64,000 nt of DNA from Ruegeria arenilitoris (GTDB lineage: Bacteria; Pseudomonadota; Alphaproteobacteria; Rhodobacterales; Rhodobacteraceae). The position numbers and the translations under genes are program-made. Location: assembly GCF_013035315.1 (NCBI RefSeq), contig NZ_WQHP01000004.1, forward strand, positions 1-64,000. The letters run 5' to 3'. Of the stretch, positions 1-64,000 are shown one piece after another. The notes beneath the pieces were generated by a model that searched no databases, had not been told where the DNA came from, and worked only from the letters and a program-made list of their open reading frames with translations. Every line of letters starts with the position of its first letter. Position 1 is the stretch's first letter.

Positions 1-425
1 GACAGATCGACCTCGAATTTAACCCCAAAACTCTGGCAAGCGCACTTGGCATCGCCGCCGATCATCTGCACCCGGATCTCACCCACGTCACCGCATCTTT
101 CGATCTGCGCCGCCGCGGCGTCGAGGCTAAGGTCATTGCCGGGGACGTGGCACCCCAACCTGATCCCCACCTCCGGTCCATGCTGATCCGCGCACATGGC
201 TGGGCCCGTGATCTGAAGGCCGGAGTTCAACTGATGGAGATTGCCCGCCGCGAAAGCGTCCCTGACGCCTTCATCCGCACCCGTGCTCAGCTCGCCTTTC
301 TCTCACCAAAAATTCAAACGGCGATTCTCGACGGGACCCAGCCGCCCGAACTCACACTCAAGCGTCTGGTCAGCGTGACCCACCCACTTGAATGGTCCGA
401 ACAGGAACGCCTGTTCGGCTTCTGA
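1..425 (+). CDS. Large serine recombinase, C-terminal end (5' truncated)
   Basis: The reading frame is open from the left edge (first full codon at 3) to a TGA at 423-425, so only about 140 C-terminal residues are present. The stretch FDLRRRGVEAKVIAGD, followed by LAFLSPKIQTAILDG, QPPELTLKRLV and a final EQERLFGF, is what I recognise as the usual tail of alphaproteobacterial resolvase-family recombinases. The catalytic N-terminal Ser domain lies outside the window. These enzymes cut and rejoin DNA through a phosphoserine link, often to integrate or excise an island or prophage. The gene ends just before a 21-bp-period repeat array and 375 bases from a tRNA-Ser gene, which suggests the edge of a mobile region. 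I cannot tell whether it is still active. Confidence 0.75.
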   Translation, partial: QIDLEFNPKTLASALGIAADHLHPDLTHVTASFDLRRRGVEAKVIAGDVAPQPDPHLRSMLIRAHGWARDLKAGVQLMEIARRESVPDAFIRTRAQLAFLSPKIQTAILDGTQPPELTLKRLVSVTHPLEWSEQERLFGF

Positions 426-442
426 CATCTCCAGCTCCTGCG

Positions 443-634
443 TCCCTGATACAGACTTCGCCCTCCCTGATCCGGCGGAACAATTCCCTGTTCGCACGAG
501 GAAATTCCCTGTTCCACCTTTTAGGGAATTTGCAACATAAACCTCTGAGAAACATACAGTTCTGATAGAAGAAATGACGGAAGTCAGTCCCGGTTTGCGA
601 AAATTCCCTGTAAATTGCAGGTTATCAGGGAAAT
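443..634. repeat. Iteron-like array of TCCCTG boxes with 21-bp period
   Basis: TCCCTG starts at 443, 464, 485 and 506, an exact 21-bp step, or two helical turns. The later copies extend to AATTCCCTGTT (482-492, 503-513). Inverted copies follow at 523-531 (AGGGAATTT) and 626-634 (CAGGGAAAT), with another direct copy at 601-611 (AAATTCCCTGT). The array fills most of the 375-base gap between the recombinase stop and tRNA-Ser, and I see no gene there. The phased layout fits cooperative protein binding on one DNA face, for example by the adjacent recombinase or an accessory factor. That role is inference. Confidence 0.6.
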
Positions 635-800
635 CCAGCCCAAAGCGACCCCGCTAAAATGCGACACTGAGACTGGCGCCTGAATTGTCCTCTGAATGTA
701 CGGTTTGCTTCGTCTCTGATTAAAAGCGCATGCGCCAACGCGCGGGAATTGCGTAACAATTCCGGATCAGAAAATACAACTGAAGTGAGACAGGTATGAG

Positions 801-890
801 TGGCGGGGAGACAGGGATTCGAACCCTGGGGACGCTCTCACGCCCAACGGTTTTCAAGACCGCCGCATTCGACCACTCTGCCACCTCCCC
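801..890 (-). tRNA. tRNA-Ser (anticodon UGA), CCA encoded
   Basis: Read on the minus strand the gene starts GGGGAGGTGGCAGAGTGG and ends CTCCCCG followed by a genomic CCA (801-803). The acceptor stem pairs GGGGAG with CTCCCC. The anticodon loop CTTGAAA is closed by CGGT/ACCG, giving anticodon UGA (854-856 on the plus strand). A long variable arm typical of class II tRNAs and the T-loop GGTTCGAATCC are present. It reads UCN serine codons. Confidence 0.97.
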
Positions 891-1092
891 GCGTGGGGCC
901 GGGTCTAAGGCCATCGCGAACCGGTGGCAAGACCAAATAGGGAATTCTTGCCGAAGCGCGGGCTGCGCTCTTTCCATGACACTTTGTGCGCGTTATGATC
1001 CACAGGAAAGACCGGAGCAGGCTGGCAATACAGAACCAGTAAACGGCGGCGGGCCTCAGGAAGCGAGGCCCAATCAGGCAAGGGATGACAAA

Positions 1093-2292
1093 ATGAAGCG
1101 AGCGACTGAGACACGCGCAAACCCGCGAGCGTTGGTGATGCTGGCCGCGGTTTCCGTGGTTTTGGCTGGTTGTGAAGAGGCGCTATCCACGGACGGTGCC
1201 GCGGTGGACGCCGAAAGTTCCCAGACAGACGCCGATGGCTCTGTTGAGCTGTTTCCCGATCTGAGCGGCGGCCCGAAGGACTCGGTCGAAGCGCCCGACG
1301 TATTCCAAGTGTCCGAAGCCGGCCTGTGGGATGGCCGCCCCTCACTGGGTGGCATCTGGGTAGCGCATCCCGACGTCACGCAGCCCGAACGGGTCCGCAT
1401 CAAAAACGCCCGAAACAATAAATCAGTGACCGGTGCCTTGTTCCGCCGGGAAAGAGACCTGCCGGGTCCTGCCTTGCAGCTCTCTTCTGCCGCTGCCGAA
1501 GAGCTGGGTATTCTCGCCGGTGCGCCGACAGAGGTCGAGGTTGTCGCCCTGCGTCGCAAAGAGCCTGAACCCAAGCCCGAACCTGTAGAAGAAAAGCCCG
1601 AGGTCGAAGAGACACCGGAAGCCGTGACAGAAACCGCTGCTGCAACGGATGCGCCTGCCGCCGACGCTGCAGAAACAGAGACGGCGGAAACGGAACAGCC
1701 GGCCAAGCGCAAATGGTGGCAAAAAAAGAAACCGGCAGCTGCGGCTGCTGGTGCGGCGACAGCGGCTGCCGTGGCGGCTGATGCTGCGACCGACACGGCA
1801 GCTGAAAGCGCCACCGAAGCGGCAACAGAAACGGCCGAAGTCGCAACCGAAGCTGCGCCAACGCTGGTGGACCCAGAGGTCACACCGCCCGCTGAACAAC
1901 CAGCAAAGCGCAAATGGTGGCAAAAGAAAAAGCCCGATGAGATCACCGAAACGCCACTTGACCCGATCGCGGGTGCAGCGGCAGCGATTGAGGCATCCGA
2001 ACCCACAGTGGCCACAGCGGCCGCTACAACGACGGCTGCAACGGCAACGGCATCATCGCTATCCAAGCCTTTCGTCCAGGTCGGCACCTTTGGCGTAGAA
2101 GAAAACGCCAACAGCGCGGCCAATAAGATCCGCCGCAACGGTTTGAACGCCGAGGTGCGCGAGCTGACTTCGGACGGCAAATCTGTCTGGCGCGTTCTTG
2201 TCGGCCCCGCCGCAACACGGTCAGAACGCAATGCCATCCAACGCGATGTCAAAGATCTGGGCTTTTCCGACGCGTTCACCGTCAAGAACTGA
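1093..2292 (+). CDS. SPOR-domain lipoprotein with Ala/Glu-rich linker
   Basis: The protein has 399 residues. The ATG at 1093 begins a lipoprotein signal, with a hydrophobic stretch after residue 12 and lipobox LAGC (Cys27). The frame is open further upstream through the tRNA gene, so the start is set by the signal peptide. Residues 28-150 are of unknown type. A low-complexity Ala/Thr/Glu linker carries two copies of AKRKWWQKKKP, with the KRKWW cores starting near residues 205 and 272. The last 75 residues, from FVQVGTFGVEENA, form a SPOR domain, a fold that binds denuded peptidoglycan glycan strands at division sites. It lies 16 bases upstream of a D,D-carboxypeptidase, consistent with an RlpA/FtsN-like role in cell-wall remodelling. 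The exact role is not known. Confidence 0.85.
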   Translation: MKRATETRANPRALVMLAAVSVVLAGCEEALSTDGAAVDAESSQTDADGSVELFPDLSGGPKDSVEAPDVFQVSEAGLWDGRPSLGGIWVAHPDVTQPERVRIKNARNNKSVTGALFRRERDLPGPALQLSSAAAEELGILAGAPTEVEVVALRRKEPEPKPEPVEEKPEVEETPEAVTETAAATDAPAADAAETETAETEQPAKRKWWQKKKPAAAAAGAATAAAVAADAATDTAAESATEAATETAEVATEAAPTLVDPEVTPPAEQPAKRKWWQKKKPDEITETPLDPIAGAAAAIEASEPTVATAAATTTAATATASSLSKPFVQVGTFGVEENANSAANKIRRNGLNAEVRELTSDGKSVWRVLVGPAATRSERNAIQRDVKDLGFSDAFTVKN

Positions 2293-2295
2293 AAC

Positions 2296-2303
2296 AAAGG
2301 AGG
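2296..2303 (+). promoter_or_regulatory. Strong ribosome-binding site deciding the dac start
   Basis: AAAGGAGG lies 5 bases before GTG 2309, directly after the stop codon of the SPOR gene. The carboxypeptidase frame is open back to 2198 inside the SPOR gene. Only the GTG combines this site with an immediate signal peptide, so it is preferred. Confidence 0.8.
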
Positions 2304-2308
2304 CTCCC

Positions 2309-3475
2309 GTGCTGTCCTCACTGCGATCATCTGTTTTGACCCTCGGGCTGGCGCTGTTGGCCCTGCCCGCACATGCTTTCGACACTCAGGCCCGCGCGGC
2401 TTATGTGATGGATCAGACAACGGGAACCGTTCTGCTGTCCAAGGACGCAGACCAGCCCTTGCCGCCCGCCTCCATGTCCAAGCTGATGACGCTCTATGTG
2501 GCGTTTGAGGCGCTGCGTGATGGCCGCCTGACGCTGGATGAAACCCTGCCCGTATCCGAACACGCCATGAGCTATGGCGGCTCGACGATGTTCCTCAACA
2601 CGCAGGACCGGGTTCGCGTCGAAGACCTGTTGCGTGGCATCATCGTTCTGTCCGGTAATGACGCCTGCGTCGTGATTGCCGAGGCGCTCAGCCCGGACGG
2701 CACCGAGGCCGGATTTGCCCGCTATATGACTCAGCGCGCCAAGCAGATCGGCATGGACAATTCGAACTTTGCCAACTCGAACGGCTGGCCGGCCGCGGGG
2801 CATATGATGTCTGTTCATGACCTTGCCGTATTGGCCGACCGTCTGATCACGGATTTCCCGGAATACTACCCCCTCTTCGCCGAAGAAGAGTTTGAGTTCG
2901 ATGGCCGCGCGCCTTCGAACAAGCGCAACCGCAACCCGCTGCTGAAGCTGGGGATCGGTGCCGACGGCCTGAAAACCGGTCACACGCAAGAGGCAGGCTA
3001 TGGCCTTGTCGGGTCGGCCAAACAAGGCGACCGCAGGGTGATCTTTGTGCTCACAGGTCTCGACTCCACCGCGCGTCGGGCAGAGGAGGCTGAGGCCGTG
3101 GTTAACTGGTCGTTTCGCAATTTTGTCGAGAGGACAGTTGCCGACGCCGAAACGCCGATAGCCGAAGCAGAAATTTGGATGGGCGCTGAAAAATCCGTGG
3201 GCCTTGTGCCCGAAGAAGACCTGACCCTGTTGTTCCCCGTGCTCAACGACAAAAACGTTGAGGCCGAGGTGGTCTATGACGGACCGATCAACGCGCCGGT
3301 GGCAAAGGGCCAGCAACTGGCTGAACTGGTCATCAAACCCGAAGGACTGCCGGAAATCCGCCGCCCCTTGTTTGCGGCCAATAATGTGCCGGTTGGTGGC
3401 TTTGTTGTACGCATGAAAACGGTCGGCGGTATTGTCCTGAAAGACGTGATCGGCAATCCGCTGGAGGCGATGTGA
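2309..3475 (+). CDS. dacA: D-alanyl-D-alanine carboxypeptidase (PBP5/DacA family)
   Basis: This 388-residue periplasmic enzyme trims the terminal D-Ala from peptidoglycan pentapeptides. It has a signal peptide cleaved after LPAHA (about residue 23). The serine peptidase S11 motifs are complete: SMSK with nucleophile Ser55 and Lys58, SGN at 115-117 and KTG at 222-224. A C-terminal beta domain (about 290-388) matches the PBP5_C region, and the end (VVRMKTVGGIVLKDVIGN) resembles the membrane-anchoring tail. The start is GTG 2309, chosen for the ribosome site at 2296. Its stop shares 4 bases with tmk, so the two are probably translated together. The symbol could equally be dacC or dacF. Confidence 0.92.
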   Translation: MLSSLRSSVLTLGLALLALPAHAFDTQARAAYVMDQTTGTVLLSKDADQPLPPASMSKLMTLYVAFEALRDGRLTLDETLPVSEHAMSYGGSTMFLNTQDRVRVEDLLRGIIVLSGNDACVVIAEALSPDGTEAGFARYMTQRAKQIGMDNSNFANSNGWPAAGHMMSVHDLAVLADRLITDFPEYYPLFAEEEFEFDGRAPSNKRNRNPLLKLGIGADGLKTGHTQEAGYGLVGSAKQGDRRVIFVLTGLDSTARRAEEAEAVVNWSFRNFVERTVADAETPIAEAEIWMGAEKSVGLVPEEDLTLLFPVLNDKNVEAEVVYDGPINAPVAKGQQLAELVIKPEGLPEIRRPLFAANNVPVGGFVVRMKTVGGIVLKDVIGNPLEAM

Positions 3476-4098
3476 CAACGTCTGGGTTGTTTCTGACCTT
3501 TGAAGGTATCGATGGGTCCGGAAAGTCATCGCAAGCACGCATGCTGGCCGAGCATCTGCGCGGCATGGGCTACGATGTCGTACTGACGCGCGAGCCCGGC
3601 GGGTCTGCGGGTGCAGAAGAAATCCGCAGCCTTGTTTTGGAAGGCGACCCGGACCGCTGGTCGGCCGAGACAGAGATCCTGTTGTTCACCGCAGCGCGCC
3701 GGGATCATCTGGAACGCACAATCGAACCTGCCCTGGCCGAGGGCAAAGTGGTGATCTGTGACCGCTTTGCCGACAGCACCCGCATGTACCAAGGCCTCTC
3801 TCGCGGCGATCTGCGGGGGGTGGTGGACCAACTCCACAGCCTGATGATCCGGCGGGAACCCGACCTGACTTTGCTGATCGACATGGACCCCGAAACCGGC
3901 CTGTCCCGCGCCAAGGGGCGACAGGGCACGGAAGAGCGGTTCGAGGACTTTGGCCTGGACCTGCAGCAACAGATGCGTGCAGGTTTTCTGGCCCTTGCGG
4001 ATGAGTTTTCCGACCGTTTCCGCGTGGTTGATGGCAACCGGGACATGGACAGCGTAGCACGGGATGTGACAGATATCGTTCTGCAGGCTTTGCGGTAA
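3472..4098 (+). CDS. tmk: Thymidylate kinase
   Basis: The enzyme phosphorylates dTMP to dTDP with ATP in the cytosol. It has 208 residues, normal for the family. The P-loop GIDGSGKS spans residues 12-19. The DR-F motif (CDRFADST) and a lid segment AKGRQGTEERFEDF are present. The start is GTG 3472, overlapping the dacA stop as GTGA. The holB gene follows after 7 bases, a pairing seen in many bacteria. Confidence 0.96.
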   Translation: MTTSGLFLTFEGIDGSGKSSQARMLAEHLRGMGYDVVLTREPGGSAGAEEIRSLVLEGDPDRWSAETEILLFTAARRDHLERTIEPALAEGKVVICDRFADSTRMYQGLSRGDLRGVVDQLHSLMIRREPDLTLLIDMDPETGLSRAKGRQGTEERFEDFGLDLQQQMRAGFLALADEFSDRFRVVDGNRDMDSVARDVTDIVLQALR

Positions 4099-4105
4099 AC
4101 GATAG

Positions 4106-5227
4106 ATGAGCGACGAAACCCCGACCCCGGATCAGGCCCCCGGTGCCCCGCACCCGCGCGAAACCCAGCACCTGTTTGGGCAGGACGCAGCGGAACAGGC
4201 TTTCCTGAGCGCTTTCAATTCCGAAAGGCTGCACCATGGCTGGCTCATCACAGGCCCGCGCGGCGTGGGAAAGGCAACGCTGGCTTGGCGGATCGCGCGG
4301 TTCCTACTGGCGACACCTCCGGCGGAGGAAGACGGGCTGTTCGGCGCCCCACCGCCGCCCGAAAGCCTTGAGATCGACCCAGAACACCCTGTCGCTCACC
4401 GAATTCTGGCTGGTGCTGAACCAGGACTCGCCGCGATCACCCGATCGCTTAACGATCAGGGCAGGCTGCGGAATGAGATCGTTGTGGACGATATCCGCAA
4501 GCTGGGCAAATTCTTCGGCCTGTCCTCGACCGATGGCGGCCGTCGGGTGGTGATCGTGGATTCTGCGGATGAGATGAACGTCAGCGCGGCAAATGCCCTG
4601 CTGAAGATGTTGGAAGAGCCGCCCGCCCGCACCACTCTGCTGCTGATCTCGCACCAGCCCTCGCGCCTTTTGCCCACGATCCGGTCCCGTTGCAGAACGT
4701 TGCGCCTGTCTCCGCTGGGGCCTGACGATATGCAATCCGCGCTGACGCAGTCTGGTGCGCAACTGCCTGAGAACAGTGACCATCTGGCCGCTTTGGCCTC
4801 TGGATCCGTGGGCGACGCAGTGCGTTTGATTAATCTCGGTGGGCTGGAAATCTACGCAGAACTAATCGCCATTCTGGGCACCCTGCCCCGCATGGACCGA
4901 CAGCGCGCACTGGCGTTGGCCGAGGCCGCTGCCCAGCGCGGCGCAGCTGAACGGTTTGAGCTGTTGTTGACCCTGATCGACGTCGCCCTGTCCCGCCTAG
5001 CCCTGACCGGCGCAACCGGAAGCGCCCCTATGCCCGAGGCTGCCCCGAATGAGGCCGAAACGCTGACCCGCTTGTCGGCGACGCCCCATCAGGCCCGCAA
5101 ATGGGCCGAGGTCGCCGCGGTGATCACAGCCCGTGCGCGCCACGGTCAGTCGGTGAACCTTGACCCTGCGGCTTTGGTCCTAGATACGGTATTCAAGATA
5201 CAGGAAACCGCCGGTCAGAGCAGATGA
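4106..5227 (+). CDS. holB: DNA polymerase III subunit delta'
   Basis: This is the clamp-loader subunit of the replicative polymerase, 373 residues. The AAA+ fold is shown by the Walker A GPRGVGKAT near residue 50, DEMNVSAANALLKMLEEPP in the Walker B/sensor region, and TIRSRCRTLRL, the SRC-type arginine-finger motif. The cysteines that bind zinc in E. coli delta' are not present between Walker A and Walker B. The gene lies 7 bases after tmk and shares 4 bases (ATGA) with the TatD gene, continuing the dacA-tmk-holB-tatD unit. Confidence 0.94.
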   Translation: MSDETPTPDQAPGAPHPRETQHLFGQDAAEQAFLSAFNSERLHHGWLITGPRGVGKATLAWRIARFLLATPPAEEDGLFGAPPPPESLEIDPEHPVAHRILAGAEPGLAAITRSLNDQGRLRNEIVVDDIRKLGKFFGLSSTDGGRRVVIVDSADEMNVSAANALLKMLEEPPARTTLLLISHQPSRLLPTIRSRCRTLRLSPLGPDDMQSALTQSGAQLPENSDHLAALASGSVGDAVRLINLGGLEIYAELIAILGTLPRMDRQRALALAEAAAQRGAAERFELLLTLIDVALSRLALTGATGSAPMPEAAPNEAETLTRLSATPHQARKWAEVAAVITARARHGQSVNLDPAALVLDTVFKIQETAGQSR

Positions 5228-6030
5228 GCAATACCCCCGAAATCACCGACAGCCATTGCCATCTGGACTTTCCCGATTTCGAAGGTCAGCTGGACCAGAT
5301 CGTCGCCAGCGCCGCCGAAGCAGGCGTGACCCGCATGGTGACCATCTGCACGCGTCTGCGCAACGAACCCACAGTTCGCGCCATTGCAGAGGCCCATGCC
5401 CCCGTTTTCTACGCCGCGGGCACGCACCCGATGAGCGCAGCAGATGAGCCCATGGCGACGGTCGATGAGCTGATTGCTTTGTCGCGCCACCCCAAGTTTG
5501 TGGGCATCGGTGAGACCGGGCTGGACTATCACTATACCGCCGACAGCGCCGAGTTGCAGAAACAATCCCTGCGCATCCATATCGAAGCCGCCCAGCGGAC
5601 TGGTCTGCCACTGATCATCCACGCCCGGGCCGCCGATGACGACATGGCCCGCATTCTGGCCGAAGAGCACCGTAACGCGCCCTATTCTTGCGTGATGCAC
5701 TGCTTTTCTTCGACTGCCGAGCTGGCCAGGGCCGCTCTGGACCTGGGTTTTTATCTGTCTATGTCCGGTATCGCCGCCTTCCCCAAAAGCCAGGAATTGC
5801 GCGATATTTTTGCTAGTGCCCCGGTTGACCGCATCCTTGTCGAGACCGACGCGCCTTACCTTGCGCCGCCCCCATACCGCGGCAAGCGAAACGAGCCCGC
5901 ATATACCGCGCACACGGCGCGCAAAGGGGCCGAGGTGTTCGGCATGGACTATGCCGATTTCGCTGCCCAGACACAGACCAATTTCGACCGGTTGTTTACC
6001 AAGGCCGCAACCTACAAGGCGGCTGCATGA
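5224..6030 (+). CDS. TatD family metal-dependent hydrolase
   Basis: The protein has 268 residues. It carries the TatD signatures DSHCHLDFP near the N-terminus (metal-binding HxH), GIGETGLDYHY around residue 97, PLIIHARAADDD, VMHCFSS and VETDAPYLAP. These residues build a two-metal TIM-barrel site. Family members are 3'-5' DNA exonucleases or deoxyribonucleases, also annotated YcfH or YabD. It overlaps holB and the downstream metallo-hydrolase by 4 bases each. The precise substrate is unknown. Confidence 0.92.
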   Translation: MSNTPEITDSHCHLDFPDFEGQLDQIVASAAEAGVTRMVTICTRLRNEPTVRAIAEAHAPVFYAAGTHPMSAADEPMATVDELIALSRHPKFVGIGETGLDYHYTADSAELQKQSLRIHIEAAQRTGLPLIIHARAADDDMARILAEEHRNAPYSCVMHCFSSTAELARAALDLGFYLSMSGIAAFPKSQELRDIFASAPVDRILVETDAPYLAPPPYRGKRNEPAYTAHTARKGAEVFGMDYADFAAQTQTNFDRLFTKAATYKAAA

Positions 6031-6824
6031 CCCAGTTGCGCTGCACTATTCTGGGCTGCGGATCTTCCGGCGGCGTCCCCCGGCTGGGCGGACACTGGGG
6101 GGACTGCGACCCCAAGAACCCGAGGAATATCCGGCGGCGCTGTTCGATGCTGGTGGAACGCGATGGCCCCGACGGCACTACATCGGTTCTGATCGACACT
6201 ACGCCGGACATGCGCAGCCAGTTGCTGGACAGCGGAACCGGACGTCTGGATGGGGTGATCTACACCCACTCTCATGCAGACCACGTGCACGGCATCGACG
6301 ATCTGCGCATGATCGTGTTCAACATGCGCGAACGGGTGCCGGTTTGGGCCGATGGCGATACTCAGAACGCCTTGCTGGGGCGGTTCGGCTATGCCTTTAT
6401 CCAACCTGAAGGGTCGCCCTATCCACCGATCCTTGACCTGAAATCCATTGATGGTCCGTTTGAGGTTGACGGCCCCGGCGGTCCCATCTCCTTCCTGCCG
6501 TTCAAGGTCAACCACGGATCGATCGACTCGCTGGGTTTTAGGATGGGCAATCTCGCCTATTTGCCCGACGTCGCCGAAATCTATGATGACGCCTGGCCTG
6601 CGATGGAAGGACTGGATTGTCTGGTAATCGACGCGCTGCGCCGAACCCCGCATCCCACCCACGCGCATCTGGAAAAAACACTGGGTTGGATCGAACAACT
6701 GCAACCCAAACGCGCGGTTCTGACAAACATGCACATCGACCTGGACTATGCCACGGTCGAAGCAGAAACCGCTGACCACATTACCCCGGCCTATGACGGA
6801 ATGGTGATCCACCAGGCGCTTTAA
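6027..6824 (+). CDS. MBL-fold metallo-hydrolase (PhnP-like)
   Basis: The protein has 265 residues. The N-terminal ILGCGSSGGVPRLGG and CDPKNPRNIRRRCS are characteristic of the PhnP/YcbX-like branch of the metallo-beta-lactamase fold. The metal ligands are in THSHADHVHGID (HxHxDH), with later His in KVNHGS and LTNMHIDLDY. PhnP itself is a cyclic ribose phosphate phosphodiesterase, but no phn genes are here. The conserved pairing with tatD and holB suggests a nucleotide or nucleic-acid substrate, which is inference. Confidence 0.85.
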   Translation: MTQLRCTILGCGSSGGVPRLGGHWGDCDPKNPRNIRRRCSMLVERDGPDGTTSVLIDTTPDMRSQLLDSGTGRLDGVIYTHSHADHVHGIDDLRMIVFNMRERVPVWADGDTQNALLGRFGYAFIQPEGSPYPPILDLKSIDGPFEVDGPGGPISFLPFKVNHGSIDSLGFRMGNLAYLPDVAEIYDDAWPAMEGLDCLVIDALRRTPHPTHAHLEKTLGWIEQLQPKRAVLTNMHIDLDYATVEAETADHITPAYDGMVIHQAL

Positions 6825-6886
6825 ACCTCCACGCAACCGACACTAAGCTCACCCGCTCGCTGTCGGCCCGTTCCCAAAGTGGTGAC

Positions 6887-7819
6887 ATGCTCCAAAGCCT
6901 GATTGACGTCATTCTACCGGTTTTCCTTGTGATCGGAGCGGGTTACGCCTCGACCCGATTGGGGTATTTCAAGGAAATCCACATCGATGGGTTGATGAAG
7001 TTCACCCAAGGCTTCGCGATCCCATGTTTGCTGTTTCTGGCGATCTCGCATCTGGACCTGAGTGCCAGCTTCGACCCCCGGCTTCTGGCGAGTTTTTACA
7101 CCGCCGCCGGCCTGTGTTTCACCGCCGGCCTGTTCGGCGCGCGGTTCATATTTGGCCGCGATTGGGAGGATTGCGTGGCCATCGGGTTCTGCTGCCTGTT
7201 CTCAAACTCGGTCCTGCTGGGCCTGCCGATCACTGAACGCGCCTATGGCCCGGACAACCTGACAGGGAACTACGCAATCATCGCCTTCCACTCGCCCTTT
7301 TGCTACGGCGTCGGTATCACGGTGATGGAAGTTATCCGAAACCGAGGCCATGGCGGACCACGCATGGTCAAATCCATCCTGTCGGCCATGTTCCGCAACG
7401 CGTTGATCCTGGGCATCGCACTTGGATTTATCGTGAACCTGTCGGGGCTTGGTGTGCCTGCAGTCGTGGACGAAGCCCTGGGCCTTATTACCCGTGCCGC
7501 GCTGCCGGGCGCCCTGTTTGCGCTTGGCGGCGTGCTTGTGAAATACAAGCCCGAGGGCGACCTGCGCACTATCGCGTTTGTCTGTATTGTCTCACTTATG
7601 CTGCACCCCAGCCTTGTCTGGCTATTCGGCTCATCCGTCGGCCTGCCCCAGGACTTGTTCCGCTCGGGTGTTTTGAATGCCGCAATGGCCCCCGGGTTCA
7701 ACGCCTATATCTTTGCCAATATGTACGGACGGGCCAAGCGTGTCGCGGCGTCGTCCGTTTTGGTTGGAACCGGTGTTTCGATCCTGACTGTCTGGCTCTG
7801 GCTGACATTATTGGGATAG
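6887..7819 (+). CDS. AEC-family (auxin efflux carrier type) transporter
   Basis: The 310-residue protein is almost entirely hydrophobic, with about ten membrane segments starting at residue 4 (LIDVILPVFLVIGAGY). Family hallmarks are the GY-S--LG opening, the central LGLPI in a hydrophobic pair, and the closing APGFNAYIFANMYGR. Bacterial members export small carboxylates such as malate or malonate, or take up amino acids. No enzyme beside it points to a substrate. The gap of 62 bases before it holds no clear signal. Confidence 0.85.
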   Translation: MLQSLIDVILPVFLVIGAGYASTRLGYFKEIHIDGLMKFTQGFAIPCLLFLAISHLDLSASFDPRLLASFYTAAGLCFTAGLFGARFIFGRDWEDCVAIGFCCLFSNSVLLGLPITERAYGPDNLTGNYAIIAFHSPFCYGVGITVMEVIRNRGHGGPRMVKSILSAMFRNALILGIALGFIVNLSGLGVPAVVDEALGLITRAALPGALFALGGVLVKYKPEGDLRTIAFVCIVSLMLHPSLVWLFGSSVGLPQDLFRSGVLNAAMAPGFNAYIFANMYGRAKRVAASSVLVGTGVSILTVWLWLTLLG

Positions 7820-7889
7820 CTTTTTGTCCGACGGATTGACATTGCCACGTCGCGCAACACCTATCAAAAAAACCACAGGAACAAGCTGA

Positions 7890-8582
7890 ATGCCGCACGC
7901 CCTCATTGTCGCCCATGGCCAACCGTCAAATCCCGAGCCTGCCGAGACTGCGCTGGCTGCATACGCCGCGGAAGTTGATGCATTTTGCGAAGGGGTCAGC
8001 GTGGTCTCTGCAACGCTGGCGGCGCCGGAGTGTCTTGAGGCGCGGCTGGATGGGCTTCCCGATGACACTGTAATTTATCCGCTTTTCATGGCCAAGGGAT
8101 GGTTCGTGACCAGTGCCTTGCCAAAACGTTTAGGCGCACGGGCTGTTCAAATCCTTGATCCGCTGGGCGTCGACCCGGACTTGCCCGCCCTCGCCGCCGC
8201 TGCGCTGCAGGACACGTTGGCCCGGCACGATTGGGACGCGGCTGAAACCAACCTGGTGCTTGCTGCCCACGGATCAGGTCGCAGCCGCAATCCATCGGCC
8301 GTGGCGACCGCGTTTGCCTCAAACTTGTCGGAGCATGTGTCTTTCAGCTCTACCCGCGTTGGCTTTGTCGAAGAAGCGCCATCCATCGCCGAAGCTGCAA
8401 GCAACGCAGGTGATAAAGCCCTGTGCCTTCCGTTCTTTGCCTGTACTGGTGGCCATGTCCTGGAGGATGTCCCTCAAGAGCTTGAGAGCGCTAAATTCAA
8501 AGGGCACGTCATGCCGGTTGTCGGAGACCTGCCCCAGATCAAACGCCACATTGCTCGAACCCTCAGCAAAGCGTTTTTCTGA
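7890..8582 (+). CDS. CbiX/SirB-like chelatase-family protein
   Basis: The 230-residue protein has two repeated halves, each beginning with a beta strand and a His-Gly turn: LIVAHGQPS near residue 9 and LAAHGSGRSRNPS near residue 118. HGS is the metal-chelatase signature of CbiX/SirB, which insert Co or Fe into sirohydrochlorin. The C-terminal half also has VGFVEEAPSI and CLPFFACTGGHV, as in CbiX. No cobalamin or siroheme gene lies nearby, so the metal and tetrapyrrole are unassigned. It converges on the diguanylate cyclase gene with a 16-base gap. Confidence 0.75.
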   Translation: MPHALIVAHGQPSNPEPAETALAAYAAEVDAFCEGVSVVSATLAAPECLEARLDGLPDDTVIYPLFMAKGWFVTSALPKRLGARAVQILDPLGVDPDLPALAAAALQDTLARHDWDAAETNLVLAAHGSGRSRNPSAVATAFASNLSEHVSFSSTRVGFVEEAPSIAEAASNAGDKALCLPFFACTGGHVLEDVPQELESAKFKGHVMPVVGDLPQIKRHIARTLSKAFF

Positions 8583-8598
8583 AACACGCCTGTTGCGA

Positions 8599-9609
8599 TT
8601 ACTGAGAGCTGGCGGTCCTGAACCCGGCCTCCACGAGTGCCGAGTACAAGCAATGACGAGAGCGCCCCTGACGCTTCGCCTCATACAGCGCTTGATCCGC
8701 GGCGTTTAGCAGCTCTGCCGCATCCGGAGTTTTGAATTGCGTGGACAAGGCCGTGCCGACACTGGCCGAGATTTGGCACGGTGTCCCCTGAAACATCATG
8801 GGTTGCCGCAACCGATTGATCAGGCGCACAGCGATGTCGGACAGGACAACTTCGTCCACAAGGCCCTTGAAAATGATGACAAATTCATCACCGCCAATGC
8901 GGGCGACAGTTTCGTCGTTCCGCGTCTCCTCCTCCATGATGCGAGCGGCCTGTTGCAGCACGAAATCCCCTGCTGCATGGCCCAAACGGTCATTGACGCT
9001 TTTGAAGAAATCCAGATCCAGATGCATCATTGCAAAGGCGGAACCGCTTGAGATCAGGTAACCGAGAACCATGTCCATTGCCCGGCGGTTCTTTAGCCCC
9101 GTCAGCATGTCGGTGACCGCCTGTTCTTCGGCTGCCAGCATGGCGCCCTGCAATCGCAGGTTCAACGAACGCGATGCCTCCATCGCGGCCGACTTTGCCT
9201 CAACCAGGTAAAGCAGTTCGATAGCGAGATCCGTTCCCGAGAAGTCCGCGCTGGTCAGAGCGTAATCCCGCACCGCGTCCAGAATCGAAATCCCGAAAGA
9301 CAGGTTAATGATGGCCCCATCGCCGTCGGGCAACGGCGCGATGAGCCCCTTCAGTGCGGTCCGGGGTTCGTCGTGAAACCTCAGATGCACTTTCCCCCCG
9401 GCCAGCGACAACAATGCTGGAATGGTGGTTACCGTTCGGGGCCGAACCAATTCAAAAATATCCAGGAACGCCCGACCTTTCATAGGCTCATCGGGCCGTA
9501 GTTTTTGCACTGTCGGTCCGGCGTTTACGATATTACCTGCGCTATCCACCATCACGAACATGGGGCACAAGGTTTCCAAAAGCGTCGACAGGTCTGCGGT
9601 ATCCATCAT
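8599..9609 (-). CDS. HNOBA-GGDEF diguanylate cyclase
   Basis: The protein has 336 residues and no membrane segment or signal peptide. Residues 1-165 fit the H-NOX-associated HNOBA domain: a PAS-like part (MFVMVDSAGNIVNAGP) then the connecting helix containing FGISILDAVRDYAL and DLAIELLYLVEAKSA. Residues 170-330 form a GGDEF domain with DMLTGLKNRRAMD, LDLDFFKSVND and an intact ARIGGDEF near residue 235. It should make c-di-GMP from two GTP. The inhibitory I-site reads RNDE instead of RxxD, so product feedback may be weak. The start overlaps the H-NOX stop (ATGATG over TGA), so the two proteins are probably made together and act as sensor and output. Confidence 0.88.
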   Translation of the reverse strand: MMDTADLSTLLETLCPMFVMVDSAGNIVNAGPTVQKLRPDEPMKGRAFLDIFELVRPRTVTTIPALLSLAGGKVHLRFHDEPRTALKGLIAPLPDGDGAIINLSFGISILDAVRDYALTSADFSGTDLAIELLYLVEAKSAAMEASRSLNLRLQGAMLAAEEQAVTDMLTGLKNRRAMDMVLGYLISSGSAFAMMHLDLDFFKSVNDRLGHAAGDFVLQQAARIMEEETRNDETVARIGGDEFVIIFKGLVDEVVLSDIAVRLINRLRQPMMFQGTPCQISASVGTALSTQFKTPDAAELLNAADQALYEAKRQGRSRHCLYSALVEAGFRTASSQ

Positions 9610-10193
9610 GCCCCTCGCGCCCCAAGATCAAAATGCCGTCCTTCGGCGAACGCACTCTCGACCAGAACAATGGTGATCACTTCCACATCCCCCTGATGCC
9701 CCTCATGCGACAGCATAGCTAAAGCACCATAGTCATCGGCCACCGCCCGCAGCACACCCACCATCACGCTGGCATAACCCGGCAGGCCCGGATAGCAGTG
9801 CAATTGGTATTCCGCCGGAGACACCTCGCGCAGTTCCAGTACCGGCAAACGCAAGTCCGAAACCGCTAGCCTGGCGCGGTCCGACAAATCATCGAGGGAA
9901 TGCAGAAACTCGACATATGTCACGCCTCCAAACCGCAACAGGCGCCGTAAACCTTCCATGTTGGGGTGCGAGACGAGATAAGTCCCTAGATCCTCAAGTA
10001 TCTCGGACTGAGGACGATTGAGGTCCGCCGACAGCGCATCCAGAACGCGCGTGGTCATCGAATCCTCATAGATCAGCATCGCCTCAAACTCGGTAAATCC
10101 CAGACCAGCTGACTCAGTTACACGCAGCCAGCAGGATTGCCCGTAGGTCGCGCAGACAAAGGACTGAATCGCCCGATTGATCAGACCATGCAT
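9606..10193 (-). CDS. H-NOX-like protein lacking the heme ligand His
   Basis: The protein has 195 residues, the family length. MHGLINRAIQSFVCATYG matches the H-NOX N-terminus, and LIYEDSMT and LGTYLVSH follow in order. Against mammalian guanylyl cyclase beta1 the segment EFLHSLDDLSDRARLAV aligns without gaps to EFLQNLDALHDHLATIY, so the heme-ligating His105 is Ser104 here. The YxSxR propionate motif (YYSER) is CYPGL. All four hallmark heme residues are therefore changed while the fold signature and frame are intact. In the family H-NOX binds NO through heme and controls a coupled cyclase or kinase. I infer a heme-free version controlling the coupled HNOBA-GGDEF gene. His98, six residues away, is an unlikely substitute ligand. 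Confidence 0.88.
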   Translation of the reverse strand: MHGLINRAIQSFVCATYGQSCWLRVTESAGLGFTEFEAMLIYEDSMTTRVLDALSADLNRPQSEILEDLGTYLVSHPNMEGLRRLLRFGGVTYVEFLHSLDDLSDRARLAVSDLRLPVLELREVSPAEYQLHCYPGLPGYASVMVGVLRAVADDYGALAMLSHEGHQGDVEVITIVLVESAFAEGRHFDLGARGA

Positions 10194-10202
10194 AGGATGC
10201 CC

Positions 10203-10226
10203 CAGATTGGTTTACACCCCAATCTG
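10203..10226 (-). promoter_or_regulatory. Perfect inverted repeat in the leader of the H-NOX gene
   Basis: CAGATTGG, 8 bases, then CCAATCTG form a perfect 8-bp dyad ending 9 bases before the ATG at 10193. As RNA it would be a stable hairpin directly beside the weak ribosome site GGGG. As DNA it would be a 24-bp operator. Either could control the H-NOX/GGDEF pair. The rest of the 120-base gap to the next gene holds nothing else I recognise. Confidence 0.5.
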
Positions 10227-10314
10227 CTCAGACAAACCTTAACAAATAGCCAAGGAGCGCTCTCAAATTCCGACAATACAACCGAGTGTCAGTCTGGAAG
10301 CCTTTGCATTTTCA

Positions 10315-11874
10315 CTAAAAATCCGTCGGCGCTCCGCCCTCAGCCTTACGGCGGGCGACAAAATCGGCCAGTTCGTCGCGGATACCGTCATCCATCGGCG
10401 GAGCCTCAAAACTAGTGACAATCTCTTTGAACATGTGGTGGGCGCGTTCTGCCGTCCAGATACCGCCCGCCACGTCCCAACCTTCGTAGTTTTTCCAGTC
10501 GCTCAGGAACGGCTGATAAAACGCCGTGGTATAGCGATCCTGCGTGTGCTGAATGCCGAAGAAATGGCCATCGTTCCCAACGGATTTGATCGCGTCCAGC
10601 GCGATTTCATCCGGGCCGGTCGCCGTGATCTCGGGCTGCATGTACCGCTGGATTTGCTGCAGAATTTCGCAATCCATAATGAATTTCTCAGGGCTGGCGA
10701 TCAGACCACCTTCCAGCCAACCGGCAGCGTGGTACACCATATTTGTACCCGACTGCACCGCCGCCCAAAGCGAATTGGACGTCTCCCATATCGACTGTCC
10801 GTCCGGCACGTTTGCCGCACAAACACCTGACGAACGCATCGGAAGGCCATAGTAGCGCGCCATTTGGCCGGTCATTTGAGTTGAGCGCATATACTCGGGG
10901 GTTCCAAAGGCAGGCGCGCCGGATTTCATGTCAACGTTGGACGTGAACGTCCCAATAACGCAGGGAATTCCGGGCCGGACGTATTGGAACAGGGCAATCG
11001 CGCACAAGGCCTCGGCCAGCGATTGCGCCACCGCCCCGGCCATAGTCACGGGTGCCATTGCCCCCGCCAGCGTGAACGGTGTCACGACAATCGCCTGACC
11101 ACGCCGCGCAAGGCGCAGGCACCCGTCGATCATCGGGTGGTCGTGCTTTAGCGGCGAGGTCGAGTTGATGTTGGTGTACATGCGCGGAGTCGCTTCGAAC
11201 TCCTCATGGCTCAGGCCACCGGCGATCCGCACCATCTCCATCACGTCTTCAACGCGCTCTTTGCCCAGCGAATAAGCATGCATGGCCTTATCGGTCAGCG
11301 TCAGCTTGTCATAGAGCACATCCAGATGCCGGACGCTGGCATGAATGTCGACCGGCTCGACCGGGTAGCCGCCCGCGAAATGGATGCAGTTAAAGTACTG
11401 CGTCAGTTTCAGCAGGTTCCGGCACATCTCACGGTTCCCCGCGACCTTGGTGCCGATTTCAAGATCCCAATAATTCGGTGGGGACGACACGTTGCCGAAC
11501 AGCAGTGTTTTGCCCCCCACCTCAATTGTCTTGTCCGGGTTGCGCGGCGTGATGGTAAAGCTGGAGGGCGCTTTGCCGATCATCTCCATCACAAAATCGC
11601 GGCCCATCCGGACGTTGTCGCCGGAGATGGTGCAGCCCGCTTCTTTCAAGATGCCGATGGCTTCTTCGTTGTAAAACTCGATACCGATCTCTTCGAGGAT
11701 GCGCATGGCCCCTTCGTGGATCGCTTCGATCCCGGCCTGATCCAGAGGTTCCGTGGGTTTGTCGATATTGATCGGCGGGTTCCACGGCATCTGGTCGATC
11801 ACCGCACTGCCTCTGCGGGCAGCCGCACCGGCCCGTCCCCCACCGCGACGTTTGCGTGTCTGTGTGTCAGCCAT
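10315..11874 (-). CDS. MttB-family (trimethylamine methyltransferase-like) protein
   Basis: The protein has 519 residues. After a basic Gly/Arg-rich N-terminus it reads as COG5598/MttB: a TIM-barrel methyltransferase with GAMRILEEIGIEFYNEEA, FTITPRNPDKTIEVGG and VSSPPNYWD. True trimethylamine methyltransferases use pyrrolysine at an in-frame UAG. This frame has none, so it belongs to the Pyl-free group, where one characterised member (MtgB of Desulfitobacterium) demethylates glycine betaine. Roseobacters degrade methylated quaternary amines, but the substrate is unknown. No corrinoid protein or methyltransferase partner lies next to it. The start is ATG 11874, with GGAGGG about 6 bases upstream, rather than the earlier in-frame ATG at 11907. 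Confidence 0.85.
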   Translation of the reverse strand: MADTQTRKRRGGGRAGAAARRGSAVIDQMPWNPPINIDKPTEPLDQAGIEAIHEGAMRILEEIGIEFYNEEAIGILKEAGCTISGDNVRMGRDFVMEMIGKAPSSFTITPRNPDKTIEVGGKTLLFGNVSSPPNYWDLEIGTKVAGNREMCRNLLKLTQYFNCIHFAGGYPVEPVDIHASVRHLDVLYDKLTLTDKAMHAYSLGKERVEDVMEMVRIAGGLSHEEFEATPRMYTNINSTSPLKHDHPMIDGCLRLARRGQAIVVTPFTLAGAMAPVTMAGAVAQSLAEALCAIALFQYVRPGIPCVIGTFTSNVDMKSGAPAFGTPEYMRSTQMTGQMARYYGLPMRSSGVCAANVPDGQSIWETSNSLWAAVQSGTNMVYHAAGWLEGGLIASPEKFIMDCEILQQIQRYMQPEITATGPDEIALDAIKSVGNDGHFFGIQHTQDRYTTAFYQPFLSDWKNYEGWDVAGGIWTAERAHHMFKEIVTSFEAPPMDDGIRDELADFVARRKAEGGAPTDF

Positions 11875-11994
11875 AGGAACCCTCCGGAACTTGCTTTTTA
11901 CAAGCAAGCCCCGAAGTCAGAAAGATCGCCGCTCTATCTGCGACAAGGTTTGTCGGTTTTTTATTCCGGACCGTCGAAATCGGTCCTAAGCGGA

Positions 11995-12690
11995 TCAGTT
12001 AGCGTCCAGCCAGGCGGGGATATGGCCAATATCCGGCAGCACTGCATCCGCCATCGGCGCCAAAGCCTCGGCCGGAGCCAAGCCGGTCAAAACTCCGATT
12101 GTCGTCATACCCGCCGCGCGGCCCGCTTGCAGATCATGTAGACTGTCGCCCACCATCGCCACGCGCGAGGGATCGACGCCGACATGCGAAGCAAACGCGA
12201 TCAACTGGCCCGGTCCGGGTTTGAACCCATGCCCGCTGTCATACCCGGCGACAAAATCAAAGTGGTCGCGGATGCCCACCGACGCGAGGTGCTGCAGAGC
12301 GGCCACCTCTCCGTCATTTGTGGCAACCCCAAGTTTGAGCCCGGCTTTTCGCAGGCCGTCCAGAAAGGGGATCAGTGGTACAGCCGGAGCTTGCGGAGCA
12401 GTGGCTGATTCCGTGATCAGGACATCAGTCAACTCATCACGTGCCATGTCGGGGAAGTGTGGGATCAAGGCTTCGGTGATTTCGTCGACCGTGCCTGCAA
12501 TGACAACGCTGTCGCGTGAGTATTCCTCGGTCACCGGATCAAAACCGATAGCTTGGCCAAGAACAGCGACGCGTTCGGGATCACCACCCGACAGTTTCTC
12601 GAGCACGGAGCGACCAAAACTGCCCCATGTGTTCGCAAAATCAAACAGTGTTCCGTCCTTGTCGAACAAGATCGCGTCGATGGGCATCAT
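11995..12690 (-). CDS. HAD-family phosphatase (phosphoglycolate phosphatase-like)
   Basis: The protein has 231 residues. The catalytic motif is LFDKDGTLFD (nucleophile Asp10, acid Asp12), followed by a helical cap. Motif II is LGVATND, motif III Lys is in HGFKPGPGQ, and motif IV is VAMVGDSLHDLQAGRAAG. The motifs are complete, so it should be an active Mg-dependent phosphatase on a small phosphorylated metabolite. It is a different branch from the gph-like gene at 50476. Two ATGs (12690, 12687) follow AGGAG, and the first is reported. Confidence 0.85.
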   Translation of the reverse strand: MMPIDAILFDKDGTLFDFANTWGSFGRSVLEKLSGGDPERVAVLGQAIGFDPVTEEYSRDSVVIAGTVDEITEALIPHFPDMARDELTDVLITESATAPQAPAVPLIPFLDGLRKAGLKLGVATNDGEVAALQHLASVGIRDHFDFVAGYDSGHGFKPGPGQLIAFASHVGVDPSRVAMVGDSLHDLQAGRAAGMTTIGVLTGLAPAEALAPMADAVLPDIGHIPAWLDAN

Positions 12691-12712
12691 ATGCTCCTGT
12701 CAGTGGGTTTTC

Positions 12713-12997
12713 TTATGTCCAATGTACGTCACTGCCACCGGACAAAACCGCCCGCGCCTGACCCGGCAGATCATAGGGCACGGAATTGGCGTCACAAAAG
12801 GCGATCACCCACGAATCGTCAAGCATCAAGAACTCAAGAACCGAACTCAGAAACTCGGTCTCACTGGCGCGTGCGCGCAGATCATCGGCGGATGCTCCGG
12901 TCGAGCCCAGAAAGATCGGAAGCAGTTCATCATTTCCGACCAACCAACCAAGGACATTCAAGGCAAGCGTTTCGGCAGATTGGGCGGTGATCGGCAT
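12713..12997 (-). CDS. DUF3572 family protein
   Basis: This 94-residue cytosolic protein of unknown function starts MPITAQSAETLALNVLGWL and has the family pattern LPIFLGSTGASADDLRARA and a VLEFLMLDDSWVIAFCD core. It is divergent from the PleD-like diguanylate cyclase, with 87 bases between the starts holding both promoters. I recognise this pairing from related genomes. It has no catalytic motif I can name and is probably all-helical. Confidence 0.75.
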   Translation of the reverse strand: MPITAQSAETLALNVLGWLVGNDELLPIFLGSTGASADDLRARASETEFLSSVLEFLMLDDSWVIAFCDANSVPYDLPGQARAVLSGGSDVHWT

Positions 12998-13084
12998 AAA
13001 GCGGCCTCGGACATGCGCTTGGAAAGGGTTTGTTAACCAGACTCATAAACACTTTGGCAACGCATGCAATCAACGGTGACTGAT

Positions 13085-14473
13085 ATGTCCGTGCAGGGAA
13101 CTATCCTTGTCCTCGTCGGGACTTCGACCAATCGCATAATGCTGAAGGTTCAGCTGACGGCGGCGTGGTATCACGTCGTTCAGGGCGACCGCCTGCATGG
13201 TCTGGCCGGACTGTTGCGTCGCACGCGACCTGATCTGATTCTGGCCGCCCAGACATTGCCCGACGGCACCGCTGCGGACGTCAAACGGATGGTGATGGCC
13301 GACCCTGATATGGTCGATGTTCCTGTTGTTGCGATTGCTCCGCAAAATGACAAGACGGCGCGCCTGAACGCTCTGGCCGATGGGCTGGATGACGTACTGG
13401 CCCGCCCTTTCAAGGACACCCTGCTGCTGGCCCGCGTGCGCAGCCTGTTGCGGTCTCGCGCCGAAACGCAGGAATTAAAGCTTGGAAGCGGGTCGCAGCC
13501 CATCGGATTTGCCGAGCCTGCCGCCGCGCTGATCTCGCCCCCTAGGTCAGCCCGAGTCGCCATTCTGGCGCAAACAGCACGCACCGGTGCGCTGTGGATG
13601 AATGCGCTGTCGGGGAGGCTGCACCATAGCCTTTCGACACATGCGTCATCCAATCTACAAGCCCTGTTGTCAGGCCCAGTTGCGGACGCAATCGTGGTCG
13701 AAGTTGGCAAAGCCACAGTGGGGTTGAGCACGCTGGCCGATCTGAAGTCGCGCGGGGCAACGCGGAACACGGTCTTGATTGCAGTGGTGAACGAAAACGA
13801 CACGTCCCTCGCATCCGAAGCGCTGGACCGTGGGGCAGACGCCGTCTGTATAGGCGGGTTCTGCGTCGAAGAGGTCTTGTTGCGTCTGGAAAACCAGATC
13901 GCACGGAAAGCCCGCACAGATCAGATGCGCGCGACATTGCGTCTAGGGATCGAAGAATGCTGGATCGATCCGCTGACCGGGCTGCATAACCGGCGCTATG
14001 CCATGCAGGCTATGGATCAGATGGCCAGAAAGCCTTCACGCAATGGCCGCGGTTTCGTGGTTATGCTGGCCGACCTGGACCATTTCAAAGCCATCAACGA
14101 CCGCTTTGGACATGTGAGTGGGGATCAGGTTCTTACCGAAGCTGCAAAGCGTATGGAGCACACGGTCGGATCCGGGGGGTTCGTCGCCCGCATCGGGGGT
14201 GAAGAGTTCATGATCGGCCTACCCAACAGCTCTGGCGACGAAGCGATGGATCTGGCCAAAACCTTGCGTGATTGCATCAGTAAAACGCCGTTTACATTGG
14301 CGGACACCGAAACCCCGGTTCCAGTGACCATCAGTATTGGCATGACGTCACCAAACCCGCCCCTTCCCCAAAGCGAACCGCTGGAGCGATTGATCAAGTC
14401 TGCCGACAGTGCGCTTTATGCCGCGAAGAAGGCCGGGCGAAATCAAGTCAGGGTCAGGCAGACCGCCGCCTGA
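13085..14473 (+). CDS. PleD-like diguanylate cyclase with degenerate receivers
   Basis: The protein has 462 residues and the architecture REC-REC-GGDEF. The first receiver aligns with Caulobacter PleD, but the acidic pair (DD) is Val11-Gly12, the phospho-acceptor Asp is Ala55 (PDLILAAQTLPDG), and the switch Lys is Arg (LARPFKD). The second receiver (about 160-280) has VVEVG at the acceptor position. The GGDEF half is intact: DPLTGLHNRRYAM, ADLDHFKAIND and ARIGGEEF near residue 371. The I-site Arg and Asp positions read GSGG, so it is absent. Activity should be independent of phosphorylation. ATG 13085 has GGTGA upstream. ATG 13064 is an alternative. Confidence 0.87.
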   Translation: MSVQGTILVLVGTSTNRIMLKVQLTAAWYHVVQGDRLHGLAGLLRRTRPDLILAAQTLPDGTAADVKRMVMADPDMVDVPVVAIAPQNDKTARLNALADGLDDVLARPFKDTLLLARVRSLLRSRAETQELKLGSGSQPIGFAEPAAALISPPRSARVAILAQTARTGALWMNALSGRLHHSLSTHASSNLQALLSGPVADAIVVEVGKATVGLSTLADLKSRGATRNTVLIAVVNENDTSLASEALDRGADAVCIGGFCVEEVLLRLENQIARKARTDQMRATLRLGIEECWIDPLTGLHNRRYAMQAMDQMARKPSRNGRGFVVMLADLDHFKAINDRFGHVSGDQVLTEAAKRMEHTVGSGGFVARIGGEEFMIGLPNSSGDEAMDLAKTLRDCISKTPFTLADTETPVPVTISIGMTSPNPPLPQSEPLERLIKSADSALYAAKKAGRNQVRVRQTAA

Positions 14474-14478
14474 TCCAC

Positions 14479-14952
14479 TTAGTCCTTTTTCTTGTGGCCG
14501 CGCGGGCCGTGTTTGACGACCTCTTCCAACCGATCGGCATACACCAGACGCTCTTCAGCGCTCATGGCGACAACCCGGGCCAGCCACTCTTGCTGCAGAG
14601 CTTCCTGCAGGTCCGCCATGGATTGCGCCTGCTGGTCCAAAAGCACCTGAACCGCCGCAGGGTCGAATGGTTCCGCCCGCAACGCCGCGCTGAGAACAAC
14701 AAAGTCCTGAGATCGGGTCTTGGCCCCTTTTCTATGACGATCAAAAAGCTCACCCCGCATGGCTTTGCGCTCGTCCTTGGGCAGCGCCCGATAGAGTGCC
14801 GAACCAAAACCCGGCGGAGATTTCGCTTGATCGCCCCCTTTGACACGCAAGACGGTGCCAAGCGCGACGCCGACAATCAAAAGGTTCAGCGCCAGGGAAA
14901 CGATCAACAGCACCGACATCCAGCGGTTTTTGGGTTTGGGGCTATCGCTCAT
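14479..14952 (-). CDS. Periplasmic heavy-metal-sensor-like protein
   Basis: The protein has 157 residues with one N-terminal membrane helix (about 12-34, LLIVSLALNLLIVGVALG) and a helical, charged periplasmic part. The pattern LPKDERKAMRGEL, DFVVLSAALRAEPFDPAAVQ and MSAEERLVYADRL resembles the metal-resistance/CpxP-ZraP-like family (Metal_resist). The C-terminus ends HGPRGHKKKD. It is the last gene of an operon with an EF-hand protein, an ECF sigma factor and a putative anti-sigma factor, overlapping the latter by 4 bases. It may sense envelope damage or metal for that system, which is inference. Confidence 0.7.
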   Translation of the reverse strand: MSDSPKPKNRWMSVLLIVSLALNLLIVGVALGTVLRVKGGDQAKSPPGFGSALYRALPKDERKAMRGELFDRHRKGAKTRSQDFVVLSAALRAEPFDPAAVQVLLDQQAQSMADLQEALQQEWLARVVAMSAEERLVYADRLEEVVKHGPRGHKKKD

Positions 14953-15302
14953 TCGGCGTCCTCCAGAAAACTCGTATCAAGGCTCAGGTCCGCGACCACA
15001 AAGCTGGTCTCTTGCGGATACAGGATCGTTGCCGGGTCGGGCAAAAACCCGGGCGCGGAAAAGCCGATCCAGACCCCGGCCACACTCGCGGCGGCCAATC
15101 CGCTCATGCCTTGCCAGCCCCCGAGACCGGTCAGAATACGCCTCCACGGCGGGGCCGCTTTTGCTGGCTTGGGATTCAACCGGGCCAGCCGCACGGCCTC
15201 TGCATCGGTCAGAATGCGCACGGCCAGGTCATCGGGCAGGTCCTGACGGTCCTGCCGCGCCTGGGCGAACAACAGATCCAGATTGTCTTTGTCGTCAGTC
15301 AT
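14949..15302 (-). CDS. Putative anti-sigma factor, single-pass membrane protein
   Basis: The protein has 117 residues from ATG 15302 (ATG 15308 is also possible). The cytosolic N-terminus (DDKDNLDLLFAQARQDRQ, LAVRILTDAEAVRLARL) precedes a membrane segment near residues 65-85 and a short outer part. Position decides the call: it overlaps the ECF sigma gene by 8 bases, the usual sigma/anti-sigma coupling. There is no HxxxCxxC zinc motif, so it is not a ZAS-type anti-sigma factor. Sequence alone would leave it hypothetical. Confidence 0.55.
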   Translation of the reverse strand: MTDDKDNLDLLFAQARQDRQDLPDDLAVRILTDAEAVRLARLNPKPAKAAPPWRRILTGLGGWQGMSGLAAASVAGVWIGFSAPGFLPDPATILYPQETSFVVADLSLDTSFLEDAE

Positions 15303-15909
15303 CGTCATACCCCAGTTCATCACGTCGTCCGGCCAATATCGCCGTCAGAGACCGTTTTCCTCGTGCCGTCAGGCTTTCCACAGCTTCGACCGAAATGCCC
15401 ATAATCCCAGCGATCTCCGGGTTGGGCAATTCCTCTATATGCCGCAAAACAACGGCTTGTCTTTGACGATCCGGCAGCTGTGACAGAGCCATTTGCAACG
15501 CATCCTTGCGGGCGGCGTCCTGCAAACGATCCGTTGCGCTGGCTTCTTCATCTTCGGGCTCTGGCACGTCCGCCAACCTGTCCGGCGTCTTCTTCCGGCG
15601 CAGATCAACGCAAAGGTTCAGCGTCACACGATAGAGCCACGTCGACACCTTGGCCTGGCCCGGCGCCCAATCGGGGGCCATCTGCCATAAGCGCATCATC
15701 GCCTCTTGCGTAACATCCTCGGCCTCGGCCCGGTTGCCTAGAAACCGCAGCGCGACCGACAAGCTGCGCGGAGCAAGTCGGTCCGTGAGGACGCGCGCCG
15801 CGGCAGCATCGCCGTCGGCAAACTGCTGCAGCAACGCATCGTCGCCCAGTTCGTCCGCGACGCAAGGTGCGCCGCGAACGTCGTGTGGAGCAGAGGTCAG
15901 GTCCTCCAT
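15295..15909 (-). CDS. ECF-type RNA polymerase sigma factor
   Basis: The protein has 204 residues. Region 2 is recognisable in VALRFLGNRAEAEDVTQEAMMRLW and the DNA-melting stretch VSTWLYRVTLNLCVDLRRK. Region 4 is in LPDRQRQAVVLRHIEELPNPEIAGIMGISVEAVESLTARGKR, the helix-turn-helix that reads the -35 element. Only regions 2 and 4 are present, as in ECF sigma factors. It follows the EF-hand gene by 6 bases and overlaps the putative anti-sigma gene. Its regulon is unknown, and I found no convincing ECF promoter upstream of the EF-hand gene. Confidence 0.93.
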   Translation of the reverse strand: MEDLTSAPHDVRGAPCVADELGDDALLQQFADGDAAAARVLTDRLAPRSLSVALRFLGNRAEAEDVTQEAMMRLWQMAPDWAPGQAKVSTWLYRVTLNLCVDLRRKKTPDRLADVPEPEDEEASATDRLQDAARKDALQMALSQLPDRQRQAVVLRHIEELPNPEIAGIMGISVEAVESLTARGKRSLTAILAGRRDELGYDDD

Positions 15910-15915
15910 CCCGCA

Positions 15916-16383
15916 TCAGCTGTCGTCAGAGTCCGCATTGCCACGTTTCTTGTGGCGCTTGCCCATTCTGTCTTTGGCATCGGCAAATTCCTGTTCCGAA
16001 ATCGCACCGTCGTCATTTGCGTCGATACGGTCAAACATCTTGTCAGCCCGACGCGGCTTGGGCAACTCATCCTCGCTCAGAAAACCATCCTGGTTGGCGT
16101 CGTGGCGTTCAAACATCTTCGTGACGCGGTCGTTGGCCCTCTTTTGGCCCGCTGCCTGCATCTCTTCGACACTCAACTGACCGTCGCCGTCGGTGTCAGC
16201 ATTGGTGAAACGCTGATTCCGATGAGCCTGCATTTCTTCCTTCGTCACCTGCCCATCGCCATTGGCGTCGAGCTGTTCAAAGGTCACAGATTCGCGATCT
16301 TTACCGCCTGCGGCCAAAACGGAAGTGCCGGTGATTGCCATGGCTGACACCACGATTGCCGGAATGAACTTGGCGCTTTTCAT
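15916..16383 (-). CDS. Secreted EF-hand calcium-binding protein
   Basis: The protein has 155 residues with a signal peptide ending near TSVLA (residue 24). Four canonical 12-residue EF-hand loops follow: DANGDGQVTKEE (39-50), DTDGDGQLSVEE (63-74), DANQDGFLSEDE (95-106) and DANDDGAISEQE (121-132), each with acidic residues at 1, 3 or 5 and 12. It should bind four Ca ions in the periplasm. It is the first gene of the ECF sigma operon, with AAGGGAA before the ATG. That placement suggests a Ca- or metal-linked envelope response, which is inference. Confidence 0.88.
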   Translation of the reverse strand: MKSAKFIPAIVVSAMAITGTSVLAAGGKDRESVTFEQLDANGDGQVTKEEMQAHRNQRFTNADTDGDGQLSVEEMQAAGQKRANDRVTKMFERHDANQDGFLSEDELPKPRRADKMFDRIDANDDGAISEQEFADAKDRMGKRHKKRGNADSDDS

Positions 16384-16573
16384 AACGTTTTCCCTTGTTT
16401 TCGCGGCACCATTGCCGCTGCTTACATAGGTTCAAACGCTGCCGGGATCGTTTTCCGTCGCTAAAGTTCGAATCTTTTTCGAAACCGCCCGGCGATGCAA
16501 AGCGACGCACCCCCCTTTCCCCAAGCTTCAAACACGCGCTATATCGTCTGCATTGAAACGCGCGAGTATCAAG

Positions 16574-16972
16574 ATGACAGATCAGACGATCGAAACCACC
16601 AACGTGGATGAGCGCCCGACAAAGGCTGCAATGATCAAAGGGTTCTGCGGTCGCTGCCCAAATTGTGGCGAGGGCAAGCTGTTACACAGCTATCTCAAAG
16701 TGAACGACGAATGCTCGAATTGCGGGCAAGAACTGTTCCACCATCGTGCGGATGACGGCCCTGCCTATCTGACGATCCTGCTGGTCGGTCACTTGCTGGC
16801 ACCCGCCTTGCATGTCTCTTACGTCCATTGGCGGCCCGAGCCGCTGACGATGTTCCTGATCTTCGCGATCGGCTGTACCGCTCTATCGCTGTTCTTGTTG
16901 CCCCGATTGAAAGGCGCTGTTGTCGCCTATCAGTGGGCGCGCCGCATGCACGGCTTTGGCCAGCCCAAGTGA
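16574..16972 (+). CDS. DUF983 membrane protein with zinc-ribbon
   Basis: This 132-residue protein of unknown function begins with CGRCPNCGEGKL and, 20 residues later, CSNCGQEL, a four-Cys zinc ribbon. Then come DDGPAYLTILLVGH and a second hydrophobic segment, MFLIFAIGCTALSLFLL, giving two membrane helices. This is the DUF983 pattern. A TTG at 16553 extends the frame, but ATG 16574 gives the usual N-terminus. It is 25 bases upstream of the NUDIX gene, so the two may share a transcript. Confidence 0.85.
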   Translation: MTDQTIETTNVDERPTKAAMIKGFCGRCPNCGEGKLLHSYLKVNDECSNCGQELFHHRADDGPAYLTILLVGHLLAPALHVSYVHWRPEPLTMFLIFAIGCTALSLFLLPRLKGAVVAYQWARRMHGFGQPK

Positions 16973-16997
16973 TCCGGAAACGCGGGTCGCGCAACGG

Positions 16998-17699
16998 ATG
17001 ACGGTCGACAAAACAGCCATACGCAACGCTGCAACGGTCATCGTATTGCGGGACCGTCTGACCAATCCTTCAATCCTGATGGGACAACGCGGCGCAAAGG
17101 CCGCGTTCATGCCGAATAAATTCGTCTTCCCGGGCGGTGCCGTCGACGCATCCGACGCAGATGTCACGCTGGCCACGGATCTCCCCGCCATTTGCCGCGA
17201 ACGTCTGGCCGAGCGATCCGAGGCCGGTTTGCAAGACGCCCTGGCTGCAGCCGCAATTCGTGAGCTTTGGGAAGAAACCGGATTGATCCTGGGCCAGCCC
17301 GACCACTGGGCAGACCCGGTGAGTGAGGATTGGGCGGGATTTGCGCAGATGGGATACCGCCCGTCAGCGCAAGCACTTCAGTTCGTCTTTCGGGCCGTAA
17401 CCCCACCCGGGCGACCCCGTCGGTTCGATGCAAGGTTCTTCCTGGTGGACGCGAGCGCAATCCAAGGTGATCTGGACGATTTCAGCCACGCCTCAGACGA
17501 GCTATCGCATCTGCAATGGGTTCCGCTGGAACGGGCGCGCGAGTTTGACCTGCCGTTCATTACCGAAGTCGTCCTGGCCGAGATTGCGGCGCGGGCCACA
17601 GACCCCAAGCCACCAGAAACCGTCCCGTTCTTTTTGAACAACGAGGAAGAAAACCTATTCCTCAAGCTGCGCGGTTATTCAATGCCCGACGCGGACTGA
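16998..17699 (+). CDS. NUDIX hydrolase, NUDT7/8/19-like
   Basis: The protein has 233 residues. It opens with AATVIVLRDR and KFVFPGGAVD, then has an insert of about 45 residues before IRELWEETGLIL, the core of the Nudix box that binds Mg and diphosphate. The long gap between the FPGG strand and the RELxEE helix is typical of the NUDT19-type branch, whose members act on CoA or its esters. The substrate here is unproven. The start is ATG 16998, since the frame upstream runs into the DUF983 gene. Confidence 0.85.
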   Translation: MTVDKTAIRNAATVIVLRDRLTNPSILMGQRGAKAAFMPNKFVFPGGAVDASDADVTLATDLPAICRERLAERSEAGLQDALAAAAIRELWEETGLILGQPDHWADPVSEDWAGFAQMGYRPSAQALQFVFRAVTPPGRPRRFDARFFLVDASAIQGDLDDFSHASDELSHLQWVPLERAREFDLPFITEVVLAEIAARATDPKPPETVPFFLNNEEENLFLKLRGYSMPDAD

Positions 17700-17716
17700 G
17701 GGCGCGGGGCCCTCAG
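17696..17716. terminator. Hairpin between convergent NUDIX and rnj genes
   Basis: CTGAGGG, a 7-base loop and CCCTCAG form a perfect 7-bp stem covering the NUDIX stop codon and ending 6 bases before the rnj stop. There is no clear T tract on either side, so it may only slow polymerase or protect ends. Confidence 0.45.
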
Positions 17717-17722
17717 CCGGTC

Positions 17723-19390
17723 TTACTTCATACGGCTGATCACCGTGGTGACTTCGGGCTTTTTGCCAATTTCTGTTCTGGCCGTTTGGCGCACGATCCG
17801 GCGCATGGCCTCTTCCAGCTTGTCATCGTCGCGCAAGGTCTTGGCATCGGCACGCATAAGGAACTGGTTCAGGTCTTCTTCCAAAACCTCAACCAGTGAG
17901 GCGCGAGATGATCCGAGCTCGGGCAAACCCATCGTGTCGCACCACGGCTCGCCCAGTGGCTCGTCTTCTTCGTCCAGAATGACGGTCACAGTGACATGCC
18001 CGTTCAGCGCCATGCGAATGCGGTCACGAACGACACCGTCCAGCGCGCCGATCTTGACTGTTCCGTCCAGATAAGTCCGCCCGGTTTCGACATAGTCTAC
18101 GACATGCGGTGCATTGCCGGTCAGATCCACCATCGTACCGTTCACCGCCAGAATACCCGTGCGGCCATTAGCTTCGGCCAGTTTGGCGTGTTCCCGCAAA
18201 TGGCGGTGCTCGCCATGCATCGGGATGACCATCTGAGGATCGATCAGCGCATGTACCTTCTCAAGGTCGGGACGGTTGGCGTGGCCCGAAACGTGATACA
18301 GGCCCGAGCTGTCATCCACCACGTCCACGCCCTTTTCACTGAGCTGGTTCATGATAAAGATCACGCCCCTCTCATTGCCGGGAATGGTCTTGGATGAGAA
18401 CAGGAACAGGTCGCCCTCTTTCAATTCGATCCCACGATACTTGCCTCGCGCAAGCTGAGCGCTGGCGGCGCGGCGTTCCCCCTGACTGCCGGTCACGATC
18501 AGCATCAGGTTCTGACGCGGCAGATCCACCGCCTCTTCGGCGCTGATCACTTTGGGAAAACTCGACAGGATGCCGGTTTCGGTTGCGGCTTCGATCATTC
18601 GACGCATCGCCCGACCCAGCAGCACAACCGAGCGCCCTGCCCGTTCGCCCGCCTCGGCCAGCGTTTTGACCCGCGCGACGTTCGACGCAAAGGTAGTCGC
18701 CACGACCATACCATTGGCCTCTTCGACCAGCTTGGTGATCTCGGGGCCAACTTCGGATTCCGAGCGCCCCGCATGCGGAGAAAACACATTCGTACTGTCA
18801 CACACCAACGCTTTGACGCCGGGCTTGGCAACCTCGGCCCACAGGTCGGGATCAAACGGCTCACCTACGACCGGGTTAGTATCCAGCTTAAAGTCGCCAG
18901 AGTGCACGATCCGCCCTTCCGGCGTGTCGATGACAAGGGCTGCGCTTTCCGGGATCGAATGCGAAACCGGTAGGAAGCCTATTGTGAACGGACCGGCGGA
19001 AACCTGTTCCGGCCAAGCGGAAACGGTGCGAACCGCATCCTCGGGGTGGCCATGTTCCTCCATCTTGCGGCGCGCGATATTGGCGGTGAAGGCGCGGGCA
19101 TAAACGGGCGCACCCAGCGCCTCGTAACAATGTGCCACGGCGCCGACGTGATCCTCGTGCGCATGGGTGATGAACACGGCCTCTAACTGGTCAGCACGTT
19201 CTTTTAGCCACGTGATATCCGCATAGATCAGGTCCACACCTGGGGTCGTGTCCATATCCGGGAAAGTTACGCCCAAATCCACCAGGATCAGCCTTTCCTG
19301 TCCGGGCTTGCCATAGCCGTAGACATAGGCGTTCATGCCAATTTCACCGGCCCCGCCCAATGGCAGGTAAATCAGTCGTTCACTGCTCAT
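17723..19390 (-). CDS. rnj: Ribonuclease J
   Basis: This is a 5'-3' exo- and endoribonuclease for RNA turnover, 555 residues as expected. It has the beta-lactamase zinc motif THAHEDHVGAVAH near residue 80, the RNase J/beta-CASP segment with SGDFKLD, LMIVTGSQGE, and the His of HVSGHANR and MHGEHRHL. A C-terminal dimerisation domain follows. It is the last gene of the unit starting at nuoA and overlaps coaX by 4 bases. Alphaproteobacteria use RNase J together with RNase E. Confidence 0.94.
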   Translation of the reverse strand: MSSERLIYLPLGGAGEIGMNAYVYGYGKPGQERLILVDLGVTFPDMDTTPGVDLIYADITWLKERADQLEAVFITHAHEDHVGAVAHCYEALGAPVYARAFTANIARRKMEEHGHPEDAVRTVSAWPEQVSAGPFTIGFLPVSHSIPESAALVIDTPEGRIVHSGDFKLDTNPVVGEPFDPDLWAEVAKPGVKALVCDSTNVFSPHAGRSESEVGPEITKLVEEANGMVVATTFASNVARVKTLAEAGERAGRSVVLLGRAMRRMIEAATETGILSSFPKVISAEEAVDLPRQNLMLIVTGSQGERRAASAQLARGKYRGIELKEGDLFLFSSKTIPGNERGVIFIMNQLSEKGVDVVDDSSGLYHVSGHANRPDLEKVHALIDPQMVIPMHGEHRHLREHAKLAEANGRTGILAVNGTMVDLTGNAPHVVDYVETGRTYLDGTVKIGALDGVVRDRIRMALNGHVTVTVILDEEDEPLGEPWCDTMGLPELGSSRASLVEVLEEDLNQFLMRADAKTLRDDDKLEEAMRRIVRQTARTEIGKKPEVTTVISRMK

Positions 19391-20166
19391 TTCGAGCCAT
19401 TATCCTTGTTATAGCGATGAATCACGGTCAGGCCGTGCATCGTCAGATCATCTTCGATTGCGTCGAAACCCACGTCGGCCTGATCGAACAAAGGTGCCAA
19501 CCCTCCGGTTCCAACGACTTTCATCGGCATTCCGTATTCGGTCTTGATCCGGGAAATCAGCCCCTCGATCAATCCGGAATAGCCCCAATACACGCCCGAT
19601 TGGATACAGCCAACCGTATTCGTACCAATCACTTTTTCCGGGCGTGTGATATCAATATGCGGCAATGCAGCCGCCCCCTGGTGCAACGCCTCAAGGCTGA
19701 GGTTCACGCCCGGAGCGATGATGCCGCCGACATAGGCCCCATCCGCCGCGACCACGTCAAAGTTTGTTGCCGTGCCAAAATCGACCACAACGACGTTGCC
19801 ACCGTGGCGGTCAAATGCCGCGGCCGCGTTTGCCAGTCGGTCAGGGCCCGGCACCGTACCCTCATCCACACGGGGATTCATCGGCAGCAGACATTCGGGC
19901 TTGCCCACAACAAGCGGACGACAACCAAAGAAGCGATCCGCAAAGACCCGCAGGTTGAACACCACGCGTGGCACGGTCGAGGCGATGATGACATCCGTGA
20001 TTTCGGCCTCAATCCCGTAGTGCTTCACCAGTGTCGAGTACCAGGTGAAATAGGCATCGGCCGTGCGCGCATGGTGGGTCGAGGTGCGCAGAGTGCACAA
20101 GAACGTCTCACCATCCCAAATCGAGAATACGGTGTTCGTGTTGCCGCAATCGATAGCCAGAAGCAT
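19387..20166 (-). CDS. coaX: Type III pantothenate kinase
   Basis: This is the first step of CoA synthesis, phosphorylating pantothenate. It has 259 residues and the ASKHA fold. The phosphate motif is LLAIDCGNTNTVFSIW at the N-terminus. The pantothenate-binding GPDRLANA and the acidic VVVDFGTATNFDVV follow, then GGIIAPGVNLS. It lies between birA (11 bases) and rnj (4-base overlap). No CoaA or CoaW is seen here, so this is probably the cell's pantothenate kinase. Confidence 0.94.
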   Translation of the reverse strand: MLLAIDCGNTNTVFSIWDGETFLCTLRTSTHHARTADAYFTWYSTLVKHYGIEAEITDVIIASTVPRVVFNLRVFADRFFGCRPLVVGKPECLLPMNPRVDEGTVPGPDRLANAAAAFDRHGGNVVVVDFGTATNFDVVAADGAYVGGIIAPGVNLSLEALHQGAAALPHIDITRPEKVIGTNTVGCIQSGVYWGYSGLIEGLISRIKTEYGMPMKVVGTGGLAPLFDQADVGFDAIEDDLTMHGLTVIHRYNKDNGSK

Positions 20167-20177
20167 CCGGGCCCCTT

Positions 20178-20927
20178 TCAGAAAAACACATCCGCCGCCG
20201 GAATGCTGACCCGGCCTTTGGCGGTGTTTAGGACAAGGTTGCCCCCTGCGTCCACTGTTTCGAAGGTCCCAACCGTTTCCGACGCTGCGGTCCGGGCGGT
20301 GATGACCTCACCCAATCGCGCCGCGCGGGCCAACCAGGCGGTTCGGATCGGTTCAAACCCGTAGGTGACGAACTGAGTCTCATATCGGGCGTAGGCTACG
20401 GCCAGTTCGGTCAGGAAGTCCTCGGGCGTGACATGGGCTCCTGTTTCGGAGAGAAGCGAGACGGGGCGAACCGCGCAAGCCTCGACCGCATCTGCGCCGG
20501 GTGCCTCAGACAGGTTCACGCCGATCCCTATGGACAGGTGTGAAACACCGCGTCCTTGCCCTGTGCTTTCCAGCAGAATCCCAGCCAGTTTACCCCCATT
20601 CAGCAACACATCGTTGGGCCACTTTAATGACAACCCCGCCGCCCTGCCCGTTACTGCAACACAGGCGTCGAACAAAGCCAGAGCGGCGACAAAGCTGCGC
20701 AGCGCTGCCTGTTCCGGGTTCCCTTGCGGTCGCAGCAACAGAGTGGCTGCCAGATTGCCTTTCGGGTTTGCCCACGCACGCCCCCGGCGTCCACGCGCGG
20801 CGGTCTGGTGATGAGCCATGATCCACACTGGGCCCGGCGTCGTCGGCGCGATGCGAGCAGCCTCGTTCAGAGTGCTGTCGACCTCTTGCAGAACATGCAG
20901 TCCGTATCCCTGCGGCCAGCCCATCAT
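20178..20927 (-). CDS. birA: Biotin-[acetyl-CoA-carboxylase] ligase
   Basis: The enzyme attaches biotin to carrier lysines through biotinyl-AMP. It has 249 residues and lacks the N-terminal helix-turn-helix of E. coli BirA, so it is a class I ligase and should not repress transcription. The biotin loop is ARGRRGRAW, followed by GNLAATLLL, SLKWPNDVLLNGGKLAGIL and a small C-terminal domain. A likely client is encoded in this window: the methylcrotonyl-CoA carboxylase alpha subunit at 41116. It follows nuoN by 54 bases. Confidence 0.93.
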   Translation of the reverse strand: MMGWPQGYGLHVLQEVDSTLNEAARIAPTTPGPVWIMAHHQTAARGRRGRAWANPKGNLAATLLLRPQGNPEQAALRSFVAALALFDACVAVTGRAAGLSLKWPNDVLLNGGKLAGILLESTGQGRGVSHLSIGIGVNLSEAPGADAVEACAVRPVSLLSETGAHVTPEDFLTELAVAYARYETQFVTYGFEPIRTAWLARAARLGEVITARTAASETVGTFETVDAGGNLVLNTAKGRVSIPAADVFF

Positions 20928-20981
20928 GTCAAAAAGGCCCGGCCGACTGACCGAGCCCCCTGTTTTTGCCCACTGTCCATA

Positions 20982-22424
20982 TCAATTGACAAGTGTTGCC
21001 GCCGCTGCAGCTGCTGCGCCTTCTACGCCAAACTGATAGAACACACCGACCAACATCAACGCAGCCGACCCCATGAGGGCGACCCAAAGAACCGGAGAGG
21101 GGCTTGTTTCGATGGGGTCTTCGTTCTCGGCGCCGAAATACATGTAGAACACGATCCGCAGGTAATAGAACGCACCAATCACCGAGGCGATGGCGGACAC
21201 GATCACCAAACCGGTCAGCCCAGCAGCGACACCCGCCTGCCAGACGCCAAACTTGGCAAAGAACCCGAGCATCGGCGGCACGCCCGCAAGGCTGAACATC
21301 AGGATCAGAACCGCCAGTGCCTTGCCCGGTTCCCGCTTGGAATACTGGCGCAGCGCGTCAATGTCTGTGACGGGCTTGCCGTCACGCTCCATCATCAGGA
21401 TGAAGGCAAAGGTGCCGATGTTCATCGTGACGTAGATCGCCAGATACATCAGCATTGCCTTGATGCCCAACTCGGTCCCGGCGGCCAGGCCGATCAGTGC
21501 ATAGCCCATATGCGCGATCGAAGAAAACGCCATCAGTCGTTTGATATCGCGCTGACCAATTGCCGCGACCGCGCCCAGCAGCATCGACAGGACCGAGAGC
21601 AAAACGATCACCTGCTGCCAGTCCTTTACAACACCGCCAAACGCATCGTGCATCAGACGCGCGAACAGGGCCATTGCCGCTACTTTCGGAGCGGTAGCAA
21701 AGAACGCGGTGATCGGGGTGGGCGAGCCCTCGTACACATCCGGCGTCCACATATGGAACGGCACAGCCGAAACTTTGAAAGCCAGACCCGAGATCAGGAA
21801 GACCAGACCGAACAGCAGGCCCACCGAGATTTCGCCGTCCTGCACGGTCGCGATGATGCCCGAGAACAGCGTTGTGCCGGTAAAGCCATAGACTAGTGAC
21901 GCGCCATACAGCAGCAGGCCCGAGCTGAGCGCGCCCAGAACAAAGTACTTGAGACCGGCCTCGGTCGATTTCGCACTGTCCCGACGCAGGGCGGCGACAA
22001 CATAGAGGGACAGCGACTGCAGCTCGAGCCCCATGTACAGCGACATCAGATCGCCCGCGCTGACCATCATCATCATGCCAACAGCGGCCAATGCCACCAG
22101 CAACGGATACTCAAAGCGCAGCAGGTCGCGGCGGGCCATGTAATCCTGGCTCATCACCAGAACCGCAGCCGCAGACAATAGGATCGCCACTTTCGAGAAG
22201 CGCGCGAACCCGTCGTCGATGAACATTCCATTGAACGCGACGTTGGTGCCATCACCGTTGGTGGCAATCCAGATCGCCAGCAGTGCCATCAAGCCTGCAG
22301 TCGTCCAGACCAGTACAGGTGCCAGCCCGTCTTTCGTTGTGTAGACAGCCCCCAGCAGCGCCGCCATCGCATATACGGCCAGAACGATTTCCGGCAGGAT
22401 TATTATCAGATCAGCCTGGATCAT
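20982..22424 (-). CDS. nuoN: NADH-quinone oxidoreductase subunit N
   Basis: This is an antiporter-like proton-pumping subunit in the membrane arm of complex I, 480 residues with about 14 helices. Recognisable parts are [35 protein letters not shown] with the family His, and [18 protein letters not shown]. It is the last nuo gene of the unit, starting 15 bases after nuoM, and birA follows. Confidence 0.96.
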
Positions 22425-22439
22425 GTCTCCAAAGCCTCC

Positions 22440-23984
22440 TTAATGCGAAGCGGCTGACTGGGTCGCGGCCTCGGCCGCGGCCAGAGCCGTGTCATAGTTC
22501 GAAATCAGCGCGGCAGTCGACTGACCGATTACATCGGTCACCAGCGACGGGTAGACACCCAGCAGGATGGTCATCACGATGAGCGGCGCAAAGATCAGCC
22601 GCTCACGTGAGCTCATGTCCGTCATCGCCTTCAGGCTTTCTTTGATCAGGTCACCGAAAACGACCCGTCGATACAGCCAAAGCGCATAACCAGCAGAGAA
22701 GATCACACCGGTTGCGGCCACAGCCGTCACCCATGTGTTGACCTGGAAGGCACCCATCAGGGTCAGGAACTCTCCGATGAACCCAGACGTACCCGGCAGG
22801 CCAACATTAGCCATAGTGAACAGCATGAAGACCAGCGCATAGGCGGGCATGCGGATCACCAGACCACCGTAGGCATCGATCTCGCGCGTGTGCATCCGGT
22901 CATAGATCACGCCAACACACAGGAAGAGGGCGGCAGAGATAAAGCCGTGGCTGATCATCTGGAAGATCGCGCCGTCAATGCCCTGCTGGTTCGCCGCGAA
23001 GATACCCATGGTCACAAAGCCCATATGCGCGACCGAGGAATAGGCGATCAGTTTTTTCATGTCCTCCTGCACCAGCGCGACCAGCGAGGTGTAGACCACG
23101 GCAATCGCCGACATCCATAGCACCACATCGGTCATCACTGCCGAGCCCACTGGGAACATCGGCAGGCTGAACCGCAGGAAGCCGTAGCCGCCCATCTTAA
23201 GCAGGATCGCGGCCAGCACGACTGAGCCCGCCGTCGGGGCCTGGACGTGCGCGTCCGGCAGCCATGTATGAACCGGCCACATCGGCATCTTCACCGCGAA
23301 AGAGGCAAAGAACGCCAGGAACATCAGCGTCTGCATACCGCCGACGACATAGACGCCCAGAACGCTAAACCCTTCGGAGGCGAAGTGATGGCTCATAAGC
23401 GCTTCGATATCTGTGGTGCCTGCATCGGCATACATCGCAACCATCGCCACCAGCATCAGCACCGAGCCGAGGAAAGTGTAGAGGAAGAATTTGAAGCTGG
23501 CGTAGATGCGATCCTTGCCGCCCCAGATGCCGATGATCAGGAACATCGGGATCAGGCCCGCCTCGAAGAACAGGTAAAACAGCACCAGATCCAGCGCCAT
23601 GAACACGCCCAGCATCAGCGTTTCCAACAGCAGGAAGGCGATCATGTATTCCTTGACGCGGTCCGTCACCTGCCAGCTGGCCAGTATGGTCAGCGGCATG
23701 ATGAAAGTGGTCAGCAGCACGAACAAAACGCTGATGCCGTCGACGCCCATCTTGTATTTCAGGCCAAGCAACCACTCACCCTCTTCCACCATCTGGAAGC
23801 CGGTGTTTGAAGGATCAAAGCCTGTATAGATGCCGATTGAAACCAGGAAAGTCACAGTCGTCGCCACAAGCGCGACCCATTTTGCATTGCGTTGCGCAGC
23901 GGCGTCCTCACCATGAAGGAACAGCGCCAGAATGCCGGCCGCGACTGCGGGGATGAAGGTGACGATGGAGAGGATATTATCCAT
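22440..23984 (-). CDS. nuoM: NADH-quinone oxidoreductase subunit M
   Basis: This is the second antiporter-like subunit, 514 residues. The motifs are [19 protein letters not shown] and [15 protein letters not shown], with the charged residues used in proton transfer. It opens [19 protein letters not shown]. The start codon overlaps the nuoL stop by 1 base, fitting coupled translation. Confidence 0.97.
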
Positions 23985-26119
23985 TATTGTGCGCCTCCGC
24001 CGATCGACATCCAGGTGACAAGGGCAGCGATGCCCAGAACCATCCAGAAGGCGTAAGTAAAGATGTAACCGGTCTGCGCCTTGCCTGCGAGGCGGGTGAA
24101 GAAGGGCACGACGCCCATTGCAATGCCATTCAGGAAACCGTCAATCGTGTTTCCGTCACCGCGTTTCCACAGCAAGCGACCGAGCGCCAGAGTGGGTTTC
24201 ACGAAGATCACGTCGTAAATCTCGTCGAAGTACCACTTGTTCTTGAGGAACAGGTACAGCGGGCGCTGGTTTTCGGCCAACCGCGCAGGCAGCGAGGTAT
24301 TCACGATGTAGAACCAATAGGCGACGACAAAACCCAGCACCATGGCCACGAAGGGCGAGAACTTGACCCATTTCGGAACCGCGTGGGCATCGTCAAGAAC
24401 CGTGTTGTCTGGAGCGATGTACAGCGCCCCCTCCCCCGGTTCGCCAACAAAGCTGTAGTGGTGCTTGCCACCAAGCTTGTCATCGCTCGCATGCGCCTCG
24501 TCCCCGTGGGGCTCGTCGGCATGTGCCGCATCGCCTTGATCTTTCGCCTCGCCATGCTCGGACGCTTCGGCAACAGGAATGCCGTAGAATTTGCCGACCT
24601 GATCGACGTGGCCGAAGAAGTTGTTGAACCAGATCATACCGGCAAACACCGCGCCCAGCGACAGGACGCCCAGCGGCACCAACATGACCATCGGGCTTTC
24701 ATGCGCATGGTCATGTGTGTGTTTGTCCCCGCGGGGTGTTCCGTAAAACGTCAGGAAAATCAGACGCCAGCTGTAGAACGAGGTGAAAACCGCAGCGATT
24801 ACCAGCATCCAGAACCCGTAGGACGCCCCGGCCGCGTAAGAGCTTTCGATGATCGCGTCTTTCGACAGGAACCCGGCAAAACCGATGGGCGTTCCGAACA
24901 GCGTCACGATAAAGCTGGGGATACCAACACCGGTAATGGCCAGTGTTCCGATCATCATCGCCCAGAACGTATAAGGGATCTTTTTGCGCAGACCGCCGTA
25001 TTCGGTCATCTCCTGCTCGTGATGCATTGCGTGGATCACGGAGCCCGCACCAAGGAACAGCAGGGCCTTGAAGAAGGCGTGTGTGAACAGGTGGAACATG
25101 GCCGCCGAGTACATGCCAACACCCGCAGCGACGAACATGTAGCCCAGCTGCGAACAGGTCGAATACGCGATGACGCGTTTGATATCCGTCTGTACCAGAC
25201 CCACAGTCGCAGCGAAGAAGGCTGTCGTCGCCCCCAGAGCCGTGACGAAACCGGTCGCGCCTGGCGCGAACTCCATCAGCGGCGACATGCGGCAAACCAG
25301 GAAGACACCGGCGGTCACCATGGTTGCGGCGTGGATCAGCGCCGACACAGGTGTCGGGCCTTCCATCGCGTCCGGCAGCCAGGTGTGCAGGATCAATTGC
25401 GCCGACTTGCCCATCGCGCCGATGAACAGCAGGACACAGATCACCTCAACCGCGTTCCATTCCCCCCAGAGGAAAGACAGTTGCATCTGCGACAGGTCCG
25501 AAGCCGACGCGAAGATGTCCGAAAAGTTGATGCTGTCGGTCAGGAAGAAGATCGCGAAAATACCCAGTGCAAAGCCGAAATCGCCAACCCGGTTCACTAC
25601 AAAGGCCTTGATCGCGGCAGCATTGGCCGAAGGTTTACGATAGTAGAACCCGATCAACAGGTACGAGGCGACGCCCACGCCCTCCCAGCCGAAGAACATT
25701 TGAACCAGATTGTCCGCTGTCACCAGCATCAGCATGGCGAAGGTAAAGAAGGACAGATAGGCGAAGAAACGCGGCTTATAGCTCTCGCCCTCGCGCCATT
25801 GCGGGTCGTGATCCATGTAGCCGAAGGAGTAGAGGTGCACGAGCGCCGAGACCGTCGTGACCACAATCAGCATAATCGCGGTCAGACGGTCCAAGCGGAT
25901 GGCCCAGCTGGTCGACAACGAGCCACTTTCAATCCAGCGCAGGATTTCGATCTGTTGGGTCTGACCGTCGAAGGTAAAGAACACGATCCAGGACAAAAGG
26001 CAGGCCAGAAACAGCAGGCCCGTGGCGGTCCACATGGCGGCCTTTTCGCCAATGAACTTCCAACAGAACCCGCAAATCAGAGCACCCACAAGCGGGGCAA
26101 AGAGGATGGTGGTTTCCAT
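23984..26119 (-). CDS. nuoL: NADH-quinone oxidoreductase subunit L
   Basis: This is the distal antiporter-like subunit, 711 residues, including the long lateral helix at the C-terminus. Core motifs are [20 protein letters not shown] and [19 protein letters not shown]. Unusual is a His/Asp/Glu-rich stretch: [11 protein letters not shown] near residue 463, and a region around 520-556 with [19 protein letters not shown] and GGKHHYS. This sits in a hydrophilic loop between late helices and could bind metal, or be a neutral insert. Confidence 0.97.
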
Positions 26120-26126
26120 AGTGCTC

Positions 26127-26432
26127 TTAGCCCTTCATCATATTGACGTCTTCAACCGCGATGGTGCCGCGGTTGCGGAAGAAGCAGACCAGAATGGCCA
26201 GACCAATCGCCGCCTCAGCGGCCGCCACGGTCAGTACGAACAGCGTAAACACCTGCCCGACCAGATCGCCCAGGAAGCTTGAAAACGCCACAAGGTTGAT
26301 ATTCACCGCCAACAGCATCAGTTCGATGCTCATCAGCAGGATGATGACGTTCTTGCGGTTCAGGAAGAGACCGAAGATGCCGATGACGAACAGCGTCGCC
26401 GCGACCGTAAGATAGTGTTCAAGTCCGATCAT
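26127..26432 (-). CDS. nuoK: NADH-quinone oxidoreductase subunit K
   Basis: This subunit has 101 residues and three membrane helices. [24 protein letters not shown] carries the Glu of helix 2, and [17 protein letters not shown] the Glu of helix 3, both in the central proton channel. It is 4 bases after nuoJ and 7 before nuoL. Confidence 0.96.
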
Positions 26433-26436
26433 CGTC

Positions 26437-27039
26437 TCAAAGTCCCTGCCCCGGTTTCACGTCCTTCAACTCCATCGCCTTGGCCGGGTCGCGCATCATC
26501 TGGCCGACGATGTCCTGACGCTTGATGTCCTGACGGTGGCGCAGCGTCAGCACAATGGCGCCGATCATGGCCACCAGCAGGATCAGGCCTGCCAGTTGGA
26601 ACAGAAGGAAGTATTGATCGTAAAGGATGACACCCAGCGCCTCGGTGTTGTGGCGATCCGCCGGGACCGGCTGCGCCAGATTGGCCGCCGCACCCTGCGC
26701 ACTGTCCCATGCTCCAAAGGCCATGACGAACTGCATCAGGATCACCAGACCGATCAGCAAGGCCAGCGGCATATAGCGCGCCATCTCGGCCTTGAGTTCG
26801 GCAAAGTCCACATCCAGCATCATCACCACAAACAGGAACAGCACCGCGACCGCGCCCACATAGACGATGATCAGCAGCATCGCCACGAACTCTGCCCCAA
26901 GCAGCACGAACAGCCCCGCCGAGGACAGAAAGGACAAGATCAACCACAGCACCGAGTGCACCGGCTGGCGGCTGATTACCGTGAACAGCCCACCGGTGAT
27001 GGCGCTTATGGCAAACAGATAGAAGGCAAAGACGGTCAT
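26437..27039 (-). CDS. nuoJ: NADH-quinone oxidoreductase subunit J
   Basis: This subunit has 200 residues and five membrane helices. [27 protein letters not shown] followed by [19 protein letters not shown] is the family core, including the helix 3 pi-bulge region. The C-terminus is longer than in E. coli, as usual in alphaproteobacteria. Its start overlaps the stop of the carboxymuconolactone-decarboxylase-like gene by 4 bases. Confidence 0.96.
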
Positions 27040-27446
27040 TGATCCTCATCCTCGTTGTCGCCCATGACCTCTTGCGCCAGATCCAGCGCGCGGGTCATGG
27101 CCGGGATGCCGGCAAAGACCGACATCTGACCGATCGTTTCCACGATCTCTTGTTTCTTGGCTCCGGCCTCCAGCGCGTGGCGCACAGTCTGACGCACCGC
27201 CGCATCCGCCTGAGCGCCCTGACAGGTCAGCCCAGCCAGCGTCAACAACAAACGGGTCTTGGCGTCCAACCCATCCTTGTTGACGGTGTTGCCGAACATC
27301 ATCTCCATGACCTCTTTGGGCATGGTCGGCCACAACGCCTCGAACCCCTTGGGCGAGAAATTCTCCATCGCCGGGTTCATCGCCTTGGCCATGTCCTGAG
27401 CTTGCTTCATCATCAGCTCAAACGGATTTGTCGGGCTGTCACTCAT
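27036..27446 (-). CDS. Carboxymuconolactone decarboxylase-like protein in nuo operon
   Basis: The protein has 136 residues. The core [20 protein letters not shown] and [20 protein letters not shown] fits the CMD/AhpD all-helical fold. Only one Cys is present, so the redox CxxC of AhpD is missing and peroxidase activity is unlikely. The N-terminal 45 residues are Met-rich. It shares 4-base overlaps with both nuoI and nuoJ, so it is made in step with complex I. An assembly or accessory role is inference. Confidence 0.75.
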
Positions 27447-27937
27447 CGGTATGGCGCGTCCATTTCCAAGTTACGAGCGATCTCAGCTTCCCAGCGTTCA
27501 CCGTTGTCGAGCAGTTTTTCCTTGTCGTAAAACAGCTCTTCCCGGGTTTCCGTGGCGAATTCGAAGTTCGGGCCTTCGACGATGGCATCGACCGGACAGG
27601 CCTCCTGACAGAAACCGCAATAGATGCATTTGGTCATGTCGATGTCATAGCGCGTCGTGCGGCGAGAGCCATCCTCGCGCGGTTCGGCGTCGATGGTGAT
27701 CGCTTGGGCAGGGCAGACTGCCTCACACAGTTTGCAGGCGATGCAGCGTTCTTCGCCGTTCGGATAGCGGCGCAGGGCGTGTTCGCCGCGGAACCGAGGC
27801 GACAGAGGACCCTTTTCATGCGGGTAGTTCACGGTGGCTTTGGGGGCGAAGAAATACTTCAACCCCAACTTCATGCCGACCCAGAAGTCTTGTAGCAGGA
27901 AGTATTTCGCAGCGCGGGTGTAGTCGATTTGTGTCAT
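27443..27937 (-). CDS. nuoI: NADH-quinone oxidoreductase subunit I
   Basis: This subunit has 164 residues and carries clusters N6a and N6b: [16 protein letters not shown] and [16 protein letters not shown] are the two 4Fe-4S motifs. The start ATG 27937 ([13 protein letters not shown]) is the alphaproteobacterial N-terminus. A longer frame to 27958 would run into nuoH. It is 2 bases downstream of nuoH. Confidence 0.96.
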
Positions 27938-27939
27938 AA

Positions 27940-28977
27940 TCAGCCTCCAACGCTCCAACGGGCGAACGCGCCCCAGAACCAGTCGAACCTTGCCGCGAAG
28001 GCCACGAAAACCACCCAGACCAGCGAGAACGGCAGGAACACTTTCCAGCCTAAACGCATCAGCTGGTCATAGCGGTAGCGGGGCGTGATGGCTTTGACCA
28101 TCGCGAAGAGGAAGAAGAAGAACGCCATCTTGGCGACCATCCACAGCACGCCGTCCGGCAGGCCCGGGATCGGCGACAGCCAGCCGCCGAAGAACAGCAG
28201 CGACGTCAGCGCGCACATCAGGAAGATAGCGATGTATTCACCGGCCATGAACAGCAGGAAGGGCGTGGCCGAGTATTCGACCTGATAACCGGCCACCAGT
28301 TCCGATTCCGCCTCGGGCAGGTCGAAGGGCGGGCGGTTGGTTTCCGCCAGCGCCGAGATGAAGAACAGGAAGACCATCGGGAAATGCGGCAGCCAGTACC
28401 AGCTGAAGAACCCGAACGAGCCGTCCTGCGCGCCCACAATGTCGCCGAAATTCATCGAACCGGTCGAGATGATCACGCCGATGATGATCAGGCCGATCGA
28501 GACCTCATAGGAAATCATCTGCGCGGCAGAGCGCAGCGAGCCAAGGAACGGGTACTTTGAGTTCGACGCCCAACCACCCATAATCACGCCATAAACTTCC
28601 AATGAGGATACGGCGAAGACATAAAGGATCGCCACATTCAGATCCGACAGCACCCAACCATCATTGAACGGAATGACCGCCCAAGCGATCATTGCCAGAA
28701 CGAACGAGGTCAGAGGAGCGAGGATAAAGACAGTGCGGTCCGCGCCAGCGGGGATCACAACCTCTTTGACGACATATTTCAGCGCATCCGCCACCGATTG
28801 AAGCAAGCCATACGCGCCCACCACGTTGGGTCCGCGACGCATCTGGACTGCGGCCCAAATCTTGCGGTCACCGTAAACGAGGAACAACAGCGAGATCATC
28901 ACAAACGCAACAACTGCAAGCACTTGCGCCAGAATGATGATGGCTATTCCGCCTGGGGTGTTAAAGAAATCAGCCAT
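27940..28977 (-). CDS. nuoH: NADH-quinone oxidoreductase subunit H
   Basis: This membrane subunit links the peripheral arm and helps form the quinone chamber, 345 residues with eight helices. Motifs are [25 protein letters not shown]-like [14 protein letters not shown] and the acidic loop [20 protein letters not shown]. The start overlaps a small upstream frame by 8 bases. Confidence 0.97.
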
Positions 28978-29176
28978 TGGTCCTCACACCGTGGGTATTC
29001 CGTTTTCCGCGCGCGATGTTCAGCCCAAGTGCCTGCGCATAGAGCGACTGGGGCGGCGGGTAGGTGTAAACAGCATCTACAGCCTTCGCGCTACCCTTTT
29101 CATTGCGTCTCAGACGCATTTCTTCGACACCCGCAGTACGGGGCGTCAAACGCGATATGAGACAGGTCTGGTTCAT
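28970..29176 (-). CDS. Small putative protein between nuoG and nuoH
   Basis: The frame has 68 codons, begins with an ATGA overlap on the nuoG stop and ends inside the first codons of nuoH. The product is basic and hydrophilic, with [14 protein letters not shown] and [17 protein letters not shown], and no membrane helix or known motif. Its tight fit between two coupled genes argues for translation. If it is not coding, the 195 bases between nuoG and nuoH are otherwise empty. Confidence 0.5.
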
Positions 29177-31194
29177 TCTGCCGCGATCTTTTCGGCTTTG
29201 CGTGCTTGCGCCTGAGCCGAAAGCTCGGCCATCAGCTGCGAAGCGCGTGCGATTGGGTTGGTCAGGTAGAAATCCTTGACGGCGTTGCGGAAGGTGGCTT
29301 GTCCCAGAGGACCAGCGTCCAACGGCTGAACCTCATTCTCGATCACCTGGTCGATCTGTGCCAGATGCGGCACGGCCTCAATCAGCGCAGTGCGCAGTTG
29401 CGCCAGAGAGTCGAAAGGAAGCGCAGCGCCCAGCTCGGCGGAGAGCGCCCGCAGGATAGCCCAGTTCTCTTTGGCCTCACCCGGCGCAAACCCGGCGCGC
29501 ATGGCAAGTTGTGGGCGACCTTCGGTGTTCACGAACAGCCCGTTTTCTTCGGTATAGGCCGCACCCGGCAGGATCACATCCGCACGGTGGGCACCCTGGT
29601 CGCCGTGGCTGCCCTGATAGATCACAAAGGCACCCTCGCCTATTTCGACCTCATCCGCGCCGAGGTTATAGATCACGTCTGCGGCGCTGATCACATCCAT
29701 GCCGCCTTCGTTGGTGGCATCCACATCCATCGCGCCGACACGCGACGCGGCGGTGTGCAGGATCAACAACCCGCTTTCGGTGTTCGCGGCAATCGTCTGC
29801 GCCGCGGCCAGCACTGCAGCGCCATCGGCTTCCTGCAATGCGCCCTGACCGACGATGACCAGCGAGGATTTGCCTTTGATCGCATCATCACCACCCATAT
29901 CGACAACCTTTTGCAAGGCTGCGCGGTCGTCGCCCACATGATGGTAGTCGTAGGTCAAGTCCACTGCCGGCCCCACCAGAGCCACATCCGCCCCATGCGC
30001 CCACGCCTTGCGAATACGTGCGTTCAGGACCGGGGCTTCTTCCCGTGGGTTCGTTCCAATCAAAAGGATACGTTCCGCGCCGTCGATATCTTCGATAGCA
30101 GCTGTGCCGACATAGGCACCACGATTGCCCGCTGGAAGCTTTGCTCCATCGGTGCGGCATTCGACGACACCGCCCTGCCCTTCGATCATCTGTTTCAGCG
30201 CAAACGCAGCCTCGACCGGGGCCAGGTCGCCCACAATTCCGGCGGGCTTTTCAGCCCCTTTCAACGCTTCAGCGGCCTTGCTCAGCGCCTCAGGCCAGCT
30301 TGCCGGGCGCAACTTGCCGTTTTCGCGTACGTAAGGTTTGTCCAGACGTTGACGGCGCAGGCCGTCCCACACGAAACGGGTCTTGTCGCTGATCCATTCC
30401 TCATTCACACCATCATGGTTGCGCGGAAGGAACCGCATCACTTCACGACCCTTGGTATCCACACGGATGTTCGAGCCCAAGGCGTCCATAACATCGATGC
30501 TTTCGGTCTTGGTCAATTCCCACGGGCGCGCGGTAAAGGCATACGGCTTCGAGGTCAGCGCACCGACCGGGCACAGGTCGATGATGTTGCCCTGCAGGTT
30601 CGAATCCAGCGTCTGGTTCAGGTACGAGGTAATCTCAGCATCCTCGCCCCGCCCTGTCTGACCCATTTGGGTGATCCCGGCGACCTCGGTTGTAAAACGC
30701 ACACAGCGGGTGCAGCTGATGCAGCGCGTCATCGCGGTGCCGACAAGTGGCCCGAGATCCAGATCATCCACCGCGCGCTTGGCTTCTTTGAATCGCGAAC
30801 CCGAGACACCATAGGCCATCGCCTGGTCCTGCAGGTCACACTCACCACCCTGGTCACAGATCGGACAATCCAACGGATGGTTGATGAGCAGAAACTCCAT
30901 CACCCCCTCGCGGGCTTTTTTGACCATCGGCGAGTTTGTCTTGACCTGCGGCGCCTCTCCTTCCGGTCCCGGACGCAAGTCGCGGACCTGCATCGCGCAA
31001 GAGGCCGCAGGTTTCGGCGGACCGCCAACGACCTCAACCAGGCACATCCGGCAGTTCCCGGCGATGGACAGACGCTCGTGATAGCAAAAGCGCGGCACCT
31101 CGACCCCGGCCTGTTCACAGGCCTGGATCAGCGTCATCGCACCATCGACTTCGATTTCCTGTCCATCGATATTGATCTTGCGGAGGTCAGACAT
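29173..31194 (-). CDS. nuoG: NADH-quinone oxidoreductase subunit G
   Basis: This is the large iron-sulfur subunit of the peripheral arm, 673 residues, the short form typical of mitochondria-like complex I. It has an N-terminal 2Fe-2S ferredoxin domain ([19 protein letters not shown]), [19 protein letters not shown] and [11 protein letters not shown] for further clusters, then a molybdopterin-oxidoreductase-like domain with no molybdenum site. It starts 3 bases after the DUF5333 gene region on the coding strand. Confidence 0.96.
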
Positions 31195-31197
31195 GGT

Positions 31198-31602
31198 CTA
31201 GTTCGCCCTCAAATACACGCCAATGGCGCTGTTTCTTTCGATTTCCTTCTGCCCCAAAGTGCAAAAAGAAGTCGGATTGTCATACGACACCCCGTTCGAG
31301 GCCAGATAGGCCTCGCCCTTGGCGCGCATACGGTCCTTTTCAGCATCCGACTCCACGTAGGCCCGGATTTCGCTGTCCGAGTAACCGAGGCTATTCGCTT
31401 TGGATTTCAGCCCCCACATCACCCCAATCGCCTTCAGTCTGCGTCCGCTGATCGACGGACAGAATTCCGAAATTTCGTTCGCGATAGCGATGTAGTAGAG
31501 TTCGTCGTCGACCTCTTTGACTTCGCGCAAGGGTGGTTTGGCTTCAGCCACGGTTGGAAGTGCCAGAACCGACAGCAGAGCAAGCAATTTCATACCAGAC
31601 AT
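31198..31602 (-). CDS. DUF5333 family secreted protein
   Basis: The protein has 134 residues with a signal peptide (MSGMKLLALLSVLALPTVAEA). The mature part, LREVKEVDDELYYIAIANEI with two cysteines (FCPSISGRR and SFCTLGQ), fits DUF5333, a Rhodobacteraceae family found inside nuo operons. The start ATG 31602 has AAAGGAA upstream. The frame runs on to 31716 without support. The function is unknown, and it is periplasmic by prediction. Confidence 0.78.
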   Translation of the reverse strand: MSGMKLLALLSVLALPTVAEAKPPLREVKEVDDELYYIAIANEISEFCPSISGRRLKAIGVMWGLKSKANSLGYSDSEIRAYVESDAEKDRMRAKGEAYLASNGVSYDNPTSFCTLGQKEIERNSAIGVYLRAN

Positions 31603-31700
31603 GACTATTCCTTTCGTCTTGGATACTCCAAAACGAAGCGGCGCGAGGGTGCTATTCAATATCACCTTCTGCGCCATGGGCTGATATGCAAAAAAACGGG

Positions 31701-32051
31701 TCATGGCCGCTGGCACGCTCCTGCAAAGGTCAGCTGATCATCGGTTATACGCAGGTTCTGCGGTTCGGTATCGGGACCGACCTTCCAGTCGATCTTGGAT
31801 GTCCCAAACGCGCTGATGCAGAATTTGGTGCCCTCATAGCGCCCAGCCTCGCGAGCACCGTCCAGAGAAGCCGATGCACCACGCACCACAACCGTAAACT
31901 CGGTCGGTGACGCCCGTTTATCCACAGGTTTCGCTTTGGCGCGGAAAGCCTTGCCATCAAAGAGAATACGGTCGCTGGATGCCGTGCCACAGGCGGATAC
32001 CAGCAACAGCCCTGCGATGCCCGCCAAGATTGTAAGTTTCGTTTTCGCCAC
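31701..32051 (-). CDS. Small predicted lipoprotein in nuo operon
   Basis: The product has 116 residues from GTG 32051, with AGGAG 8 bases upstream. The N-terminus AKTKLTILAGIAGLLLVSAC is a lipoprotein signal (Cys21). The rest has FTVVVRGASASLDGAREAG and a second Cys pair region (KFCISAF, FAGACQRP). I do not recognise a family. An ATG at 32114 would give a long, non-signal leader and is less likely. Confidence 0.65.
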   Translation of the reverse strand: MAKTKLTILAGIAGLLLVSACGTASSDRILFDGKAFRAKAKPVDKRASPTEFTVVVRGASASLDGAREAGRYEGTKFCISAFGTSKIDWKVGPDTEPQNLRITDDQLTFAGACQRP

Positions 32052-32122
32052 TTTGGCCACTCCTGTCCGGAGGCTGGCGTTTGCGCGGCTGAAAGTATCA
32101 GACGATTGTGTCATCACCCCAT

Positions 32123-32626
32123 TCACTCCGCCGCGACCTCGGCACAACGATTGTCGCGCCACTTGCTTGCCTGTTTCAATTCTGCCCATCCAAAGGCATG
32201 TTCACTTGGGCCATCCCGGCGCAGCTGTTCCAATCGTTCCAGCGCCTCGTCCAGGCCCGGCCGGTGCCCAATTGGGACCAACCACATCACGAAATGCTGG
32301 TCCCCCAGCAGTTCGAACCATTCCTGACGTCGTTCATAGAACTGCTTGTGAATGGTTCCCCAAACAAACTGCTCAAGACTTGCGACGTCTTCCCATACCG
32401 TAAGGTTCGCCACAAATTGCGGATCTCCACCGATAGCGTTTTCGGTGTTTCCCGTTCCCGGCTCGCCCGAGCCTTCCATCATCCAGACAAAGCCCGGCAT
32501 TCGCTTGCCCAGACCATTGACCCGATCAAGATTGGCCATGAATTCAGCAACCCGCGGATCGTCCGTCGGGGCCAACAGGCGGCCAACATTCAGCTCGGCC
32601 AGGTGATATCCGTTGGGTTGTTTCAA
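32123..32626 (-). CDS. DUF3291 family protein
   Basis: The protein has 167 residues. YHLAELNVGRLLAPTDDPRV and AEFMANLDRVNGLGKRMPGFVW are the DUF3291 signature, followed by LTVWEDVASLEQFVW and HFVMWLVPIGHRP, a dimeric alpha-beta barrel-like fold related to monooxygenase (ABM) domains. The start is probably TTG 32626, which overlaps the MAPEG stop as TTGA. The catalytic function is unknown. It is probably co-transcribed with nuoF and nuoG. Confidence 0.8.
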   Translation of the reverse strand: MKQPNGYHLAELNVGRLLAPTDDPRVAEFMANLDRVNGLGKRMPGFVWMMEGSGEPGTGNTENAIGGDPQFVANLTVWEDVASLEQFVWGTIHKQFYERRQEWFELLGDQHFVMWLVPIGHRPGLDEALERLEQLRRDGPSEHAFGWAELKQASKWRDNRCAEVAAE

Positions 32627-33039
32627 AACGCAGCCACCAATGCCATCAGGCCGAGGATGACCATGCATGCCCAACCGCCCACATAAGCCATGGACCGCAA
32701 ACCGCTATTCGGCTTGCCGATACCACGCAGGTGGATCACTAGCATCACCACACGTGCAACCAGCGCAACTGACGCCAGAAGGTTCACCCAGAACGGGTTT
32801 GCGCCCAACAGGATCGCCGCAACAGTGACAGCCAAAAAGGCCGGCAAGGTTTCCGTGCCATTCAGGTAAGCCCGGTTCAGGCGATACGCCTTATCCGAAT
32901 AGTCCTGCTGAGGCGTCGCGCCGGGCGCCAGCCCCTTGCCCGCCTTGGCCAGTGCCGAAAACGGCGACATGAACAGAACAATCAGGGTGAAAACCACCAG
33001 TGACACGATCGCATGAGAATATTGGGCATAGGCTTCCAT
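32623..33039 (-). CDS. MAPEG family membrane protein
   Basis: The protein has 138 residues and four predicted membrane helices. The segment YRLNRAYLNGTETLPAFLAV is the MAPEG hallmark (Arg, Asn, Glu facing the glutathione/eicosanoid site). Bacterial members include glutathione transferases of unknown substrate. Starting at ATG 33039, 5 bases after the nuoF stop, it belongs to the nuo transcript. Its membrane location fits a respiratory context, but no direct role in complex I is shown. Confidence 0.85.
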   Translation of the reverse strand: MEAYAQYSHAIVSLVVFTLIVLFMSPFSALAKAGKGLAPGATPQQDYSDKAYRLNRAYLNGTETLPAFLAVTVAAILLGANPFWVNLLASVALVARVVMLVIHLRGIGKPNSGLRSMAYVGGWACMVILGLMALVAAF

Positions 33040-33044
33040 CAATC

Positions 33045-34343
33045 CTACTCCGCTGCCATCGCACCCATGCGGCCCGACTTCTGGGCCTTGATGCGGTCCT
33101 CGATCTCTTCACGGAAGTTGCGGATCAAGCCCTGGATCGGCCACGCAGCTGCATCTCCGAGCGCGCAAATCGTGTGGCCTTCGACCTGTTTTGTTACATC
33201 GAACAGCATGTCGATCTCTTCCAACTCGGCCTCGCCCTTCACCAGACGGTCCATAACCCGCATCATCCAGCCGGTGCCTTCGCGACACGGCGTACACTGA
33301 CCGCAGCTTTCGTGTTTGTAGAACTTGGACAGCCGCCAGATCGCCTTGATGATGTCGGTGGACTTGTCCATCACGATCACCGCCGCAGTGCCCAGACCCG
33401 AGCCCAGATCGTTACGCAAATGGTCAAAATCCATGATCGCATCGCGCATGTGCTCACCGCGCACGCACGGCACTGACGAGCCACCGGGGATCACCGCCAG
33501 CAGGTTGTCCCAGCCACCGCGAATACCGCCGCAATGGGTCTCGATCAGCTGCTCGAAGGGGATCGACATCGCCTCTTCGACCACGCAGGGGTTATTCACA
33601 TGGCCTGAGATTGCAAACAGCTTGGTACCCGCGTTGTTCTGGCGGCCAAAGCCGGCGAACCAGTCCGCCCCGCGACGTAGGATGGTCGGCACAACGGCAA
33701 TGGACTCCACGTTGTTCACCGTGGTCGGGCAGCCATAAAGGCCCGCGCCCGCCGGGAACGGAGGCTTCATCCGCGGCATGCCTTTTTTGCCCTCAAGACT
33801 TTCGATCAGAGCGGTTTCCTCGCCACAGATATACGCCCCGGCCCCGTGATGCAGGAACAGATCGAAATCCCAGCCCGAACCAGCGGCATTCTTGCCTAGA
33901 AGACCGGCATCATAGGCCTCATCAATTGCGGCCTGCAGCGCCTCACGCTCGCGGATGTACTCGCCACGCAGGTAGATATAGCAGGTGTGCGCGTTCATCG
34001 CGAAAGACGCGATCAGGCAGCCTTCGATCAGCGTGTGCGGATCATGGCGCATGATCTCGCGGTCTTTACAGGTGCCAGGCTCGGATTCGTCAGCGTTTAC
34101 AACCAGATAAGCCGGTCGCCCGTCGCTTTCCTTGGGCATGAACGACCACTTCAGACCGGTGGGGAAGCCCGCGCCGCCACGACCGCGCAAACCTGAGTCC
34201 TTCATTGTCTGGATGATCCAGTCGCGGCCCTTTTCGATCAGGCCAGCCGTACCGTCCCAATGCCCGCGGGCCTGCGCGCCTTTCAGCGTCCGCTCGTGCA
34301 TCCCGTAGATGTTGGTAAAGATCCTGTCCTGATCCTTCAGCAT
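33045..34343 (-). CDS. nuoF: NADH-quinone oxidoreductase subunit F
   Basis: This is the NADH- and FMN-binding subunit with cluster N3, 432 residues. [16 protein letters not shown] and [19 protein letters not shown] bind FMN and [16 protein letters not shown] plus a later Cys (HTICALGD) bind 4Fe-4S. It passes electrons from NADH into the chain. Confidence 0.97.
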
Positions 34344-34355
34344 CGTATCTAACCT

Positions 34356-34577
34356 TCAGCTGTCCTGACGCATGCGCCAGAGTTGAAAAATGTTCACGCC
34401 CGCATAAACGAACCCCGCCAAGGCGGCGAAATCAAACAGCAGCGCATAGCGCCCCGGCAACCCCAGCGCGGGACCGATGAACAGGGTCATCGCAAGCCAA
34501 AACAGCATAGTCAAAGCGATGACCACCCCGATATGTCGACCCTTGCGGGCGATGGCTTGCTCTTTGTCTTTGTCCAT
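34356..34577 (-). CDS. DUF5337 small membrane protein
   Basis: The protein has 73 residues. MDKDKEQAIARKGRHIGVVIA begins the first of two membrane helices (IGVVIALTMLFWLAMTLFIG and LLFDFAALAGFVYAGVNIFQ). I recognise it as DUF5337, found between nuoE and nuoF in Rhodobacteraceae. ATG 34577 has AGGTGAG upstream. ATG 34610 would add 11 residues. It may be an accessory or assembly protein of complex I, which is inference. Confidence 0.75.
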   Translation of the reverse strand: MDKDKEQAIARKGRHIGVVIALTMLFWLAMTLFIGPALGLPGRYALLFDFAALAGFVYAGVNIFQLWRMRQDS

Positions 34578-34611
34578 CTCACCTAGGTGCCCCCAGGGGA
34601 CACCATCCATT

Positions 34612-35718
34612 CTAGTCTTCGTATGTGCCGTCTTCCTTGGCACGCTTTGCAAAATCCGTTTCTTCGCCTTTCGCCAGTTGGGCCGCTTGGGCAATCCAAC
34701 CGTCCCGCTCGATCCGGCCTTTGAACTTAAGGCGGGTGTCAACCCAGGCCACCTGTTCCGGCGTCCATGCGGCGATCTGGTCGAAGTGGAAGAAACCAAG
34801 CTCGTTCAGCGTCTGCTCCAGCTTGGGGCCAACCCCTTTGAGCATCTTGAGGTCATCCGCCTTTCCACCCCGCGCTGCGGTCAAGGTTTCGGGCTGATCC
34901 TCTTGAATTTCGGCCTTTTTTGCCTCTTCCGCCTGCTTGGCGGCAGGCTTGGCGGGCGACGGGGCCTTGGGTGGCTTGGGCGCAGCCTTGGTTGCCGCGG
35001 CCTTGCCATCCTTACCCAACCATGGCGTCAGAATCGGAACCTCAGTCCCGTCGATGCGCTTAACCGTGTCCCCAAGGTGGTCGGCCAATTCGACACTGGC
35101 GTTATACCGCGGTTTTCCCGCCTCATAGTCCTTGAGGCTGGTCAAACCGTTCAACGGTTCTGCCGCGTAGCGCCCGTTTTGCGGGCCGGGGGTCGGCACT
35201 TTGCCTGCCACAATATCGTCGATGATTTTGCCAAAGCTCTCGGCGTTCAGATCTTCGTAGTAATCCTTGCCGATCTGCGCCATCGGAGCATTGGTACAAG
35301 AGCCGAGGCATTCCACCTCTTCCCAGCTCAGCTTACCGTCGGCAGACAGTTCATGCGCCTTGGCGGCAATCTTTTCCTTGCAAACCGCAATCAGATCCTC
35401 AGCCCCGCAGATCATGCAGGAGGTCGTACCGCACACCTGAATATGCGCAACAGACCCAACCGGTTGCAGTTGGAACATGAAGTAGAACGACGCGACCTCA
35501 AGCACGCGGATATAGGCCATCCCCAGCATGTCGGCGACGGATTCAATCGCCGGACGGGTCAGCCAGCCCTCTTGCTCTTGTGCGCGCCACAGCAGAGGGA
35601 TCACCGCGCTGGCCTGACGACCCTCGGGGTATTTGGTAATCTGCGCTTCGGCCCATTGCTGGTTGGCAGCGGTGAAGGCAAAGCTTTCGGGTTGTTCGGG
35701 GTGCAGACGGCGCAGCAT
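34612..35718 (-). CDS. nuoE: NADH-quinone oxidoreductase subunit E with C-terminal extension
   Basis: The first 190 residues are the thioredoxin-fold 2Fe-2S subunit, with ligands in [11 protein letters not shown] and [12 protein letters not shown]. coli NuoE stops there. This one has 368 residues, with a Pro/Ala/Lys linker ([16 protein letters not shown]) and a final domain with [26 protein letters not shown], a helix-hairpin-helix-like fold seen fused to NuoE in alphaproteobacteria and also in ribosomal-protein-like L21 annotations. The role of the extension is unknown. Confidence 0.94.
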
Positions 35719-36194
35719 TAGCAGGCATCTCCGATCACAATAATATAGGGGTCTTCCTGTTGCGCTCGGCCCTGATCAACAAGACGGGCAATCAGGTCAG
35801 GCGTTTCTGCCCGTGTAAATCCCGCAGGGCGTAGTTTGATGTCGGCCTCCTCCGGGCCCATACGGCACCCGTTAATACGTACGAAGTCATAGAGCGCATC
35901 CGCTCTGCCTGCAGCATCATCCGCCGCAAGTCCGTGTGCACCGCAGAGCGCAGGTACGATTTCGAAGGTCGGACCGTCCAGCCCGGCCAATCCCTGTTCG
36001 GCCCAAGAGTTGATCACCGCACTGACATCCTCGGGACGCAGATCACGTGCAGAGAAGGCAGGCTCTGCCTGTGATACGTCCAGCCGAAAGCCATTTTCGC
36101 GCATAACCTCAAGCACTTTTGCTGTCGGGTGCGACGATGCTGCGTGCAGCGGGGCAGCGGCGACCAAGGCCAGGATCAGGGCAAAGCCTCTCAC
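35718..36194 (-). CDS. Secreted protein of unknown function between nuoD and nuoE
   Basis: The product has 158 residues from GTG 36194, overlapping the nuoD stop as GTGA. The signal peptide is [16 protein letters not shown]. The mature part has [17 protein letters not shown] and [16 protein letters not shown], three cysteines (one near the C-terminus, IGDAC) and no family I know. Its stop overlaps the nuoE start by 1 base. It is probably exported, so a direct part in the cytosolic arm is unlikely. Confidence 0.75.
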
Positions 36195-37414
36195 CGGTCG
36201 ATCTCCCCAAACACGACGTCCATGGTGCCGATAATGGCAGCTACATCAGCGAGTTGGTGGCCTTTCGCCACATGGTCCATCGCTTGCAGGTGCAGGAAGC
36301 CCGGCGCGCGCAGTTTAGCCCTGTAAGGCTTGTTGGTGCCATCGGCGACCAGATAGACGCCGAACTCACCCTTGGGGGCCTCGACGGCGGCATAGACCTC
36401 GCCCGCGGGCACGTGGAAGCCTTCGGTATATAGCTTGAAGTGATGGATCAGACTTTCCATCGAGGTCTTCATGTCGGACCGTTTCGGCGGAGTGATCTTG
36501 CCTCGGGCAAGAACGTCTCCGGGGCATTCACGAATTTTGGCGATGGCCTGACGGATGATGTGCAGCGACTGGCGCATCTCTTCCATCCGCACCAGATAGC
36601 GGTCATAGCAGTCGCCGTTTTTGCCGACGGGGATCTGGAACTCGAACTCGTCATAGCATTCATAGGGCTGCGCGCGGCGAAGATCCCAGGCTAGACCAGA
36701 GCCACGGACCATCACGCCCGAAAAACCGTATTTCTGGATGTCATCCTCGGTCACGACGCCAATGTCGGCGTTACGCTGTTTAAAGATGCGGTTTTCGGTC
36801 AGAAGACCGTCAATGTCATCGAGGACCGCGGGGAACTCGTGGCTCCATGCCTCGATATCGTCCAGCAGCTCCGGCGGCAGGTCCTGATGAACACCTCCGG
36901 GGCGGAAATAGGCGGCGTGAAGGCGGGCACCACAGGCACGCTCGTAGAACACCATCAGCTTTTCACGCTCTTCAAAACCCCAGAGCGGCGGAGTCAGCGC
37001 GCCGACGTCCATCGCCTGCGTCGTGACGTTCAGCAGATGGTTCAGGATGCGCCCGATCTCGGAATACAGAACCCGGATCAGCGAGCCCCGGCGCGGCACC
37101 TCGACACCGGTCAGCTTTTCGATGGCCAGACACCAGGCATGTTCCTGATTCATCGGCGCCACGTAATCCAGACGGTCGAAATACGGCAGGTTCTGCAGAT
37201 AGGTCCGGCTTTCCATCAGCTTTTCGGTGCCACGGTGCAGCAGGCCGATATGCGGGTCGCAGCGTTCGACAATCTCGCCGTCCAGCTCAAGCACAAGACG
37301 CAGAACCCCGTGCGCCGCAGGGTGTTGCGGGCCGAAGTTAATGTTGAAGTTGCGGATCTTCTGTTCTCCGCTCAGCGCGTCCGTGCTGCCGTCATCGTAT
37401 CTTGAGCCGTCCAT
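36191..37414 (-). CDS. nuoD: NADH-quinone oxidoreductase subunit D
   Basis: This subunit forms the quinone site with NuoB, 407 residues. The [17 protein letters not shown] loop carries the His that protonates quinone, and [32 protein letters not shown] and the C-terminal DVVFGEIDR are conserved. ATG 37414 shares a base with the stop of a 40-codon frame (TGATG), so its translation probably depends on that small gene. Confidence 0.97.
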
Positions 37415-37536
37415 CAACGCCCCCGTTTCTTTTTCGCTTCGGCCCGAACACGAACCTTTTCAGCCTCAGCCGCCTTGGCTGCGGCCCCTGCAAGCAAGAC
37501 GCCCAAAGCGCCCAAAATGATCAGCTCACCCATCAT
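37414..37536 (-). CDS. 40-residue small membrane protein upstream of nuoD
   Basis: This short gene has 40 codons. The product starts [20 protein letters not shown], one hydrophobic helix, and ends in a charged tail, [20 protein letters not shown]. Its stop overlaps the nuoD start (TGATG), and it begins 1 base after the stop of another small frame. The arrangement and the helix-plus-basic-tail design argue that it is real. It may be a small membrane protein of the complex or simply secure nuoD translation. Confidence 0.65.
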
Positions 37537-37537
37537 G

Positions 37538-37714
37538 TCAGCGCCGCTCCATCTCTTGCAGCTTCATCGCCATCATCCACAGCAGGACAATAACCACCGG
37601 CGAGATGATGCAGGCAAACGCCCAGTTCTTGTTGATCCCGAAATGCGGCAGCAGCTTGATCATCGGAACCACCGTCGCCACCACCAAAACTATCCAGATC
37701 AGGAACTCAAACAT
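37538..37714 (-). CDS. 58-residue small membrane protein downstream of nuoC
   Basis: This short gene has 58 codons and starts ATG 37714 with AGGAGA upstream, 2 bases after the nuoC stop. It encodes two membrane helices: FLIWIVLVVATVVPMIKLLP and FACIISPVVIVLLWMMAMK, joined by HFGINKNWA. It ends KLQEMERR. No family is known to me. Gene spacing places it inside the nuo transcript. It could be a membrane factor for complex I. Confidence 0.7.
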   Translation of the reverse strand: MFEFLIWIVLVVATVVPMIKLLPHFGINKNWAFACIISPVVIVLLWMMAMKLQEMERR

Positions 37715-37716
37715 GA

Positions 37717-38319
37717 TTAGGTCTCCTGTTTCTCATCCCCGGGCAGAATGTAGTTGGCACCTTCCCACGGGGACATGAAATCGAACTGACGGTATTCCTG
37801 AACCAGCGAGACCGGTTCATAGACCACGCGCTTTTGCGCCTCGTCATACCGAACTTCGGTGTAACCAGTGGTCGGGAAGTCCTTGCGCAGCGGATAGCCG
37901 CGAAAACCGTAGTCGGTCAGAATACGCCGCAGGTCGGGATGACCCGAAAACAGGATGCCGAACATGTCGAACACCTCACGCTCGAACCAATTGGCCGAGG
38001 GGTGAACGTCGACGATCGAGGGCACCATGTCCTCTTCCCGGATCGAGACCCGCAGGCGGATGCGCTGGTTCTGATACATCGACAGGAAGTGGTAGACGAC
38101 GTCGAAACGCTTGGCCCGTTCGGGGTAGTCCACACCGGTAATATCGACCAGGGTCGAGAATTTGCAGTTCTGGTCGGATTTCAGGAACTCCACGAACTCT
38201 ACGATGTTCGAAGGAGCTACATCCACATTCAGCTCGCCGTGCGTGACGTCCCACGACAGCACGCAATCCGCCCGCTTCAGTTCCAGCTGTGCGCCGAGTT
38301 CTTTGAGTGCTTCGCTCAT
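37717..38319 (-). CDS. nuoC: NADH-quinone oxidoreductase subunit C
   Basis: This is the 30-kDa subunit of the peripheral arm, 200 residues, separate from nuo[24 protein letters not shown] and [31 protein letters not shown] with the closing [15 protein letters not shown] are the family signatures. It lies 11 bases after nuoB. Confidence 0.97.
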
Positions 38320-38330
38320 CAGCTCTCTCC

Positions 38331-38855
38331 TCAGCGTACAATCGTGCCGGTGCGGCGGATTTTGCGTTGCAACTGCATCAGACCGTATAGCAGCGCCTCA
38401 GCGGTCGGAGGGCAGCCGGGGACGTAGATGTCCACCGGAACGATACGGTCGCAACCGCGCACGACAGAGTAAGAATAGTGGTAGTAGCCCCCGCCATTCG
38501 CGCAGGAGCCCATCGAGATTACATAGCGCGGCTCGGGCATCTGGTCGTAAACCTTGCGTAGCGCCGGAGCCATCTTGTTCGTCAGCGTCCCAGCGACGAT
38601 CATCACGTCCGACTGACGGGGGGACGCACGCGGTGCAATCCCAAAGCGTTCCGCATCATAACGCGGCATCGAGGTGTGCATCATCTCGACCGCGCAACAG
38701 GCCAAACCGAATGTCATCCAGTGCAACGAGCCGGTGCGGGCCCAGTTGATAATGTCCTCGGTCGAGGTCAACAGGAAGCCTTTGTCCTGCAATTCCGCGT
38801 TCAGGGCCTGGGTGGCGACTTCTTTGTCGACGCCGGCGGTGTTTGCACCCGTCAT
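38331..38855 (-). CDS. nuoB: NADH-quinone oxidoreductase subunit B
   Basis: This subunit carries the terminal 4Fe-4S cluster N2 that reduces quinone, 174 residues. Ligands are in [12 protein letters not shown] (tandem Cys), [10 protein letters not shown] and [12 protein letters not shown]. The start ATG 38855 overlaps the nuoA stop as TGATG. The frame continues upstream within nuoA. Confidence 0.97.
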
Positions 38856-39220
38856 CACTCCCATTCCAGCGCCCCTTTCTTCCACTCATAGGCAAAGCCG
38901 ATGGTCAGAACGCCAAGGAACACCATCATGGACCAGAACCCTACGTCGCTGATGTCCTTGAAGCCGACGGCCCACGGGAACAGGAAGGCGATCTCAAGAT
39001 CGAAGATGATGAACAGGATCGACACCAGATAGAACCGGACGTCGAATTTCATCCGCGCATCGTCAAAAGCGTTGAAACCACATTCATAAGCGCTGACTTT
39101 TTCGGGGTCGGGGTTGCGAACGGCCAGTACAACGGCCGCCAGAATCAAAACGATTCCAAGGCCCACAGCTACGGCCAGAAACACCAGAATCGGGAGGTAC
39201 TCCCGCAATAGGTCTTCCAC
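38855..39220 (-). CDS. nuoA: NADH-quinone oxidoreductase subunit A
   Basis: This subunit has 121 residues, three membrane helices and the family loop with Cys in [41 protein letters not shown]-like helix 2 carries the acidic residues. The start is GTG 39220 ([13 protein letters not shown]), supported by AGGAAAGGAG 8-10 bases upstream and by the normal family length. It is the first gene of the nuo unit. Confidence 0.95.
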
Positions 39221-39285
39221 GTACAGCTCCTTTCCTGCGCATACCCCAAAAGGGAGCGCCGTCAATTGGCGTGTTGACTGGACAT

Positions 39286-39314
39286 TCTGTATCCGCGCGG
39301 GGTCAGAGGGTCAA
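39286..39314 (-). promoter_or_regulatory. Candidate sigma70 promoter of the nuo operon
   Basis: On the minus strand TTGACC (39309-39314), a 17-base spacer and TACAGA (39286-39291) form a good housekeeping promoter about 60 bases upstream of the nuoA start. The rest of the 176-base gap up to the enoyl-CoA hydratase gene shows no gene. Confidence 0.55.
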
Positions 39315-39396
39315 CCGAACACAAACGCGCAGGGGACTAATAATCGTCTTGACGCGGCCCCCGCATGCCCAGCCTCAACTGCTGTGCAGGTAGCGC

Positions 39397-40185
39397 CTAA
39401 ACCTTACTAATCCATGCAGGTTTTCGTTTTTCGAAGAACGCGCCGATTCCCTCTCTGGCCTCGTCGGTTTCCCACCTGTCGACCAGTTGACCAATCGTGC
39501 GATCGATCACGGCATCGTCAATGCGTGGACCCAACTGCCGTACCAGTTGTTTTGCGGACGCCACAGCACCCGGAGCGCAGACAAGATATGGGGAAACTTC
39601 GGCCTCAATCGCATCCTCAAGCGCGTCGGCAGGCACCGTTTTGGCCAACAAGCCCAGCTCCACCGCCTCGCCCGCATCGAACAGTCTGGCAGACATGAAC
39701 ACCCGCCGCGCCCGGGCCTCGCCCATACGCGCGATGACATAAGGACCGATCGTCGCGGGGATCAAACCCAGCTTGGTTTCCGTTAGGCCCATTTTGACCG
39801 TATCTGCGCCAATTGCCACATCACAAACCGAGGCCAACCCGACGCCGCCACCGAACGCATTGCCTTGCACCACACCGATCAGAGGTTTGCTCTGCGTGTT
39901 CAGCGCTTGAAGCATCTCGGCCAGCTTGCGCGCTTCGACAAAACGCGTCTCGGGATCGGCGGCCATCTGCGCCTGCATCCACGCCAGATCTCCGCCAGCG
40001 CAAAAGCTTTTGCCGGCACCGGTCAGAACGACAACGCGCACTGTTTCGTCACCGCCCAGCTGAGCTGCTGCCTGGGTCAGTTCGGTGATCATTTGCGCCG
40101 ACATGGCGTTGTGCTTGTCCGGGCGGTTCAGGGTCAGAGTAGCAACGCCACGGTCATCCGTGACCAGCGAAAGTGTTTCAAACAT
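39397..40185 (-). CDS. liuC: Enoyl-CoA hydratase, probable methylglutaconyl-CoA hydratase
   Basis: The protein has 262 residues of the crotonase fold. LNRPDKHNAMSAQMI, GKSFCAGGDLAWMQ and GNAFGGGVGLASVCDVAIG build the oxyanion hole, and MGLTETKLGLIPATIGPYV carries the catalytic Glu. As the last gene of an operon with HMG-CoA lyase and methylcrotonyl-CoA carboxylase, it should hydrate 3-methylglutaconyl-CoA to HMG-CoA in leucine breakdown. Crotonases are hard to tell apart by sequence, so the substrate rests on context. Confidence 0.85.
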   Translation of the reverse strand: MFETLSLVTDDRGVATLTLNRPDKHNAMSAQMITELTQAAAQLGGDETVRVVVLTGAGKSFCAGGDLAWMQAQMAADPETRFVEARKLAEMLQALNTQSKPLIGVVQGNAFGGGVGLASVCDVAIGADTVKMGLTETKLGLIPATIGPYVIARMGEARARRVFMSARLFDAGEAVELGLLAKTVPADALEDAIEAEVSPYLVCAPGAVASAKQLVRQLGPRIDDAVIDRTIGQLVDRWETDEAREGIGAFFEKRKPAWISKV

Positions 40186-40194
40186 AACTGCTCC

Positions 40195-41049
40195 TTACTC
40201 GGACCGCATGGCGCGCGCCATTTGCGCGGCCTCCTCGATGATACCCAGACCGATTCCGGTCTGATATCCAAGCCGTTCCAGATGGGCGACAACCGCTTCG
40301 GTCGCTACGTTTCCAGCCGCTCCCGGAGCATAAGGACAACCACCCAAGCCCCCCACGGCACTGTCGAATACCCGAACGCCCAGCGCCAGCGCGGCGTCAA
40401 TATTGTCTATGGCCCGCCCATTGGTGTCGTGAAAATGCCCCGCCAGCCGGGTCATCGGAACACGCTCGCGCACCGCCAGAAGCATATGAGCAATAGTGTC
40501 GGGCGTCCCCTGCCCGATCGTATCGCCCAGCGACACCTCATAGCACCCCAGCGAGAACAGACGGTCTGCGACCTCGGCCACCTTTTCGGGCGGGGTTGGC
40601 CCGTCAAAGGGGCAATCGGTCACGCATGAGACGTACCCGCGGACCGGCAGGTCAATGTGACGCGCGGCCTCGAGGATCGGAGTGAAACGTTCGATCGACT
40701 CCTCAATGGTCGCGTTGATGTTGGCTTTCGAGAACCCCTCGGACGCTGATGCAAATACCGCGATTTCATCCGCCTTTGCAGCCAGAGCGTCCTCGTATCC
40801 TCGCATATTGGGCGTCAGCGCTGCATATCTGACCCCATCCGCGCGCGTGATCCCGGCCAGCACATCCGCGCTGCCCGCCATTTGCGGCACCCATTTGGGT
40901 GACACAAAGCTGGCCACTTCGATGCGGTTGAACCCCGCGCGGCTTAGGCAATCGACCAGCGCAACCTTTTCGGCCACAGGGATCTCACGTTTTTCGTTCT
41001 GTAACCCGTCGCGCGGACCCACTTCGAAGATTTCGACCCGATCACCCAT
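40195..41049 (-). CDS. liuE: Hydroxymethylglutaryl-CoA lyase
   Basis: The enzyme splits HMG-CoA into acetyl-CoA and acetoacetate, the final step of leucine degradation. It has 284 residues. EVGPRDGLQNEKREIP is the N-terminal metal and substrate site. VSCVTDCPFDGPTPP and the signature GGLGGCPYAPGAAGNVATE with the active-site Cys are present. The start is ATG 41049. An in-frame start at 41094 exists but gives an unusual leader. Also known as mvaB. Confidence 0.93.
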   Translation of the reverse strand: MGDRVEIFEVGPRDGLQNEKREIPVAEKVALVDCLSRAGFNRIEVASFVSPKWVPQMAGSADVLAGITRADGVRYAALTPNMRGYEDALAAKADEIAVFASASEGFSKANINATIEESIERFTPILEAARHIDLPVRGYVSCVTDCPFDGPTPPEKVAEVADRLFSLGCYEVSLGDTIGQGTPDTIAHMLLAVRERVPMTRLAGHFHDTNGRAIDNIDAALALGVRVFDSAVGGLGGCPYAPGAAGNVATEAVVAHLERLGYQTGIGLGIIEEAAQMARAMRSE

Positions 41050-41115
41050 GACTGCGCCCTTCTCTAATTGCCGCGTTCCCTTCGACTGTGCCACGTTGCG
41101 CGGAAACTGGACAGA

Positions 41116-43044
41116 TCATTCCTCTTTCAGCCGAACCAGAGCGGCCCCCGCCTCGACCTGCGTACCGTCTTCGGCCAGAACCTCGGCCACGACACCATCA
41201 CGGGCCGCCAGCAGTGAATGCTCCATCTTCATCGCCTCAAGGATCGCCAGCCGGTCGCCTTCCTGCACCGCCTGACCGACCTGTGCAAAGACGGCTTTGA
41301 CGAGTCCGGGCATCGGGGCTTCGATGACGTTGGTATCCCCTGCTGCACTCGTATCTCGATCCAGCGGGTCAACAATTTCGAAGACTTGCCCATAGTTGTC
41401 GAAGACCGTTACCTGTGCGCCAGCAATCGCGACACACGGCATCGGCGTACCGTCGATCAGCCATCCACCCACACCACGCTCAGCCCGCAGAGTGTCTTCG
41501 CCTACCTGCCAGACCTGGTGGTTTGGACCTTCGACCTGAACATCAAGATCAACGACGTCACCCGCCTGCAACTGAACTGCGCGATGCAGCGGTGCCCAAA
41601 GCGAGAACCCAGTTTCTTCAGCGGTATCGACCAGACCCAAAGCTGTCATAGCAGCGGCCACAAGGGTTCTTGCCGGGACGGACGCGACCTGAATCAGCGC
41701 ATCCAAGTCGCGGCCAATGAGGCCGGTATCGACGTCGCCTGCCGCAAAACCGGAATGGCGCGTCAGTGCCCCCAGGAAACTCAGGTTTGTGACCGTTCCC
41801 GCGACCTCGGTCTCTTGCAGCGCGCGATGAAGCTGTTCCAAGGCAACCGCTCGCGTCGGGCCATGCACAATCACCTTGGCGATCATCGGATCGTACCAAG
41901 GGCTGATCGTATCGCCCGCACTCACGCCGCTGTCGGCACGACAGATCGTGGGGAACTGCAGATGCGTCAGTGTACCGGTCGCAGGCAAAAACCCCTTCGG
42001 CACATCCTCGGCATAGAGGCGTGCTTCAAACGCATGCCCGGTGATCGTCAGGTCATCCTGCTTCTTCGGCAGGCTTTCCCCTGCCGCCACGCGCAGCTGC
42101 CATTCGACCAAATCGACGCCCGTGATCGCCTCAGACACCGGATGTTCAACTTGAAGGCGCGTGTTCATCTCCATGAACCAGAACCGATCCGGGCGCAGAC
42201 CGTCCGAGGCGTCAACGATGAATTCAACCGTCCCTGCCCCTTTGTAGCCAATCGCCTCAGCCGCGCGCACGCCGGCCTGCCCCATCGCTTCGCGCATCTC
42301 AGATGTCATACCAGGGGCCGGAGCCTCTTCGATCACTTTCTGGTGGCGGCGCTGCAGTGAACAATCCCGTTCAAACAGATGCACCGCATGGGTGCCGTCA
42401 CCGAAGACCTGCACCTCAATGTGGCGCGGCTTGGCGACGAATTTTTCGACCAGAACCGCGTCATTGCCAAAGGCGGTGCGCGCCTCGCCCCGCGCGCTGT
42501 CCAGAGCGGCCGCGAAATCCTCAGGGCGGTCGACAAGACGCATGCCTTTGCCACCGCCACCGGCAACGGCTTTGATCAGAACCGGGTATCCGATGGCGTC
42601 AGCCGCGCCCGCCAGATGCTCGAGGTCCTGATTGTCGCCGTGATAGCCGGGTACAACTGGGACACCCGCCTGTTCCATCAGAACCTTGGCGGCGTCTTTG
42701 AGGCCCATCTTTCGGATCGCGTCAGCAGAGGGGCCTATGAATGTCAGACCCGCAGCCTCCACCGCGTCCACGAAATCCGGGTTCTCGGACAAAAAGCCAT
42801 ATCCCGGATGGATCGCCTGTGCGCCGGTGTCCAGTGCTGCCTGAATGATTACATCGCCCTTCAGATAGCTCTCGGCAGGGGCTGCACCGCCGATATGGAC
42901 CGCCTCATCCGCCATCTGAACATGCTTGGCGGAAGCATCCGCATCAGAATAGACCGCTACGCAAGCCACGCCCATCTTCTGAGCCGTTTCCATAACCCGG
43001 CAGGCAATCTCACCCCGGTTGGCAATCAGGATTTTGTTGAACAT
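41116..43044 (-). CDS. liuD: Methylcrotonyl-CoA carboxylase, biotin-containing alpha subunit
   Basis: The protein has 642 residues. The biotin carboxylase half (ILIANRGEIACRVMETAQKMG, ATP-grasp KAVAGGGGKGMRLV, FMEMNTRLQVEHPV) is followed by a linker and a biotinyl domain ending with EAMKMEHSLLA, whose Lys is modified by BirA. The acyl-CoA class of the enzyme is set by its partner and operon, which point to 3-methylcrotonyl-CoA. Also called mccA. BirA is encoded at 20178. Confidence 0.92.
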   Translation of the reverse strand: MFNKILIANRGEIACRVMETAQKMGVACVAVYSDADASAKHVQMADEAVHIGGAAPAESYLKGDVIIQAALDTGAQAIHPGYGFLSENPDFVDAVEAAGLTFIGPSADAIRKMGLKDAAKVLMEQAGVPVVPGYHGDNQDLEHLAGAADAIGYPVLIKAVAGGGGKGMRLVDRPEDFAAALDSARGEARTAFGNDAVLVEKFVAKPRHIEVQVFGDGTHAVHLFERDCSLQRRHQKVIEEAPAPGMTSEMREAMGQAGVRAAEAIGYKGAGTVEFIVDASDGLRPDRFWFMEMNTRLQVEHPVSEAITGVDLVEWQLRVAAGESLPKKQDDLTITGHAFEARLYAEDVPKGFLPATGTLTHLQFPTICRADSGVSAGDTISPWYDPMIAKVIVHGPTRAVALEQLHRALQETEVAGTVTNLSFLGALTRHSGFAAGDVDTGLIGRDLDALIQVASVPARTLVAAAMTALGLVDTAEETGFSLWAPLHRAVQLQAGDVVDLDVQVEGPNHQVWQVGEDTLRAERGVGGWLIDGTPMPCVAIAGAQVTVFDNYGQVFEIVDPLDRDTSAAGDTNVIEAPMPGLVKAVFAQVGQAVQEGDRLAILEAMKMEHSLLAARDGVVAEVLAEDGTQVEAGAALVRLKEE

Positions 43045-43047
43045 CTC

Positions 43048-43473
43048 TTACACCTCAATCGCCAGATCTTCGATAAGGCGGAACCGTTCACACAACAGTT
43101 CCATCTCTGGGTCGAAACCACCATTTCGCTCAAAGTATCGGCGATGGTCTTCGCGCCATCCTTCTAGCGTGTCGTTTTCACCCTCGGCCAACGCAAAATC
43201 CTTTGTCATATCGCAGAAACGACAGATCGAAACATCGACGGTCTCGATCACCAGAGCCGGGCGATCATCCCAGTCCAACGCTATATCTCGCCGACCAACG
43301 ACAGGAGTTTCAGGGCTACCGCTTGGATAGTCGCGCAAAGCTCCACAGGTTGCCGTTTTCCGGCCCGCGCGAACCAGCGCCAGCAAATCAGCGCTTAGCT
43401 TTGCGCTATCGCCGAATTTGAAGGTTTGTGCCCCAGGGTAGCGGTCCAGTAAATCCTTCAGGCCCATTGTCAT
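43048..43473 (-). CDS. ASCH domain protein inside the carboxylase operon
   Basis: The protein has 141 residues. The region FKFGDSAKLSADLLALVRAGRKTATCGAL followed by VVGRRDIALDWDDRPALVIETVDV is the ASCH fold, a PUA-like beta barrel thought to bind RNA or nucleotides. Bacterial members include amidohydrolases of modified bases. It sits between the two carboxylase subunits, with its ATG overlapping the liuB stop (TGATG) and liuD 3 bases downstream. A link to leucine catabolism is not evident. Confidence 0.82.
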   Translation of the reverse strand: MTMGLKDLLDRYPGAQTFKFGDSAKLSADLLALVRAGRKTATCGALRDYPSGSPETPVVGRRDIALDWDDRPALVIETVDVSICRFCDMTKDFALAEGENDTLEGWREDHRRYFERNGGFDPEMELLCERFRLIEDLAIEV

Positions 43474-45077
43474 CACATCCTGAACACGCCGAAACGTGTC
43501 TCTTCAATAGGGGCATTCAGAGCGGCGCTTAGCGACAAGGCCAGAACATCGCGGCTTTTGCGCGGGTCGATGATGCCATCGTCCCACAGCCGGGCAGAGG
43601 CGTAGAGCGGATGTGATTGTTCCTCGAACATATCCAGCGTCGGGCGTTTGAATTCGGCCTCTTCCTCAGCCGACCACGAGCCGCCCTGCCGCTCGATCCC
43701 GTCGCGTTTGACCGTGGCCAGAACGCCTGCGGCCTGCTCGCCACCCATCACCGAAATCCGTGAATTTGGCCAGGTCCACAGGAACCGGGGCTGATAGGCG
43801 CGCCCAGCCATGCCGTAATTCCCGGCCCCAAACGAACCGCCCACCAGCATCGTGATCTTGGGCACCGACGTCGTGGCCACCGCCGTCACCATCTTGGCCC
43901 CATGCCGTGCGATGCCTTCGTTTTCGTATTTCCGACCGACCATAAAGCCGGTGATGTTTTGCAGGAAAACCAGCGGGATGCGACGCTGCGAGCACAGCTC
44001 GACGAAATGCGCACCCTTCTGCGCGGCTTCCGAGAACAGAACGCCGTTATTGGCAATGATCCCGACCGGGCAGCCTTTGACATGGGCGAACCCGGTCACC
44101 AACGTCTCACCGAAACGCGGCTTGAACTCATCGAACCGAGAGCCATCGACCAGACGCCCAATCACCTCACGGATGTCATAAGGCGTGCGCAAATCGGCGG
44201 GAACAACGCCCAAGATTTCCTCAGGATCATAGGCCGGGTCTTCGGGGCTGGCCCAATCCACCGTCTGCGGCTTGTGCAAGTTCAGTGACCCAACCGCCCG
44301 ACGGGCCAAGGCAAGCGCATGGGCATCATCCTCGGCCAGATAATCTGCCACACCGGACAGGCGCGTGTGTACGTCGCCGCCGCCCAGATCCTCGGCGCTG
44401 ACGACCTCTCCGGTCGCGGCCTTGACCAGGGGCGGTCCGGCGAGAAAGATCGTACCCTGTTCTTTCACGATGATCGTCACGTCCGACATCGCCGGAACAT
44501 AAGCCCCGCCCGCAGTACACGAGCCCATCACGACCGCAATCTGAGGGATGCCCTTCGCGCTCATCCGCGCTTGGTTGTAGAAGATGCGGCCAAAGTGGTC
44601 GCGGTCCGGGAAGACCTCATCCTGATTGGGCAGGTTCGCGCCGCCGCTATCGACCAGATAAATACAGGGCAGATGGTTTTCCTCGGCAATCTCCTGCGCG
44701 CGCAGGTGCTTTTTGACCGACATCGGGTAATAGGTGCCGCCCTTCACGGTGGCGTCATTACACACCACCATGACCTCGCGGCCCTGCACCCGGCCAATGC
44801 CCGCGATTACCCCAGCGCACGGCGCGGCGTCGCCATGCATCCCATGCGCCGCCGTCGCGCCGATTTCCAGGAACGGAGACCCCGCGTCCAGCAGGTTCGC
44901 CACGCGGCGACGCGGAAGCATTTTGCCGCGAGATTCATGCCGGGCACGGGATTTCTCACCCCCGCCCATGCGTGCTGCTTCGGCAGCTGAGGAGATTTGC
45001 GCCAGCGCGTCGAGATGGGCGGTTCGATTGGCCTTGAAACCCTCGGAGGTGGGCATGGCTTTGGATGTGAGTTTCAT
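43473..45077 (-). CDS. liuB: Methylcrotonyl-CoA carboxylase, beta (carboxyltransferase) subunit
   Basis: The protein has 534 residues. It has the two crotonase-like halves of carboxyltransferases: [24 protein letters not shown] with [17 protein letters not shown], and [21 protein letters not shown] with [23 protein letters not shown]. The last motif and the [16 protein letters not shown] segment are characteristic of methylcrotonyl- rather than propionyl-CoA enzymes. It is preceded by AGGAGG. Also called mccB. Confidence 0.93.
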
Positions 45078-45183
45078 AAGACCTCCTGAGGCACCGCAAC
45101 TGCAAGGAACTTACTTCCAAGCTTATTCGCGGACTGTTCGAAAAAAAGCAAAAGACGCAATGCGCGTGGGTCATTCAGAATTA

Positions 45184-45609
45184 TCATTCGGCGACCTCAA
45201 TGCGGAAGAGTCTACCGGTCATCCCGACCGCTGGAAGAACAAAAAAGACGATGGTTAAAAGGTACCCCATAAGGTTTGGCTCAAAACCTCTTCGTGCTTC
45301 GTGAAAATAGCTGGTCGTACCGATCTTTGAAAACACAGCGAAACCAAAACCTGCGCTGATCAGAAACACCAGCATTTTTTGTGCAACTATCAGTCTAGTG
45401 TGTGCCCCTCGCTCAATACGCAAGGAAGACCCACAAGACGGGCAATTTCGCCATAAATTCTTGGCGGGCCGATTGAACCTGCTAAGCGATCTGAACATCT
45501 CTTTTTGAGAAATTGCTGAATCGCAAACGGGGCAATTGACTGTGCAAGGAAAGCAAATGGCCCGCCAGATCAAGTTGTTCAGACGATCAGGAAGAGTATC
45601 ATGAGCCAC
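45184..45609 (-). CDS. Zinc-ribbon membrane protein of unknown function
   Basis: The product has 141 residues, starting at GTG 45609 and overlapping the synthetase stop by 11 bases. NCPVCDSAIS and NCPSCGSSLRIERG form a four-Cys zinc ribbon, followed by two membrane helices (LIVAQKMLVFLISAGFGFAVF, MGYLLTIVFFVLPAVGM). I do not recognise the family. By eye the base composition is less GC-rich than its neighbours, with codons such as AAA, TTT and AAT frequent. That may mean recent arrival in the liu operon. Confidence 0.6.
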   Translation of the reverse strand: MAHDTLPDRLNNLIWRAICFPCTVNCPVCDSAISQKEMFRSLSRFNRPAKNLWRNCPSCGSSLRIERGAHTRLIVAQKMLVFLISAGFGFAVFSKIGTTSYFHEARRGFEPNLMGYLLTIVFFVLPAVGMTGRLFRIEVAE

Positions 45610-47131
45610 GTTGGTGTTCTCCCGCCGCCCGCGCCTTCAATTCCTTGCGGATCACCTTGCCCGTCACCGTCATCGGCAATTCTTCCAGAAACGCCACCTC
45701 GCGCGGATACGAATAATGCGCCAGACGCTCCTTGACCCAATCCTGCAACTCTCGTTCCTCAGTCTCGGCCCCCGGCTTCAACACCACATAGGCCTTCACG
45801 ATCTCGGTCCGTAGCGGGTCGGGTTTGCCGACCACGCCCACCGTCGCCACCGCCGGATGGGTCAGCAGGCAATCTTCGATCTCGGCGGGGCCGATGCGGT
45901 AGCCTGCCGACGTGATCACATCGTCATCGCGGCCGACGAAACGCAGGTATTCACCTTCCCACACGCCGCGGTCGCCTGTGATCAGCCAATCGCCCCGGAA
46001 CTTCTCTGCCGTCGCTTCGGGCCGGTTCCAGTATTCCAGCAGCATCGAGGCTGAACCGCGCCGAATAGCAACATCGCCCTCTTCACTGGTCAGATTGCCC
46101 TCTTCGTCGATCACCGCAACCTCATGCCCCGGCACCGGCTTCCCGATGCAGCCTGGCTGCACGGGGAAATCCTCGGCACAAGAGGACACCACCATGTTGC
46201 ACTCGGTCTGTCCGTAGAATTCGTTGACCGTAAGGCCAAAGGCCTGCTGCCCCCAAGCCAACATCTCGGCCCCCAACGGCTCACCACCTGACGCGACCGA
46301 GCGCAGGCCGGGGATCGCCTGATCCGACGCCTTAAGCATGCGCAGCGCGGTTGGTGGGAAGAACACGTTCTTTACTCCGCCGCGCGCAACAACGTCAGCG
46401 CAGGCCTCGGGGGTGAACTTGTCCAGCCGGGCTGCGACGACCGGAATGCCCAGCGCCAGTCCGGGCATCAGCACGTCGAACAGCCCGCCAATCCAGGCCC
46501 AATCCGCCGGAGTCCAGAGGCAGTCACCCTCGCGCAAGTTGTTATGACTGATGGACACGCCCGGCAAATGCCCTGTCAAAACACGATGGCCGTGCAGCGC
46601 ACCCTTCGGGCTGCCCGTCGTACCAGAGGTATAGATCAGCACCGCAGGGTCTTCGGGGCCGGTATCGGCAAATGGCACATCCTCGCCGCTCTCGCCGATC
46701 TGGTCGACGATCAACGGTTCCGCCAAATCCCCCAGCAGCGCAGCGCCGTCCAGATCCGTCAGCACAACCTGAGCACCGGCATCACCAATCCGGGACAGCA
46801 AGGCATCCTGCTTGAAAAGTTTGAACAACGGAACTGATATTGCACCAATTTTCCAGATCGCCAGATGCGCCGCTGCGCACCACGGCGACTGGCTGAGAAG
46901 CACGCTCACGCGATCCCCAGGTTGCACCCGCTTCAACAAGGCGCGCGCGATCCCGTCGCTCATGTCGGCAAGCTGCGCGTAGGTGACCCGTTGCATCTCG
47001 GCCCCGGTCAGGTCGATCAGCGCGACCTGTTCAGGCGGTTGCGACAAACACTGGCGTGCCATGTTCAGACGATCAGGGATGTCCCAGCCGCCCGCTGCAC
47101 GCAAACCCAGTATGCGCCTAGCTTCTAGCAC
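45599..47131 (-). CDS. Acyl-CoA synthetase (AMP-forming) of the liu cluster
   Basis: The protein has 510 residues of the ANL superfamily. The ATP loop IYTSGTTGSPKGALHGH, EFYGQTECNMV and TGDRGVWEGEYLRFVGRDDD with the hinge, and the C-terminal TVTGKVIRKELK with its catalytic Lys are all present. It activates an organic acid to the CoA ester. Operon position suggests a branched or short-chain acid such as isovalerate, or acetoacetate made by the lyase. Sequence alone cannot decide. Confidence 0.87.
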   Translation of the reverse strand: MLEARRILGLRAAGGWDIPDRLNMARQCLSQPPEQVALIDLTGAEMQRVTYAQLADMSDGIARALLKRVQPGDRVSVLLSQSPWCAAAHLAIWKIGAISVPLFKLFKQDALLSRIGDAGAQVVLTDLDGAALLGDLAEPLIVDQIGESGEDVPFADTGPEDPAVLIYTSGTTGSPKGALHGHRVLTGHLPGVSISHNNLREGDCLWTPADWAWIGGLFDVLMPGLALGIPVVAARLDKFTPEACADVVARGGVKNVFFPPTALRMLKASDQAIPGLRSVASGGEPLGAEMLAWGQQAFGLTVNEFYGQTECNMVVSSCAEDFPVQPGCIGKPVPGHEVAVIDEEGNLTSEEGDVAIRRGSASMLLEYWNRPEATAEKFRGDWLITGDRGVWEGEYLRFVGRDDDVITSAGYRIGPAEIEDCLLTHPAVATVGVVGKPDPLRTEIVKAYVVLKPGAETEERELQDWVKERLAHYSYPREVAFLEELPMTVTGKVIRKELKARAAGEHQRGS

Positions 47132-47195
47132 AAGCCAAATCCCTTATTTTTCTGCGTGTTACGCAGGGTGCCACGAGCGCCCCCGTCACAAAAAC

Positions 47196-47209
47196 TTGAT
47201 GCAGATCAG
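47196..47209 (+). promoter_or_regulatory. FNR/FnrL box upstream of ompW
   Basis: TTGATGCAGATCAG matches the FNR consensus TTGAT-N4-ATCAA with one mismatch, 59 bases upstream of the ompW ATG. FNR-family regulators sense low oxygen and activate ompW in enterobacteria, and FnrL does the same kind of job in Rhodobacteraceae. Confidence 0.65.
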
Positions 47210-47267
47210 AGTGTCGATCTGCAACGACTGGCAAGTCAGCCTTATCAACTGAATCAAAGGCAAGATC

Positions 47268-47873
47268 ATGACCAATAAACTCGCCGCTTTGACACTTTCG
47301 ACCGCGCTGGTGGCGCTTGCCGCCCCTGCCTTCGCCCAATCGCAGGGCGACTGGACTGTCGGTGTTGGTGTCGGTTACCTGAATCCCAAATCCGACAACG
47401 GTACGCTGGCCGGGCTGAATGCCGACATTGACTCGGACACACGCCCGATCTTCACCGCCGAGTACTTCATCCGCGACAATCTGGGTATCGAGCTGCTGGC
47501 CGCAACGCCGTTCAAGCACACCGTAACCCTGGGCGGAAGCACCGAAGCTGGCACCGTCAAGCACCTGCCGCCCACCCTGTCGCTGAATTATCACTTCCCG
47601 ACCAACAGCGCTTGGAAGCCTTATGTCGGCGCAGGTCTGAACTACACATTCTTCTTCGACGAACAATCTGCGTTGGGCGACCTGAAAGTCGACGATTCCT
47701 TCGGCGTCTCGCTGCAGGCCGGTCTGGACTACATGGTGTCGGATAACGGCGCGGTTCGCCTGAACGTGCGCTGGTTCGATATCGACTCGGACGTCAAACT
47801 GAATGGAACCAACATCGGCAAAGCCGAGATCGACCCCATCCTTGTTGGCGTTTCCTACGTCCATAAGTTCTGA
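47268..47873 (+). CDS. ompW: OmpW family outer-membrane protein
   Basis: This is an eight-stranded beta-barrel porin-like protein, 201 residues, with a signal peptide ending AAPAFA (about residue 22). The barrel strands alternate polar and hydrophobic residues: WTVGVGVGYLNPKSDN, TAEYFIRDNLGIELLAATPF and LPPTLSLNYHFPTNSAWKPYVGAG are OmpW signatures, and the chain ends with aromatic HKF. It lies alone on the + strand inside the liu region with its own FNR-type box and terminator, so it is probably regulated by oxygen. Confidence 0.93.
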   Translation: MTNKLAALTLSTALVALAAPAFAQSQGDWTVGVGVGYLNPKSDNGTLAGLNADIDSDTRPIFTAEYFIRDNLGIELLAATPFKHTVTLGGSTEAGTVKHLPPTLSLNYHFPTNSAWKPYVGAGLNYTFFFDEQSALGDLKVDDSFGVSLQAGLDYMVSDNGAVRLNVRWFDIDSDVKLNGTNIGKAEIDPILVGVSYVHKF

Positions 47874-47886
47874 TCCTTTAATGAAG

Positions 47887-47923
47887 AACGCCTCGCAGTA
47901 ACCTCGTCTGCGGGGCGTTTTTT
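47887..47923 (+). terminator. Rho-independent terminator after ompW
   Basis: AACGCCTCGCAG pairs with CTGCGGGGCGTT (one G-T pair) across a 9-base loop, followed by six Ts. It ends 3 bases before the stop of the convergent isovaleryl-CoA dehydrogenase gene. Confidence 0.85.
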
Positions 47924-47926
47924 GCC

Positions 47927-49090
47927 TTAGAGCATTTCGGCCATCAGCTCGCGGCCGATCAGCATCCGGCGGATTTCGCTGGTGCCCGCACCAATCTCCA
48001 TCAATTTTGCATCTCGGAAGATACGGCTGACCGCTGAATCTGCCAGGAACCCGGCCCCGCCCATAGCTTGAACGGCCTGATGGGCCTGCGTCATGGCCTG
48101 CTCGGATGCATAGAGACAGCACGCCGCCGCATCCTGACGGGTCACATCCCCGCGGTCACAGGCTTTGGCGACCTCGTAGACATACGCTCGCGCCGAGTTC
48201 ATCGCCGTGTACATATCGGCGATCTTACCCTGCATCAGCTGGAAGCTGCCAATGGGTTTGCCGAACTGCTTGCGCTCGGCCAGATAGGGCATGATCTCAT
48301 CCAGACAGGCGGCCATGATGCCAGTCCCGATCCCGGCCAGCACCACACGCTCATAGTCCAACCCTGACATCAGGACAGCGACACCTTTGCCCTCTTCGCC
48401 CAAAACGTTTTCAAAGGGCACCTCGACATCTTCAAAGATCAGCTCGGCGGTGTTCGATCCGCGCATCCCCAGCTTGTCGAAATGGGGCGACGTGGAAAAT
48501 CCCTGCATCTCTTTCTCGATCAGAAAGGCGGTGATCCCCTTAGACCCGGCCTCTGGGTCGGTCTTGGCATACACGACCAGCGTATCGGCGTCTGGCCCGT
48601 TGGTGATCCAGTATTTGTTGCCGCTCAGGCGGTAATGATCATTGCGCTTTTCCGCGCGTAGTTTCATCGACACCACGTCGGACCCGGCCGAGGCTTCGGA
48701 CATGGCCAGCGCGCCAACATGCTCACCCGAGATCAGGCCGGGCAGGTATTTTGCTTTTTGCTCATCTGATCCGTTCAACTTGATCTGATTTACGCAAAGG
48801 TTCGAATGCGCGCCGTAGGACAACGAAACCGAAGCCGACGCCCGCGCCACCTCTTCGACCGCAACAGTATGTGCAAGGTAAGACATCCCGGCCCCGCCGT
48901 ACTCCTCAGGCACGGTGATCCCGAGCATGCCCAGGTCGCCCATTTCTTTCCAAAGTTCGTTCGGAAATGCGTTCGAGGAATCAATCTCACCCGCTATGGG
49001 CTTAACCCGCTCTTGCGCCCAACGGTGTACCATTTCGCGCAAGGCGTTCACGTCCTCACCCAGATCAAATTGCATGGTCGCCGCGAACAT
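47927..49090 (-). CDS. liuA: Isovaleryl-CoA dehydrogenase
   Basis: This FAD enzyme oxidises isovaleryl-CoA to 3-methylcrotonyl-CoA, 387 residues. [39 protein letters not shown] and the C-terminal [14 protein letters not shown] are acyl-CoA dehydrogenase motifs. [12 protein letters not shown] carries the Glu at the position used as catalytic base in isovaleryl-CoA dehydrogenases, unlike most other members. The start is ATG 49090 after GAGAGGAGA. Also called ivd. It opens the leucine pathway completed by the genes at 39397-45077. Confidence 0.93.
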
Positions 49091-49114
49091 ATGCGATCTC
49101 CTCTCTCGCATTAA

Positions 49115-49128
49115 TGAACAGTTGTTCA
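49115..49128. promoter_or_regulatory. 14-bp palindrome in the liuA promoter region
   Basis: TGAACA-GT-TGTTCA is a perfect dyad 25 bases upstream of the liuA start, just before the ribosome site. The length and half-site style fit a TetR-family operator, which would repress liuA until the inducer (an acyl-CoA) appears. No regulator gene is next to it. Confidence 0.5.
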
Positions 49129-49179
49129 ATAAATAGCAGCGATTCTGAATCGGGTCAACGACAGCATGCCAAAAACAAA

Positions 49180-49203
49180 CCGCCGTCCTCTTCAGGGCGG
49201 CGG
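49180..49203 (-). terminator. Terminator of the DegT aminotransferase gene
   Basis: On the minus strand CCGCCGCCCT, GAAG and AGGACGGCGG form a 10-bp stem with one mismatch, followed by TTTGTTTTT. It lies 43 bases after the stop of the aminotransferase gene at 49246. Confidence 0.75.
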
Positions 49204-49245
49204 CTTCAAACAATCAAGCGTGCGCTGACAGCGCACTCAATTGGA

Positions 49246-50436
49246 TCAAGACTGATAGACGGAACCAACCTCGGCGCGGATGATCCGGGCGATCAGCCTG
49301 CAATCCTCCAACGAAAACGTCAGCGGGACGCGCATATCCACGATCCCAGCCAGAATTCGATCACTTTTGGGCAGCGGGCTACTGTCAGCATAGCGCCAGC
49401 TGTCATAGCGCGAGGTGAACCCGTTGGGTTCAGCCCCACCGAACCATTTCAACTCGACACCGCGCGCGGCGCATCGCTTGATCACTTCGTTGATCCGATC
49501 GGCGGACCAGTCCAACAAAAGGAATTGGATCGACGATCCGACAAAAGTCTCATCCTCTGGCCGTTCTACGATGGTCAGACCCGGCGTATCGCGCAGACCT
49601 TTTTCGATCTCAAAATAGCGCTCATTCCAGCGCTCCACCTGTCGGTCGAGATCGCGCAATTGCGGGCGCAGGATCGCAGCGCGCAGATTGTCCATCCGGC
49701 CCGAGACATTTGGGGTGTGATACTTGATCCGCTCGAAGACCTCGGGCGCCGGCGCGGCAAGGTGACGTTCATACAGCATGTACGACCCGGACAGCATCGT
49801 CGCCTTGGCCGCCAATTCTTCGTCATCGGTGATCAGCAGTCCGCCCTCACCCGAGTTGACGTGCTTGTAGGTCTGGCAGGAATAGCACCCGATCGCGCCC
49901 TGACGACCCGAAAGTTGCCCACGCCATGCGGCCCCCATCGTGTGGGCGCAATCCTCAATTACCGTGACGCCTGCGGCGTCGCACATCTGCATCAACCGAT
50001 CCATGTTGCACAGATGACCACGCATATGGCTCAGCATCAGAACGCGCGCCTGATCTAGCTTGGCCTCCAGATCGTCCAGATCAATCGTAAGCCCTTCGGT
50101 CACGCCCACGAAAACGGGGCGCGCGTTGACCGAGGCAATTGAGCCCGGAACCGGTGCCAGAGTGAAAGCGTTGGTCAGAACCGGATCGCCCGGCTTGACA
50201 CCGACAGCACGCAAGGCCGTGGCCAGCGCGTAGCCACCCGACGATACGGCCAGACAGTATTTGGCTCCCGTCTGGGCGGCAAATTCCTGTTCCAGCAAGG
50301 CAGTTTCGCCCAACTCGCCAGGAACGACGTTGTATCTGTGCAGACGCCCGTGGCGCAGTACGGCCAAGGCGGCCTCGACCGCCTCTTCGGGGATAGGTTC
50401 CTGCTGGGTGAAGCTGCCAGTGAATGTCTCGGTCAT
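49246..50436 (-). CDS. DegT/DnrJ/EryC1/StrS family aminotransferase
   Basis: The protein has 396 residues and a PLP-dependent type I fold. Motifs: AVSSGGYALATALRAVGVKPGD near residue 70, VIEDCAHTMGAAWRG with the PLP Asp, and CYSCQTYKHVNSGEGG with the Schiff-base Lys in the YKHVNSGEGG loop. SGRMDNLRAAIL-type and VSGRMDN segments follow. Members transfer amino groups to keto-sugars for surface polysaccharides or secondary metabolites. No sugar nucleotide genes adjoin, so the substrate is unknown. ATG 50436 is preferred to TTG 50457. Confidence 0.87.
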   Translation of the reverse strand: MTETFTGSFTQQEPIPEEAVEAALAVLRHGRLHRYNVVPGELGETALLEQEFAAQTGAKYCLAVSSGGYALATALRAVGVKPGDPVLTNAFTLAPVPGSIASVNARPVFVGVTEGLTIDLDDLEAKLDQARVLMLSHMRGHLCNMDRLMQMCDAAGVTVIEDCAHTMGAAWRGQLSGRQGAIGCYSCQTYKHVNSGEGGLLITDDEELAAKATMLSGSYMLYERHLAAPAPEVFERIKYHTPNVSGRMDNLRAAILRPQLRDLDRQVERWNERYFEIEKGLRDTPGLTIVERPEDETFVGSSIQFLLLDWSADRINEVIKRCAARGVELKWFGGAEPNGFTSRYDSWRYADSSPLPKSDRILAGIVDMRVPLTFSLEDCRLIARIIRAEVGSVYQS

Positions 50437-50475
50437 ACGGGTGTTTTGGTCCTGCAAAGGCCTCGGGTCAAGGGA

Positions 50476-51147
50476 CTAGGCTGCCACACCGATCAACTGA
50501 GCGACCACATCCGGCAGATCGTCAAAGTGATGCAGCAGCGCTTCGGGTTCCAACGCGGCCATATCCTCGCCCGAGGGTCCGAACGTCACCAGAACCGAAG
50601 GCACGCCCGCGGCACGCGCTGTATTCCGGTCAGTATCTGAGTCGCCAATCAACACACAGAGGTCTGGATGCCCCCCCGCCCGGCGCGCCGCCTCTCGCAA
50701 AGGCTCGGGATCAGGCTTGCGAACCGGCAGCGTGTCCGCCCCCACCAGCGAGGCGAACTGATCGCGCACCCCAAGCTGGGTCAGCAACTGTTGCGCCAGG
50801 GCTTCGGGTTTGTTGGTACAGATACCAACGCCATAGCCAGCAGATCTCAAATCTTCTACCGCGTCCAACGCACCGGGATAGAAATGCGTATGGGTATCGA
50901 TGTCCTTTGCATAAGCCTCTAGCAACATTGGGTAGTAGGTCTGAACGGTTGCATCGTCGTAGGCCCCGACCCGCTTCAACCCGTGGGTCAGCATCATCCG
51001 GCCACCGCGCAGGGCAACGCCTGCATCCTCAGTATGCACCAGAACATCCCCGTGTCCCATATGCCGAAAACAGTGGTTGGCAGCCGCCAGCAGATCGCCC
51101 GACGTATCGGCCAGGGTTCCGTCCAGATCGAAGATGACTGTGCGCAT
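50476..51147 (-). CDS. gph: Phosphoglycolate phosphatase-like HAD hydrolase
   Basis: The protein has 223 residues. MRTVIFDLDGTLADTSGDL carries the nucleophile Asp7 and Asp9. VGICTNKPEAL is motif II, PVRKPDPEPL has the motif III Lys, and VLIGDSDTDRNTARAAG is motif IV. The cap is the small helical type of Gph/PGP. ATG 51147 follows AGGAGG. It is divergent from glmU with 133 bases between the starts, where no obvious regulatory element was seen. Specificity for 2-phosphoglycolate is by similarity. Confidence 0.88.
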   Translation of the reverse strand: MRTVIFDLDGTLADTSGDLLAAANHCFRHMGHGDVLVHTEDAGVALRGGRMMLTHGLKRVGAYDDATVQTYYPMLLEAYAKDIDTHTHFYPGALDAVEDLRSAGYGVGICTNKPEALAQQLLTQLGVRDQFASLVGADTLPVRKPDPEPLREAARRAGGHPDLCVLIGDSDTDRNTARAAGVPSVLVTFGPSGEDMAALEPEALLHHFDDLPDVVAQLIGVAA

Positions 51148-51280
51148 ATTGCCTCCTGATTCGGCGGGTCTTCGCCGCAAGTGTTGCAAACGGCAATCTT
51201 GTTTGATGCCTGTACCGCTTGCGCGTTTGAGCTCAGCGGATAAAACGGGCCGCAACAAAACACAAAGAGAAATCGTTTTT

Positions 51281-52636
51281 ATGAGCACCGCCCTTGTTAT
51301 CCTTGCCGCCGGAAAAGGCACCAGGATGAATTCGGATACGCCAAAAGTATTACACCCGATTGCCCAGACCCCAATGCTGGTCCACGCAATGCGCGCAGGT
51401 GCCGTTCTGTCGCCCGAGCGGACGGTCATCGTCACCGGCCACGGATCGGAAGCCGTCGCTAAAGTCGCCACCACCGAAGACGAAACCGCACAGATCGTGG
51501 TCCAGGAAGAGCAGCTGGGAACTGCACACGCCGTCGCACAGGCCCGCGAGGCGCTGGCAGGGTTCGATGGGGACGTCATTGTGCTTTACGGCGATACGCC
51601 CTTTATCGACCCCAGAACGCTCGAGCGCATGATCGAGGCGCGCGCTTCTTTCGATCTGGTCATGCTGGGATTTGATATTGCCGAAGTTCAACCACGCTAT
51701 GGCCGGTTGATCATGGAGGGCGACAAACTGGTCGAGATCGTCGAATACAAGGACGCAACCGAAGAACAGCGCGCCATTCGCTTTACCAACAGCGGGCTGC
51801 TTGCCTGCGACGCGAAACAGTTGTTCGAACTGATTGATGAGGTCAGCAACGACAATGCCTCGGGCGAGTACTACCTGACCGAGATTGTTGCGCTGGCCAA
51901 TGCGCGCGGGCTGTCCGCAACTGCCATCAAATGCGACGAAGCCGAGACTCTGGGCGTGGATTCTCGCGCAGATCTGGCAGCGGCTGACGCCGAATTCCAG
52001 ACCCGCGCCCGCAACGAACTGCTGGCGCTGGGTGTGACGTTGATGGCCCCCGAAACGGTTTACTTGTCTGCCGATACAATCATCGGGCGCGACACGGTTA
52101 TTGAGCCCAATGTCGTCTTCGGCCCCGGCGTCACCGTCGAAAGCGGCGCAACGATCCGCGCGTTTTCTCATCTGGAAGGTTGCCATGTCAGCCGCGGTGC
52201 AATTGTCGGTCCGTATGCCCGCCTGCGTCCGGGCACAGAACTGGCCGAGAACACGCGCATCGGCAACTTCGTCGAGGTGAAGAACGCCGAAATCGCCGAA
52301 GGCGCCAAGGTCAACCACCTCAGCTATATCGGTGATGCCTCGGTCGGCGCGACGACCAACATCGGCGCGGGAACGATCACCTGCAACTATGATGGCGTCA
52401 TGAAGCACAAGACGACCATCGGCGAAAACGTCTTTATCGGGTCGAACACCATGCTGGTGGCCCCCGTGACCGTGGGTGACGGTGCAATGACGGCAACCGG
52501 AACCGTGGTCACGCGCGACGTCGAACCCGACGCTCTGGCCGTAGGACGAACCAAACAGGACAACAAGCCCGGTTACGCGCGAAAATTGTTTGAAATGTTG
52601 AAGGCGAAAAAGGCTCGCCGCAATAAAGGGGCCTGA
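51281..52636 (+). CDS. glmU: Bifunctional GlcN-1-P acetyltransferase/UDP-GlcNAc pyrophosphorylase
   Basis: This enzyme makes UDP-GlcNAc for peptidoglycan and LPS, 451 residues. LAAGKGTRMNSDTPKVLHPI is the uridylyltransferase site, followed by GTAHAV, YGDTPFI and ASGEYYLTEI. From about residue 245 a left-handed beta-helix of hexapeptide repeats begins, with the acetyltransferase His region INHLSYIGDASVG-like. The start is ATG 51281. glmS follows 3 bases after the stop, so both enzymes of the pathway are co-expressed. Confidence 0.96.
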   Translation: MSTALVILAAGKGTRMNSDTPKVLHPIAQTPMLVHAMRAGAVLSPERTVIVTGHGSEAVAKVATTEDETAQIVVQEEQLGTAHAVAQAREALAGFDGDVIVLYGDTPFIDPRTLERMIEARASFDLVMLGFDIAEVQPRYGRLIMEGDKLVEIVEYKDATEEQRAIRFTNSGLLACDAKQLFELIDEVSNDNASGEYYLTEIVALANARGLSATAIKCDEAETLGVDSRADLAAADAEFQTRARNELLALGVTLMAPETVYLSADTIIGRDTVIEPNVVFGPGVTVESGATIRAFSHLEGCHVSRGAIVGPYARLRPGTELAENTRIGNFVEVKNAEIAEGAKVNHLSYIGDASVGATTNIGAGTITCNYDGVMKHKTTIGENVFIGSNTMLVAPVTVGDGAMTATGTVVTRDVEPDALAVGRTKQDNKPGYARKLFEMLKAKKARRNKGA

Positions 52637-52639
52637 TCC

Positions 52640-54463
52640 ATGTGTGGTATTGTAGGGGTACTGGGCGAGCACGAAGCCGCGCCCACTTTGGTCGAGGCGC
52701 TTAAGCGTTTGGAATACCGGGGCTATGACAGCGCCGGGATCGCCACCGTGAATAGCGGTGCGCTGGGGCGTCGCCGGGCCGTGGGCAAACTGGTCAACCT
52801 GAGTGACTTGCTGGTGCATGACCCCCTGCCGGGAAAATCCGGCATTGGCCACACACGTTGGGCCACACATGGCGCACCATCGGTGAACAACGCGCATCCG
52901 CATCAGGCCGGCCCTGTGGCCGTCGTGCATAACGGTATCGTGGAAAACTATCGCGAGTTGCGTGCCGAACTAGCCGAAAACGGCATCAACTTTGTCACGG
53001 AAACCGACACCGAAACCGTGGCCTTGTTGACGGAGCACTACCTGAAAACAGGTCTGTCCCCGGTTGAGGCCGCGTTCAAAACCATTGACCGCTTGGTCGG
53101 TGCGTTTGCGCTGGCGTTTCTGTTCGACGGCCAGGACGATCTGATCGTGGCTGCGCGCAAGGGCTCTCCGTTGGCCATCGGTCACGGGGACGGTGAGATG
53201 TATGTGGGCTCGGACGCGATCGCGTTGGCACCGTTGACGAACCGCATCACCTACCTTGAAGAAGGTGACCGCGCTGTTCTGACCCGCACCTCGCTTGAGA
53301 TCCGCACCGAGTCCGGTGAGTTGGCAAACCGCGAAATACGGCAGATTCAACTGGACCACTCTCAGACTGAGAAGAACGGTCACAAGCACTATATGGCCAA
53401 AGAAATCGCCGAGCAGCCTGTAGTGATTGCCGACGCAATTCGGTCTTACCTGCCCAGTGGCGGCGATCAGGTCGTTTTGCCCGAAGAAGGGCTGGATTTT
53501 ACCAAGCTGGACCGCTTGACCATGGTGGCCTGCGGCACTGCCTTCTACGCCTGTTTGACCGCGAAATACTGGTTCGAGCAACTGGCACAAATGCCGGTTG
53601 AGGTCGATATCGCCAGTGAGTTCCGATACCGCGAACCTCCGATTCCGGGGCGCACGCTGGCCTTGTTTGTCAGCCAGTCGGGCGAAACAGCCGACACTCT
53701 GGCCGCGCTGCGGTATTGCGAGGGCAAGGCGGAAAAGATCGTGTCGGTCGTGAACGTCCCCGAAAGCTCGATCGCACGTGAAAGCGACATTGTCCTGCCC
53801 ATTCATGCGGGTGTCGAAATCGGTGTGGCGTCAACCAAGGCTTTCACCTGCCAGCTCAGCGTTTTGCTGATGCTTGCACTCAAGGCTGCCGCGGACCGTG
53901 GCACGCTGACCGATGAGGAACTGGCTGATCACTATGCCGCGCTGCGCGGGTTGCCGACTGTTCTGAACACCGCGCTTGAACAAGGCCCGGCCATCAAGGG
54001 CGCAGCACAGCGTTTGTCCGAGGCCCGCGACGTCCTGTTCCTGGGCCGGGGCCTGATGTACCCGCTGGCGATGGAAGGTGCACTGAAGCTCAAGGAAATC
54101 AGCTATATCCACGCCGAAGGTTATGCATCGGGCGAGCTAAAGCACGGCCCCATCGCCCTAATCGACAAGCATATGCCTGTTGTGGTCATGGCCCCGCGTG
54201 ATGCGGTGTTCGACAAGACGGTTTCTAACATGCAGGAAGTGATGGCGCGCAAGGGCAAGGTCATTCTGGTGTCGGACGCCGACGGGATCGCAGAGGCCGA
54301 AGACGGGGTCTGGAGCATCATCCGAATGCCTCGTGTGCACACCAGCATTGCACCTATCCTTTACTCGGTGCCCGCGCAACTCTTGGCCTATCATACGGCG
54401 GTGGCAAAGGGCACGGATGTGGACCAGCCGCGCAACCTGGCAAAATCCGTCACGGTGGAGTGA
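52640..54463 (+). CDS. glmS: Glutamine-fructose-6-phosphate aminotransferase
   Basis: This enzyme makes GlcN-6-P from fructose-6-P and glutamine, the entry to amino sugars. It has 607 residues. The N-terminal nucleophile Cys is in MCGIVGVLGEHEA, with VEALKRLEYRGYDSAG, RWATHGAPSVNNAHPH and HNGIVENYRELR completing the glutaminase domain. Two SIS domains (SQSGETADTLAALR, GRGLMYPLAMEGALKLKEIS) form the isomerase, and it ends AKSVTVE. No glmS riboswitch is possible in the 3-base glmU-glmS gap. Confidence 0.97.
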   Translation: MCGIVGVLGEHEAAPTLVEALKRLEYRGYDSAGIATVNSGALGRRRAVGKLVNLSDLLVHDPLPGKSGIGHTRWATHGAPSVNNAHPHQAGPVAVVHNGIVENYRELRAELAENGINFVTETDTETVALLTEHYLKTGLSPVEAAFKTIDRLVGAFALAFLFDGQDDLIVAARKGSPLAIGHGDGEMYVGSDAIALAPLTNRITYLEEGDRAVLTRTSLEIRTESGELANREIRQIQLDHSQTEKNGHKHYMAKEIAEQPVVIADAIRSYLPSGGDQVVLPEEGLDFTKLDRLTMVACGTAFYACLTAKYWFEQLAQMPVEVDIASEFRYREPPIPGRTLALFVSQSGETADTLAALRYCEGKAEKIVSVVNVPESSIARESDIVLPIHAGVEIGVASTKAFTCQLSVLLMLALKAAADRGTLTDEELADHYAALRGLPTVLNTALEQGPAIKGAAQRLSEARDVLFLGRGLMYPLAMEGALKLKEISYIHAEGYASGELKHGPIALIDKHMPVVVMAPRDAVFDKTVSNMQEVMARKGKVILVSDADGIAEAEDGVWSIIRMPRVHTSIAPILYSVPAQLLAYHTAVAKGTDVDQPRNLAKSVTVE

Positions 54464-54466
54464 AGC

Positions 54467-55009
54467 ATGGCCAAGCAATTCCCGGAAATCGACGATGCCC
54501 AACGGAAATTCATCGAAGAGCAGCACGTGTTCTTCGTTGGAACGGCCGCACCTGACGGACGGGTCAATATCTCGCCCAAGGGCATGGACTCGCTACGTGT
54601 TCTGGGGCCGACCCGGATTGCCTGGATGAACCTGACCGGCAGCGGCAATGAAACCGCCGGTCACCTGCTTGAAACTGACCGCATGACGCTGATGTGGTGT
54701 TCGTTTACGACACGGCCCCTGATCCTGCGCAGCTATGGCACTGCGCGCACGCTGCATCTGGGTGATGAGGGCTGGGATGAGCTGGCCGAGCTTTTCCCGG
54801 ATCACCGAAGCGCCCGGCAAATCTATGACCTGAACGTCGATCTGGTTCAGACCTCATGCGGATATGCGGTGCCCTTCATGGAATACCGCTCGGACCGCGA
54901 TACGATGCAGAAATGGGTCGATGGAAAGACCGACGACCAGATCAAGTCCTACTGGGTCGAGAAGAACCAGCAGACCATTGACGGTAAACCCACCGGCACC
55001 GCAAGTTGA
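54467..55009 (+). CDS. Pyridoxamine 5'-phosphate oxidase-family protein
   Basis: The protein has 180 residues. The split-barrel FMN fold is suggested by HVFFVGTAAPDGRVNISPKGMDS and GSGNETAGHLLETDRMTLMWC. Family members are FMN- or F420-binding oxidoreductases, or PNPOx itself. The pyridoxine-specific C-terminal motif of PdxH is not evident, so it is a general member. It follows glmS by 3 bases. Confidence 0.85.
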   Translation: MAKQFPEIDDAQRKFIEEQHVFFVGTAAPDGRVNISPKGMDSLRVLGPTRIAWMNLTGSGNETAGHLLETDRMTLMWCSFTTRPLILRSYGTARTLHLGDEGWDELAELFPDHRSARQIYDLNVDLVQTSCGYAVPFMEYRSDRDTMQKWVDGKTDDQIKSYWVEKNQQTIDGKPTGTAS

Positions 55010-55017
55010 AACCTAAC

Positions 55018-55704
55018 ATGCTTGCGCCCTATCTAGATCAGATCAAAGCTCACGCAGACCCGGATCGCGGGAAACAGATGGCCGCCTATCACAAGGTCGA
55101 CAGGCCTTATCTCGGGGTGGCCAATCCTGTCCTGAATGATCTGACCAGAGCGTGGCGGCAAGAGCTGGACGTTCCCGCGCGCGTGGAACTGGCGGGCGCC
55201 TTTTGGCAGACCGACATTCACGAGGGCCGCGTTGCCGCCGCCAAACTGCTCACTCAGGCCCGTATCCGCCTTGACGATGCCGTATGGGACATACTGCAAA
55301 GCTGGTTGCCGGATTTCGATGCTTGGGCCATAGCGGATCACGCCTGTATGGCGATGCAAAAGCGCCTTTCCGCAGATCCGATCCGTCTGGATCAAGTCGA
55401 GATCTGGACCTCATCTGACCATATGTGGACCCGCCGCGCTGCACTGGTGGCCACCCTGCCCTGGACAAAACAGAACCACCCCAAATCGGACGACCTGCTA
55501 CGGCGCGACCGTATCTTGGGCTGGGCAGCCAGCTATGTACCGGATCGCGACTGGTTCATCCAAAAGTCAATTGCGTGGTGGTTGCGCGAGTTATCCAAAC
55601 ACGACCCTGATCGCGTGGTCGCATTTCTCAATGCCCATGGCCCAGGCATGAAGCCTTTCGCGCGAAAAGAGGCCGGCAAGTATCTGAAGGGTCAGTTGGA
55701 ATAG
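55018..55704 (+). CDS. alkD: DNA alkylation repair protein, AlkD-like
   Basis: The protein has 228 residues and an all-helical HEAT-repeat fold. DLTRAWRQELDVPARVELAGAFW, ILQSWLPDFDAWAIADHAC and TRRAALVATLPW are typical of AlkD glycosylases, which remove 3- or 7-methylated purines without base flipping. The closing DPDRVVAFLNAH and YLKGQLE fit too. ATG 55018 is preferred; TTG 55006, overlapping the upstream stop, is also possible. It converges with a lipoprotein gene, sharing 13 bases. Confidence 0.85.
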   Translation: MLAPYLDQIKAHADPDRGKQMAAYHKVDRPYLGVANPVLNDLTRAWRQELDVPARVELAGAFWQTDIHEGRVAAAKLLTQARIRLDDAVWDILQSWLPDFDAWAIADHACMAMQKRLSADPIRLDQVEIWTSSDHMWTRRAALVATLPWTKQNHPKSDDLLRRDRILGWAASYVPDRDWFIQKSIAWWLRELSKHDPDRVVAFLNAHGPGMKPFARKEAGKYLKGQLE

Positions 55705-56114
55705 ACTTCCAGCTCGACCAGTTCGTCAAATGGCAGCAACAATGCCCGCATGGCATCCAGGGATAACCGGCTGCCGCCACTGGCCGGGCCGGACGCTGGC
55801 ACCAACGTGATATAGGCCTGCGCGCCGGTTCGGGGTACGACAACGCGGCCTGTGAACTCGGTCTCAACCAATGGTGTTTCCAGCCATCGCCCCGGCGTCG
55901 TCGGATCGCCTAGGCTGGCGATGGTCGTCTTTGGACCAACCCAGCCGGCGGCCGCCGTTGCCGCCACAGGTTGCGGTTCGACCACGGTTTCTTCGACAAC
56001 AGCGGGCGCACCGTCTTCGGCAGGCGTATCGCCACCAAACACGCGATCCGTAGTCGATCGCACTGTTTCACAGCCCGCCAACACAGCACACAAAGCCAAA
56101 AGCGAATATCTCAT
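55692..56114 (-). CDS. Small predicted outer-membrane lipoprotein
   Basis: The protein has 140 residues. LLALCAVLAGCETV is the lipoprotein signal (Cys15). A Glu/Pro/Val-rich linker and a C-terminal WLETPLVETEFTGRVVVPRTGAQAYITLVPASG region suggest a small beta domain resembling RlpA-like double-psi proteins, but I cannot confirm that. It converges on alkD with a 13-base overlap. No function is known to me. Confidence 0.65.
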   Translation of the reverse strand: MRYSLLALCAVLAGCETVRSTTDRVFGGDTPAEDGAPAVVEETVVEPQPVAATAAAGWVGPKTTIASLGDPTTPGRWLETPLVETEFTGRVVVPRTGAQAYITLVPASGPASGGSRLSLDAMRALLLPFDELVELEVYSN

Positions 56115-56204
56115 ACCCCAAACCTATCGCTCTCGGTGCAAGTGCACCAGCGCAAAGCACAGTTCGCCCTTGTCGCAGGGCAGTTGCCGCTTTACCTATG
56201 AGGC

Positions 56205-57212
56205 ATGACAGCTCCGCTTATCGACCCGTTCGCTCGTGCCATCACCTATCTCCGCGTATCCGTCACGGATCGCTGCGATTTCCGTTGTGTCTATTGCATG
56301 TCCGAGGACATGACCTTTTTGCCCAAGAAAGACCTCCTGACGCTGGAGGAATTGGACCGCATGTGTTCGACCTTTGTGAAACTGGGCGTCGAAAAGCTGC
56401 GCATTACCGGCGGTGAGCCGCTGGTACGCCGCAACATAATGAGTTTCTTCAATTCGATGACCCGCCATCTGGAAAGCGGCGCGCTGAAAGAACTGACCCT
56501 GACGACCAATGGGTCGCAATTGCACCGTTTTGCAGATGACCTATACGCAGCGGGCGTGCGTAGGGTGAATGTGTCTCTGGACACTCTGGACGAGGACAAG
56601 TTTGCCAAAGTCACTCGCTGGGGTCGCCTGAAACAGGTGCTGAACGGGATCGACGCCGCGCAAAAGGCGGGTCTGCGTGTCAAGATCAACGCCGTGGCTT
56701 TGAAAGGGTTCAATGAACCCGAACTGCCCAGGATCACCGAATGGTGCGCTGAGCGTGACATGGACCTGACCTGGATCGAGGTCATGCCAATGGGCGATAT
56801 CGGCAACGAGGATCGCCTGGACCAGTATTGGTCACTCAAGGACGTTCGTAAGGAATACGAAAACCACTATTCCGTGACCGATCTGGCAGAACGGACCGGT
56901 GGCCCCGCACGCTATGTACGGCTTGAGGATACGGGCCAGAAGATCGGGTTCATTACGCCCCTGTCACATAACTTCTGCGAAAGCTGCAACCGCGTGCGTC
57001 TGACCTGCACAGGTGAGCTGTATATGTGCCTCGGGCAAGAGGACATGGCCGATCTGCGCGCACCGCTGCGCGATCACCCTGATACCGAACAACCGCTTGA
57101 GGATGCGATCCGCGCGGCAATCAACCTCAAGCCCAAGGGCCACGATTTCGATTATTCCCGACAGGCTGTGGATGGCCAGATGACCCGCCACATGAGCCAT
57201 ACGGGCGGCTAA
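56205..57212 (+). CDS. moaA: GTP 3',8-cyclase (molybdenum cofactor synthesis)
   Basis: This radical SAM enzyme starts molybdenum cofactor synthesis by rearranging GTP. It has 335 residues. The SAM cluster is [18 protein letters not shown] (CxxxCxxC), followed by GGEPLVR and [10 protein letters not shown]. The second 4Fe-4S cluster near the C-terminus uses [20 protein letters not shown]. It ends with the GG tail seen in MoaA. No MoaC or moe gene is adjacent. waaA follows 1 base after the stop. Confidence 0.96.
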
Positions 57213-57213
57213 C

Positions 57214-58512
57214 ATGCCAAACATCTCCGACCGGCCGACGCTGCTCTACCACCTGTATTGCGGCCTCACTTCTGTTGCCGCACCTTTGGCATGGCACACA
57301 GTGCGCAAGAAACTACAGGCCGCAGACGTCCCCGAGGCACGGCAGCAGGAGCGCCTCGGCCACGCCAGCCAGCCCCGTCCTGACGGCCAGCTGATTTGGT
57401 TCCATGCTGCCAGCGTTGGAGAGACGCTATCGGTCATCAGCCTAATCAAGCGTCTGGGAGAGCGCCTGCCCGAGGCGCAGTTCCTGATCACGTCAGGTAC
57501 GCCGACTTCGGCCGCACTGATTGAAAAACGCATGCCGCCACGCGGGCGCCACCAATACCCTCCGCTCGACACCGCAGCAGCAGTGCGGCAATTTTTGGAT
57601 CATTGGCACCCCGACGCCGCGATCTTTGTCGAAAGCGAGATTTGGCCGCGCCTGATCGTCGAAGCGTCTCGGCGAGGAACCCCTTTGGCGCTGCTCAACG
57701 CACGCCTTTCGGATCGCTCCGTCGCGGGCTGGAAGAAGAGGCCTGAAACCGCTCGCTTCATTCTGGACCATTTCAAACTGTTTCTGACCCAGAACGATAA
57801 AACAGCAAAAAACCTGATCGACATGGGCGCGCGTGCCGACCGGGTGCAGCCGGGTACCAACCTCAAGGCCATGTCAGACCCTCTGCCGGTGGATCAGACG
57901 ACTCTGGAAAGCATACGGTCACAAACCGCCGATCGCCCGCTCTGGATCGCCAGCTCGACCCATGCAGGCGAAGAGGAAACGGTTCTGGCCGCCCATGCCG
58001 AACTGATGAAACGTTGGCCAAACCTTCTGTTGCTGCTGATCCCTCGCCACCCGGAACGGCGAGGTGAGGTTGCTGACCTGCTGAACACCGCCGGACAAAC
58101 GGCTGCCTTCCGATCCAAGGGCGACCAAATCGCGGCGCAAACTCAAGTCTATGTGGCTGACACATTGGGTGAGACAGGTACATGGTACGCCCTCTGCCCC
58201 ATCGTGTTTCTGGGCGGTTCGCTGAAGGAAATCGGTGGCCACAACCCGTTCGAACCCGCGCAGGCTGGCGCTGCTGTGATTACGGGCCCTGGTTATTTCA
58301 ACTTCGCGGAGACCTTCGCTCCATTGATAGACAACGGTGGCGCGATCGAGGTCAACTCGGCTGCGCAACTGTCCGAAGCTGTCGCCAACTGGCTTTCCGA
58401 CGACAACGCCCTCGCCCAGACCAGGGCCGCAGCGAAAGCCTGCGTGAACACCCAGAAATCCGCCTTGGACGACGTTATCGACACGCTATGCAGCAGCCTC
58501 GACCTCAAATGA
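57214..58512 (+). CDS. waaA: 3-deoxy-D-manno-octulosonic acid transferase
   Basis: This enzyme adds Kdo to lipid A precursors at the inner face of the cytoplasmic membrane, 432 residues. Residues 1-25 form the membrane-associated helix. WFHAASVGETLSVISLIKRL and ITSGTPTSA mark the N-terminal GT-B half. The C-terminal half has FLGGSLKEIGGHNPFEPAQAGAAVITGP with the Kdo-nucleotide binding Glu. The product is essential for LPS. Also called kdtA. Confidence 0.94.
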   Translation: MPNISDRPTLLYHLYCGLTSVAAPLAWHTVRKKLQAADVPEARQQERLGHASQPRPDGQLIWFHAASVGETLSVISLIKRLGERLPEAQFLITSGTPTSAALIEKRMPPRGRHQYPPLDTAAAVRQFLDHWHPDAAIFVESEIWPRLIVEASRRGTPLALLNARLSDRSVAGWKKRPETARFILDHFKLFLTQNDKTAKNLIDMGARADRVQPGTNLKAMSDPLPVDQTTLESIRSQTADRPLWIASSTHAGEEETVLAAHAELMKRWPNLLLLLIPRHPERRGEVADLLNTAGQTAAFRSKGDQIAAQTQVYVADTLGETGTWYALCPIVFLGGSLKEIGGHNPFEPAQAGAAVITGPGYFNFAETFAPLIDNGGAIEVNSAAQLSEAVANWLSDDNALAQTRAAAKACVNTQKSALDDVIDTLCSSLDLK

Positions 58513-58528
58513 TCTAACCAGGATCCAA

Positions 58529-58576
58529 CTTCATCTGGCCGAAAATACCTCGGGGGTGCGGGGACAGAGCCCCCGC
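58529..58576. repeat. Intergenic repeat, copy 1
   Basis: CTTCATCTGGCC, AAATACCT and GGGG are followed by a hairpin GCGGGG / CCCCGC. A second copy sits at 62811. The element lies between the convergent waaA and M20 amidohydrolase genes and is placed to terminate the M20 transcript on the minus strand. Confidence 0.6.
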
Positions 58577-58584
58577 CCTGTCCA

Positions 58585-59748
58585 TCAGGCCGCCGGCATC
58601 CGCTGTTCCACGATCCCGGCCCACCAGCTGCATCCGGCCGGAATAGCCTCGTCATTGAAATTATACTCCGGATGATGCACGGCCGCAGTATCGCCGTTAC
58701 CAACCAGGATATAGGCTCCCGGACGCTCCTCCAGCATAAAGGCAAAGTCCTCGCCGCCCATGATCAATGGTGCCTCGTCGCAATTGCCGGCAACAGAACG
58801 CGCGACATCCGCAGCAAAATCGGTTTGTTCGTTGCTGTTCACCATTACCGGATAGCCTCGGTAATAAGTCACATCAGCCGTTCCGCCAAAGGTGGTCGCG
58901 ATACCCGCACAAATCTCATGAATGCGCTTTTCCGCCAGGTCCCGCATGTCTTCGCTCATCGTACGCACGGTCCCTTTCAATTTCACGCTCTGAGGGATCA
59001 CGTTGAAGGCATTCGAAGACGTCTCAAATGATGTAACCGAAACCACGACCTGATCCACAGGGTCCGCATTGCGCGCGGCAATCGTCTGTAGCGCCAGAAC
59101 CGCCTGAGCCGCCATCACGGTTGTGTCGACCGTTTCATGTGGTTTCGCGGCATGTCCGCCCTTGCCCTCGAAAGAGATATCGAACTGGTCCGTTGCGGCA
59201 AAAAAAGCGCCTGGTCGAATGGCAAAGCTGCCAACCGGACGGCCCGGCCAGTTGTGCATGCCGTAAACTTCCTGAATACTCCAGCGGTCCATCATGCCGT
59301 CTTCACACATCTCACGGCCCCCACCGCCGCCTTCTTCGGCGGGTTGGAAGATCACGACAACGGTGCCGTCAAAATTGCGCGTCTCGGACAGGTACTTCGC
59401 AGCCCCCAAAAGCATCGCTGTATGGCCATCATGCCCGCAGGCATGCATCGCACCATCGGTTTTCGAAGCGTAATCCAAGCCCGTCGCCTCGAGGATCGGC
59501 AAAGCATCCATATCGGCGCGCAACCCGATCACCTTGCCGCTTGTATTCGCCTTGCCCTTGATCACCCCGACCACACCTGTGCGGCCAATGCCGGTCACGA
59601 CCTCATCACAGCCAAACTCTCGCAGCCTGTCCGCAACCAAAGCGCTGGTACGATGGGTTTCAAACAGAATTTCAGGGTGTTCGTGAATGTCGCGCCGCCA
59701 CTTGGTGATCTCATCCTGCAACTCGGCGAACCGGTTCTTGATCGGCAT
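58585..59748 (-). CDS. M20 family amidohydrolase (aminoacylase/hippurate hydrolase type)
   Basis: The protein has 387 residues. GLRADMDALPILEATGLDYASK gives the first metal ligand Asp, and HACGHDGHTAMLLGAAKYL the metal-binding His pair; EEGGGGGREMCEDG has the catalytic Glu. A dimerisation domain follows, then MGGEDFAFMLEERPGAY. The class hydrolyses N-acyl amino acids or related amides such as hippurate. Substrate unassigned. Confidence 0.9.
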   Translation of the reverse strand: MPIKNRFAELQDEITKWRRDIHEHPEILFETHRTSALVADRLREFGCDEVVTGIGRTGVVGVIKGKANTSGKVIGLRADMDALPILEATGLDYASKTDGAMHACGHDGHTAMLLGAAKYLSETRNFDGTVVVIFQPAEEGGGGGREMCEDGMMDRWSIQEVYGMHNWPGRPVGSFAIRPGAFFAATDQFDISFEGKGGHAAKPHETVDTTVMAAQAVLALQTIAARNADPVDQVVVSVTSFETSSNAFNVIPQSVKLKGTVRTMSEDMRDLAEKRIHEICAGIATTFGGTADVTYYRGYPVMVNSNEQTDFAADVARSVAGNCDEAPLIMGGEDFAFMLEERPGAYILVGNGDTAAVHHPEYNFNDEAIPAGCSWWAGIVEQRMPAA

Positions 59749-59806
59749 TCTGGTCTCCTAACAAAATATCTTCGGCCCTCAGCCCCGATCCGGGACCGCC
59801 AGCAGT

Positions 59807-60949
59807 TCAATCCAAATCGGCAGGCCGAAGCGCGCCAGAGAGAAGGACAATGAAAACGGCCAGTGGTAGTAGAGCCGCAAAAGCTATTCGTAATGTAAAC
59901 ATCTCTGCGAGAAACCCAATAAGGGGTGGACCAATCAATAGCCCGCCGTAGCCTAATGTGGCAACACTGGCGATGGCCTGCCCCGGCGGCACGTCAGGAT
60001 CCGAGGCCGCCCGGCTGAATGCCAGCGGCATGATCACCGCGTAGCCGATTCCCATCATTGCAAAACCTGCCAACGCAAGGCCCGCCTCGCCAGCGGAAAC
60101 CACGCAGAACACGCCCAGTGCAGCGCAAACCCCACCAAATCGCGCCGTAGCGACGGGCCCAAAGCGCATGATCACGACACCACCCGCCAGTCGAAACGCA
60201 ACCATCGCCACTGAGAACACAGCATAGCCCAACGCCGCAACACTTTCGGTGGCCCCTGTGACATCACGCAGAAAGATCGCACTCCAATCCGCCACCGCGC
60301 CTTCGCCTAGCGCACCGCATAGGGCTGTGAACCCAACAAGGATCAGCGCCCCGGACGGAAGCGCAAACACCTGCCCCCCCGTCGAAACCGCGCGACGCGA
60401 TGTCCAACGCACCCACGACAAGGCCAGCGCAAGCCCGACCACGATCCCGCCCGCCAGCAGAAAATGCTGCATCACGGTCAACTGCATCTGCACTGCAGCA
60501 AACCCGCTAAGCGCCCCCAGCCCCGCGCCGAGGCTCCACATGGCGTGGAACGAGGACATGACAGGCTTGTCAAAGGTCTGTTCGACCTCAGCGGCCCAGG
60601 CGTTCATCGCAACGTCCATCGAGCCGTGGAAAGCGCCGAACACAAACAAAAAAGCCGCCAGCGCCCAGAACCCGCCTGCGAAGGCCAACAAGATCAAGGA
60701 CAGCGTATATAGAACCGCGATGTAGCGCGTCAGGCTAACCGCTCCGAACCTGTCCGTTAGCCGCCCGGTAATCGGAAAGGAACACACCGCGCCTGCGGCC
60801 ATGAACAACAACCCGTAGCCGAGCGCCTCATGCGTCAGATCCAACCGGTCCCGAACCGCGGGAATACGCGAGGCCCAGATGCCGAACAACGCTCCATTCA
60901 GGATGAACATGGCGGCAACGGCCCGCCAAGCTGCCACGATTCCGATCAC
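59807..60949 (-). CDS. MFS transporter
   Basis: The protein has 380 residues and 12 predicted helices. The N-terminal FILNGALFGIWASRIPAVRDRLD and RLTDRFGAVSLTRYIAVLYT (MFS loop 2-3 signature) are clear. It is a Bcr/YbjJ-like major facilitator of unknown substrate. It lies after the M20 gene on the transcript-side, separated by 58 bases, and may export the products of an amidase. Nothing else points to a substrate. Confidence 0.85.
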   Translation of the reverse strand: MIGIVAAWRAVAAMFILNGALFGIWASRIPAVRDRLDLTHEALGYGLLFMAAGAVCSFPITGRLTDRFGAVSLTRYIAVLYTLSLILLAFAGGFWALAAFLFVFGAFHGSMDVAMNAWAAEVEQTFDKPVMSSFHAMWSLGAGLGALSGFAAVQMQLTVMQHFLLAGGIVVGLALALSWVRWTSRRAVSTGGQVFALPSGALILVGFTALCGALGEGAVADWSAIFLRDVTGATESVAALGYAVFSVAMVAFRLAGGVVIMRFGPVATARFGGVCAALGVFCVVSAGEAGLALAGFAMMGIGYAVIMPLAFSRAASDPDVPPGQAIASVATLGYGGLLIGPPLIGFLAEMFTLRIAFAALLPLAVFIVLLSGALRPADLD

Positions 60950-61019
60950 GGGAAACCCTTAGTGCCAGATGCCAAATGCTGCCCTTGTACAGCTTGCTGG
61001 CGCGCTGGCAAACACAGTT

Positions 61020-62297
61020 TCACTCCAGCCTTTTGCGAATCTTCCGAATGGCAAACCAAACGGCCAGCACAACCGGGATTGTCACGGCAGCGGTCAACAT
61101 CCCCTTGCTTATCCCAACCCCGGTCAGCGGATACAGCAGGTAGCTGACCAATGACACTGCGTAGTAACTGATGGCGACCACCGACAGCCCTTCGACAGTG
61201 TGCTGTAGACGCAGGGCCAAGTCGGCGCGACGGTCCATGCTTTCCAGCAACGCCTGGTTCTGAGCGCTGCGCTCGACATCAACCCGCGTGCGCAGCAATT
61301 CCCCCGCCCTGATCGCCCGGTCCGACAGCGCCTTCAATCGCCGCTCGGTCGACTTGACCGTACGGATCGCAGGATCGTAACGGCGCATCATGAAATCGGC
61401 AAAGCTCTGCCCGCCGCCAAACCGATCTTCCCGCAGGACCTCAATGCGCTGGTTGACGATGGCCTCATAGGCACCTGTGGCACCAAACCGAAACGAGCAT
61501 TTGGCGGACAGCGCTTCAAGCTCGATCGACGTCGACAACAAATCCTGCAACAACGCATCCGGTTGCGCTGTGTCGTCATTCATCTGCGCCATTATCTGGG
61601 TCAGTTGGCCATCCAAAGCACCGATGCGCGGCATCAACTGTTTGACGCGGGCAAATCCCAACATGGACATCGCCTTGTAGGTTTCAATCTCGCACAGACG
61701 TTGCACGATGCGTCCGGTTCTCCGCCGCCCGGTGCCCTCGGTCACAAACATTGCAAACCGCATGTGCCCGGCCGGATCGATGCGAAAATCGCAGGCACAA
61801 ATAGCGGCATCATCCAGCACGCGCGCCACGGCCAGACTTTCAGGCTCGAACCATTCGGCAAGTTTGGACCGGATCGCCTCATCGCTCTCACGCTCGACAA
61901 CACGCACCATCGCAGAGGTGACGCGCTGACCCGGGCTCGCCATCAGCCAGTCAGGGGGAAACACCTCAAAATCAGCCGGATTGAACGCACGGTCACTCAC
62001 ATTCTGAGAGATCGCCGTATAGGTCACAAACTCGGTGTGCTGTTCCCATTTCAACCAATGACGCCCGATCTGCCCCGCGTAATGCGTGGCATCCGGTTGA
62101 GGATGCTGCGCACCGTGGCGGTCCAGAAGGTTGACGAGGTGCTCCAGATCTTCACGGCGATCCCGCGCGACGGCAGCCTCAGATTTCTTGATGGCCAGAA
62201 ACACCACGGTGCAAGGTGTCGCCGCAATCGGAAACGGCCGCGCATGCAGTTCATTGGCCAGCGCATAGCGCAGCGGATGGTCATCTATCGGCGTCAT
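61020..62297 (-). CDS. DUF3422 family membrane protein
   Basis: The protein has 425 residues. HPLRYALANELHARPFP begins the family core, with FEPESLAVARVLDDAAICACDFRID and GRIVQRLCEIETYKAMSMLG in the middle. Two membrane helices (VVAISYYAVSLVSYLLYPL, VTIPVVLAVWFAI) follow a coiled-coil stretch near residue 330. The function is unknown. ATG 62297 has GGAGCCC upstream; a start at 62333 is less likely. Confidence 0.85.
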   Translation of the reverse strand: MTPIDDHPLRYALANELHARPFPIAATPCTVVFLAIKKSEAAVARDRREDLEHLVNLLDRHGAQHPQPDATHYAGQIGRHWLKWEQHTEFVTYTAISQNVSDRAFNPADFEVFPPDWLMASPGQRVTSAMVRVVERESDEAIRSKLAEWFEPESLAVARVLDDAAICACDFRIDPAGHMRFAMFVTEGTGRRRTGRIVQRLCEIETYKAMSMLGFARVKQLMPRIGALDGQLTQIMAQMNDDTAQPDALLQDLLSTSIELEALSAKCSFRFGATGAYEAIVNQRIEVLREDRFGGGQSFADFMMRRYDPAIRTVKSTERRLKALSDRAIRAGELLRTRVDVERSAQNQALLESMDRRADLALRLQHTVEGLSVVAISYYAVSLVSYLLYPLTGVGISKGMLTAAVTIPVVLAVWFAIRKIRKRLE

Positions 62298-62404
62298 AAA
62301 GGGCTCCGTCTGGTTCCCGGCACTATACGCCATCCGCGACGCGCATCAATTCTCTTTTTATTTCATATACTTACAGGGATACGACGGTATACAAACCCGC
62401 TATC

Positions 62405-62761
62405 TCATTGATTTGGTTGCCACAGCTCAATCGGATTGCCTTCTGGGTCGTGGATGCGTGCAAACTTGCCGACCTCGCTGTCCCATTCGGCATTGGTTTC
62501 AACCTTGATCCCAGCCGCCTCCAACTGCGCCGTCATGGCAGCCAGATCATCGACTCGAAAATTGATCATCCACTGCTGCTCGGCCCGACCGAAATACTCG
62601 GTATTCTGGTCGAAAGGGGCAAAAACCGTATAACCCTCTCGCTGCTTCCACGGCACCGGATCATAATGATTGACCCCCAAATGCGTTTCATACCACGCGC
62701 TCAACGCCGCTGGGTCTCGCGCACGGAAGAACACACCGCCTATACCGTTCACTTTCTCCAT
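62405..62761 (-). CDS. VOC superfamily (glyoxalase-like) protein
   Basis: The protein has 118 residues, one vicinal-oxygen-chelate domain. GVFFRARDPAALSAWYETHLG opens it and IHDPEGNPIELWQPNQ closes it with the metal Glu. Such single-domain proteins are metal-dependent isomerases, dioxygenases or antibiotic-binding proteins. The start ATG 62761 lies just upstream of the recognisable domain. No substrate is indicated. Confidence 0.85.
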   Translation of the reverse strand: MEKVNGIGGVFFRARDPAALSAWYETHLGVNHYDPVPWKQREGYTVFAPFDQNTEYFGRAEQQWMINFRVDDLAAMTAQLEAAGIKVETNAEWDSEVGKFARIHDPEGNPIELWQPNQ

Positions 62762-62810
62762 CAGCACCTCCGTAGAATAGTGGCACCAACAGTGTAACAC
62801 AGTCCGCAGT

Positions 62811-62858
62811 CTTCATCTGGCCCCAAATACCTTGGAGGTCAGGAGGCAAAGCCTCCTG
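62811..62858. repeat. Intergenic repeat, copy 2
   Basis: This copy begins CTTCATCTGGCC and AAATACCT like the one at 58529, but its hairpin is GGAGGC / GCCTCC. The change in both arms keeps the base pairing. It precedes the pntB terminator by a few bases. Confidence 0.65.
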
Positions 62859-62868
62859 CAAAAAAAGA

Positions 62869-62892
62869 AAAGGGCGCCCTCAGGCGCCCTTT
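62869..62892 (-). terminator. Terminator of pntB
   Basis: On the minus strand AAAGGGCGCC, a 4-base loop and GGCGCCCTTT form a perfect 10-bp stem followed by TTTTCTTTTTTT. It lies 22 bases after the pntB stop. The repeat at 62811 provides a second hairpin. Confidence 0.85.
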
Positions 62893-62914
62893 GCAATCTC
62901 ATAATACCGTTCGA

Positions 62915-64000
62915 TCAGTCGATCATGGGCAGCAGCTTGTCCAGCGACTGTTTTGCGTCGCCGTAGAACATGCGGGTGTTCTCTTTGAAGAACAGCGGAT
63001 TTTCGATGCCCGAGTATCCCGTGCCCTGACCGCGCTTGGACACAAAGACCTGCTTCGCTTTCCAGCATTCCAGAACCGGCATACCGGCGATGGGGCTGTT
63101 GGGGTCTTCCTGCGCCGCGGGGTTCACGATGTCGTTCGAACCGATGACGATGGCCACATCCGTGTCTGGGAAATCGTCATTGATCTCGTCCATCTCCAGC
63201 ACGATGTCGTACGGCACCTTCGCCTCAGCCAGCAGAACGTTCATGTGACCCGGCAGACGACCTGCAACCGGATGGATCGCAAAGCGCACGTTCTTGCCTT
63301 TGGCGCGCAGCTTGCGAACCAGCTCGGACACCGACTGCTGAGCTTGCGCAACAGCCATGCCGTAGCCAGGAATGATGACCACGCTGTCAGCGTCGTTCAG
63401 AGCTGCGGCAACCCCGTCGGCCTCAATCGCGACCTGCTCGCCTTCCACTTCCATCTGCGGACCCGAGGTACCGCCGAAGCCGCCCAGGATCACACTGACA
63501 AAGTGACGGTTCATCGCCTTACACATGATGTAGGACAGGATCGCACCGGACGAGCCCACCAGCGCGCCGACCACGATCAGCAGGTCGTTGCCCAGCGAGA
63601 AGCCGATGGCCGCAGCCGCCCAACCCGAGTAGCTGTTCAGCATCGACACAACCACCGGCATGTCCGCACCACCGATGCCCATGATCAGGTGATAGCCGAT
63701 AAACAGCGCCGCCAGCGTCATTAGGAACAGCGGGAAGAAGCCGCCCGATGCTGTATACCAGAACAGGCAGATCAGCGAGAGACCCGCAGCAGCCGCGTTC
63801 AGCGCATGACCGCCGGGCAGCTTGGTCGCCGCCGAGGTCACTTTGCCCGCCAGCTTGCCATAGGCCACAACCGAACCGGTAAAGGTGATCGCACCGATGA
63901 AGATGCCCAGGAACAGTTCCACATGCAGGATCGTCAGTTCGGCCGAGGTCTTTTTGGCGATCAGTTGGGCAAAGGCCCCCAGACCGTCCATCTCAACTTC
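62915..64000 (-). CDS. pntB: NAD(P) transhydrogenase subunit beta (5' truncated)
   Basis: This membrane subunit couples proton flow to hydride transfer from NADH to NADP, 361 residues visible out of about 480. The N-terminal part lies beyond the right edge, where the frame stays open. AGGHALNA-type [15 protein letters not shown] and the helices are followed by the NADP-binding domain III with [41 protein letters not shown] and [20 protein letters not shown]. These residues are the PntB fingerprint. A pntA partner would lie outside. Confidence 0.94.

Follow-up and report, generated by a model that had tools for sequence, protein, structure and literature searches.

What can an H-NOX protein do for the diguanylate cyclase encoded next to it once the histidine that holds the heme is gone? 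The question is raised by a gene pair of Ruegeria arenilitoris (Rhodobacteraceae) that lies in a window of 64,000 nucleotides, the whole stretch of DNA analyzed here (contig NZ_WQHP01000004.1, positions 1 to 64,000). The features on which the argument rests are the following:

9606..10193, minus strand: H-NOX (HNOB) gene, 195 aa, His-less, Group 5 type
9882..9884, minus strand: codon 104, TCG (Ser), at the column of the proximal heme ligand
9783..9797, minus strand: CYPGL, residues 133-137, at the position of the YxSxR motif
8599..9609, minus strand: partner diguanylate cyclase, 336 aa, with a PAS-like N-terminus, a helix (128-164), and a GGDEF domain whose GGDEF motif is intact
9606..9609, minus strand: ATGA overlap of 4 nt between the H-NOX stop and the cyclase start
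10315..11907, minus strand: upstream gene of the MTTB family (trimethylamine methyltransferase), a common neighbor

A conserved H-NOX relative with serine for the heme-holding histidine

The window gene is a real, conserved H-NOX relative in which Ser takes the place of the heme-holding His. Its reading frame runs from 10193 to 9606 with no internal stops, and the HNOB domain of Pfam covers residues 2-156 (E 2.8e-24; 86.3 bits, with the cut-off at 25.5); a search of NCBIfam with the protein gave no match. The AlphaFold2 model (mean pLDDT 90.2, pTM 0.85) has Nostoc H-NOX structures as its top Foldseek matches (TM 0.80/0.85; 2o09, TM 0.80), and both profile score and fold place the protein in the H-NOX/HNOB superfamily. 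The best match in the PDB is 4iae, by its entry title an H-NOX with BAY 60-2770 bound. The genome carries a single H-NOX copy.

When the protein is aligned with PDB sequences by phmmer, its segment EFLHSLDDLSDRARL pairs with EFMENLDNLHARVGL of Nostoc Alr2278, which puts Ser104 at the proximal His (LDDLS opposite LDNLH). Further along, HCYPGL lies opposite HYQSTR, and the Tyr, Ser, and Arg of the motif are replaced by Cys, Pro, and Leu. A profile built from 64 relatives reproduces this register, and pairwise alignments with 42 canonical H-NOX sequences show His opposite Ser104 in 38 cases; the other four have Leu (2), Phe (1), or Gln (1), the last presumably being the Gln-bearing canonical row L062. 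A misalignment at column 104 was considered and rejected on the agreement of phmmer and profile, with 4 of the 42 pairwise alignments lacking a His there. Both marks of a canonical heme-binding H-NOX, the proximal His and YxSxR, are absent.

The first-pass annotation of this DNA, made from the letters alone, had proposed exactly this placement of Ser104 and CYPGL in a protein of intact frame, length, and fold, and the alignments, the uninterrupted 195 codons, and the model bear it out. Its statement that every heme hallmark is lost holds for the proximal His and YxSxR but is slightly too strong, because a heme-contact proline and two glycines remain. P117, which we take to be the heme-abutting proline of canonical H-NOX (P115 of Tt H-NOX), is invariant among 134 representatives of the clade described below and in all 42 canonical rows. 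The window protein also keeps G70, present in 134/134 clade representatives, and G146, present in at least 80% of both the clade and the canonical sets; these two are presumably the hinge glycines of the literature.

The altered ligand position is shared by the entire genus as far as it was read. The gene occurs in 37 of 37 genus genomes, that of the window included, with 72-97% identity in the other 36, and the same search of 24 genomes of other families gave no match at E 0.001. Of the 30 loci read from the 37 genomes, 24 have Ser and 6 have Ala at column 104, which is encoded only by TCN and GCN codons, all 24 Ser being TCN. A sequencing error was rejected as the source of the missing His, since Ser or Ala stands in all 30 loci and the codons vary. 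What stands in place of YxSxR is conserved as well: 29/30 loci have C133 and 30/30 have L137. Columns invariant in these 30 loci amount to 87 of 190 overall and to 13 of 19 in the ligand-bearing helix (columns 94-112). The median dN/dS (Nei-Gojobori) is 0.072, with a maximum of 0.165, among the 53 of 435 pairs with dS of 0.1-1.5, a figure that is rough because dS is high (median 1.25, near saturation). By this rough measure the gene is under purifying selection, as the first-pass annotation had supposed. Intact fold, purifying selection, and conserved coupling to a diguanylate cyclase together argue for a functional rather than a decaying gene.

Loss of the histidine across the Rhodobacteraceae

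HNOB matches of any kind are present in 296 of the 394 genomes of the family examined and in 14 of 289 genomes drawn from across the class, 4 of those 14 belonging to the window's family. In a tree of 150 representatives, a branch with 99% SH-aLRT support separates 134 clade rows from 16 canonical rows; rows had first been sorted by the letters YSR/YSN, so that the sorting itself accounts in part for the lack of YxSxR in the clade. The window protein and the H-NOX of Paracoccus denitrificans (L258, NZ_CP141053.1), which has Pro at column 104, fall on the clade side, the placement of the latter being less sure on account of long-branch warnings. Scores against the window protein give the same division: among loci L061-L120, clade members reach at least 109 bits (a piece of the broken gene L072 reaches 65.6), and canonical members reach at most 77.6 or do not match. 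The 127 clade genes counted exclude L070 (canonical-type) and the broken L072, and L173, which has no profile match, was excluded from the counts. Dinoroseobacter shibae, whose H-NOX/Dgc1 pair (Dshi_2815) is reportedly the subject of Bedrunka 2018, is absent among the best 80 of 568 matches in the contig scan.

Mapping the ligand column over homologs, a check that the first-pass annotation had proposed, reveals how widely the His is missing. Among 97 intact clade genes of other genera, which are the higher-scoring rows listed and under-sample weaker relatives, column 104 is Pro in 69, His in 13, Arg in 4, Gln in 3, Asn in 2, Ser in 2, and Thr, Glu, Tyr, or Lys in 1 each; of the 42 canonical rows, 41 carry His and one carries Gln. 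With an entropy of 1.94 bits, column 104 ranks 109th of 190 columns in the clade; in the canonical rows its entropy is 0.16 bits. The 134 clade representatives were chosen with His-bearers first, and the 21 His among them are no frequency. Judged by these sequences, the exchange of His for Ser is neither an error nor unique to the window, and His-less versions are common in the Rhodobacteraceae. The import of one odd gene was rejected, given that the clade is family-wide. Clade columns that correlate with His are confounded by ancestry and play no part in the argument.

Ser was probably not the first replacement. The nearest relatives in other genera have Pro (14/15) or Asn (1/15) at column 104, and because of this preponderance, and because the TCN codons of Ser are one base away from the CCN codons of Pro, Pro was probably the residue that gave way to Ser or Ala in the genus; His would have preceded Pro, going by the canonical outgroup. 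Within the clade, parsimony counts 14 changes of His, of which only 3 are forced by well-supported branches. With 81 of its 147 inner branches unresolved, the tree does not fix the order of the losses.

The first-pass annotation knew of no description of such a variant, yet one is in print. A network seeded with the P. denitrificans H-NOX yielded a fifth, very large cluster, named Group 5, in which the proximal His is present in “fewer than 10%” and mostly replaced by Pro, the Gly hinges are kept, no Cys is conserved, and the H-NOX gene overlaps or adjoins a GGDEF gene (Lee-Lopez & Yukl 2022, section 10; PMC8738867). Passages of an earlier paper already state that the H-NOX proteins of P. denitrificans and R. 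sphaeroides lack the axial His (PMC5588039). The window protein is a further member of Group 5: it clusters on the P. denitrificans side, its His is replaced, its hinge Gly are kept, and a GGDEF gene overlaps its own. The P. denitrificans protein (Pden_3719), of the same clade, agrees with it in the absent His, the kept hinge Gly, and the overlapping or adjacent GGDEF gene. The window's genus differs from Group 5 as published in having Ser/Ala, not Pro, in having a conserved CxPGL for YxSxR, and in conserving Cys133. The frequency of Cys133 (75/134 clade representatives, 29/30 genus loci) qualifies the published absence of a conserved Cys. Among the open-licence literature, no study of a Ruegeria H-NOX of the His-less type was found, and no passage on H-NOX was found in the SqrR paper or in an alphaproteobacterial census of c-di-GMP proteins.

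The partner cyclase and its surroundings

The coupling of the H-NOX gene to a GGDEF cyclase, claimed in the first-pass annotation, is apparent from the ATGA overlap in the window and recurs throughout the clade. At 206 of 210 clade loci, a frame bearing GGDEF begins between -60 and +120 relative to the H-NOX stop, and a start at -4 is available at 149; the 210 loci mix overlapping collections and are not independent, the script favored starts nearest -4, and the motif GG[DE][EQ][FL] was required for counting a partner, so that 149 and 206 are not blind counts. Three of the four misses lie at contig ends (L076, L119, and L160), and the fourth (L086) has its cyclase further downstream. With that motif required, it reads GGDEF in all 206 partners found. 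Across the 394 family genomes, the cyclase N-terminus and an H-NOX of any kind occur together in 283, H-NOX only in 13, the cyclase only in 2, and neither in 96.

The PAS-like N-terminal domain of the window's cyclase matches HNOBA (PF07701) just over the cut-off, and HNOBA is present in 40 of the 48 partner cyclases scanned. The model of the cyclase (pLDDT 93.9, pTM 0.66) consists of PAS-like strands, the helix, and the GGDEF domain, and its best Foldseek match is a PAS-GGDEF-EAL protein (TM 0.47). The I-site of the window's partner reads RNDE; RxxD is found in 203 of 206 partners, and the window's is among the three exceptions.

In soluble guanylyl cyclase, the order of domains is H-NOX-PAS-coil-cyclase. 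On sequence and model, an H-NOX chain followed by an HNOBA/PAS-helix-GGDEF chain is the same order in split form. The beta1 subunit matches the window H-NOX at E 2e-11 and unites H-NOX, HNOBA/PAS, and cyclase, which the window divides over two genes; it is a heme-dependent cGMP cyclase, whereas the window's partner carries GGDEF. A natural fusion of H-NOX and cyclase within the clade was looked for and rejected, since no clade gene exceeds 260 aa and the long frames of L082, L085, and L102 extend upstream of the start. Nostoc Alr2278 has the same fold and, unlike the window protein, both His and YxSxR, and the H-NOX of Shewanella woodyi and Hnox1 of Legionella presumably have both as well. The latter two share with the window protein the fold and the regulation of c-di-GMP enzymes, and passages of PMC8846402 list NO sensing via heme for them.

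The neighborhood offers several further observations. The order HAD hydrolase, MTTB, H-NOX, GGDEF (8599-12690, minus strand) recurs on a Phaeobacter plasmid (L260), and an MTTB match occurs at 61 of 97 other-genus loci, some of them incomplete, in 60 cases upstream on the same strand. GGDEF and MTTB are among the neighbor-family abbreviations in a legend of PMC8738867, where the group is not stated; in Paracoccus ferrooxidans, the upstream gene is ComEC-like instead of MTTB. A second diguanylate cyclase (receiver + GGDEF; 13064-14473, plus strand) lies about 3.5 kb from the partner, and the DgcA and DgcB of P. denitrificans, as described in passages of PMC5588039, are the same two kinds as this pair. 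Six of the 42 canonical rows (L031, L032, L040, L161, L162, and L170) are likewise followed on the same strand, within 1.5 kb, by a match to the partner cyclase that may rest on the GGDEF domain alone; two genomes of the window's family, G354 (L031) and G064 (L032), match the partner's N-terminus (E 1.7e-21 and 1.5e-6). The window's genome also encodes one FIST-domain protein (E 1.2e-43; entry headed G000:C1:785334-785921 (-)), possibly an NO sensor of the NosP type that could serve where H-NOX does not.

Restraint or sensing without the proximal ligand

The reading preferred here, to which we give a probability of about 0.5, is that this Group 5 H-NOX, having lost its proximal ligand, serves the adjacent PAS-GGDEF cyclase as a regulatory subunit and probably as its brake, and does so without a His-ligated heme. 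The H-NOX would dock on the PAS or helix part and hold the cyclase down. NO activates a canonical H-NOX through cleavage of the Fe-His bond, to which the title of one cited reference also points. An H-NOX that has no such bond may therefore resemble the activated form and would sit in, or easily reach, the signaling conformation. The brake would then be set by the amount of H-NOX or by a non-heme input, not by NO acting on a His-ligated heme.

The preserved pairing of H-NOX and cyclase and the intact cyclase motif favor this regulatory role, and so do two relatives studied in vivo or with NO. In P. denitrificans, whose His-less H-NOX gene overlaps dgcA, passages of PMC5588039 report that the hnoX mutant forms less biofilm and a mutant without both cyclases forms more, from which the authors infer that H-NOX inhibits DgcA; in passages of a later study, the hnox mutant is again deficient in biofilm, with c-di-GMP below detection (PMC12582929). 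The D. shibae H-NOX, a His-bearing relative in the clade, is reported to detect NO and to inhibit Dgc1 (passages of PMC7232146 and PMC8846402). A purely constitutive brake is disfavored by the model of the P. denitrificans authors, in which NO acts on DgcA via H-NOX and also independently of it (in the same passages of PMC5588039), as this favors an NO-responsive protein.

The genome that carries L121 (G095) is that of D. shibae DFL 12, as 4000 bases of its second contig are identical to NC_009955.1 at matching coordinates. The D. shibae protein (L121) resembles that of the window in clade and gene pair, is 44% identical to it, and has likewise lost YxSxR, but it has kept the His (LDDLH) and is listed as an NO sensor with heme as its cofactor (in a part of PMC8846402). 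The loss of YxSxR is therefore no proof that heme is lost. Since D. shibae has His and P. denitrificans Pro, however, NO sensing reported for one Group 5 protein cannot simply be transferred to those without His.

It is unlikely, although several lines of evidence lean that way, that the window protein still binds heme through another residue or the pocket alone and senses NO as other H-NOX proteins do. The fold and the heme-contact proline are kept, and an H103G variant of H-NOX among the Foldseek matches (2kil) has, by its entry title, a structure in the Fe(II)CO state, so that an H-NOX without the His is able to retain heme in vitro. The D. shibae sensor and the NO model for P. denitrificans point in the same direction, and Cys133, which stands at the former Tyr position in 29/30 genus loci, could serve as a ligand. 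A shared ligand at column 104, however, cannot explain a clade in which this position is P, H, S, A, R, Q, N, T, E, Y, or K, and Cys133 is present in only 75 of the 134 representatives.

An extension of the brake to the whole family is tentative and rather improbable: in the family as a whole, an NO sensor would have become a protein brake that is constitutive. The loss of His would fix the conformation that NO normally induces by Fe-His cleavage, and the cyclase would be restrained by the abundance of H-NOX or by a novel ligand other than heme. A minority of the genera, to which D. shibae belongs, would retain the ancestral control of this cyclase by NO.

It is doubtful that the empty heme cavity binds some other small molecule, hypothetically a lipid, a quinone, or a tetrapyrrole precursor, that switches the cyclase. 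Such a ligand would fit the strong conservation of the remaining fold, in which 46 of 190 columns are at least 80% conserved in the clade yet unlike the canonical majority (two of the 46 have no canonical letters), and the drug bound in the best PDB match, but the conserved columns may equally be contacts with the partner.

Decidedly improbable is a sensor of redox state or nitrosation that works through Cys133 or another thiol. Its precedent is the H-NOX of Vibrio cholerae, which responds to oxidants in vitro without heme, and Cys133 is nearly constant in the genus. The Vibrio protein, however, has the His, and its mechanism needs a zinc site with three Cys (passages of PMC7108781); the window protein has no His, and its clade, in which only columns 11 and 133 have Cys in more than 30% of the representatives, conserves no three-Cys site. 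Nor does Group 5 as published conserve a Cys (PMC8738867). A pseudogene in progress is strongly disfavored by the dN/dS of 0.07 and the 87 invariant columns, and although one genus copy (G029:C2:183908-184490) is split over two frames, the match in another (G018, L008) begins only at residue 8, and an other-genus copy (G331, L072) has an in-frame TAA, the remaining genus genomes have no stop and match over nearly the full length.

Labels of the “heme NO-binding” kind often sit, in this family, on proteins without a heme ligand. How an H-NOX without the His senses anything is a question already posed for Group 5 (PMC8738867). To it, the census adds a contrast within one clade and with the same kind of cyclase partner: the His-bearing and reportedly NO-responsive protein of D. 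shibae and the His-less protein of P. denitrificans, which has a phenotype in vivo. With this contrast, a single column could serve to tell which mode is the default, sensing through heme or a brake without it.
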